Shown: one piece after another, positions 1 through 36,394 of the stretch
How the letters are laid out: every line of letters starts with the position of its first letter
How positions within the stretch are numbered: position 1 is the first letter of the stretch
NCBI GenBank assembly: GCA_949298075.1
Contig: CASFVA010000050.1
Span: 1 to 36,394, forward strand
Length of the DNA stretch: 36,394 nucleotides
DNA from: an uncultured Lentisphaeria bacterium
GTDB taxonomy: Bacteria > Verrucomicrobiota > Lentisphaeria > Victivallales > Victivallaceae
Direction of reading: 5' to 3'
The notes under the pieces: generated by a model
What the model saw: the letters and a program-made list of their open reading frames with translations, nothing else
Databases searched by the model: none
What the model was told of the DNA's origin: nothing
Made by a program: the position numbers and the translations under genes

Positions 1-924
1 CAGAACGAGCCTCAGGTGGTTGCGCCCGGCGTCTGGCGCGGCGCGGCGGGAGAGGGAGCGCTGTTCATCCATCCGGTGCTGCCGGAAAAAACGACGGTCG
101 AAGTGATCGGGGGCCCCGGCAAAGAGTTCTGGACCAACGGCCGGAACTGGGAGATCAGCAACCACGAAAAAGCATTTTCCAGGCCGAACTGGCTGGGGCG
201 CTATCGGCTGGAGATCTCGCCGGCGCAGGACGGTGAAAAGGCGCGTTTTCTGACGGTGCTTCAGGCGGCGGACGAGGACGTGCCGCGGATGGTGGCCGTC
301 GAGCCGCTGCGCGATGCCGACCGCGACGGCGTGAAGTTCACGACGGCCGAAGGGCGCGAGTGCGAGGTGTGGTTCAACCGCGACGGCCTGATCGGCGGCC
401 ACATCACGATCCGGGAAAACGGCAGAACCGTGGTGGATCAGCCGCTGCTCAAGCCGGCGCCGGTAGTGAAACCGCGGGAAAAGGCTCCGGCTGGTTTTAC
501 CGTCGGCGCCGACTGGCGCGACCGCGTCCGGTTTGACGCCGCCATTCCGAACGGCAAGGTGCAGCTGGTTGAAAAGGATGGTTCCGCGGTATGGGAAAAT
601 CCGCGCTGGTTCGCACAGGGACGGGGAGCGCTGGTGCAGTTCGCCGGTGCTCCGGAGTGGCGCACCGGAAGCTGCAAGCTCAGGTCTGACGCTGACGGAA
701 CCCTGAAAATCTGGCTGCGCGGCCCCGACGTCCGCTCCGGCGACCGGAAACTCAAATATCTGGTGGAATTCGCGGAGTTCAATGTCAACGGCAAAAAGCT
801 GCTGAGCGCTCCGGTCAGGGTTTGGCATAATGCGGCCAAGGCGCTTTCGATTCCGGTTAAGGCGGGGGAAGACCTGGAAATTACAGCCCGGTTCCGGACC
901 CTGCCCGGCGGCGACCGTGAGTAG
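1..924 (+). CDS. Heparinase II/III-like polysaccharide lyase, C-terminal part (5' end outside window)
   Basis: The frame is open from base 1 with no convincing start, so this is the last 307 residues of a longer protein. The first ~150 residues look like the C-terminal beta-sandwich of heparinase II/III-family lyases, with a GGPGKEFWTNGRNW segment followed by GRYRLEISP and a FLTVLQ strand. Such enzymes cleave uronic-acid-containing polysaccharides by beta-elimination, usually outside the cytoplasm; the catalytic toroid is not in the window. After a proline-rich linker (window residues ~145-162), the last ~130 residues form an extra domain. That domain is about two-thirds identical to the whole mature product of the next gene. 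The gene heads an apparent operon with a peptidase and an Opp-type ABC importer. Lyase family assignment is fairly sure; the substrate is unknown. Confidence 0.75.
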   Translation, partial: QNEPQVVAPGVWRGAAGEGALFIHPVLPEKTTVEVIGGPGKEFWTNGRNWEISNHEKAFSRPNWLGRYRLEISPAQDGEKARFLTVLQAADEDVPRMVAVEPLRDADRDGVKFTTAEGRECEVWFNRDGLIGGHITIRENGRTVVDQPLLKPAPVVKPREKAPAGFTVGADWRDRVRFDAAIPNGKVQLVEKDGSAVWENPRWFAQGRGALVQFAGAPEWRTGSCKLRSDADGTLKIWLRGPDVRSGDRKLKYLVEFAEFNVNGKKLLSAPVRVWHNAAKALSIPVKAGEDLEITARFRTLPGGDRE

Positions 925-997
925 TTTTTCCGGGAGTGATCCGAAAAGAATTCAAATACTGTAAAACCTGTCTTATTCAACAGAAAGGAAAGTGATT

Positions 998-1486
998 ATG
1001 AAACTGCGTCTTATGCTTCTGGCCACGTTGATCGGCGGCAGCGTCTGGGCGGCCCCCACCAAAGCTACCGCGGACCGCCAAAACCTCGCCCGGATCGACG
1101 TGCTGCCCGCCGAGGGCACAGTGCAGCTGGTCGAAAAAGCCAAGGACGTTTCCTGGGAGCAGCCGCGCTGGTTTGCGCAGGGGCGGGGCGGAGTCCTCCA
1201 ATTTGCCGCTGCGCCGGAGTCCCGGGAGGGCAGCTGCAAGCTGAAGGCCGAGGCGGAAGGCATGCTGAAAATCTGGCTGCTCGGTCCCGACGTTCGCGGT
1301 GAAGATGGTAAAAAACAGAAATATTATGTTGAATTTGCGGAGCTCAACATCAACGGAAAACCACTGTTGACGGAACCGGTTAAAGTTTGGCACGACGCTC
1401 CGAAAATCTTCTCTTTACCAGTAAAGGCGGGGGAGGAACTGGAGATCACCGCCAAATACAAGACGGTTCCAGGAGGGGACCGGTAA
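998..1486 (+). CDS. Small secreted protein duplicating the lyase C-terminal domain
   Basis: The protein has 162 residues. A signal peptide is evident (residues 1 to ~19, MKLRLMLLATLIGGSVWAAP), followed by a single ~130-residue domain. By hand alignment about 81 of 122 positions match the final domain of the preceding lyase, including the shared motifs PRWFAQGRG, GSCKL, LKIWL.GPDVR and PVKAGE.LEITA. The domain family is not one I recognise. The conserved Trp, Gly and short beta-like strands would fit a carbohydrate-binding or beta-sandwich module, which is inference. The start is ATG at 998, preceded by AAAGGA at 984-989; an in-frame GTG at 992 is too close to that site. The stop overlaps the next start by one base (TAATG). 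It looks like a recent duplication of a lyase module into a free-standing secreted protein. Confidence 0.85.
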   Translation: MKLRLMLLATLIGGSVWAAPTKATADRQNLARIDVLPAEGTVQLVEKAKDVSWEQPRWFAQGRGGVLQFAAAPESREGSCKLKAEAEGMLKIWLLGPDVRGEDGKKQKYYVEFAELNINGKPLLTEPVKVWHDAPKIFSLPVKAGEELEITAKYKTVPGGDR

Positions 1487-2565
1487 TGATTGCCACAGAA
1501 AAAACCATCGGGAAACCGCTTTTCGCCCCCTGGAAGGTTCAGGGACTTGAACCTCGCCCGGATTACTGGCGGGTGCGTCCGGACGAAATCATTGCCGCAT
1601 GTGAATCCGTCCGGCGCGGACGGGATGAGGTAATTGCAACCACTCCGGGTGGTTTTCCGGTTCACGCGGTCTTTTACGGTGATTTCAGCGATCCGCCGCC
1701 GCAGAGCAACTGGTCGGCGGGATCCTCCTCCACGACCTGCGGGAGCTATTTCCGCCGGTCCGGCAAGCTGCCGACCGTGTTCTGGTGTTCGGGGATCCAT
1801 GGTGCCGAGGCTGAGAGTGTCGCTTTCGCGGTGAATCTCATTGCGCTGATGGAGCACGGACAGGACCTGCTGGGAAGGAAGCATGAACGTCTCCGCGAAC
1901 TTCTGCAGCACTACCGGCTCATTATCGTGCCGTGCGTGAATATGGACGGCCGTTCCATTTCACCGGACCATCTGCGCGGAGTGCCCGACGATGAATTCCG
2001 GAAAATTTCCCAGGGCATCTGGCTGGACGGATCACCGGTCGGCTGGCGCGGCAGCAAGGAATATTTTCCGCTGCCGCTCGACCGGGTGGCGTATCCGGGC
2101 GGCTATCCGAATGCCGATGGTTTCAACATCATGCACGATGCGTGTCCGGGACACATCCGCACCGCCGAAGCGAAAGCGCTGCTGCGGCTCGTCGAACGCA
2201 ATTATGTGGATTTGGTGATTAACGGCCACTCGTGCGAATGCGAGCCCTTCATGCTTCCGCCGTCGGAATTTAACTACAATTCCCATGTCGAACGCGGGAA
2301 ACGGGCCAGCGACGCGGTCAATCTCGCCCTCTTCAAAGCGGGATTGCGGACGACTCCCGGAACCGGCCTGCGCTCCGGCCGCGAGGTGAACCTGAACAAC
2401 CTGTTTGTTCTGGCTTCGGGGGCGTTGGCGTTGACGCTTGAATGCACCGTGTGGCACGGGCTTTCATTTGAACAGATTCTGGATACCAACTTCATCACGC
2501 TTGAGACGCTGCTGGAGTCCGGACTTCAGGATCCGTTTGTCGATCGGAAGGCCCTGTTGCGTTGA
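1486..2565 (+). CDS. M14-like zinc carboxypeptidase / amidase, cytoplasmic
   Basis: The product has 359 residues. All hallmark residues of the M14 metallocarboxypeptidase fold are visible: zinc ligands H105 and E108 (GIHGAE) and H248 (INGHS), substrate-binding N152 and R156 (VNMDGR), and the catalytic glutamate E319 (LTLECT). There is no signal peptide or membrane segment, so it probably acts in the cytoplasm, as does the murein peptide amidase MpaA. The family also includes deacylases of the AstE/aspartoacylase type. The start ATG at 1486 overlaps the previous stop. The AGGAGG at 1470-1475 gives good spacing, and the longer frame to 1387 would lie inside the upstream gene. The next gene encodes an Opp-type importer, so the likely substrate is something that importer brings in. 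Catalytic class is well supported; substrate is unknown. Confidence 0.8.
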   Translation: MIATEKTIGKPLFAPWKVQGLEPRPDYWRVRPDEIIAACESVRRGRDEVIATTPGGFPVHAVFYGDFSDPPPQSNWSAGSSSTTCGSYFRRSGKLPTVFWCSGIHGAEAESVAFAVNLIALMEHGQDLLGRKHERLRELLQHYRLIIVPCVNMDGRSISPDHLRGVPDDEFRKISQGIWLDGSPVGWRGSKEYFPLPLDRVAYPGGYPNADGFNIMHDACPGHIRTAEAKALLRLVERNYVDLVINGHSCECEPFMLPPSEFNYNSHVERGKRASDAVNLALFKAGLRTTPGTGLRSGREVNLNNLFVLASGALALTLECTVWHGLSFEQILDTNFITLETLLESGLQDPFVDRKALLR

Positions 2566-2567
2566 AC

Positions 2568-5500
2568 ATGGGCGGCAAAAAAGTCATCCGTCCGGTTCCG
2601 AAGTGGAAAATTCTACTGGGAATCATCGTCGCGTTGAGCGTCTTCTACGCGACGATGCTGATATTTGCGCGCCTGGTGACGCCGGATACCACACCGGATC
2701 CCGACCGTTATTCCGCTGCCGAAATCGCCGCGGCCGAAGCGGCGCGCCGGCTGCCGGAAAACCTTGACGGCGTCCGGAAGCGGGTGGCTCAGGAGGTTCC
2801 AGCCGGGGATTACCGCCGCGCCGCGGAGTTTTTCCGGAAATTCCCCGCTGCGACCGGGGCGGAAATTGAAGCCGCGATCCGGGACGGCCGGCTGCCGGCC
2901 TGGTATCCGCGCAGGCAGAGTCCCATTCTGGAAGGGGCGGGCCTGCCGCCGGTGGCGGTGCGGACCGGTCCCGAGCCGGTGGTGATGCGCGGCGTGGATT
3001 TCCCCGGCAATTTCGGCGGAGTCTGGGTGCAGTTTGTGGCCGGTTCCAGTTCCGACGTTTCCGCCTCGACGACCCGGATTTTTTACGACCGGCTGTTCCG
3101 GTTCGGACCGGCCGGCTACCCGATTGTGCCGCACATCGCCAAAGGCTACGAAATGAAAGACGGGGGGCGGGTCTGGGAAATCGAACTGCGCGACATCCGC
3201 TGGAGCGACGGCGAACCGTTCACCGCAGACGACCTGCTCTATTACTGGAACGACGTGATGCTGTCGAAGTCGCTCGGAGGCGGCCGGGTCTACAAGCCGT
3301 TCACGGTCGGCGGCCGGCCGGCGACGCTGGAAAAACTCGGTCCGCACAAAGTCCGCTGGACCTTCCCCGAACCGCGTGCCGACTTCCTTGAGACCCTGGC
3401 CACGCAGATCACTTTCGCTCCGCGGCATTATCTGCGCAAATATCATCCCGATTACGCCGATCCGGCGTTTCTGGAGAAGGAGCTGCGCAAGTACGGCATG
3501 CCCAACGCCCGGTCGCTCTACAACCTGATGCGGACCATGAATCCGGAACTTCCGGGCCTGGGTCCGTGGATGCTGCGCAAACACACGACCATGTCGCCGT
3601 TTTCATTTGTGCGCAATCCGTACTATTTCGCCGTGGACGAGGCCGGCAACCAGCTGCCCTACATCGACCGGATTCAACTGGAATTCATTGAATCGATGAT
3701 GATGCCGGTGGCAGTGTCCAGCGGCCGGGCGGACATGCAGTTCCGCTACATCCGGTTTGAAAACTACACCGAATTCATGGAGCGGTCAAAAAAACGGAAT
3801 TTCAGCGTGCGGTGCTGGCTGCCCGGCACCCGCAGCGAATGGCTGATCTACCCCAACCTCAACCGGGCTGAGCCGCCGACCGACCTGCAGGCGTCGTTCA
3901 AGGCGAAGCTGCTGGGCGACCCGGAATTCCGACAGGGGCTTTCGCTGGCGCTCAACCGTGAACAGGTGGTTCGGGCGTTTTATTCGGGGCTGGCCGAACC
4001 GACTCAGGTCGATCCCGGCCCCTACTCCGAATTTCCTTCGGAGCGTCTGCGGCACGCTTTCACGAAGTTCGATCCCGAGGCCGCGAACCGCAAGCTCGAC
4101 GCGGTCTGGCGGCGGCTGGGGCTGGATCCGACGGTGCGCCGGGACGGCTTCCGCTGCGGACCGGACGGGCGGCCGCTCACGTTTTATCTGATTTTCACGG
4201 ACTTCACCGGAATGGGTCCGGCTCAGTTCGTCGCGGACGACTGGGCGCGGATCGGCATCCGCTGCCTTTACCAGCAGTGCTCCCGGTCGCTGCTGTCGGT
4301 GCGGAAGTCGTCGCGCAATTTCGACTTCTACATCTGGACCAGCGAATCGGAGATTGTGCCGCTGCTCTCGCCGCGCAGTTTCGTGGCGACCTCCTTTGAG
4401 TCGGCTTATGCGATCGGCTGGGGCAACTGGTTCAACCAGAACGGCATGTACGGTTCGGAGCAGTCGAAAAATCCGGGCTGCATCCCGGTTCCGGAATCCA
4501 GTCCGATGTTCCGGGCGCTCAAATGCTATGAGGCGGCGGTCCGGACTGCCGATCCGGTCCGTCAGCGGGAGCTGATGCGTGAAATCACCGACATCGCCGC
4601 TGAAAACATCTGGACCATCAATCTGGCCTCCGCACCGCCGAAACTGATTGTCGTCTCGGACAACATGCGCGGCGTGCCGGAAAAAGCGGTTGAAGGTTAC
4701 TGTTTTCTGACCCCGGGCAATACGGCTCCGGAAACTTACTTCTTCGCCGAGCCGTCGCATGTGGCGGACGCCGATACTTTCGAACAGCTCACCACGGCCG
4801 ACCGGATTCCGCCGATCGTCGGCCCGCCGCCGACGACGGGGGACCGGCTGTTCCAGGTGCTCGGACTGGCGATTGCGGGTTTGCTGCTGCTGCTGCTGAT
4901 CCTCAAGCACCCGTTTGTGCTGCGCCGGCTGTTCATCATGGTGCCGACTCTGCTGGTGATTTCCATCTGCATTTTCACCATCATCCAGCTGCCGCCGGGC
5001 GACTATCTCTCCAACCGGATCATGCAGCTGGAGGAATCCGGAGCCTCGCCGGAACAGATTGCCGCTCAGATTGACGACCTGCGCACGCTGTTCCATTTTG
5101 ACGATCCGGCGTGGAAGCGCTACTGCCGCTGGATGGGATTATACTACTTCGTCACATTCGACTCGGCGGACAAGGGGCTGCTTCAGGGCGAAATGGGTTA
5201 TTCGATGGAGACCTCCAAAAGCGTCAATTCGATGGTCGGCGACCGCATTGTGCTGACGGTGCTCATTTCACTGGGCACCGTGTTGCTGACCTGGAGCCTT
5301 GCGCTGCCCATCGGAATCTATTCAGCCTGCCGGCAGTATTCGCTCGGGGATTATATTATTTCGGTGGTCGGTTTCCTGGGCATGTGCGTTCCATCGTTTC
5401 TGCTGGCGCTGATTCTGATGGCGCTGACCGGCATCTCCGGACTGTTTTCGCCGGAGTACGCCATCCAGCCCGAGTGGGACTGGGGCAAGGTCGCGGATCT

Positions 5501-5930
5501 CTGTCGCCACATCTGGGTGCCGATACTCGTGGTCGGCATCGCCGGCACCGCCGGTATGATCCGGGTCATGCGTGCCAATCTGCTCGATGAGCTGCGCAAA
5601 CCCTATGTGACCACCGCCCGCGCCAAAGGAGTACGGCCGCTGAAGCTGCTGTTCAAATATCCGGTGCGGATCGCTCTGAATCCGTTCATTTCCGGTATCG
5701 GGACCCTGTTCCCGGCGCTGGTGTCGGGCAGCTCGATCGTGGCGATTGTCATGAGCCTGCCGACGGTGGGACCGCTGATGCTGTCGGCGCTTTTCAGTCA
5801 GGATATGAATATGGCCGGCTCCATGTTGATGGTGTTGAGTCTGCTGGGCGTGTTCGGCACTCTGGTCAGCGATCTGCTGCTGCTGCTGGTTGATCCGCGC
5901 ATCCGGCTTGAAGGAGGGAAAACCCGATGA
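2568..5930 (+). CDS. ABC importer: family 5 substrate-binding protein fused to DppB-type permease
   Basis: This 1120-residue protein fuses two normally separate parts of an oligopeptide-type ABC importer. Residues ~14-34 form a single N-terminal membrane anchor. Residues ~130-755 are a periplasmic family 5 binding protein (SBP_bac_5), with the typical ELRDIRWSDGEPFTADDL segment near 206-223. A membrane span follows at ~762-782. From ~785 to the end comes a DppB/OppB-type permease with several membrane helices and the cytoplasmic EAA loop (~1000-1030, LDELRKPYVTTARAKG) that contacts the ATPase. The start could be TTG at 2562, overlapping the upstream stop, or ATG at 2568; ATG is preferred. The 3' end overlaps the next permease gene (ATGA). 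The long N-terminal segment 35-130 is unassigned. The ligand is not known; lyase context suggests oligosaccharides or glycopeptides. Confidence 0.9.
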   Translation: MGGKKVIRPVPKWKILLGIIVALSVFYATMLIFARLVTPDTTPDPDRYSAAEIAAAEAARRLPENLDGVRKRVAQEVPAGDYRRAAEFFRKFPAATGAEIEAAIRDGRLPAWYPRRQSPILEGAGLPPVAVRTGPEPVVMRGVDFPGNFGGVWVQFVAGSSSDVSASTTRIFYDRLFRFGPAGYPIVPHIAKGYEMKDGGRVWEIELRDIRWSDGEPFTADDLLYYWNDVMLSKSLGGGRVYKPFTVGGRPATLEKLGPHKVRWTFPEPRADFLETLATQITFAPRHYLRKYHPDYADPAFLEKELRKYGMPNARSLYNLMRTMNPELPGLGPWMLRKHTTMSPFSFVRNPYYFAVDEAGNQLPYIDRIQLEFIESMMMPVAVSSGRADMQFRYIRFENYTEFMERSKKRNFSVRCWLPGTRSEWLIYPNLNRAEPPTDLQASFKAKLLGDPEFRQGLSLALNREQVVRAFYSGLAEPTQVDPGPYSEFPSERLRHAFTKFDPEAANRKLDAVWRRLGLDPTVRRDGFRCGPDGRPLTFYLIFTDFTGMGPAQFVADDWARIGIRCLYQQCSRSLLSVRKSSRNFDFYIWTSESEIVPLLSPRSFVATSFESAYAIGWGNWFNQNGMYGSEQSKNPGCIPVPESSPMFRALKCYEAAVRTADPVRQRELMREITDIAAENIWTINLASAPPKLIVVSDNMRGVPEKAVEGYCFLTPGNTAPETYFFAEPSHVADADTFEQLTTADRIPPIVGPPPTTGDRLFQVLGLAIAGLLLLLLILKHPFVLRRLFIMVPTLLVISICIFTIIQLPPGDYLSNRIMQLEESGASPEQIAAQIDDLRTLFHFDDPAWKRYCRWMGLYYFVTFDSADKGLLQGEMGYSMETSKSVNSMVGDRIVLTVLISLGTVLLTWSLALPIGIYSACRQYSLGDYIISVVGFLGMCVPSFLLALILMALTGISGLFSPEYAIQPEWDWGKVADLCRHIWVPILVVGIAGTAGMIRVMRANLLDELRKPYVTTARAKGVRPLKLLFKYPVRIALNPFISGIGTLFPALVSGSSIVAIVMSLPTVGPLMLSALFSQDMNMAGSMLMVLSLLGVFGTLVSDLLLLLVDPRIRLEGGKTR

Positions 5931-7069
5931 CGTTTCGATTGTTCGCCCGCCGTCCGGAGCTGACTTACGACATGCTGAACCAGCGTCAGCTCACGCTGCT
6001 GAAGTTCCGCAAGCACAAGCTCGCGGTCACGGCCGGATTTCTGCTGGCGGGGCTCTATGTCATGGCGGTGTTTGCATCGTTTTTCGCGCCTTACGGAAAA
6101 TACGAGCGCAACCTGGATTATATCTACTGTCCTCCGCATAAACTCGGTTTCAGCTGGGACCGGGGACTGTACGCAAAGGGACTCAAGCGGGTGGTGGATC
6201 CGGTGACGCTGAACAGCCGTTATGTCGATGCGCCGGAAAATGATGCGCCGCTGGGTTTTTTTGTGAAAGGGGTGCCGTACCGGCTTTGGGGGATTTTCCC
6301 GTCGGAGCGTCATTTCTTCGGAGTCGATCCGGAAAAAATTCCGGACTTCCGCCCCGGGGACGAGTTCCGCTACGTCTATTTTCTGGCCGGAGCGGACAAG
6401 TTCGGCTGTGACATCTGGAGCCGGATCATCCACGGATCGACCATTTCGCTGTCGGTCGGACTGGTCGGCGTATTTCTCTCGTTCATTCTGGGTGTGGTGA
6501 TCGGCGGAGTTTCCGGATACTGCGGCGGGGCGGTTGATACGCTTATTCAGCGGGTGATTGAAATCATCAACTCCTTTCCCCAGCTGCCGATGTGGCTGGC
6601 GCTTGCCGCGGCGGTGCCCTCGGACTGGGGACCGCTGGAAACCTATTTTGCGATCACGGTCACTCTGAGTCTGCTTTCGTGGACCGGTCTGGCCCGCGTG
6701 GTCCGGGGCAAGATTCTCAGCCTGCGCGAAGAGGATTACGCGGTGGCGTCGCGGCTGCTCGGAGCAAGTCACCGGCGCATCCTCTTCCGCCACCTGCTGC
6801 CGGCCTTCGCCAGCCACATCATTGTGACGCTGACGCTGACGGTGCCGGGAATGATTCTCGGAGAGACGAGTCTGTCGTTCCTCGGGCTCGGCTTGCGTCC
6901 GCCGGTAGTCAGCTGGGGCGTGATGCTGCAGGAATGCATGAATGTCAAGGCCGTCATTGATTATCCGTGGCTGCTGGCGCCGGTGCTGATGCTGGTGTTT
7001 GCAGTGCTGTGTTTCAACTTTCTCGGGGACGGACTGCGCGACGCGGCCGATCCCTACGCATCGAAATAG
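5927..7069 (+). CDS. ABC transporter permease, DppC/OppC type
   Basis: The product has 380 residues and is the second membrane subunit of the importer. After one membrane helix (~36-56) comes an unusually long non-cytoplasmic segment (~57-165) ending in the family motif around DKFGCDIWSRIIHG. The core of about five further helices follows. The cytoplasmic EAA loop is at ~265-290 (REEDYAVASRLLGASHRR), followed by HLLPAFASHI and a LGETSLSFLGLGL helix typical of OppC. The start ATG overlaps the stop of the fused SBP-permease gene (ATGA), indicating translational coupling and a 1:1 pair. The large periplasmic insert recalls YejE-type permeases and may contact the tethered binding domain, which is inference. 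Family call is firm. Confidence 0.9.
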   Translation: MTFRLFARRPELTYDMLNQRQLTLLKFRKHKLAVTAGFLLAGLYVMAVFASFFAPYGKYERNLDYIYCPPHKLGFSWDRGLYAKGLKRVVDPVTLNSRYVDAPENDAPLGFFVKGVPYRLWGIFPSERHFFGVDPEKIPDFRPGDEFRYVYFLAGADKFGCDIWSRIIHGSTISLSVGLVGVFLSFILGVVIGGVSGYCGGAVDTLIQRVIEIINSFPQLPMWLALAAAVPSDWGPLETYFAITVTLSLLSWTGLARVVRGKILSLREEDYAVASRLLGASHRRILFRHLLPAFASHIIVTLTLTVPGMILGETSLSFLGLGLRPPVVSWGVMLQECMNVKAVIDYPWLLAPVLMLVFAVLCFNFLGDGLRDAADPYASK

Positions 7070-7077
7070 GCGAAGTC

Positions 7078-8088
7078 ATGAATCCGAACGTGTTGGAAAT
7101 TGAGGACCTGCGGGTCAGCTTCTTCTCGGATGAGGGAGAGGCACGGGCGGTGAACCGGGTCCGGTTCGCCGTTCCGCGCGGCAAGGTGCTGGCGCTGGTG
7201 GGCGAATCGGGATGCGGCAAGAGCGTGACGAGTTACTCGGTGCTGCGGCTGATTCGCAAACCGGGGAGGATTGTGGGCGGACGCATTCTGTTTCACGGAG
7301 CCGACGGCGTCTCCACTGATCTTGCGGCGCTGAGCGAAAACGACCCCCGGCTGTTCGACATTCGCGGCAACCGGATCTCGATGATTTTTCAGGAACCGAT
7401 GACGGCCTTGTCGCCGGTGCACACGATCGGCAATCAGCTTGAGGAAGTGCTGTTCACGCACGGCAAGCCATCGAAGGCCGAGGCCAGGGCGCGGGTGATT
7501 GAAATGCTCGGACGGGTGGGGATTCCGGCTCCGGAACGGCGCTACGCGCAGTATCCGTTTGAATTGTCCGGAGGCATGCGGCAGCGGATTGTCATTGCCA
7601 TGGCGATGCTGAGCCGGTCGGAACTGCTGATTGCCGACGAACCGACCACGGCGCTTGACGTGACGATTCAGGCGCAGGTGCTGGCGCTCATGCAGAGCCT
7701 GCAGCGGGAAACCGGCAGCAGCGTGCTGCTCATCACCCACGACCTGGCGGTGGTGGCGCAGGTGGCGGACCTGGTGGCGGTCATGTACCTGGGCCGGATT
7801 GTGGAGCGGGGCGGGGTGAGGGAGGTCATCAAATCGCCGCTGCATCCGTATACACACGGACTGCTGGCGTCGTTGCCCGGACTTCACGGCCGCAGCGAGC
7901 GGCTGCCGTCGATTCCGGGCACGGTCCCGGGGTTGTTTGATCTGCCGGAAGGGTGTCCGTTTCATCCGCGCTGCAAGTTCGCGAAACCGGGCTTGTGCGA
8001 CACCGGGGAGCCGCCGCCGGAAACGACGCAGAACGGACGTTCGGTCTGCTGCTTCCGGGCGGCGGAGATGGCGGAGCTGCTGAAATGA
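7078..8088 (+). CDS. Oligopeptide-type ABC transporter ATPase, OppD family
   Basis: This 336-residue cytoplasmic ATPase powers the importer. Walker A is GESGCGKS at 42-49, the ABC signature is LSGGMRQR near 163, Walker B is LLIADEPTTALDV near 182, and the H-loop is LLITHD. The C-terminal oligopeptide/dipeptide extension carries the family cysteine cluster (CPFHPRCKFAKPGLC and a terminal CC), which in relatives can hold an Fe-S cluster. The chosen start is ATG at 7078, eight bases after the upstream stop and directly before the first beta-strand LEIEDLRVSF. A longer frame to 6967 would overlap the permease. It should pair with the OppF-like ATPase encoded next. Confidence 0.93.
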   Translation: MNPNVLEIEDLRVSFFSDEGEARAVNRVRFAVPRGKVLALVGESGCGKSVTSYSVLRLIRKPGRIVGGRILFHGADGVSTDLAALSENDPRLFDIRGNRISMIFQEPMTALSPVHTIGNQLEEVLFTHGKPSKAEARARVIEMLGRVGIPAPERRYAQYPFELSGGMRQRIVIAMAMLSRSELLIADEPTTALDVTIQAQVLALMQSLQRETGSSVLLITHDLAVVAQVADLVAVMYLGRIVERGGVREVIKSPLHPYTHGLLASLPGLHGRSERLPSIPGTVPGLFDLPEGCPFHPRCKFAKPGLCDTGEPPPETTQNGRSVCCFRAAEMAELLK

Positions 8089-8104
8089 CGGGGCGGGACG
8101 GAAG

Positions 8105-9136
8105 ATGAATTACTACAGTATTGATCAAATCGGCATTCCGGAGACGAAGCCGCCGCTGCTGGCGGTCCGGGGACTGTGCAAGTACTTTCCCATCCGGAGC
8201 AACGGTCTGATCCGGCGCAAAATCGGCGATGTCCGGGCCGTGGACCGGGTTTCCTTTGATCTGTACCGGCACGAGACGCTGGGATTGGTCGGCGAATCGG
8301 GCTGCGGCAAGTCCACCACGGTCAGGACGATTCTGCGGGCGCTGGATTTCACCTCGGGGCGGGCCTATTTCGATCCGGAGGGGGATGGGCGTTACGTTGA
8401 TTTCGGGGAACTGTCGGCGCGGGAACTGGTGCCGCTGCGCCGGTCGGCCCAAATGATATTCCAGGATCCGTTTTCGAGTCTGAATCCGCGCATGACCGTC
8501 GGAAGCATTGTCGCCGAACCGCTGGTGATCCACGGTCTGGCCAGAGGGCGGGCGCTGGAAGAGCGCGTGGATGAGATCCTCATCAAAGTCGGACTCAAGC
8601 CGGAGTACAAAAACCGTTATCCCCATGCATTTTCCGGAGGACAGCGCCAGCGGATCGGCATCGCCCGGGCGCTGGTGATGAATCCGCGTTTTGTGGTGGC
8701 GGATGAAGCGGTTTCGGCGTTGGATGTCTCGGTGCAGGCGCAGGTCATCAACCTGCTGGACGACCTGAAGCACGATCTGGGGCTCTCATACATTTTCGTC
8801 GCGCACGATCTCGGAGTGGTGCGCCACATCTGCGACCGGGTGGCGGTGATGTATGCCGGGCGCATTGTCGAAATCGGTCCGGTGGAAACCCTGTTTGAGC
8901 ATCCGGCGCACCCCTACACCCGGCTGCTGCTGGCCTCGGCACCGATTCCGGATCCGGATCGCCGGATGACCCCGCCGGATCCGGGAGAAGTCGCCGACGC
9001 GGGCAATCTGCCGGCGGGATGCGCCTTTGCTCCGCGCTGTCCGTTCGCCTCGGCGGCGTGTCGCTCGGAAATTCCGGAACTGCGGGAGATTGCGCCAGGA
9101 CACACCGCGGCCTGTCCGCTGGCGGAGGAGGCCTGA
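8105..9136 (+). CDS. Oligopeptide-type ABC transporter ATPase, OppF family
   Basis: This 343-residue protein is the second ATPase of the importer. Walker A is GESGCGKS at 63-70, the signature is FSGGQRQR near 176, Walker B with D-loop is VADEAVSALDVS near 198, and the H-loop is FVAHD. The C-terminal oligopeptide-type extension again has spaced cysteines (CAFAPRCPFASAAC). The Walker B motif has Ala where many relatives have Pro (DEAVSALD); this variant should not abolish activity, since the catalytic Asp-Glu pair is intact. It starts 16 bases after oppD and is the last gene before a strong terminator. The order SBP-permease, permease, D, F matches classical opp/dpp operons apart from the fusion. 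Confidence 0.93.
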   Translation: MNYYSIDQIGIPETKPPLLAVRGLCKYFPIRSNGLIRRKIGDVRAVDRVSFDLYRHETLGLVGESGCGKSTTVRTILRALDFTSGRAYFDPEGDGRYVDFGELSARELVPLRRSAQMIFQDPFSSLNPRMTVGSIVAEPLVIHGLARGRALEERVDEILIKVGLKPEYKNRYPHAFSGGQRQRIGIARALVMNPRFVVADEAVSALDVSVQAQVINLLDDLKHDLGLSYIFVAHDLGVVRHICDRVAVMYAGRIVEIGPVETLFEHPAHPYTRLLLASAPIPDPDRRMTPPDPGEVADAGNLPAGCAFAPRCPFASAACRSEIPELREIAPGHTAACPLAEEA

Positions 9137-9154
9137 CGGACCTGGGGCGCAGTG

Positions 9155-9187
9155 CCGGCTCCGGGAACTCCCGGAACCGGTTTTTTT
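9155..9187 (+). terminator. Intrinsic terminator after the importer operon
   Basis: A GC-rich hairpin pairs CCGGCTCCGGG (9155-9165) with CCCGGAACCGG (9170-9180), with one C/A mismatch and an AACT loop. Seven T's follow at 9181-9187. This is a textbook rho-independent terminator, 18 bases after the OppF-like stop codon, and it marks the end of the operon that began upstream of the window. Confidence 0.9.
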
Positions 9188-9218
9188 GCGTAATCCCGCA
9201 AATAAATCCCGGCGCCGA

Positions 9219-9247
9219 TGGACAAAGCGGTAAAATCATGCTATGTT
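9219..9247 (+). promoter_or_regulatory. Candidate sigma70-type promoter for the GH2 gene
   Basis: TGGACA (9219-9224) and TATGTT (9242-9247) are separated by exactly 17 bases. The site lies between the operon terminator and the GH2 gene, and predicts a transcript start near 9254. It therefore supports translation from ATG 9377 rather than from in-frame codons at 9218. A GCAAATAAATC element at 9198-9208, just upstream of the -35 box, recurs upstream of the oxidoreductase gene. Confidence 0.5.
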
Positions 9248-9376
9248 AGGCGGTACCGCATGCGACCGGAGGCGGAGCTGAATGCCCCGGCGCGAAGTGC
9301 GGCATACATGAACCCGGCCGGCACCGGGCGGAACCGGAACCCGTCCGCCAGCCGCCATCAATCCGGAAAAGCGCAT

Positions 9377-11038
9377 ATGAGCAGAAAACGGTTACTTGAC
9401 GGAATTTGGGACTTTGCTTTCTTCACCACCCCCCTGAATGAATTTTCGCCCGACGGCGTGGATTACAACAGCCTGATGAGCGTGCCGGGCTGCTTCGACA
9501 CGGTCGAGCCGTACCGGCTCGAGCATGGACTCGGAGTCTACCGGCGCCGGGTTGCCGCTGCCGGGAACGTCCGGCTGACGGTGGGCGGCCTCGGCCTCCG
9601 GGCCCGGATTTTCTGGGACGGGCGCGAGTTGGGCGCGGTGGACACGCCGTTCATGACCACGCAATACTACCTGGACGCCGGAGCCGCCGGCGAACATGAA
9701 CTGGTGATCGCGGTTGAAAATGTCATTGACGACACGCCGGGGTCGCAGTTTCACCGCAATTATGACTTCTATGCCTACGGCGGCATTTTCCGGAGCGTCA
9801 CGCTGGAGGAGTTCGACGCCTTCTGCATCGACCGTGTGCAGGTCACTCCGCTGGACACAACGGCCGGAACGGTCGAAGTCAGACTGGAAATCGGCGGCGG
9901 CTTTCCGGACGGGGCGACCGTGGAATTTGATTTCGACGGAGCCGCGGCCGGCGAATTTCCGTTGAAATCCCCCCGGCAGACCTTTGAGCTTGCCATGAGC
10001 GCGTTTCAGCTCTGGAGCCCGGAACATCCTCATCTGCACACCCTGAACGTCCGGGTCGGCTCCGAAACCGCCGCCGCCGTTTTCGGCATGCGCACCGTCA
10101 CCGCCGCCGCCGGCGAGATACTGCTCAACGGCCGACCGCTGAAACTGGTCGGCTACTGCCGGCATGACTGCCATCCGCAGTTCGGCTACGCCGTTCCGGA
10201 ACACCTGGTGCTGGCCGATCTGATGATGATCCGGGAACAGGGCTGCAATTTTATCCGGGGCAGCCATTATCCGCAGAGCGAGACGGTGCTTGATCTCTGC
10301 GACCGGCTCGGAATCCTGGTCTGGAATGAATCCATCGGCTGGGGGAACCGGCCGGAAGTGCTCGGTTCTGAACTTTTCCGCGAACGGCAGTGCGAACAGA
10401 CCCGGGCCATGGTGCGGTACAGCTGCAACCACCCGTCGGTGATTCTCTGGGGGTTTCTGAACGAGGCCGACACCCGGGCTCCGGAGAGCGTCGAACTGGT
10501 CCGGCGGCTCTGTGCGGCGATCAGGGAAGAGGACCGCTCGCGGTTGATCACATACGCCTCAATGTACTACGAGGCGGACCTCTGTCTCGACCAGCCGGAT
10601 GTGATTTCTTTCAATCTTTACCCGGGGTGGTATGATTCGACCCGGCCCGGCCTGGTTCACTCCGAGAAGTTCAACGGCCCGGCGTTCCGGGAGGAGCTGG
10701 AGCGGTTCTCCCGGATTGTTTCCGCTCCGGAGCACCGGGACAAGCCTTTTATTTTCAGTGAAATCGGTGCGGCCGCCATTCCCGGCGACCACAGCGGTCA
10801 GCGCTGGTCGGAGGAGTATCAGGCCGCGATTGACACTGCCGTGGTGGAGTATGTTCTGGGGGATCACCGGCCCTGCGGCGTGGCGCTCTGGCAGTTCTGC
10901 GACACCAAGACCTACTCGGATTTCAACGCGGTAAACCGGCCCCGGGGCTTCAACAACAAGGGCGTGGTTGATGAATACCGCCGTCCCAAATTTGCCTGGC
11001 GGGAGCTGGGCCGGCTGCTCGCCGGCCGCTCGAAATAG
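9377..11038 (+). CDS. Glycoside hydrolase family 2, probable beta-glucuronidase
   Basis: The product has 553 residues and the GH2 layout: jelly-roll sugar-binding domain (~1-145), immunoglobulin-like domain (~150-240) and TIM barrel (~245-550). The acid/base is E363 in GFLNEAD and the nucleophile is E462 in FIFSEIG. Near the C-terminus G524-F-N-N-K-G aligns with the E. coli GUS segment containing the N-x-K pair that recognises the glucuronate carboxylate (here N526 and K528), and R.PK.A follows in both. There is no signal peptide, so it is probably cytoplasmic, acting on imported oligosaccharides. The start ATG 9377 directly precedes the conserved LDGIWDF strand; the 53 extra in-frame residues upstream look non-coding. 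It faces an oxidoreductase and an IclR regulator that may belong to the same pathway. GH2 is certain; glucuronidase specificity is likely. Confidence 0.85.
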   Translation: MSRKRLLDGIWDFAFFTTPLNEFSPDGVDYNSLMSVPGCFDTVEPYRLEHGLGVYRRRVAAAGNVRLTVGGLGLRARIFWDGRELGAVDTPFMTTQYYLDAGAAGEHELVIAVENVIDDTPGSQFHRNYDFYAYGGIFRSVTLEEFDAFCIDRVQVTPLDTTAGTVEVRLEIGGGFPDGATVEFDFDGAAAGEFPLKSPRQTFELAMSAFQLWSPEHPHLHTLNVRVGSETAAAVFGMRTVTAAAGEILLNGRPLKLVGYCRHDCHPQFGYAVPEHLVLADLMMIREQGCNFIRGSHYPQSETVLDLCDRLGILVWNESIGWGNRPEVLGSELFRERQCEQTRAMVRYSCNHPSVILWGFLNEADTRAPESVELVRRLCAAIREEDRSRLITYASMYYEADLCLDQPDVISFNLYPGWYDSTRPGLVHSEKFNGPAFREELERFSRIVSAPEHRDKPFIFSEIGAAAIPGDHSGQRWSEEYQAAIDTAVVEYVLGDHRPCGVALWQFCDTKTYSDFNAVNRPRGFNNKGVVDEYRRPKFAWRELGRLLAGRSK

Positions 11039-11076
11039 CGGCGGCCCCGGCCGGGGGTTCCGGCGAATGGAATGAA

Positions 11077-11112
11077 AACGCCGGATCCGGTGTCAGCACC
11101 GGGTCCGGCGTT
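11077..11112. terminator. Shared bidirectional terminator between convergent genes
   Basis: A 16-bp stem pairs 11077-11092 with 11097-11112 around a TCAG loop, with a single mismatch that becomes a G-U wobble in plus-strand RNA. It is flanked by A's on the left and T-rich sequence on the right. It lies between the convergent GH2 and oxidoreductase stop codons and probably serves both. Confidence 0.8.
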
Positions 11113-11134
11113 GTTCTGTCGCCAGAGCCGCGGC

Positions 11135-12118
11135 TCAGCAATGACGGTCGGCGGCGTCGCGGGCCGCCAGCAGGGCGCGGTTGAGTTCCAGCAGCTCGTT
11201 CCGGGAAACCGGCGGCGCGGTTTCTCCGGCGGCGGCCCGGACAAACGAGCCGAAAATGCCGTCCCCGGGTTCGGGCGGCACTTCATGTTCTCCGGTCTCG
11301 TCCAGCAGCTGCACCTTGCCGGCGGTGACTTCGATGACGCCGCGGCTGCCGGCCACCCGGACCCGGTCGTCGTCGTGGGTGGGGGCGGCGGATGGCCGGA
11401 AATAATCCAGATGGGCGGTGGCCAGCACTCCGTTGGTCAGGCGGCAGATCAGCGCCGCCGAGGTTTCCAGATCACCGAGGCCGGCGTTGTCCGAACGGTC
11501 GTGGAGCGCGTCGATGTATTCGAAAGGCGCGCCGCCGAACCACATGATCCAGTCGAGCGCGTGGCTGCCCACCCAGGGAATGGTGCCGCCGTAGGTGGAG
11601 CGGTCCCGGTAGAAACCGGGCCGCTGTCCGAGCCGGTAGGATTTCCGGGCACTGATCAGCCGGACTGTGCCGACCGCTCCGGCGGCAACCGCCCGGCGGG
11701 CGGCGCGCATCGCCGGTACGCATCTGAGTTCCTGCATCGGCAGCAGGATTCGGTGTTCCGGCAGGTCGCGACAGGCGGTCCGGAGCTGGTCCAGCTGTTT
11801 CCAGGTCAGCGCGACCGGTTTTTCACACAGTACGTGAGCGCCGGCCGCCAGCGCGTCGAGCGTAATGGCGGTGTGCAGTTCAAAGGGGCCGTCCACGACG
11901 ACCAGTTCAGGGGACTCCGTGGCCAGCAGTTCACGATAGTCGGAGTAGATCCGGGGCGAGAATCCCTTTTCCGCAGCGGCGGCAACCATCCGGTCAGGAG
12001 CATCCGCGCAGCCGGTGGAAACGGCGCACCAGTCGAGATCAGGAAAATTGGCGATCTCCCGGGTGACGTATCCCCAGTGGCCGCGGCAGCCGATGACGGC
12101 GAGTTTACGCTTTTTCAT
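11135..12118 (-). CDS. Gfo/Idh/MocA-family NAD(P)-dependent oxidoreductase
   Basis: The product has 327 residues. The N-terminal Rossmann domain begins KLAVIGCRGHWGYV, with the glycine-rich dinucleotide loop at residues ~9-15. The family motif EKPVALT lies near residue 103, and the C-terminal domain contains GGTIPWVGSHALDWI, whose histidine matches the usual catalytic position. Members oxidise, reduce or epimerise sugars and inositols. The start is ATG at 12118, supported by a GGAG site seven bases upstream; an in-frame extension to 12292 would run into the IclR gene. It follows the IclR-like regulator in the same direction after a 121-bp gap and converges on the GH2 gene, suggesting a role in sugar or uronate catabolism. 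The exact substrate cannot be read from sequence. Confidence 0.85.
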   Translation of the reverse strand: MKKRKLAVIGCRGHWGYVTREIANFPDLDWCAVSTGCADAPDRMVAAAAEKGFSPRIYSDYRELLATESPELVVVDGPFELHTAITLDALAAGAHVLCEKPVALTWKQLDQLRTACRDLPEHRILLPMQELRCVPAMRAARRAVAAGAVGTVRLISARKSYRLGQRPGFYRDRSTYGGTIPWVGSHALDWIMWFGGAPFEYIDALHDRSDNAGLGDLETSAALICRLTNGVLATAHLDYFRPSAAPTHDDDRVRVAGSRGVIEVTAGKVQLLDETGEHEVPPEPGDGIFGSFVRAAAGETAPPVSRNELLELNRALLAARDAADRHC

Positions 12119-12207
12119 AACGGTTCTCCGGTTTTCGGCCGGGGCGGCTCCGGAGGTTTCCGAAACATTGGGCCGCCGGCCGGGTTGATTTATTTGCTTC
12201 AATATGC

Positions 12208-12236
12208 CGCCGGTTCCGGAAGTGTTCCGGCCGGCG
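12208..12236. other. GC-rich hairpin between IclR and oxidoreductase genes
   Basis: A two-part inverted repeat is present: outer arms CGCCGG/CCGGCG, inner arms CCGGAA/TTCCGG and a GTG loop, with a TT bulge. It is followed by TTTT on the plus strand only, whereas the flanking genes run on the minus strand. It may attenuate or stabilise the IclR-oxidoreductase transcript. The rest of this 121-bp gap includes a GCAAATAAATC element (minus strand, 12197-12187). Confidence 0.45.
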
Positions 12237-12239
12237 TTT

Positions 12240-13016
12240 TCACCATTCCTGTCCTCCGCCGAGCCGGGCCGACAGCTCCCGGGCGGCGGCAACGGTCAGC
12301 CCGGCCAGTTCGGCGGTGTGGGGCCGCAGGTAGAGTTCGGACCCCGACACGCTGATTCCGGCCACCGCCAGTCCGGCGGCGCTCAGAATCGGAGCGGCCA
12401 CGCAGTAGACGCCCTCTTCATGTTCGCAGTTGTCGACGGCGTAACCCCGGACGCGGATGAGTTCAAGTTCATCCTGCAGCTCCGCCGCCGAGCCGATGGT
12501 AGTCGAAGTAAAGCGCTTCAACTTCAGTGCGGCGCAGATGGCGTTCCGCTCGGCCGGAGCCAGATGTGCCAGCATGGCCTTGCCCACACCCGTGCAGTAT
12601 ACCGGAGCCGTGCTGCCGATCAGCGAAGCCATGCGCACTGTGCGGCGGCCATCCACCTTGTCGATATAAAAGACCTGTCCGTCGCGGAGACTGGCCAGAT
12701 GAACGGTCTCCAGAGTGCGTTCGGCCAGTTCTTCCAGAAAAGGACGGGCGACGCCGGTCAGGGGATGCTGGCGTTCAGCGGCTTTTCCGAGCCGCACCGC
12801 TCCGAAATCCAGCCGGTAGCTGCCGTTCCGGCGGCAGACCATGCGGCGCGAGATCAGGAACTTCAACATCCGGAAGGCGGTGCTTTCCGGAATTCCGGCG
12901 GCGGCGGCGATTTCCTTTCCGCTCAGTCCGCGGGGGCTGGCGGCAACGATGTCGATGATGTCGAACAGACGGGTCAGGCTCTTTTCACCGTCCGGCGGCC
13001 CGGCTCCCGGCCTCAC
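12240..13016 (-). CDS. IclR-family transcriptional regulator
   Basis: The product has 258 residues. A winged helix-turn-helix DNA-binding domain occupies ~12-72 (KSLTRLFDIIDIVAAS, then GLSGKEIAAAAGIPESTAFR). An IclR effector-binding domain occupies ~85-250, with GKAMLAHL and the RVRGYAVDNCEHEEGVYCVAAPI region typical of the family. Regulators of this type respond to small aromatic or sugar-derived acids and often control adjacent catabolic genes. The start is GTG at 13016, which overlaps the stop of the MlaA-hydrolase gene in a GTGA arrangement, with GGGGAGG a few bases upstream. It precedes the Gfo/Idh oxidoreductase and may regulate that gene and the GH2 gene. The effector is unknown. Confidence 0.92.
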   Translation of the reverse strand: MRPGAGPPDGEKSLTRLFDIIDIVAASPRGLSGKEIAAAAGIPESTAFRMLKFLISRRMVCRRNGSYRLDFGAVRLGKAAERQHPLTGVARPFLEELAERTLETVHLASLRDGQVFYIDKVDGRRTVRMASLIGSTAPVYCTGVGKAMLAHLAPAERNAICAALKLKRFTSTTIGSAAELQDELELIRVRGYAVDNCEHEEGVYCVAAPILSAAGLAVAGISVSGSELYLRPHTAELAGLTVAAARELSARLGGGQEW

Positions 13017-15121
13017 CGTTGGGCCTCCCCGGTGGCGGCGGCGACAATGGCCTCCTGCACCGGTGCGGTATAGAGGTTGCCGAGATGGCCGCCGTTGGAA
13101 AACCAGGTCAGGCGGTCGCCGAATTCCCCGTCCAGAAAATCCCGGTCAGCCCGGGTCAGCAGAAAGTCGTCGATATTGTGCAGGACCTTCACCTCCGGCC
13201 GGCCCCGGAGCGCGGGAGCGAACGACCGCAGATTGGAACGGCGGTAAATTTCGTCAACCGTCAGTTCCGGATGTTCGGCTGCGACAAAACGGGTCGCGTA
13301 TTCCGTTGCACTGACCCGGTCGATTTCCAGATAGAGCGCGTTGCGGTCACCCCAGCTGTAACGGTGTTCAAAGCCGAGTCCGCGATCGCGTTCGGCGGTG
13401 AACAACAGCGATCTCAGCGCGGTTTTGAGGTAGAGCCCGGCGAAACATTCCGCCTCGGCGTCGTCGACCTCGATGCCGTATTCCGTCGGATCCGCGATGT
13501 TCGGATAATAGACTTCCGGAGGCCGGCTGAACGCCAGAAGCTGTTTGCCCGCCACCTCGACCGTCCGGTCAATGGTCTCGGCCATTGACCAGTGGCGGCC
13601 GGCGGCTCCGAGCCGGTCGGCGGTCTCCACGGCGTGGCGCAGATCCACGGGCGGATTGATGGCGACGTAGCGGGAAATTCCCAGTTCCGGACTGGCGGCT
13701 TCCAGTTCGGCGATTTTGAGGGTGTGCAGTCCGCCGAAGCTGTAGCCGATCAGCGTGATTTCCGGAGCCTGGATCCGGCCGGCGTCCTTCAGGTCTCCGA
13801 TGACCCGTTTGAGTGCCTGGCGGATTTGTTCGGCGTCGTCCGGCAGATGTCCGGGCAGCTGCCGGTTGCCGAAGGCTGCGGCAAACTGCCAGGCGAAAGC
13901 GCTGTCGATGGCGGCCACCGCCATGCCGTGGCGGTTAAGCAGTTCCGCCAGTGCGGTGGCAGTGAAGCCGAAATAGTTGCCGCCGATGCCGGGCATTAGC
14001 AGGGCGAGCCGCTCCGGCCGCGGCTGGCCGGAATCGGATTCCGGCGCCGTCCAGAAACCGTAACGCAGTTTCGGCGCGGATTCGACCATTTCAAGGTCGC
14101 GCTCCTCGCATTTCGCGGAAAAGTCACGGTTGAACACGGAGAGGCGCATGTACCAGAAATCGTCGTTGTTCTGCGCGGTGAACCTCACCACCCTCAGAGA
14201 GTCCTGCACCGGTCCGCGGCTGCGGTAGCCGGGAATCGGCACCCAGCTCCCCTGCAGTCCGGGCAAAGCCGGCACCGGTTCGGGTTCGGGGGCCAGGTGG
14301 GTGCCGGGCGCGGCGGCGGCGGCGGCCTTCCGGGTCCGGGCGGCCCGGAACAGGGCGTTGGCAGTCTGGTAACGCCACATGCGCAGCTGCAGCTCGCGGT
14401 TCAGCAGGGCCATTTCGCGGAAAGTCTTGTAGCGGTCGCTGCTGCCATCCGCCACCCGGGAGAAATCCCGGTGAGCCATGACCATGCGGTTGAGCGCGGT
14501 CGCCCAGCCGGCGTATGGAATGTAGGTCTTGCCGTCGAATGCCATGTCAAAAAGCGAACCCACGGTGTCGCGCACGTTGATCGACGAACACAGCGGCAGC
14601 ATGAACGTGCAGCCCGGACCAATGCCCCACGAGGCGAACGCCTTGCCGAAATTGGCCTCGGTGGGGTGGAATCCCCAGCCGCCGGCCACGTCGAACAGTC
14701 CGGCGCATCCGAGGGTGGTGTTGATGAAAAAGCGGAGCGTTTCATCTCCGGCGCCCTCCCATTCCGCGCTCAGCAGGCAGCTGACCGCCCGGCCGGGAAA
14801 CTCGAGGTTGAGGCAGGCATTGTGGATCGCCTCGATCACCGGTCGCGGAAAAATCGAGGTGTAAACTCTTCCCACCGGATCCGCGACGTAGTCCATGAGA
14901 AAGGCGTTCACGGCGAACATGGAGCGGTTGAATCCTTCGATCGGGTCCCGGCCGCCCAGGGCGTTTTCGATTTCCGACGGCGTCCAGGTGGTGGTGCGTT
15001 CAGTTTCGGCTGCCGGGACTTCCGGGGCGGGCGCCGGCTCCGGAGTCGTGGCGCAGCCGCAGAAAAACATCAGGGCCGCCGCGGCCGCCGCCCAGTTTCT
15101 CATTCCAAATCGCCGGAACAT
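13013..15121 (-). CDS. MlaA-type lipoprotein domain fused to an alpha/beta hydrolase
   Basis: The product has 702 residues. An N-terminal signal with a lipobox-like CGC (probable lipidated C23) precedes an MlaA/VacJ domain at ~55-255, which shows DPIEGFNRSMFAVN, FFINTTLGCAGLFDVA, FGKAFASWGIGPG and INVRDTVG. MlaA is the outer-membrane lipoprotein that removes misplaced phospholipids from the outer leaflet. After an Ala/Pro-rich linker (~262-295) comes an alpha/beta hydrolase at ~345-700. Its nucleophile elbow is GYSFGG (S461), with a likely acid at D651/D652 and histidine H679 (NGGHLG), so a full triad is visible. MlaA alone is usually ~250 residues. The start at 15121 has GGAGG nine bases upstream. 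The 3' end is coupled to the IclR gene. A periplasmic (phospho)lipid hydrolase role is inference. Confidence 0.85.
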   Translation of the reverse strand: MFRRFGMRNWAAAAAALMFFCGCATTPEPAPAPEVPAAETERTTTWTPSEIENALGGRDPIEGFNRSMFAVNAFLMDYVADPVGRVYTSIFPRPVIEAIHNACLNLEFPGRAVSCLLSAEWEGAGDETLRFFINTTLGCAGLFDVAGGWGFHPTEANFGKAFASWGIGPGCTFMLPLCSSINVRDTVGSLFDMAFDGKTYIPYAGWATALNRMVMAHRDFSRVADGSSDRYKTFREMALLNRELQLRMWRYQTANALFRAARTRKAAAAAAPGTHLAPEPEPVPALPGLQGSWVPIPGYRSRGPVQDSLRVVRFTAQNNDDFWYMRLSVFNRDFSAKCEERDLEMVESAPKLRYGFWTAPESDSGQPRPERLALLMPGIGGNYFGFTATALAELLNRHGMAVAAIDSAFAWQFAAAFGNRQLPGHLPDDAEQIRQALKRVIGDLKDAGRIQAPEITLIGYSFGGLHTLKIAELEAASPELGISRYVAINPPVDLRHAVETADRLGAAGRHWSMAETIDRTVEVAGKQLLAFSRPPEVYYPNIADPTEYGIEVDDAEAECFAGLYLKTALRSLLFTAERDRGLGFEHRYSWGDRNALYLEIDRVSATEYATRFVAAEHPELTVDEIYRRSNLRSFAPALRGRPEVKVLHNIDDFLLTRADRDFLDGEFGDRLTWFSNGGHLGNLYTAPVQEAIVAAATGEAQR

Positions 15122-15161
15122 GGAGTCAATCCTCCGCAGTAACTATTGAGTGATTCAAAAT

Positions 15162-15190
15162 AAAATACACCTGGGCCGGGAAAATCGCAA
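15162..15190 (-). promoter_or_regulatory. Candidate promoter for the MlaA-hydrolase gene
   Basis: Read on the minus strand, TTGCGA (15190-15185) and TATTTT (15167-15162) are 17 bases apart, predicting a transcript start near 15155 and a ~35-base leader. The boxes match consensus at four of six positions each. It lies in the divergent intergenic region shared with the RpiB-GlyA gene. Confidence 0.45.
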
Positions 15191-15209
15191 GTCATTTTCA
15201 TGCGCGAGC

Positions 15210-15238
15210 TTTAAAAAAGCCGCTTGCCGGTATATATT
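15210..15238 (+). promoter_or_regulatory. Candidate promoter for the rpiB-glyA / serS operon
   Basis: TTTAAA (15210-15215) and TATATT (15233-15238) are 17 bases apart, within an unusually AT-rich stretch. The predicted transcript start is near 15245. The SD site GGAGAG (15278-15283) and start codon at 15291 follow. A GCAAATAAA element overlaps the predicted start region (15241-15249). Confidence 0.45.
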
Positions 15239-15290
15239 ATGCAAATAAACCAGAAACCGCAACCGTCATCAATATTTGGAGAGAAATTTC

Positions 15291-17006
15291 ATGTTCAAGC
15301 TCAACGACATCAATCCGGCGCTGCCCGTCGCGATTGCCGCCGACCACGGCGGTTTCAAGGCGAAATCCGATCTCGCCGTCCGGTTGGAACAATCCGGACG
15401 CCGGGTCATCGACTGCGGTCCCTGTGAATTTGACGCCGCCGACGACTATCCCGATTTCGGCGCTCCGGCGGCCCGGGCGGTGGCGGTCGGCGAGGCCGGG
15501 GCCGCGATTCTGATCTGCCGTTCCGGCATCGGCATGGGGATGACGGCCAATCGTTTTCACGGAGTCCGGGCGGTGGTGGCCGCTTCCGCCGAGGCGGCCC
15601 GGATCAGCCGTGAACACAATGCCTCCAACGTGCTGGTGCTGCCGGGCGACGCGCTCGACGCCGGGGCGATGTGGAAAATCGCCGAGGCCTGGCTGGCAAC
15701 GCCTTTCAGTGGCGACGAACGGCATCTGCGGAGGCTGCAAAAGCTGGAACCCGCCACTTACGATGATATTGCGGCGCTGCGGAATTCCGACCCCGAACTG
15801 GCCCGGATGATTGACTCCGAAGCCGAACGTCAGAATGACGGCATTGAACTGATCGCCAGCGAGAACTTCGCCAGCTGCGCGGTACGGGCGGCCCAGGGTT
15901 CGGTGCTGACCAACAAATATGCCGAGGGCTATCCCGGCAAACGCTATTACAACGGCTGTGAATTCATTGACGAGGTTGAACAGCTGGCCATCGACCGGGC
16001 CAAGGCGCTGTTCGGGGCGGAGGCGGCCAATGTCCAGTCTCACTGCGGCAGCGGCGCCAACCAGGCGGTCTACGCGGCGCTCTGCGAACCCGGCGACACC
16101 GTGCTGGCCATGAGCCTTGATCACGGCGGCCACCTGTCGCACGGGCATCCGCTGAATTTTTCCGGAATGACCTACCGCATCGTTCCCTACGGCGTCGACC
16201 GGGAAACCGAAATGATCGACTACGACGAAGTGGAGCGGCTCGCGGTTGAGAACCATCCGAAAATGATTCTCGCCGGCGCCAGCGCCTATCCGCGGGTCAT
16301 TGATTTCCCGCGGCTGCGGGCCATTGCCGACCGGGTCGGGGCCAAACTCTTTGTCGACATGGCCCACATTGCCGGTCTGGTGGCGGCGGGTGAACATCCC
16401 AATCCGGTGCCGTACTGCGATGTGGTGACCACGACCACCCACAAGACGCTGCGCGGGCCCCGGGGCGGACTGATTCTCTGCCGTGAGGAATACCTCAAGG
16501 CGATCAATTCACGGGTGTTTCCCGGACTGCAGGGCGGCCCGCTCGAACATGTGATCGCGGCCAAAGCGGTCTGCTTCAAAGAGGCCGCCGGAGCAGAGTT
16601 CAAGGCCTATCAGCACCAGGTGCGGATCAACGCCGCCCGGCTGGCCGCCGAACTGGCGGCGCGGGGCTTCCGGATTGTGTCCGGCGGGACGGACAACCAC
16701 CTTATGCTGATCGACCTGCGTCCGCGCGGCGCCACCGGCAAAGCGGTGGCCAACGCGCTGGATCTCGCCCGGATCACGGTCAACAAGAACATGATCCCCT
16801 TTGATCCCGAAAAACCGTTTGTCACCAGCGGCATCCGGATCGGCACCCCGGCGGTGACCACCCGCGGCCTCCGGGAGGAGGATATGGTCACGATCGCGGA
16901 CTTCATCGACCGCGGCGTGGCGCATCTCGGCGATGAGGCGGCGCTGCGGGCGCTGGGCAATGAGGTCCGGGAATTCATGAGTGCGTTCCCGATGCCGCAG
17001 TTTTAA
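15291..17006 (+). CDS. glyA: Fusion of ribose-5-phosphate isomerase B and serine hydroxymethyltransferase
   Basis: The product has 571 residues. Residues ~10-150 are RpiB-like: ADHGGF near 17, DDYPDFG near 51, and [17 protein letters not shown] containing C76, the position of the catalytic cysteine. The segment ISREHN has H109. RpiB interconverts ribose- and ribulose-5-phosphate. Residues ~156-571 are a full-length serine hydroxymethyltransferase (usual length ~415), with [28 protein letters not shown] and the PLP lysine K385 in [13 protein letters not shown]. It makes glycine and methylene-tetrahydrofolate from serine. The start is ATG 15291, with GGAGAG eight bases upstream. The RpiB loop reads CRSG where E. 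coli has CGTG, so isomerase activity is probable but not certain. No stop or frameshift separates the halves. serS follows after 27 bases. Confidence 0.93.
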
Positions 17007-17033
17007 TGCAGATTTCTTGCGAGGAATTGAAAA

Positions 17034-18281
17034 ATGATCGACATGAAACTCATCCGCGAGCACAGTGATCTGGTGCAGGCCAACTGCACGAAGCGCGGAT
17101 TTCCCATCGACATCAACGCACTGCTTCAGCTCGACGCCGAAGCGCGGCAGCTCAACCAGGAAATCGAGGCGCTGCGCGCCGAGCGCAACCGGCTGAGCAA
17201 GAGCTGCGGAGCGGATCCCGCCGCCCGGGAACGGGTCAAGCAGCTCAAGGTGGTGCTGGGGCAGAAGGAGACCAAGCTGGAAGCTACCAACAAGAAGATC
17301 ATGGCGGTGGCGACCCGGATTCCGAACCTGCTGGCGCCGGACGTTCCGGAGGGGACCGACGACAGCTGCAACGTCGAAATCCGCAAGGTGGGCGAGCTGC
17401 CGCAGTTCGACTTTGAAATCCGCGACCATCAGGAGCTGGGCGAGCGGCTCGACATCCTTGACATTGCCCGCGGGGCCAAGGTGGCCCAGACCGGCTTTTA
17501 TTATTGGAAAGGCAAGGGCGCGATTCTGGCTCAGGCGCTTTATTTCTGGGTTCAGCGGCTGCTGGTCGAGCGCGGCTTCACCGTGTTCATGACGCCCTGC
17601 CTGGCCAAGGAACGGACGCTGTTCGGCACCGGCTATCTGCCGTTTTTCGCCGACCAGACCTACAACCTCGAAGGCGAGGACCTCGCTCTCATCGGCACCA
17701 GCGAGCAGACGCTGGTGGGCTATCACGCCGACGATGTGCTGGATGCGGCCGATCTGCCGCTCTGCTATACCGCTTTCACGCCGTGTTTCCGGACCGAGGC
17801 CGGGAGTTACGGCAAGGCGTCGCGGGGAATTTTCCGGGTGCACCAGTTCCACAAGGTGGAGCAGATCATTTTCTGCCGTCCCGAGGAGTCGCCCAAGTGG
17901 CATGAGTTCTGCCTCAAAAACGAGGAGGACATTCTGCAGCAGCTCAAGATACCCTATCACGTCGTCAACGTCTGCGTCGGCGATCTCGGTGCACCCGGTT
18001 ACAAGAAATACGATACCGAAGCGTGGTTCCCGAGCTTCGGCAGCTACCGGGAAGTCACCAGCAACACCAATCTGACCGGATTTCAGGCCCGGCGGCTCAA
18101 CATCCGCTTCAAGGATGGCGACGTCCGCGACTACGTTCACACCATCAGCGCCACCGCGGCGACCGACCGGCTGGTCATTGCCATCATGGAAAATTACCAG
18201 CAGCGCGACGGTTCGGTGGTGGTTCCCGAAGTGCTGCGGCCCTTCACCGGCTTCGAAGTCATTGAGCCGGTCATAAAATAA
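17034..18281 (+). CDS. serS: Seryl-tRNA synthetase
   Basis: This 415-residue class II synthetase charges tRNA-Ser. An N-terminal two-helix coiled-coil arm (~28-105) precedes the catalytic core. The TSEQTL segment, motif 2 (FRTEAGSYGKASRGIFRVHQF) and motif 3 (ATDRLVIAIMENYQ) are visible, and the end PEVLRPFTG matches the family. Motif 3 is divergent: where E. coli has NGSGLAVGR this protein has ISATAATDR, closer in feel to archaeal/eukaryotic-type enzymes, but the motif 3 arginine is kept. The start ATG 17034 has GAGG (17020-17023) upstream. It sits 27 bases behind rpiB-glyA, probably in one transcript, so serine use in protein and one-carbon metabolism are co-expressed. Confidence 0.95.
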   Translation: MIDMKLIREHSDLVQANCTKRGFPIDINALLQLDAEARQLNQEIEALRAERNRLSKSCGADPAARERVKQLKVVLGQKETKLEATNKKIMAVATRIPNLLAPDVPEGTDDSCNVEIRKVGELPQFDFEIRDHQELGERLDILDIARGAKVAQTGFYYWKGKGAILAQALYFWVQRLLVERGFTVFMTPCLAKERTLFGTGYLPFFADQTYNLEGEDLALIGTSEQTLVGYHADDVLDAADLPLCYTAFTPCFRTEAGSYGKASRGIFRVHQFHKVEQIIFCRPEESPKWHEFCLKNEEDILQQLKIPYHVVNVCVGDLGAPGYKKYDTEAWFPSFGSYREVTSNTNLTGFQARRLNIRFKDGDVRDYVHTISATAATDRLVIAIMENYQQRDGSVVVPEVLRPFTGFEVIEPVIK

Positions 18282-18307
18282 GCGGCCGCGCCGCATCCCT
18301 GACAGAA

Positions 18308-18347
18308 CGCCGCCGGATTTCCTTCAGAATTCCGGCGGCGGTGTTTT
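18308..18347. terminator. Intrinsic terminator after serS
   Basis: A perfect 10-bp stem, CGCCGCCGGA (18308-18317) with TCCGGCGGCG (18331-18340), closes a 13-base loop and is followed by GTGTTTT. It lies 26 bases after the serS stop, between convergent genes. Its T-run begins the first copy of a 30-bp direct repeat. Confidence 0.75.
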
Positions 18348-18371
18348 ATCCTGCCCCGCGCGGACCGAACG
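18342..18371. repeat. 30-bp direct repeat, copy 1
   Basis: This copy begins TGTTTTATCCTGCCCCGCGC and ends CGGACCGAACG. It is identical over 30 bases to 18403-18432, with the starts 61 bases apart. It abuts the serS terminator stem. I see no third copy in the window. Confidence 0.9.
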
Positions 18372-18402
18372 TGTGAAAATTACAGCCGGGTGTTAGGCCA
18401 TT

Positions 18403-18432
18403 TGTTTTATCCTGCCCCGCGCGGACCGAACG
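18403..18432. repeat. 30-bp direct repeat, copy 2
   Basis: This is an exact second copy of the 30-bp repeat at 18342-18371, ending 10 bases before the stop codon of the methyltransferase-MTHFR gene. The 31-base spacer between the copies contains no evident gene or hairpin. Confidence 0.9.
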
Positions 18433-18442
18433 GCAGGCGACT

Positions 18443-20275
18443 TTACTTTTCCAGGGGCTCCAGAACCCGGAGCGCAGTGGTCACGTTGCCGAAGGGGGCG
18501 CTCAGCGCCGCTCCGGCGATTTCGTCGCGGAGGGCGGCCAGGTTTTCCCGGGCGATGGCGAGGCCGGTTTCGCGTTGGACGTCGCGGTCCGGCGAGGCGG
18601 CCATACGTCGCATCACGCTGTCCGGCACGGTGACACCGGGGACCTCGGTGCGCATGAATTCAGCGTTTTTCAGGCTGACCAGCGGCCAGATGCCGGCGAT
18701 CACCGGGACCCGGAACTCCCGGAGCCGGTGAATGAAGCCGAGCAGTTTTTCCGGATCAAACACCGGCTGGGTCACGATGAAGTCGGCTCCGGCCTCGATT
18801 TTGCGGCGGGCGCGTTCGAATTCCCGGTCCAGGTCGATGGCGTTGGGGTCGACGCCGACGCCGATAACCGCCGAGGTCGGAGCGTTGAGCGGCTGGCCGC
18901 CGAGATCGACGCCGCGGTTCATGCCGTTCTGGAGTTTGACCAGCCCGATGGAGTCGATGTCAAAGACGCCCGAGCTGAAGGGATAATCACCGAGTTTCGG
19001 CGGATCTCCGGTGATGAAGAGCAGATTGTGCAGTCCGGCTCCAGCGTAGCCCAGCAATTCCGCCTGCAGTCCGATCAGGCTGCGGTCGCGGCAGCAGCAA
19101 TGGGCCAGGGTTTCAATGCCGCACTCGCGCTCGATGGCCATGGCGGTCACCAGCGTGCTGATCCGGGAGCTCGCCCGCGGACCGTCGGGCAGATTCACCG
19201 CGTCGATGCCGGCGGCGGCGCACTGACGGGCGCCGGCCAGGGTTTTGGTCAGGTCGAAGCCGCGCGGGGGCGTGATTTCGACGGTAACGACAAATTCTCC
19301 GGCGGCCAGCTTGGCTCCGAGCCGGGAACGTTTCGCCAGCGGAGGCGGGTCCGGCAGCGGGGAACCGGAGCCGCCGCCCAGCTCAATCACCCTGGTTTCC
19401 GCCCGGACAATCGGTTTGACTGATCGCGCCAGCTCCGCAATATGATCGGGATTGATGCCGCAGCAGCCGCCGATGGCCGCTGCTCCGAGCTGGGCGTAAC
19501 GCTTGGCGTAAGTGGAAAAGTATTCGGCGCTGGTCATGTACAGCATTCGGCCGTCCACCGTGCGCGGCGCACCGGCGTTGGGTTGGACGATCACCGGCAG
19601 CTCAGTGCGGCGGATCAGACGTTCCAGGTTGACGAGGGCTTCTTCCGGGCCGGCGCCGCAATTGAGGCCGAGCGCGGTGGGCGGAGTGCCGGGATGTGCC
19701 GCGACCAGAGCCAGAAAATTTTCCAGTTCGTCCTGTCCCGATGCGGCCGCCGCGTGGGAATCCAGCGCAAAGCTTAGCACATACGGCAGTTCCGGAAAAT
19801 TCAGCATGGCCGCCAGTGCGGCGGCGGTGTCCGCCGTGGTGCGGAGTGATTCGAACATGATGAAATCAGCGGAACTCAGCGCCGCGATCTGTTCGGAAAG
19901 TATTTCCGGGCGGGATCGCCGGTCGGCGGTGCTGTCCGGCTCCCCGACCGGTCCGACCGATCCGGCGATCAGGGCGCGTCCGGCGGCGGTTTCCCGGGCG
20001 ATCCGGACTGCGGCGGCATTGATTTGAGCCGTCCGGTCAGCCAGACCGAAGCGGGCCAGCCGCCGGGAGTTGGCGTTGTAGCTGTTGGTGGTCAGCACCT
20101 CGGCTCCGGCGTCGAGGTAGCGCCGGTGGATGTCGGCGATGACGTCGGGTTTGGAAAGCGACAGCTCTTCGTAAGAGGCATTGACAAAAAAGTTGCGGCG
20201 GTAAATTTCGGTGCCCATGGCGCCGTCAAAAATCACCAGCGATTCCGAAAGTTTCTGTTTCAGCGGATCAGTCAT
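18443..20275 (-). CDS. Bifunctional homocysteine S-methyltransferase / methylenetetrahydrofolate reductase
   Basis: The product has 610 residues. The N-terminal ~300 form a homocysteine S-methyltransferase domain beginning VIFDGAMGTEIYRR. Its zinc cysteines are in LNCGAG (~residue 205) and GGCCGINPDH (~270). From ~320 onward is a 5,10-methylenetetrahydrofolate reductase (VVTVEITPPRG, LFITGDPPKLGDYPF, FIVTQPVFD). The arrangement equals B. subtilis YitJ (about 610 residues): the reductase makes methyl-tetrahydrofolate and the methyltransferase makes methionine. The start MTDPLKQK at 20275 precedes the fold directly. Another ATG lies four codons upstream at 20287, and a longer frame to 20446 would overlap the upstream gene. 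It is convergent with glyA-serS, whose SHMT makes its folate substrate. No frameshift is seen. Confidence 0.92.
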   Translation of the reverse strand: MTDPLKQKLSESLVIFDGAMGTEIYRRNFFVNASYEELSLSKPDVIADIHRRYLDAGAEVLTTNSYNANSRRLARFGLADRTAQINAAAVRIARETAAGRALIAGSVGPVGEPDSTADRRSRPEILSEQIAALSSADFIMFESLRTTADTAAALAAMLNFPELPYVLSFALDSHAAAASGQDELENFLALVAAHPGTPPTALGLNCGAGPEEALVNLERLIRRTELPVIVQPNAGAPRTVDGRMLYMTSAEYFSTYAKRYAQLGAAAIGGCCGINPDHIAELARSVKPIVRAETRVIELGGGSGSPLPDPPPLAKRSRLGAKLAAGEFVVTVEITPPRGFDLTKTLAGARQCAAAGIDAVNLPDGPRASSRISTLVTAMAIERECGIETLAHCCCRDRSLIGLQAELLGYAGAGLHNLLFITGDPPKLGDYPFSSGVFDIDSIGLVKLQNGMNRGVDLGGQPLNAPTSAVIGVGVDPNAIDLDREFERARRKIEAGADFIVTQPVFDPEKLLGFIHRLREFRVPVIAGIWPLVSLKNAEFMRTEVPGVTVPDSVMRRMAASPDRDVQRETGLAIARENLAALRDEIAGAALSAPFGNVTTALRVLEPLEK

Positions 20276-20344
20276 TGGACAGTTCATCCCATTCAGATTG
20301 AGGCAGCTCCAGCGTCCGGCAGCCGTGCCCGGATTCCAACATAT

Positions 20345-20373
20345 AATATAATCGCGAAAACCGGCATTGCCAC
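20345..20373 (-). promoter_or_regulatory. Possible promoter for the methyltransferase-MTHFR gene
   Basis: On the minus strand GTGGCA (20373-20368) and TATATT (20350-20345) are 17 bases apart, in an AT-rich patch 57 bases upstream of the first candidate start codon. The -35 box overlaps the hairpin that probably terminates the upstream gene, so one of the two roles may be wrong. Confidence 0.35.
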
Positions 20374-20379
20374 TGCCGG
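20357..20379 (-). terminator. Weak intrinsic terminator downstream of the glnS-exported protein pair
   Basis: A 6-bp stem, CCGGCA/TGCCGG (20361-20379), with a 7-base loop is followed on the minus strand by TTTT (20360-20357). It stands about 20 bases after the stop codon at 20400 and separates that gene from the MTHFR fusion gene. Confidence 0.5.
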
Positions 20380-20399
20380 AAGAGCAAAAAACACCGTGC

Positions 20400-21110
20400 T
20401 CAGGGCGTCGCAGCCAGCGGCCGCAGATAGCAGGCGCCTGAACCATCCTCCCCTGCCGTCACCCACATGAGCCGGCGGCCGTCGGCGTCGAGGTAGAGAT
20501 CACCGGAACCGCCGTCCGGGAGCCGGGATTCTCCGGAAACCGCTCTCCAGCCGCGTCCGGCCAGCGCGGCGTCCAGGGACGTGAAAACGTTCCGCCGGCT
20601 GCCGGAGGCCCCCCGGAATGCGCCGTAGACCGCGTCACGCCCGGCGAAGCGAATCACCTGAACCGGAGTTGCGCCATCCGGCGGCGGCGGCAGTTCCGCC
20701 GGCCAGGTCGGGTGGGGCAGCCGCTCCGGGGCGGCGACGGCAAACACCGTCACCGGAGCACCGGGACCCGAATCAATCAGCAGCCGGCGTTCGATCCAGC
20801 CGTCCGGACGCTGGAAAGTCAGCCGGATGGTGTCCGGTGCAACGGCGAGATTTTCCGGCGCGAAGCGACTTTTCAGAAATTCAGCCAGCCCGGCCAGCCC
20901 GGCCGGGCAACGGCCGGTTTCCAGCCGCAGCCGGACGCCGTTAACTTCGATATTTTCACTGTGCAGAGGGGTGTAACCCGGCAGTTCCGTCGCCGCGGCC
21001 CACCGCTGTCCGGAGCGGTTGCGCCACGGCCACAGCGTGAATACCTCGGCTCCGGCCCGAAGTCCGAGTCCGAGCGCCAGAAGCGCCGCCGCCGTCCGGA
21101 ATGCCCGCAT
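20400..21110 (-). CDS. Exported protein of unknown function
   Basis: The product has 236 residues and I do not recognise a family. The N-terminus [21 protein letters not shown] is a signal peptide (cleavage after ~21), so the protein is probably periplasmic. The mature part starts EVFTLWPWRNRSGQ and has alternating short hydrophobic strands, a proline-rich patch (LPHPTWPAELPPPPDG) at ~135-150, and only two mature cysteines (RCPAG near 88 and GACYL near 227). No membrane segment or catalytic motif is evident. The start ATG 21110 overlaps the glnS stop by one base (TGATG), so it is translationally coupled to a housekeeping synthetase gene. That coupling probably reflects tight packing rather than shared function. 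Confidence 0.75.
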   Translation of the reverse strand: MRAFRTAAALLALGLGLRAGAEVFTLWPWRNRSGQRWAAATELPGYTPLHSENIEVNGVRLRLETGRCPAGLAGLAEFLKSRFAPENLAVAPDTIRLTFQRPDGWIERRLLIDSGPGAPVTVFAVAAPERLPHPTWPAELPPPPDGATPVQVIRFAGRDAVYGAFRGASGSRRNVFTSLDAALAGRGWRAVSGESRLPDGGSGDLYLDADGRRLMWVTAGEDGSGACYLRPLAATP

Positions 21111-22783
21111 CAGGCTTTCCGGCTCCAGGAATCCTTGAGCGTCACCGTGCGGTTGAATACCGGGCGGCCCGGTTCGGAATCCGGATCGACGGTGTAATAG
21201 CCGTTGCGTTCAAACTGCACCGTGTCGCCCGGTCGCGACTCCGCCAACGCCGGTTCAATGAAGGCGGTGATCCGGCGGAGCGAATCCGGATTGAGCTGGG
21301 TGAGAAAGTCCGCACCGTCGGCGCCGGGAGCGTCCACGGCGAACAGCCGGTCGTAAAGCCGCACTTCGGCGGACAGCGCAGTGGCCGCGTTGACCCAGTG
21401 AATCGTGCCCTTGACCTTGCGGCCGTCGGGCGAGGAACCGCCGCGGGTGGCCGGATCAAAACTGCATTTGAGTTCGACTACCCGGCCCCCGTCGTCGAGA
21501 ACCGCCTCTTCGCATTTGATATAGTAGCCGTAGCGCAGCCGGACTTCCCGGCCCGGCGCCAGCCGGAAATATCCCTTGACCGGTTCAAGCATGAAATCTG
21601 ATCGTTCGATCCACAGTTCCCGGCCGAAATCCAGTTTGCGGCCGCCCGCCGCCGGATCCTCGGGATTGTTAACGGCGTCAAGCGGTTCGACGCCGCCCTC
21701 CGGATAGTTGACGATCGTCACTTTGAGCGGATCGAGCACCGCGAGAAAACGCGGCGCCGTGGCGTTGAGCTCCTCGCGCACGCAGTGCTCCAGCAGCGCC
21801 ATGTCGGTGATGCCGTCAAACTTGGTCACGCCGACCTGCCGGCAGAAGTTCCGGATGGCGGCGGCCGGAATGCCGCGCCGCCGCAGACCGCTGAGCGTGG
21901 GCATGCGCGGATCATCCCAGCCGGAGACGTGGTGTTCGCGCACCAGCTGCAGAAGTTTGCGCTTGCTCATGACCACGCCGGTGAGATTGAGGCGCGAAAA
22001 TTCAATCTGGCGGGGCCGGTGGGGATAGTCCAGCGCCTCCAGCAGCCAGTCGTAGAACGGCCGGTGGATTTCAAACTCCAGGGTGCAGAAGGAGTGGGTC
22101 ACCCCCTCGAAGGCATCCTCCAGCGGATGGGCGAAGTCATACATCGGATAAATGCACCACTTGTCCCCGTGCCGGAAGTGGTGGGCCCGCCGGATCCGGT
22201 AGATCACCGGGTCGCGCAGATTGATGTTCGGCGAAGCCATGTCGATCCTGGCGCGCAGCACCCGGGAGCCGTCGGCAAATTCGCCGGCCCGCATCCGGCG
22301 GAAGAGATCGAGATTTTCCTCGACGCTCCGCTGCCGGCCCGGGGGTTCCCGGCCGGGTTCGCTGAGGGTGCCGAGATAGTTTTTCCACTCCTCGGGCGAG
22401 AGGTCGCAGACATAGGCTCGGCCCCGCCGGATCAGTTCCTCGGCGCACTCGTACATGCGGTCGAAGTAGTCGCTGGCGTAACAGATCCGGGTCGGTTCGA
22501 ATCCCAGCCAGCGCACGTCCCGGATGATGGCTTCGACGTATTCGGTTTCCTCCTTGGCCGGATTGGTGTCATCCATGCGCAGATTGCATTCGCCGCCGAA
22601 CTCGGCGGCCACACCGAAATCCAGGCAGATGGCCTTGGCGTGTCCGATGTGCAGATAGCCGTTGGGTTCCGGCGGGAAACGGGTTACGACCCGTCCGCCG
22701 TGTTTGCCGGCGGCCACCTCTTCCGCAACGATTTCCCGGATGAAATCCCGGCTTCCGGAGTTGCCGGTTTCAATATCACTCAT
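21110..22783 (-). CDS. glnS: Glutaminyl-tRNA synthetase
   Basis: This 557-residue class I synthetase attaches glutamine to tRNA-Gln. The nucleotide-binding motifs are [14 protein letters not shown] (HIGH at 45-48) and VVMSKRK (KMSKS equivalent at ~270-276). The region [11 protein letters not shown] is typical of GlnRS/GluRS, and the C-terminal anticodon-binding beta-barrels (~350-557, IHWVNA and LNPDSL) identify GlnRS rather than GluRS. Length matches E. coli GlnRS (~554). The start ATG 22783 has GGAG six bases upstream. GlnRS in bacteria implies direct charging of tRNA-Gln, although a GatCAB system could still exist elsewhere. Confidence 0.95.
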
Positions 22784-22895
22784 GATCTGCTCCGTAACAT
22801 AACTTGATTTCGTCTGTAATCAGTTTGGGGATAATATAATCCGCCCGCCCGGCATTTTCCACCGCCGCCGGGCAAAAAAAAAAAACGCATTCAGC

Positions 22896-22924
22896 TTGCA
22901 TAATTCCTCGGCAGTCGCTATATT
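22896..22924 (+). promoter_or_regulatory. Promoter of rnpB with upstream A-tract
   Basis: TTGCAT (22896-22901) and TATATT (22919-22924) are separated by 17 bases and place transcription start near 22931-22933, exactly where the RNase P RNA P1 helix begins. A run of 12 A's (22874-22885) lies just upstream of the -35 box, in the position of an UP element, as expected for a strongly expressed stable RNA. The rest of the 149-bp gap back to glnS holds no other clear feature. Confidence 0.75.
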
Positions 22925-22932
22925 AGGTATTT

Positions 22933-23354
<422 letters not shown>

Positions 23355-23528
23355 ACCCGATCCGGCATCCGGACCGGGCACAAAGGAGGGGTGGCGTTCT
23401 CCGGAGGCGCGGATGCGGTATGCTCCCCGGCGGCTAACAGCATGATTTTGCGTTATCCGGAACGGACGGGGATATGGCGCCCGCGGGCGCACAACGGAAA
23501 ACAGCGGAAAACACGGTTTGCAGCGAAG
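23355..23528. other. Leader between rnpB and the phosphoesterase gene
   Basis: This 174-base stretch starts with a hairpin (CCCGATCCGG/CCGGACCGGG, 23356-23378, one mismatch, no T-run) that may be the 3' processing or termination region of rnpB. A perfect SD-like AAAGGAGG at 23382-23389 follows, with no well-spaced start codon for the downstream gene. A 10-codon frame MRYAPRRLTA (23413-23445) has GGAGG upstream. I see no convincing promoter for the phosphoesterase. Confidence 0.4.
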
Positions 23529-24350
23529 ATGCCGAAAATTGCAATTTTAAGTGACATTCACGCCAATTACGACGCGCTGAGCGTCGTTCTGGAAAAGTGC
23601 CGGGAGATTGAAGTCGATCAGTACGTTTCGCTCGGCGACATTGTCGGATACAACGCCGAACCTCTGAAATGTCTCGAAGCCATTCAGGCTCTGGGATGCA
23701 AGGCAATGGTGTTCGGCAACCACGACTACTACGCTGCCAGCGGCGACACCGAGGCTTCCGGATTCAACCGCAACGCCCGGCTCGCCATCCAGTGGACCCG
23801 GGAACAGCTTTCGCCCGAACAGCGCAACTGGCTGATTCAGATGCCGGAGGATCTCCGGCTGCCCCAGTGGAGCATGACCCTGGTGCACGCCACGCTGGAC
23901 ACGCCGACCAACTGGGGGTACGTCTTTGACAGCCATCACGCCGGCAACAACTTCGCCTATCAGCGCACAGTGCTGTGCTTCTGCGGGCACTCGCATGTGC
24001 CGATTGCGTTCTGCCGCAAGCCGATGTCGCTGAACAACGAGCGTTCAATCGACGTCATTCCGGGCTGGAATTTCAGCACAGTGGATCCGCAGTTCGATCA
24101 CGATTTCACCCTGGCCGACGAGCTGCCGGTGGAGTACCGCAGCGGCGGCGCCCACAAATACCTTTTCAACGTCGGCAGCATCGGACAGCCCCGCAATGGA
24201 GACCCGCGGGCGAGTTTCGCCGTCGTGGATACCGCCGCCCATGTCGTCACCCGTTACCGGCTGCCCTACAACATCGCCGCCGCCCAGGAAAAAATTCTCG
24301 CGGCCGGCCTGCCGGATCGGCTGGCCGAACGTATCGCCCTGGGCAACTGA
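23529..24350 (+). CDS. Calcineurin-like metallophosphoesterase
   Basis: The product has 273 residues and carries the complete set of metal-binding motifs of the fold: SDIHANY (D-x-H, residues 8-14), LGDIVGY (G-D), GNHDYY (GNHD), LVHA and CGHSHVP (G-H-x-H). It resembles the YfcE/ApaH-like small phosphodiesterases that start directly with the first strand. That is why ATG 23529 (MPKIAILSDIH) is preferred over in-frame starts at 23442 or 23391. The SD site is weak. No signal peptide is present, so it is cytoplasmic. The substrate (phosphodiester, nucleotide or phosphoprotein) cannot be told. The heptosyltransferase gene follows after 20 bases; a link to lipopolysaccharide or nucleotide-sugar metabolism is only positional. 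Confidence 0.88.
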   Translation: MPKIAILSDIHANYDALSVVLEKCREIEVDQYVSLGDIVGYNAEPLKCLEAIQALGCKAMVFGNHDYYAASGDTEASGFNRNARLAIQWTREQLSPEQRNWLIQMPEDLRLPQWSMTLVHATLDTPTNWGYVFDSHHAGNNFAYQRTVLCFCGHSHVPIAFCRKPMSLNNERSIDVIPGWNFSTVDPQFDHDFTLADELPVEYRSGGAHKYLFNVGSIGQPRNGDPRASFAVVDTAAHVVTRYRLPYNIAAAQEKILAAGLPDRLAERIALGN

Positions 24351-24370
24351 CATTGTCCGCGCATCGGGTC

Positions 24371-25474
24371 ATGACGCATTCCGGGCACACCAGGGACGCC
24401 GCGGCCGCCCGCCGGAAAGGGGCGGAGGGGCTTCCGCTGGCGGGACCGGTTCACCGGATTCTGATTGTCAAGCCCAGCAGTTTCGGCGACATTCTGCATG
24501 TGTTCCCGGCGCTGGAGCTGCTGCGCCGGCGTTATCCGGGGGCGCGGGTGGATTTTGTGGTGCACCCGGCTTTCGCCCCGCTGCTGGATTATTCGCCATG
24601 GCGGATCAGCCGGAAGATTCTTTTCCGGAGACAGAAGCTGGGCAGCTGGCGGACCATGATGCCGGAACTGATCCGGCTGGTGCGGCGGTTGCGGCGCAAA
24701 CGTTATGATTTGATCATCGATTTTCAGGGGCTGCTGCGCAGTGCGCTGCTGACCGTGGCGGCCAGGGGCGGACCGGTCGGCGGATTTGCCGGTACACGCG
24801 AGCGCCTGGCGGGGTGGTTTTACCGTTTCCGGGTGCCGGCGGCGCCCGGACACGCGGTGGAACGCAATCTGGAGCTGGCCGATCGCCTGACCGGCTGCGG
24901 GCGGACGGTGTCGCTGCCGCCGCCGCCGGAAAATCCCGCCAACCGGCTCCGGCTGGGCCGGCTGCCGGAGCGTTATCTGGTGGTGGCGCCCGGAGCGCGC
25001 TGGGTGAGCAAGACGTTTCCGCCCGGACTGTTTGCCGAGGTACTGGAAAAAGTGCACCGGGATGAACCGGAGCTGGTGTTCATCGCCGCCGGCACCGCCG
25101 CCGATCGGCCGGCCGCGGCGGCGGTCGGGGCCCGGCTGCCGGAGGAGATCGAGTTTCAGGACTGGACCGGAAAGACCTCCATCGGTGAGCTGATGGAGCT
25201 GCTGCGCCATGCCGATGCGGTGCTCTGCAATGATTCCGGACCGATGCATGCGGCGGCTTTCCTGGATCGCCCGGTGTTTGCGCTGTTCGGTCCGACTGAT
25301 CCCGACCGCACCGGTCCGTGGCATCCGGCGGCCCGGGTCTACCGCCGGGAGGTCGCCTGCGGAAAATGTCTGGCCCGGAGTTGTCCGGCCAACCTGGAGT
25401 GTCACAATCTGGACGCCGGTGAAATCGCCCGCGATATTGTCGCCGCCGTCAGGAAGCAGGGAGAAGCAAAATGA
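24371..25474 (+). CDS. Heptosyltransferase-like glycosyltransferase (GT9)
   Basis: The product has 367 residues. The GT9 signature start ILIVKPSSFGDILHVFPALELLRRRYP (~30-56) matches WaaC/WaaF heptosyltransferases, which add heptose to the lipopolysaccharide inner core on the cytoplasmic face. DFQGLLRSALL (~118), VVAPGARWVSKTFPPGLFAEV and the donor-site motif NDSGPMHAAAFLDRPVFALFGPTDP (~283-306) follow. A cysteine-rich tail (CGKCLARSCPANLEC) is common in this family. The start ATG 24371 leaves a ~28-residue N-terminal extension before the fold; no better start is seen. It overlaps the next gene (ATGA) and is part of an envelope-biogenesis run with an LptF/G permease. Confidence 0.9.
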   Translation: MTHSGHTRDAAAARRKGAEGLPLAGPVHRILIVKPSSFGDILHVFPALELLRRRYPGARVDFVVHPAFAPLLDYSPWRISRKILFRRQKLGSWRTMMPELIRLVRRLRRKRYDLIIDFQGLLRSALLTVAARGGPVGGFAGTRERLAGWFYRFRVPAAPGHAVERNLELADRLTGCGRTVSLPPPPENPANRLRLGRLPERYLVVAPGARWVSKTFPPGLFAEVLEKVHRDEPELVFIAAGTAADRPAAAAVGARLPEEIEFQDWTGKTSIGELMELLRHADAVLCNDSGPMHAAAFLDRPVFALFGPTDPDRTGPWHPAARVYRREVACGKCLARSCPANLECHNLDAGEIARDIVAAVRKQGEAK

Positions 25475-26448
25475 GAAATTCATGCCTGACCCGTCTCGGG
25501 GTTCTGATCGGGATCGGCGTATTGATTCTGGCGGCGGCTCCGCGGGCCGCCGCCTCGGTCAGCGTCGGACTTACTCTCAACCGGTCTGTTTACATGCAGT
25601 ACGAAACCATCTACGCCTGCATCACGCTGCGCAACGATTCCGGCCGGGCGCTGGTGTTCGGCAAGGATCCGAGGCTGCAGGGATTCGTGCTGTTCGATAT
25701 CCGCGACTCCCGCGGCCGCAGCGTGCCGAAGTTCGGAGACGCCGAGATTTCCGTTACCGGACTGGTGCTGGGGCCCGGCGAGGTCAAGCGCATGGTGATT
25801 CCGCTGACCAAGTATTACGAACTTGACCGGCCTGACGATTATGTGGTGCACGGCTTTGTTTCGCACAACCTGCTGGATCACGAATACCGGAGCATCGACC
25901 GCATGTTCCGGGTGGAAACCGGGGTGCCGGTCTGGCAGCGCACCGTCGGCATGCCCGATCTCTCCGGAGCTCCGGCGCCGACCACCAAAAGCCGGACTTA
26001 TTCGCTCCGCACCCTCAACGAATCGCCGGGACGCTTCTACTATCTGGTCATTGAGGATGACCGGTCGGTGTACGGCGTCATGCGTCTCGGGCACATTTAC
26101 GGTCAGGAGCGGTTTCAGATCGAAATTGACATGCTCAGCCGCATTCACGTCCTGATCCCGATGTCGCCAAAAATCTACCATTATCTCTCGTTTTCGCTCG
26201 ACGGCACCAACACCAACAACTCCTACTGGAAAGTCACCAACACCATCCCCATGCTGTACCGTGATCCCGCCACCGGAGTCGTGACCCGGATCGGCGGCGA
26301 GGAGGCCAAGCCCGGTATCGATTTCCGGGATCCGGTCGCCGGCGGCATTACCGCTTCGCAGATCGGTGAACTCAACGAGTCCGGCACCGCGCCGGCGCCG
26401 CCCCGCAATTCCGGCCTCGTTGACATCGGAAAGGGCGCCGGAAAGTGA
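25471..26448 (+). CDS. Exported protein of unknown function, between heptosyltransferase and Lpt permease
   Basis: The product has 325 residues and no family is recognised. A signal peptide (residues 1 to ~28, LGVLIGIGVLILAAAPRAAA) directs it to the periplasm. The mature N-terminal half looks like an immunoglobulin-type beta-sandwich: VSVGLTLNRSVYMQYETIYACITLRNDSGRAL resembles intracellular-proteinase-inhibitor or DUF-type strands with a conserved 'ITLRND' pattern. The C-terminal ~40 residues are Gly/Pro/Ala-rich and probably disordered. The start overlaps the heptosyltransferase stop (ATGA), and its stop overlaps the LptF/G start (GTGA). Such tight coupling on both sides suggests a function in envelope or lipopolysaccharide assembly, which is inference from context only. 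Confidence 0.8.
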   Translation: MRNSCLTRLGVLIGIGVLILAAAPRAAASVSVGLTLNRSVYMQYETIYACITLRNDSGRALVFGKDPRLQGFVLFDIRDSRGRSVPKFGDAEISVTGLVLGPGEVKRMVIPLTKYYELDRPDDYVVHGFVSHNLLDHEYRSIDRMFRVETGVPVWQRTVGMPDLSGAPAPTTKSRTYSLRTLNESPGRFYYLVIEDDRSVYGVMRLGHIYGQERFQIEIDMLSRIHVLIPMSPKIYHYLSFSLDGTNTNNSYWKVTNTIPMLYRDPATGVVTRIGGEEAKPGIDFRDPVAGGITASQIGELNESGTAPAPPRNSGLVDIGKGAGK

Positions 26449-27542
26449 AGATTCTGAACTGGTACGTCACCCGGGGCTTTCTGGTCGCTTTCTTCATGGC
26501 GATCCTGGTGCTGACTTTCGGCATGACCGGCGCCAACCTGGTCAAGGTGCTGGTCTACGTTTCGCAGGGCGTGTCGTTCTGGGACTTCTGCCGCTTCACG
26601 GTGTCGATTCTGCCGATCATCCTGACGTTCACGGTACCGTGGGCGGTGATGGTGGCGGTGATGGTGGTATTCGGGCGTATGTCCGCCGACAACGAAATCA
26701 CCGCCATGCGCGCCTGCGGCGTGTCCATCATGCAGATTGTGTCCCCGATTCTCATTATCACCTTTCTGCTGACGTTGCTCTGCCTGTATTTGCAGGTTGA
26801 AATCGGTCCGCCGCTGCTGGGACGGTCGCGGTCGATCATGAAGGAAGCGGTGATCAACCGTCCGATGTCGATTTTCGAGCCAGGCAAGCCGATTGAATAC
26901 GAGGACACCATCATCTACATTGACGACAAATCCGGAACCAATCAGCTCAAGGGCGTGCAGATGTACCGCATGACCGACAACAACTCAGCCATCGCGCAGG
27001 ATATTTCGGCGGAAACCGGTGAAATTCTGGTCGATGAGGAAAAACAGGTCATGACCATTGTGCTCTACAACTGCCTGATTTCCGATAAATTCAGCGACCG
27101 GACCGGCAGCATTGAACGGCTGTTCAGCAAGGAAATGCGGTTCGGTTTCGATTACGGCAGTGAAATCAACAACGCCCCGGTGACCAATCGGGCCAAGTTC
27201 ATGCGGCTGACTGATCTCATGGGCCGGATTCGGCTGACCCGCGAAATCAACCGCGACACCACCGAGCTGGAGGTCGAACTCAATCAGCGCATCGCGTTTG
27301 CCCTGTCGCCGGTCGCCTTTCTGCTGCTGGGGCTGCCGCTGGCGATCCGGACCAGCCGTCGGGAGACTTCGGTGGGGTTGTTTCTAAGCGTGATTCTGGC
27401 CGGAGTGTTTTTTCTGTCCATCATTCTCTGCGAATCGCTCTGCTCGTACCCCAAGCTCTACCCGCAGTATCTGCTTTGGCTGCCCAATATTATTTTCCAG
27501 GCGCTCGGAGCCTGGATGACCTACCGTATTTCCCAGAGGTGA
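26445..27542 (+). CDS. LptF/LptG-family lipopolysaccharide export permease
   Basis: This 365-residue inner-membrane protein has the YjgP/YjgQ layout. Three N-terminal helices lie at ~12-34, 52-77 and 97-118. A periplasmic beta-jellyroll domain follows (~125-265, IEYEDTIIYIDDKSG and QVMTIVLYNC strands), then three C-terminal helices (~277-360). The cytoplasmic coupling loop FGRMSADNEITAMRACGVS at 76-94 is the family signature that contacts the LptB ATPase. LptF/G extracts lipopolysaccharide from the inner membrane. The start is GTG at 26445, overlapping the previous stop. Whether it is LptF or LptG cannot be decided, and no second copy or LptB/C/A lies in the window. Confidence 0.88.
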   Translation: MKILNWYVTRGFLVAFFMAILVLTFGMTGANLVKVLVYVSQGVSFWDFCRFTVSILPIILTFTVPWAVMVAVMVVFGRMSADNEITAMRACGVSIMQIVSPILIITFLLTLLCLYLQVEIGPPLLGRSRSIMKEAVINRPMSIFEPGKPIEYEDTIIYIDDKSGTNQLKGVQMYRMTDNNSAIAQDISAETGEILVDEEKQVMTIVLYNCLISDKFSDRTGSIERLFSKEMRFGFDYGSEINNAPVTNRAKFMRLTDLMGRIRLTREINRDTTELEVELNQRIAFALSPVAFLLLGLPLAIRTSRRETSVGLFLSVILAGVFFLSIILCESLCSYPKLYPQYLLWLPNIIFQALGAWMTYRISQR

Positions 27543-27546
27543 ACCG

Positions 27547-29415
27547 GTGAACGGCGGCGGATATCTGAAATTTCTCGCCACGATGCTGGTGCTGCTCGTG
27601 GCGGTGCTGGGATATTTCGGCGTCACCGCGCTCGACCGCGCCCGTGCGGTCAATCTCAAGGTGCTGGACCGTCTGGAACGGCTCGAAGTTGCGGTTGCAC
27701 GTCTGGAGACCCGGCGGCCGGAATCGGCGGCCGCCGCCGGCATCGCCGCCGGGGCTTCTGCTTCCGGCGGGAGAGCGGCTCCGGAATCCGGAATCGCCAA
27801 CCGCGAGTACTACGATCCGGCGGCGGTTCCGGGCGGGCGCATCATTCAGGCGCTGGGCAATGAGCCGCCCAATCTCAATCCGATCATCTGCAATGAGGCC
27901 ACTGCCGCGGCGCTGTACGGGCTCTGCAATGCGGCACTGGCCGAGCGTGACTGGGCGCATCCGGAACAGTTCCGGCCGATGCTGGCTGAGTCCTGGAGCA
28001 TTTCGCCGGATCACCTGAGCTACCGGATCCGGCTGCGGCGCGGCGTCCGCTGGCAGGACGTCACGGATCCGGTGACCGGACGGGAATTCCGCAATGTCGA
28101 GGTGACAGCCCGGGATTTTCAATTCGCGCTGGAAGTGATCCGCGATCCCGCCGTCAATTGCGCTCCGCTGCGGGTTTATTATCAGGACCTCGACCGGATC
28201 GTGGTGGTGAACGATTATGAATTTGTCGTTCATTGGAAAGAGGCCCGGTACGGCACCTTGTCTTCGACGCTCGGCATGACTCCGCTGCCCCGGCATTTTT
28301 ACGACTACGGCGGCCGCTTTGACGGGCGGGCGTTCAATGATGACCACCGCCGCAATCGGATGATCGTCGGCTGCGGTCCCTACCGGCTGGTGAAGTGGGA
28401 GCGCGACCGCCGGCTGGTGTTCGAGCGCAATCCGGATTACTTCGGAGCGGCGCTGGGGATCGCCCCGGCCATTCAGACGCTGGTGTTTGAAGTCATCAGG
28501 CATCCCAACACCCGGTTCCAGGCTTTGCTGAGCGGCGGCATTGACTGGATGGGACTCACTCCGGACCAGTGGCGCAACCGCACCGGCGGTGCGGAATTCC
28601 GCGAGGGCGTCCTGCGCAAGTATCACTATCTGCTGCCTCAGTACACCTACATCGGGTACAATCAGAAAAATCCGTTGTTTCAGGATGCCCGGGTCCGGCG
28701 GGCGCTCACCATGCTCATAGACCGCGAACGGATTCGCCGCGACCTCTACCGCGGCCTGGCCGTGGTCGCGGTCGGACCTTTTTTCCCCGGCGGCGGTTAC
28801 GCTGATCCGGAACTTAAACCGTGGCCGTTTGATCCCGCCGCGGCCCGGAAACTGCTGGCGGACGCCGGCTGGCGCGACACCGACGGCGACGGTGTTCTGG
28901 AAAAGAACGGCCGGAAGTTTGAGTTCACCATGCTGCAGGTCGCTTCACATCCGCTTCAGGAACGCCTGATGCCGATGCTCAAGGAGTACTTCGCAGCGGC
29001 CGGCATTGACATGCGGCTGCAGACCGTTGAATGGTCGGTTTACATTGAACGGCTCGATCAGCGCGCCTACGACGCCTGCTGTCTGGGGTGGAGCAGCGGA
29101 TTTGATTCCGATCTTTACCAGGTATGGCACTCCAGTCAGACGGCGGCGGGCGGCAGCAATCACATCGGTTACCGCAATCCCGCGCTGGATCGTCTGATCG
29201 AGTCCATGCGGATTGCCTTTGAGCCGGAGCGGCGGATTGAACTGGCCCGCCGGATCGGCCGGCTGCTGCACGAGGAACAGCCCTATACTTTTCTGTTCTG
29301 GCCGGAGTCGCTGGTGGCGTTGTCGGGGCGTTATCGCAATGTCCGGGTGTTTCCGGTCGGGATTCCGACGGAAATCATCTGGACGCCGCGCGACCGTCAG
29401 CTGGCGGTTCCGTAA
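27547..29415 (+). CDS. Membrane-anchored family 5 substrate-binding protein with coiled-coil stalk
   Basis: The product has 622 residues. Residues 8-25 form a membrane anchor without a lipobox or clear cleavage site. Residues ~28-57 are a short heptad-like coiled coil (NLKVLDRLERLEVAVARLE), followed by an Ala/Gly-rich linker (58-85). Residues ~95-622 are an oligopeptide-type binding protein (SBP_bac_5), with PPNLNPI, LAESWSISPDHLSYRIRLR, CGPYRLVKWERD and ARKLLADAGWRDTDGDGVLE. The start is GTG 27547 with AGAGGTG just upstream. No permease or ATPase is adjacent, so it is an orphan receptor in this window. A heparinase II/III-like lyase gene follows after 114 bases, repeating the lyase-SBP pairing at the left end. 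The ligand is unknown. Confidence 0.9.
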   Translation: MNGGGYLKFLATMLVLLVAVLGYFGVTALDRARAVNLKVLDRLERLEVAVARLETRRPESAAAAGIAAGASASGGRAAPESGIANREYYDPAAVPGGRIIQALGNEPPNLNPIICNEATAAALYGLCNAALAERDWAHPEQFRPMLAESWSISPDHLSYRIRLRRGVRWQDVTDPVTGREFRNVEVTARDFQFALEVIRDPAVNCAPLRVYYQDLDRIVVVNDYEFVVHWKEARYGTLSSTLGMTPLPRHFYDYGGRFDGRAFNDDHRRNRMIVGCGPYRLVKWERDRRLVFERNPDYFGAALGIAPAIQTLVFEVIRHPNTRFQALLSGGIDWMGLTPDQWRNRTGGAEFREGVLRKYHYLLPQYTYIGYNQKNPLFQDARVRRALTMLIDRERIRRDLYRGLAVVAVGPFFPGGGYADPELKPWPFDPAAARKLLADAGWRDTDGDGVLEKNGRKFEFTMLQVASHPLQERLMPMLKEYFAAAGIDMRLQTVEWSVYIERLDQRAYDACCLGWSSGFDSDLYQVWHSSQTAAGGSNHIGYRNPALDRLIESMRIAFEPERRIELARRIGRLLHEEQPYTFLFWPESLVALSGRYRNVRVFPVGIPTEIIWTPRDRQLAVP

Positions 29416-29529
29416 CTGCGGGCGGCATACCTCCGGTCCGCCGTGGCGGGGTCGGCCGGCCTCTGTGGAATAAAGGTTGATTCATTCCCGACACCAGGGC
29501 CTGCAACCGAAAAACGGGAGAGCTGTATC

Positions 29530-31554
29530 ATGTGGAAAACATGTCTGATGCTGTTGACCGTCCTGGCCGCCGTCCTGCACTTGCCGGCGGCCGACAGCGT
29601 GGCCGATCCCTTTGCGATTGATCTCAGTCACGCGGATCGGATTGCGGCGGGCTCCCGGCTTTATTCCGAGGCGGAACTTAAGCGGGTGGCCCGGTATTAT
29701 GCGGAAACGCCGGAGGGACAGCGGGAGTTCAGAAGCGCGGTCGGCCGGGTCCGGGAGTTCATACGGCTGCGGGATTTCCCGCCGCACCGGAATTACCGGG
29801 AATACATTTTCAGCGTCAACATGCAGGATCCCGGTCTGGTCTATTTTCTGACCGGCAACCCGGAACTGGGGCGCATCATCCATGATCTGGCGCTGAAACT
29901 GGCTGACATGCCGCCGGATTTCTGGCTGCATGCTTCCCGGTTTCCGCAGTTTGCGGAACACGGGCGGGCGTCATTGCAGACCGGAGGCATGCTCAAGCGC
30001 CTGGTCCCCGGACTGGATCTGGCTCATGACGTGTTCACTCCGGCGGAGCGCGCCCGGCTGGAGGCCGCCCTGCGGGAAAAGGGCATACTGCCCGGTTTCG
30101 GCTATCTCGAACTGGTCGAGAGCAAAAATTACATCATCAACTGGGCGGCGGTCATTGCCGGCGGAGTCTATCTGGCGGCGCGGTTCAACGGAGACGAGGC
30201 GGCGGCGGCCAGGGCGGCCGGACATCTCAGGCATTTCATCGATCACGGCTTTGAGGAGGACGGCAGTTACGGCGAGGGGCCGCAGTATTATTTCTATCCG
30301 GTAACGGAAATGCTGGCGGCGGCCGCCGCGATGCCCGGGGAGCTGCGCCGCGAACTCTTCCGCAGCGGCGTCATGGCCAGATCGACGGAATATCCGATCT
30401 ATTCCCAGGTGTTTTCCCGGCTCAACGGGCAGACCATCCGCATCCAGTTCCGGGACGGGCAGCAGTTTGTTTCCATTTCGTCGCTGCTTTACGCCATTGC
30501 CTCCCTGACTGGCAGCCCGGTCATGACCGCCTGGGGGAAAATGTTCGGAGTGCCGGTTCGGGGCGGAGTGCTGCACAACCATCTGCTGCTGCAGTCCAAC
30601 CCGCCGCCGGAGGGCGGGCTCGACCGGCTGCCGCTTTTCCGGGTGTTTGACAACGGTGAAGCCTACATCCGGGACGGCTGGGAACCGGATGGACTGGTCT
30701 TTGCCATGCTGTCCGGCGGCGGCAACCGGACCCGCTACTCCCATGACCGTCCCAACCGCAACGGTGTGGCGCTGGCCGCCTATGGCGAATACCTGCTGGT
30801 CAATCCCGGCCATTCCAGTTACCGGGGCAAAACCTATGCCGAGTGGGATTGGGCCACCCGCGGTTCCAACTGCATCACCATCGACGGACGCAACCAGAAA
30901 TTTCCCCGCAAGATCGGCAGCGCTTCCGAGCCCGGCCGTCCGGTGGCCGAATACGTCGCCGCGCAGGATGGAAAACAGTGCGGTTTTCTGGTCAGCGAAG
31001 CACGGCGCTGCTACATGCCCAAACTCAAAACCGCGCTGCGGGCGGTGGTTTACGTCAAGGATCCCGGCTATTTCGTGATTTTCGACCGCATCGCCGGGCT
31101 CCGGCCCCACCGTTTCGACGCCTACTGGCACTTCAACAATCTCGATGGCAGGGCCCGCCTGGAGTCCCTCGGGAACTCCCGGTGGCGGCTGACCCGCCCG
31201 GCGGCCGGACTGTCGCTCTGGGTCGGCTCGGACCGGCCGGTGACCACCCGCACCGCGCCCGGCATTCTGCATGCGTTTTACTCCTATCTGCCCGGCGGCG
31301 CGGGCGAAAGCAAGCCGGGCAGCGCCTTTGAGCTGGTGGTGAGTTCTCCCGGTCCGGCGGCCCGCTGGGACACCGCGACGGTGCTGTTTCCATGGAAGGC
31401 CGGAGCGGAACCGGAGTTTGCGGTTTCCGGATCCGGTGCGGAGGTGACCGTCAACGTCGCCGGGAGTACCGGCCGCTTCCATCTCGACGGCAACCGGCTG
31501 ACGGCAGTCGTGGACGGCCGCGAAGAGAGTGTGGAGTGGAAACAACCCCGTTGA
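29530..31554 (+). CDS. Secreted heparinase II/III-like polysaccharide lyase
   Basis: The product has 674 residues. A signal peptide (1 to ~20, CLMLLTVLAAVLHLPAA) precedes an (alpha/alpha) toroid (~45-360), with ESKNYIINWAAV (N200, N204, W205) and EDGSYGEGPQYYFY (244-256). A heparinase II/III-type beta-sandwich (~385-670) follows, with YSHDRPNRNGVALAAYGEYLLVNPG (H405, N409, N411) and FDAYWHFNN. Such enzymes cut acidic polysaccharides by beta-elimination. The polymer (heparinoid, alginate, ulvan or other) cannot be named. The start ATG 29530 has GGGAGAG upstream; an in-frame extension to 29443 has no such site. It lacks the extra C-terminal domain seen in the lyase at the left edge. The 114-bp upstream gap shows no clear terminator or promoter. 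Confidence 0.87.
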   Translation: MWKTCLMLLTVLAAVLHLPAADSVADPFAIDLSHADRIAAGSRLYSEAELKRVARYYAETPEGQREFRSAVGRVREFIRLRDFPPHRNYREYIFSVNMQDPGLVYFLTGNPELGRIIHDLALKLADMPPDFWLHASRFPQFAEHGRASLQTGGMLKRLVPGLDLAHDVFTPAERARLEAALREKGILPGFGYLELVESKNYIINWAAVIAGGVYLAARFNGDEAAAARAAGHLRHFIDHGFEEDGSYGEGPQYYFYPVTEMLAAAAAMPGELRRELFRSGVMARSTEYPIYSQVFSRLNGQTIRIQFRDGQQFVSISSLLYAIASLTGSPVMTAWGKMFGVPVRGGVLHNHLLLQSNPPPEGGLDRLPLFRVFDNGEAYIRDGWEPDGLVFAMLSGGGNRTRYSHDRPNRNGVALAAYGEYLLVNPGHSSYRGKTYAEWDWATRGSNCITIDGRNQKFPRKIGSASEPGRPVAEYVAAQDGKQCGFLVSEARRCYMPKLKTALRAVVYVKDPGYFVIFDRIAGLRPHRFDAYWHFNNLDGRARLESLGNSRWRLTRPAAGLSLWVGSDRPVTTRTAPGILHAFYSYLPGGAGESKPGSAFELVVSSPGPAARWDTATVLFPWKAGAEPEFAVSGSGAEVTVNVAGSTGRFHLDGNRLTAVVDGREESVEWKQPR

Positions 31555-31575
31555 GCCGGCGGAGCTGCCGGACCG

Positions 31576-32112
31576 TCAATCCGGCCCGGCCGCGGTCAAC
31601 GGACGGGAAAATTCACAGCCGCAGAAACGCTGACGGTAGAAGTTGTGCTGCCGGGCGATTTCACAGCTGCGCCGGTAGCCGTCGCGTTTCTTGAAATCCC
31701 AGGCTTCGAAATGGGCGAAGCCGGCCGCTGCCGAGAATATCATTGCGCTTGACTTGCAGGGGCTGACGGTCAGTGTAGTGGTGAAATTCATTCCGAGTTC
31801 CGCTGCCCGCTGTGCGGTGCGCGCCAGGCTGAATCCGAAGCAGAACGGACAGCGGCGACCCCGTTCCGGCTCCGATTCCAGTCCGGCGACGGCGGCGAGC
31901 CAGGCGGCGTGATCGTAAGGATCGACCTCCAGTTCGAGCCGGTAAATCTGAGCCAGGCTCCGGACTGATTCCAGCCGGCGGTCAAATTCCGCCCGGTCGC
32001 CGAGGTTGGAGTTGGAGTAGTAAAGCCGCACACCGCGTCTCTCCGCCAGCAGCCGTTCAACGCAGCCACCGCCGCAGGGGGCGCAGCAGATGTGAAGCAG
32101 AATACCTTCCAT
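31576..32112 (-). CDS. queH: Epoxyqueuosine reductase QueH
   Basis: The product has 178 residues. It matches the QueH (former DUF208) family, the non-cobalamin enzyme for the last step of queuosine synthesis in tRNA. The motif HICCAPCGGGC is at 8-17, YYSNSN near 31, CPFC at 88-91, TTTLTVSPCKS near 111 and FCGCEFS at 163-169. These conserved cysteines bind the Fe-S cluster and iron in characterised relatives. The start ATG 32112 has GGAG eight bases upstream and lies four bases after the thioesterase stop. It is the last gene of the minus-strand cluster and nearly abuts the convergent lyase gene (21-bp gap). Confidence 0.92.
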   Translation of the reverse strand: MEGILLHICCAPCGGGCVERLLAERRGVRLYYSNSNLGDRAEFDRRLESVRSLAQIYRLELEVDPYDHAAWLAAVAGLESEPERGRRCPFCFGFSLARTAQRAAELGMNFTTTLTVSPCKSSAMIFSAAAGFAHFEAWDFKKRDGYRRSCEIARQHNFYRQRFCGCEFSRPLTAAGPD

Positions 32113-32116
32113 GACC

Positions 32117-32494
32117 TCATCTCCCTGACGGGTACAGATCCGACTCCTCCGGCCAGTCGATCGCTTTTTTGTTTCCGTGTTCGTCGGTGGCGACAAAGAC
32201 GCAGTTGGCCCGGAACCGCGGCACCCCCTTGACCAGAACGACGATGTCAAAGCTGAAGCTGGTGGTGCCCCGGCGCGGCTGATCGGCGTAGAAGTCCAGA
32301 ATTTCGCCCAGCTTGACCGGCGAGGTGAATTCCACTCCGGAAAAGCGGCGGCTGACCATGGCGGGTTCACCGGTGCTTTGCCGGGCATAGATCGCCGCTG
32401 CTTCATCCATGAGAAAGAGCAGCCGTCCGCCGTACATGTTGCCGTTGACGCCGATGTCGCCGGTCAGACAGAGTTTGGACATGATTTTTTCCAT
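32117..32494 (-). CDS. Hot-dog fold acyl-CoA thioesterase
   Basis: The product has 125 residues. It resembles YciA/ACOT-type thioesterases: NGNMYGGRLLFLMDEAAAIYA at ~17-37 is the hot-dog helix with the likely catalytic Asn18/Asp30 region, SRRFSGVEFTSPVKLGEILDFYA follows, and FVATDEHGNKKAI is the last strand. It would hydrolyse acyl-CoA thioesters in the cytoplasm. The start is taken as ATG 32494, with GGGAGG eight bases upstream. A GTG at 32503 overlapping the upstream stop (GTGA) is possible but would sit on the SD itself. It lies between a glycosyltransferase and queH with almost no spacing; a role in acyl-chain recycling is plausible, not shown. Confidence 0.85.
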   Translation of the reverse strand: MEKIMSKLCLTGDIGVNGNMYGGRLLFLMDEAAAIYARQSTGEPAMVSRRFSGVEFTSPVKLGEILDFYADQPRRGTTSFSFDIVVLVKGVPRFRANCVFVATDEHGNKKAIDWPEESDLYPSGR

Positions 32495-32499
32495 GGCTG

Positions 32500-33594
32500 T
32501 CACCTCCCGGCAGCCTGCTGGATGAAAGCGGCGATTTCCCGGCGGAAGCGCTCACGTCCGAATCGGGCCGCCTGCATGACCAGTGTTTCGGTTTTCCAGC
32601 TGGTGCCTTCGCAGAGTTCGAGCGCGGCGGCCAGACTGTCGGCGGTCGGTTTCGAAAAGAAAACTCCGGTTTCTCCGGACTTGACCGTTTCCAGCGCGCC
32701 GCCCGCCTCAAACGCCACCACCGGAGTGCCCGATGCCTGCGCTTCCAGCGGCACAATGCCGAAATCCTCGACTCCGGGAAAGAGCAAAGCCCGGGCTCCG
32801 GCATAGAGGCTGCGCAGCCGCCAGCGGTCCGCCCGCCCTTCAAAAACAATGTTTTTGTTTCCGGCCGCCATCCGTTTCAGTTCCCCGGCTGCTTCACCGT
32901 CGCCCACCAGCACCAGTTTGCGGTTGAGCCGCAGACAGGCCGCTACCGCCAGGTCGGGCCGTTTGTAGCCGGTGAGCTGGCCGACAAACAGATAATAGTC
33001 GCCTTTGGGAGCCGCTGCCGGAGAGAAGGCTTCGGTGTCCACCGGCGGATGGATCACCGCCGATTCCCGACCGTACAGCCGCCGGATCCGGTCAGCCACA
33101 AAGCGGCTGTTGGCGATGAAATAATCGACTTTGTCGGCGGACGCCAGGTCGTAGCGGCGCAGGTATTTGGTGAAAAGCTTCATGCCGAGTTTACCGCCCC
33201 AGCCGGCCCGGGCGTAGTAGTCGGCGTACATGTCCCACAAATACCGCATCGGAGTGTGGCAGTAGCAGACGTGCACCGCGCCCGGGGCTTTTTCCACCCC
33301 TTTGACCGGACCGGATTCGCTCGAAAGAATCAGGTCGTAGTCATGCAGATCCCAGCGTCTGAGCGCCATCGGCATCAGCGGCAGGTATTTCTGACAGCCG
33401 CGACGGGCGCCCGGCAGACGGCCGATGAAACTCTCAACGACCCGGTGCCCGCCGAACGGCATGGCCGCCACCGCCGGATTCCAGGCGTGCGTGTAGATGT
33501 CGGCCCGGGGATACAGCGCGCAGAATTCGGCCAGAACGTTTTCACCGCCGCGCATATTGGTCAGCCAGTAGTGGAGTAAAGCAACTTTGGACAT
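32500..33594 (-). CDS. Glycosyltransferase family 4 (mannosyltransferase-like)
   Basis: The product has 364 residues and GT-B fold. The N-terminal half has MRGGENVLAEFCALYPRADIYTHA and CYCHTPMRYLWDMYADYY, typical of WbaZ-like mannosyl/rhamnosyltransferases. The C-terminal half has FVGQLTGYKRPDLAVAA and the donor-binding E-x7-E region PGVEDFGIVPLEAQASGTPVV. It probably adds a sugar to an O-antigen or capsule repeat on the cytoplasmic face. The start is ATG 33594, ten bases after the preceding GT4 stop; the longer in-frame extension to 33651 overlaps that gene. Confidence 0.9.
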   Translation of the reverse strand: MSKVALLHYWLTNMRGGENVLAEFCALYPRADIYTHAWNPAVAAMPFGGHRVVESFIGRLPGARRGCQKYLPLMPMALRRWDLHDYDLILSSESGPVKGVEKAPGAVHVCYCHTPMRYLWDMYADYYARAGWGGKLGMKLFTKYLRRYDLASADKVDYFIANSRFVADRIRRLYGRESAVIHPPVDTEAFSPAAAPKGDYYLFVGQLTGYKRPDLAVAACLRLNRKLVLVGDGEAAGELKRMAAGNKNIVFEGRADRWRLRSLYAGARALLFPGVEDFGIVPLEAQASGTPVVAFEAGGALETVKSGETGVFFSKPTADSLAAALELCEGTSWKTETLVMQAARFGRERFRREIAAFIQQAAGR

Positions 33595-33604
33595 GGTAAT
33601 TCCC

Positions 33605-34690
33605 TTATAGTTCAGCCCGGCCGCGTCCGACGGCACGATAAAGCGCGTCATGCGCCGCGGCCATGGCGGTCACGTTATAATGTTCGGCAACGGTTTTACG
33701 CCAGACCCGTCCCAGTGCGGGCAGCGAGGCGTAAAGTTTTTCATCCGCCAGCAGCGCGGCGAACGCGGCCGCATCCCCGGCCGGAAACAGCCGGCCGTCG
33801 CAGCCGTCGGAAATCAGCGAAGCGACGCCCGGAACGGCGGCGCCGATCACCGGCACTCCGCAGACGCCGGCCTCCAGGGCAATCAGCGGCAGTCCCTCCC
33901 TGCGCGATGGCAGCAGCAGCGCATCCGCCAGCGGCAGGAAACGCCGGGCCCCGGCCCGTCCGCCGCAGAAGATCACGAGATCGTCCAGCCGGGCCGTCCT
34001 GACTTCAGCCCGGCAGGGCTCCAGCATCTGCCCGTCGCCGATCAGTACGATGAGAGCGCCGGCTTTCCGCAGCGGCTCCGCCGCGGCCTCAACGGCGGCG
34101 ATCAGGGTGTCATGGCCTTTGAGAAGTTCAAAACGGGCGATCATCATCAGGCAGCGGCGATGCGGAGGCAGTTGAAGTTCATCCTGCAGAGCGCCGGGAT
34201 CCGCATCCGGAAAACCATCGAGCTCAACGCCGTTGGGAATCCGGACCAGGTTGGTCAGCCGGTAGTGGCGCTCAAGCCACTCCTGGTCCTCGGCGGTGAG
34301 CACAACATTGGCCGCCGCTGCCGAAAACAGCCGGCGCTCCAGGGTTCGGCGCAGCATGCCCCGCACCGCATTGACCGGTCCGGAACCGAATTCAAATTTC
34401 CGGGAATGCACACCGTGAATGGTGTTGACGACCGGTACGTCCGCCGGAGCCCGCAGCGTAGCCAGCGGCCTCAGATGGTGGCAGTGGATCAGATCGAATC
34501 CGGCCAGTTCCCGCCGCGACGGAGTCTTGCGGACGGTTCGGACATTGGGCAGGGATTCCAGCGCCGGCAGCGTGCCGCCGCCGGCGGCGAACACGGTAAA
34601 GCGGTGTTGCGGCAGGTGCGCGGCCAGCAGCCGGATGCATTCCGGACCTCCGCCGAGCGCCAGACGATCAGTCAGCATGGCAATATTCAT
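33605..34690 (-). CDS. Glycosyltransferase family 4
   Basis: The product has 361 residues and GT-B fold. It begins MNIAMLTDRLALGGGPECIRLLAAHL, with a glycine loop for the acceptor side. LIHCHHLRPLATLRA, the IPNGVELDGF hinge, MMIARFELLKGHDTLIAAV, LIGDGQ and the donor-binding LPSRREGLPLIALEAGVCGVPVIG (E-x7-E) follow. The family uses nucleotide-activated sugars; the specific sugar is unknown. An AGGA site precedes the ATG, and the gene starts eight bases after the GT2 stop. It is the third gene of the flippase-GT2-GT4-GT4 run. Confidence 0.92.
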   Translation of the reverse strand: MNIAMLTDRLALGGGPECIRLLAAHLPQHRFTVFAAGGGTLPALESLPNVRTVRKTPSRRELAGFDLIHCHHLRPLATLRAPADVPVVNTIHGVHSRKFEFGSGPVNAVRGMLRRTLERRLFSAAAANVVLTAEDQEWLERHYRLTNLVRIPNGVELDGFPDADPGALQDELQLPPHRRCLMMIARFELLKGHDTLIAAVEAAAEPLRKAGALIVLIGDGQMLEPCRAEVRTARLDDLVIFCGGRAGARRFLPLADALLLPSRREGLPLIALEAGVCGVPVIGAAVPGVASLISDGCDGRLFPAGDAAAFAALLADEKLYASLPALGRVWRKTVAEHYNVTAMAAAHDALYRAVGRGRAEL

Positions 34691-34698
34691 AAATAATC

Positions 34699-35613
34699 CT
34701 ACATGGTTGCCAGCAGCAGCAGATTGCGGCGCCAGGTGTTTTTCAGAAAACGGCGACTCAGGGCGGTTCGGCGCCGGGCGAAGAACCCTTGATGCTCCAT
34801 GGCTGCATAGGCGGCGATGACCGCCCGGTTTTCCGCGGAAAGGCGGGGATCGCGCCCAAGGTGTTCAAGCAGAGCGCGGGCCTGCCGGACGCCCGCGAGG
34901 AATGCCTGTCTGCCGTCGCGCAGCTTCCGCAGCATGGCGCGGGGCGAAGCCGAGGCCGCCCCCATGACGTTGCCGCCATGCTGGCGGTAGAGCACCGTCC
35001 GCTCCGGACAGAATGCGATGCCGCCGAGCGCTGCCGCGCACAAAGCCACCCAGCAGTCGTGCATCAGTGCTTCCGGAGCGATCGGCAGCGCCGCCTCGCG
35101 CAGGGCGCGGTTGAACAGCATGGTGTTGCCGCCGATGATGTTCTGGGTCAGCAGCTGAGCGAGTTCGGTCCGTCCGGGGTCGAAGTTCTGAAACCGCATC
35201 GAGGAGTCGCAGATAACCCGCAGATTGCGGTCCACAATGGTTTCATCAGTGAATATCAGCGCCGGAGTGTCGGAGTTTTCCGGAAAGTTGCGATGGAAAC
35301 ACTCCAGCGACACGGCAATTTTGTCCGGCTTCCAGATGTCGTCGTGGTCGGAAAACATCACGAAATCCGCGTCGGAGGCAGCCAGCAGCCGGGCGAAGTT
35401 TTCCGCTGAGCGGTAACGCCGTTCCCCGGGGAGGATTTGGAAACGTCCGGGATGGTGTCCGGCATATTCGCTGAGCAGCTCCGGCGTACCGTCCCGGGAA
35501 CCGCCGTCGCCGATGATGATCCGAAAATCAGAATGATTCTGGTTCAGGATCGAATCCAGTTGCTCCCGCAGAAATTCCTGCGAATTATAAGTGGCCAGCA
35601 GAATGTCAATCAT
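34699..35613 (-). CDS. Glycosyltransferase family 2
   Basis: The product has 304 residues and GT-A fold. It starts MIDILLATYNSQEFLREQLDSIL and continues with IIIGDGGSRDGT and the metal-binding DHDDIW (D-x-D-type) near residue 94. IIGGNTMLFNRAL and MHDCWVALCAAALGG follow. This pattern is typical of rhamnosyl-type transferases of O-antigen clusters. The first codons overlap the end of the upstream flippase gene by eight bases, so the two are translationally coupled. Confidence 0.92.
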   Translation of the reverse strand: MIDILLATYNSQEFLREQLDSILNQNHSDFRIIIGDGGSRDGTPELLSEYAGHHPGRFQILPGERRYRSAENFARLLAASDADFVMFSDHDDIWKPDKIAVSLECFHRNFPENSDTPALIFTDETIVDRNLRVICDSSMRFQNFDPGRTELAQLLTQNIIGGNTMLFNRALREAALPIAPEALMHDCWVALCAAALGGIAFCPERTVLYRQHGGNVMGAASASPRAMLRKLRDGRQAFLAGVRQARALLEHLGRDPRLSAENRAVIAAYAAMEHQGFFARRRTALSRRFLKNTWRRNLLLLATM

Positions 35614-36394
35614 CGCGTTTCACCATGGGCATGGTCAGGCTTCGGCAGATAAACCATTGCTGGCGGCGGCTTTCCTGCGAACAGAACGTGAGCACCAGAA
35701 ATTGCACCAGCGCATTGGCGGGCAGGCTCCAGACCGCTCCGGCCAGTCCCCAGGTGCGGCTCAGCAGCCAGGTCAGCCCCGCCGCACTCACCGCTCCTCC
35801 GATCGCCTGCACGAACAGCAGCGACTGCTGGCCGCGCACGACGCACCAGCGGGAAAAAACCATGAACACCGCGTTGAGCGGCAGCGCCAGCATGGCGATC
35901 CAGAGCAGACGCCCCGATTCCGCATAGCGCGAACCGTAAAAAAGCGTAATGACCGGTTCGCCCAGTAAAAATGCCACCGCGACGGCCAGCATGCCGCCCC
36001 AGAAGGCCGCCGCGTACAGCCGGCCCAGCCGCAGCTCGAACAGACCGGGCCGGTCCGCCGCCGTGATTATCGCCGGGAACAGCGACAGGGCCAGTACCTC
36101 CGGAAAGATCAGCGAACAGGTCAGCAGCTTGGCGGTCACAGCGTAAAAACCGACGCTTTCATCGGAACAGACCGCCTTGAGAATCAGATAACCCGCGTTG
36201 GCCGCGATGCCGGTGAGCACCATCTGGGCGAAAATCCAGCCGGACCGGCTCAGAAGTTCCCGCATTTTCCGCAGAGAGCCGCACCACAGCAGAATCGAAC
36301 CGAATTCGCGCCGGAAAACCAGCAGTTTGCCTGCCGCCGCGCTCAGCACAATGGCGCTGTTGGTCACGGCAAAGAAATACAAACTGAATTTGAA
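35606..36394 (-). CDS. Polysaccharide flippase (Wzx-like), C-terminal part
   Basis: The frame is open to the window edge, so the 5' end is missing; 262 residues are visible. They hold about seven hydrophobic segments, including LVFR..., GWIFAQMVLTGIAANAGYLILKA, LLTCSLIFPEVLALSLFPAI, AAFWGGMLAVAVAFLLGEPVI and LLWIAMLALPLNAVFMVF, with few charged residues between them. This matches the C-terminal half of MATE-superfamily lipid-linked oligosaccharide flippases (Wzx/MurJ-like). The neighbouring glycosyltransferases support Wzx. The apparent first codon in the window is TTG inside a helix and is not a start. Exact family is likely rather than certain. Confidence 0.8.
   Translation of the reverse strand, partial: FKFSLYFFAVTNSAIVLSAAAGKLLVFRREFGSILLWCGSLRKMRELLSRSGWIFAQMVLTGIAANAGYLILKAVCSDESVGFYAVTAKLLTCSLIFPEVLALSLFPAIITAADRPGLFELRLGRLYAAAFWGGMLAVAVAFLLGEPVITLFYGSRYAESGRLLWIAMLALPLNAVFMVFSRWCVVRGQQSLLFVQAIGGAVSAAGLTWLLSRTWGLAGAVWSLPANALVQFLVLTFCSQESRRQQWFICRSLTMPMVKRDD

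Follow-up and report, generated by a model that had tools for sequence, protein, structure and literature searches.

The window analysed here, a stretch of 36,394 nucleotides in all, carries on its minus strand a gene whose product joins an MlaA lipoprotein domain to an alpha/beta hydrolase domain. The carrier is a gut bacterium. An initial annotation of this DNA placed the gene at 13013-15121, which is correct; the strand, which it did not give, is minus. The gene and its features are:

13013..15121, minus strand: MlaA-hydrolase fusion gene, one unbroken frame of 702 amino acids plus stop
15131..15135, minus strand: Shine-Dalgarno-like GGAGG, 9 bases 5' of the ATG
15053..15121, minus strand: signal peptide (residues 1-22) and lipobox-like Cys23 (FCGC), by eye
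14393..14950, minus strand: MlaA domain, residues 58-243, from PF04333 and a structure match
14252..14311, minus strand: Ala/Pro-rich linker, residues 271-290, mean pLDDT 60 (271-280) and 79 (281-290)
13016..14251, minus strand: MlaY-family alpha/beta hydrolase domain, residues 291-702, from profile and predicted fold
13835..13837, minus strand: codon of Asp429, invariant (PGxxPxDA), from alignments
13739..13741, minus strand: codon of Ser461, the nucleophile in GYSFGG, from homologue alignments
13166..13168, minus strand: codon of Asp652, probable catalytic acid, from alignments
13085..13087, minus strand: codon of His679, in GGHLGN, from alignments

The proposal that MlaA and an alpha/beta hydrolase share one chain is borne out by a Pfam match, by the two halves of the predicted structure and by the recurrence of the architecture elsewhere. 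The MlaA model PF04333 matches residues 58-243 (5.1e-45, above the cut-off), and Abhydrolase_6 matches the C-terminal half weakly (E 0.001, under the Pfam cut-off); the latter model is matched at E ≤ 0.01 by 22 of 34 members of the hydrolase family. AlphaFold2 models the whole fusion confidently from a 32-row alignment (pLDDT 88.6, pTM 0.88), and Foldseek pairs the first half of the model with the solved MlaA structure 5nuo (TM 0.81 by target length, rmsd 2.7) and the second half with alpha/beta hydrolases. Modelled alone, the hydrolase domain reaches a pLDDT of 90.9 and a pTM of 0.92, and it contains a long all-helical stretch (around residues 494-638) ahead of the strand that precedes Asp652. 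The 50 Foldseek matches listed for this domain, at 10-18% identity, include esterases, lipases, dehalogenases, thioesterases and one membrane phospholipase A (6i8w), and no close solved relative is among them.

Signal peptides and lipoboxes were judged by eye from the N-termini. A Cys occupies the position equivalent to Cys23 in most of the fused homologues compared in this way, and a lipobox was not seen in three of them (L040, L044 and L045). A promoter scan returned three promoter-like sites, all on the plus strand, and none for the minus-strand fusion gene. A downstream IclR gene overlaps the fusion gene by 4 bases. A tblastn search of 62 loci, including flanks of up to 1.5 or 5 kb, detected no relative of IclR, so the IclR gene is ruled out as an operon partner and is not part of the system.

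The same architecture is present in dozens of other genomes, which rules out a chance fusion or an assembly artefact. Among 60 genomes, made up of the window's own and 59 relatives, the fusion protein query matches 51, one of which (G046) holds only an MlaA beside MlaC; hydrolase-bearing genomes therefore number 50. The hydrolase is fused to MlaA in 39 of these (28 of 34 within the genus and 11 elsewhere, with three of the 39 cut by contig ends), adjoins an MlaA gene on the same strand in 10 split relatives, and in one further genome (G043) lies on a different contig from the MlaA piece. All ten split hydrolases have a signal-peptide-like start (by eye). The search for MlaA-plus-hydrolase architectures suggested at the outset thus uncovers a family. 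Nine of the 60 genomes give no match to the fusion (G003, G006, G009, G012, G026, G031, G035, G037 and G039), and several of these are more than 90% complete, indicating that the fusion system is dispensable and can be lost. Within the genus six of 34 genomes have no match, five of the six being at least 92% complete, and in one genus genome without a match, G012, MlaD and MlaE are likewise absent.

A contig scan, for which A1 is too diverse and A2 was used, returned 33 loci, 32 fused and one split. A3 excludes two of the 33, namely L099 (cut by a contig end) and L110 (split genes). The loci are confined to Lentisphaeria and allied records; the scan employs a single peptide pattern, so this confinement says little about other phyla, and a later plasmid search yielded hydrolase relatives in Pseudomonadota and Fusobacteriota. 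Record titles naming Lentisphaeria, Victivallales, Kiritimatiellota and Verrucomicrobiales are taken by us to denote Verrucomicrobiota in the GTDB scheme.

The catalytic residues of the hydrolase half are conserved. In a set of 51 homologues Ser461 is kept in all, Asp652 in 49 and His679 in 48; judging from their lengths, the missing acid and histidine are consistent with three rows truncated at contig ends (L021, L022 and L029). All three residues are invariant in alignments of 34, 32 and 33 rows, as is Asp429 in same-family alignments. Across the fusion protein and five distant relatives, position 652 is D or E (E in the Fusobacterium protein), whereas one of the six, like several split relatives, has N at position 651. 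Because residue 652 is invariant in the alignments and acidic in the distant set, and residue 651 is sometimes N, Asp652 is the better candidate for the acid. Of the triad first written as Ser461-Asp651/652-His679, the serine and histidine are thus retained, and the choice left between two acids falls on Asp652 at the expense of Asp651.

The MlaA half could be read as a mere outer-membrane anchor for an esterase, its capacity for lipid transfer having been lost. A tether alone would account for the fusion, and the MlaA sequence is variable across the family, columns of the fusion alignment averaging 42% identity. Against this, the Pfam signature and the fold are kept, D59, P60, E62, N65, R66, R184 and D185 are among the invariant residues, and the separate adjacent MlaA gene of the 10 split relatives cannot be a covalent anchor. 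We regard a loss of transfer as improbable, and favor an MlaA half that still moves lipid.

We searched 337 Verrucomicrobiota genomes for the hydrolase, MlaA and MlaC, with neighbors defined as lying within 2,000 bases on one strand. The hydrolase is matched in 93 genomes, MlaA in 132 and MlaC in 39, and MlaA is not found in 205 of the 337. Among 139 MlaA stretches, 95 are beside or fused to the hydrolase, 40 are beside MlaC, none has both partners and four have neither. The distance from MlaA is at most 370 bases for the hydrolase in all 95 cases and at most 468 bases for MlaC in all 40. Hydrolase and MlaA occupy separate frames in eight of the 95 (G040, G042, G044, G047, G049, G053, G054 and G297), and one stretch, in G289, is a small out-of-frame piece. 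As for the four MlaA stretches with neither partner, that of G291 runs off a contig end, that of G293 adjoins an RND/MMPL-type transporter (read from the translation), and those of G238 (a second MlaA copy) and G329 are isolated. The hydrolase is without an MlaA neighbor in three stretches: the ones in G191 and G266 probably belong to genes split across contigs, and that of G221, a 26-bit match, is probably another hydrolase. One MlaC, in G190, occurs without MlaA, and in G205 the two kinds of MlaA occur together, one with the hydrolase and the other with MlaC.

Within the 60-genome set, MlaC has no match in 59 genomes, including the window's own (87% complete), although the Pfam model might miss an MlaC that has diverged. 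MlaD is present in 46 of the 60 and MlaE in the same 46. The check for mlaC, mlaD and mlaE recommended by the initial annotation therefore gives a divided answer for the window's genome, where MlaC has no match and MlaD and MlaE lie on contig C18; no MlaA other than the fusion is found there. Of the 50 genomes with the hydrolase, 37 keep both MlaD and MlaE, and the window's genome is one of them. This count stands against a model in which lipid is cleaved and not returned, and it would suit a reading in which the fusion still sends lipid to the inner membrane through a long MlaD, the hydrolase being a side activity or a sensor. MlaD and MlaE are, however, jointly absent from 14 of the 60 genomes, 13 of which carry the hydrolase (5 of these 13 with a completeness of 90% or more). 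The fusion is therefore independent of the MlaDE importer, even if most of its carriers have both proteins. These 13 genomes and the near-complete lack of MlaC matches, together with the MlaD of the PVC group, described in passages of PMC10665443 as being without an outer-membrane barrel, make onward transport through a long MlaD very improbable.

PldA is matched in none of the 60 genomes (the E. coli positive control was matched), and the PLA1 barrel domain PF02253 is not among the Pfam matches of the fusion protein; a PldA-family reading is ruled out on both counts. The PldA-like function initially envisaged consequently gives way to an enzyme that resembles MlaY, an alpha/beta hydrolase. 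It is directly established that no MlaC stands beside this type of MlaA and that the genomes searched have no PldA. LpxC is found in 55 of the 60 genomes, which suggests that LPS is likely present; among the five genomes without a match, G029 is 91% complete and bears the fusion.

The plasmid search with the fusion gave a hydrolase match in 6 of 72,556 records, from Pseudomonas aeruginosa, Skermanella and Fusobacterium, and in these the hydrolase gene precedes an MlaA gene that is adjacent in all six. The six records represent only three lineages, three of them being almost identical P. aeruginosa records and two coming from Skermanella. Against the family profile the Pseudomonas and Fusobacterium proteins each score 226 bits and the Skermanella proteins 175 and 174; the Pseudomonas match extends over profile positions 65-412 (E 9e-70 for a small frame set), and the Ser, Asp and His of the triad are aligned between it and the fusion family. 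Counting genes back from minC (PA3243), we take the Pseudomonas plasmid pair to be PA3238/PA3239 (MlaY/MlaZ). On sequence grounds, the hydrolase of the fusion belongs to one family with the Pseudomonas protein taken for MlaY/PA3238. Homology to the MlaY family is, like the fusion, its conservation, the predicted fold and the conserved triad, directly established.

The initial annotation knew of no characterised example, and MlaZ with MlaY of P. aeruginosa provides one in the form of two proteins. The primary MlaYZ paper is Guest et al. 2023 (PNAS, doi 10.1073/pnas.2302546120), whose title speaks of 'a periplasmic phospholipase'. MlaZ has been proposed to remove mislocalised phospholipid and to pass it to MlaY for degradation, according to passages of two later papers (PMC11131202, PMC12569750). 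In a passage of another, sphingosine-induced cardiolipin loss is prevented in the mlaY mutant and reduced in mlaZ and mlaA mutants (PMC11977310). The same passage calls MlaY an integral outer-membrane protein with homology to PldA. That description conflicts both with the alpha/beta hydrolase fold seen in the present analysis and with the wording of the primary paper's title, and the passage's order of gene numbers would swap MlaY and MlaZ (PMC11977310). P. aeruginosa is also described there as having a canonical MlaA with MlaC (PMC11977310, PMC12569750).

This published role bears on what the hydrolase acts upon. The fold does not reveal the substrate, the closest solved structures being varied hydrolases, and with LpxC so common the enzyme might act on some other acyl substrate reaching it through MlaA (lysophospholipid, lipid A acyl chains or an external lipid), in which case its role would be nutritional or LPS-modifying and not the control of asymmetry. 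We consider this unlikely given the homology to a Pseudomonas lipase with a published role in handling mislocalised phospholipid, and given that the hydrolase is strictly coupled to MlaA where MlaC would otherwise be.

We further note that the MlaA halves appear to have a different history. In the MlaA tree, built from 64 domains, a branch with support 94/87 (not starred) separates the 40 hydrolase-linked rows of Verrucomicrobiota from a side within which the four rows from Pseudomonas, Skermanella and Fusobacterium form a clade (100/97). A single clade of all 44 hydrolase-linked MlaA domains is rejected (p-AU 2.6e-5), in a tree that holds only these 4 MlaZ-type rows and has some long branches. 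Given this rejection, the MlaA half seems not to be orthologous to MlaZ, and the Verrucomicrobiota and Pseudomonas-type pairings look independent, or else the MlaA half has been exchanged. The fused group V1 forms one clade (100/97) in the MlaA tree with split genes around it; in the hydrolase tree, which has no outgroup, one fused clade is not rejected (p-AU 0.37).

We think it probable that the gene encodes a single-chain MlaZ-MlaY, which would extract mislocalised phospholipid and cleave it rather than hand it over to MlaC. The original idea that the lipid is cleaved and not returned is supported by the triad, by the lack of any MlaA stretch with both partners among 139, by the 13 genomes without MlaDE, by the missing PldA and by the homology to MlaY. 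The chain would be exported and then held at the outer membrane by its lipobox. By analogy with MlaA structure and published work, mislocalised phospholipid would pass through the MlaA domain in the outer membrane, from the outer leaflet to the periplasmic mouth. According to passages of PMC10719372, the MlaC protein of E. coli docks on the periplasmic base of the MlaA channel, with the acidic C-terminal tail of MlaA recruiting it. Our alignment places the linker and hydrolase of the fusion where this tail would be, which suggests that the enzyme is tethered at the MlaC docking place and could take the lipid there on its flexible linker. Ser461-Asp652-His679 would cleave the acyl esters, as MlaY homology and the triad suggest, and the products would be released to the periplasm for recycling, so that MlaC, and in some genomes MlaDE, would be unneeded. 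Alpha/beta hydrolases catalyse many different reactions, and this range, with the varied fold matches, counts against the model, as do the rejected single clade of MlaA domains, the losses within the genus, the 205 genomes of the phylum without an MlaA match and the three fused homologues in which no lipobox was seen.

A broader picture, to which we lean slightly, is that MlaA has two mutually exclusive partners in the phylum, MlaC for return or a MlaY-type lipase for destruction; that in some genomes the single-chain MlaZ-MlaY is the whole outer-leaflet clean-up, without MlaC, MlaD, MlaE or PldA; and that the MlaA-MlaY pairing arose at least twice, in Verrucomicrobiota and in the Pseudomonas/Skermanella/Fusobacterium line, with opposite gene order. 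If true, outer-membrane asymmetry need not mean lipid return to the inner membrane, and could be kept by on-the-spot destruction with one protein. Genomes in which MlaC, MlaD and MlaE are undetected would offer a natural test of the debated direction of Mla transport. The fusion also sets a 1:1 pairing of extractor and lipase, so a structure could directly show the proposed hand-over from MlaZ to MlaY. An MlaA-hydrolase fusion is not described in the titles and abstract openings listed. Neither the fusion, nor the exclusion of MlaC, nor independence from MlaDE was found in the literature searched, in which the primary MlaYZ paper is represented by citations, and all three, the last as persistence without MlaDE, look new.

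Compared with known systems, the fusion shares its MlaA domain and fold, and probably the entry of lipid from the outer leaflet, with the canonical Mla system of E. coli (MlaA-MlaC-MlaBDEF). The canonical system uses MlaC, whereas the genome of the fusion has no MlaC match and the recruiting tail is replaced by linker and hydrolase. PldA (OMPLA) likely reaches the same end result, cleavage of surface phospholipid, but is an outer-membrane barrel, whereas the fusion has an alpha/beta hydrolase, probably on the periplasmic side. The long MlaD of Veillonella (MlaEFD) also dispenses with MlaC; passages of PMC10665443 describe this MlaD as bridging the envelope in a system that lacks MlaA as well, unlike the fusion with its MlaA domain. 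The closest likeness is to MlaY/MlaZ of P. aeruginosa, where an MlaA-family protein is coupled to an exported alpha/beta hydrolase of the same family and where removal and degradation of outer-leaflet phospholipid are proposed, as for the fusion. That type has two genes with the hydrolase first, whereas the fusion is one chain with MlaA first; P. aeruginosa has a canonical MlaA besides MlaZ, whereas the fusion is the sole MlaA found in its genome; and the two kinds of MlaA half do not form one clade. The fusion is thus real and widespread, a single-chain version of a two-protein system that was described only recently, and its mechanism is not new in principle.

MlaD and MlaE are jointly missing from 14 of the 60 genomes formed by the window's own genome and its 59 relatives (G001, G004, G008, G010, G012, G015, G017, G019, G021, G022, G025, G028, G033 and G038). 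Thirteen of these fourteen genomes retain the hydrolase, and twelve of those thirteen belong to one genus.

Within the fusion protein, homologue alignments show that Asp429 of the PGxxPxDA motif (codon at window 13835-13837) shows the same invariance as the catalytic triad. The fused homologues at L040, L044 and L045 start with signal-peptide-like sequences that lack a lipobox, as judged by eye from their N-termini.

Domain matches identify two further fused genes in the window, and a regulator gene overlaps the end of the MlaA-hydrolase fusion gene by 4 bases:

12240-13016, minus strand: IclR-type regulator gene
15276-17006, plus strand: ribose-5-phosphate isomerase B (PF02502) and serine hydroxymethyltransferase (PF00464) in a single fused frame of 576 aa
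18443-20446, minus strand: fused homocysteine S-methyltransferase (PF02574) and methylenetetrahydrofolate reductase (PF02219)

No IclR relative was found near the MlaA-hydrolase fusion in the short flanks of 62 other loci.

Pairs resembling MlaY-MlaZ of Pseudomonas aeruginosa also occur on plasmids. In Skermanella, a TamB-domain gene comes after such a pair (L130 7957-12177 and L131 6858-11078), an arrangement that links removal with a possible delivery of phospholipid. On plasmid pPALO11, the MlaY-like stretch (L133 3679-5183) matches in two pieces and carries no gene annotation, and therefore looks broken. Other MlaA genes, in a Verrucomicrobiota genome (L118 4659-7860) and on a Roseomonas plasmid (L138 233-3645), are adjoined by a large RND/MMPL-type transporter, which may represent a third type of partner for MlaA.

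Whereas MlaA, MlaB and MlaC are described as mostly restricted to Proteobacteria in PMC10665443, we find MlaA in 132 of the 337 genomes searched in this phylum.
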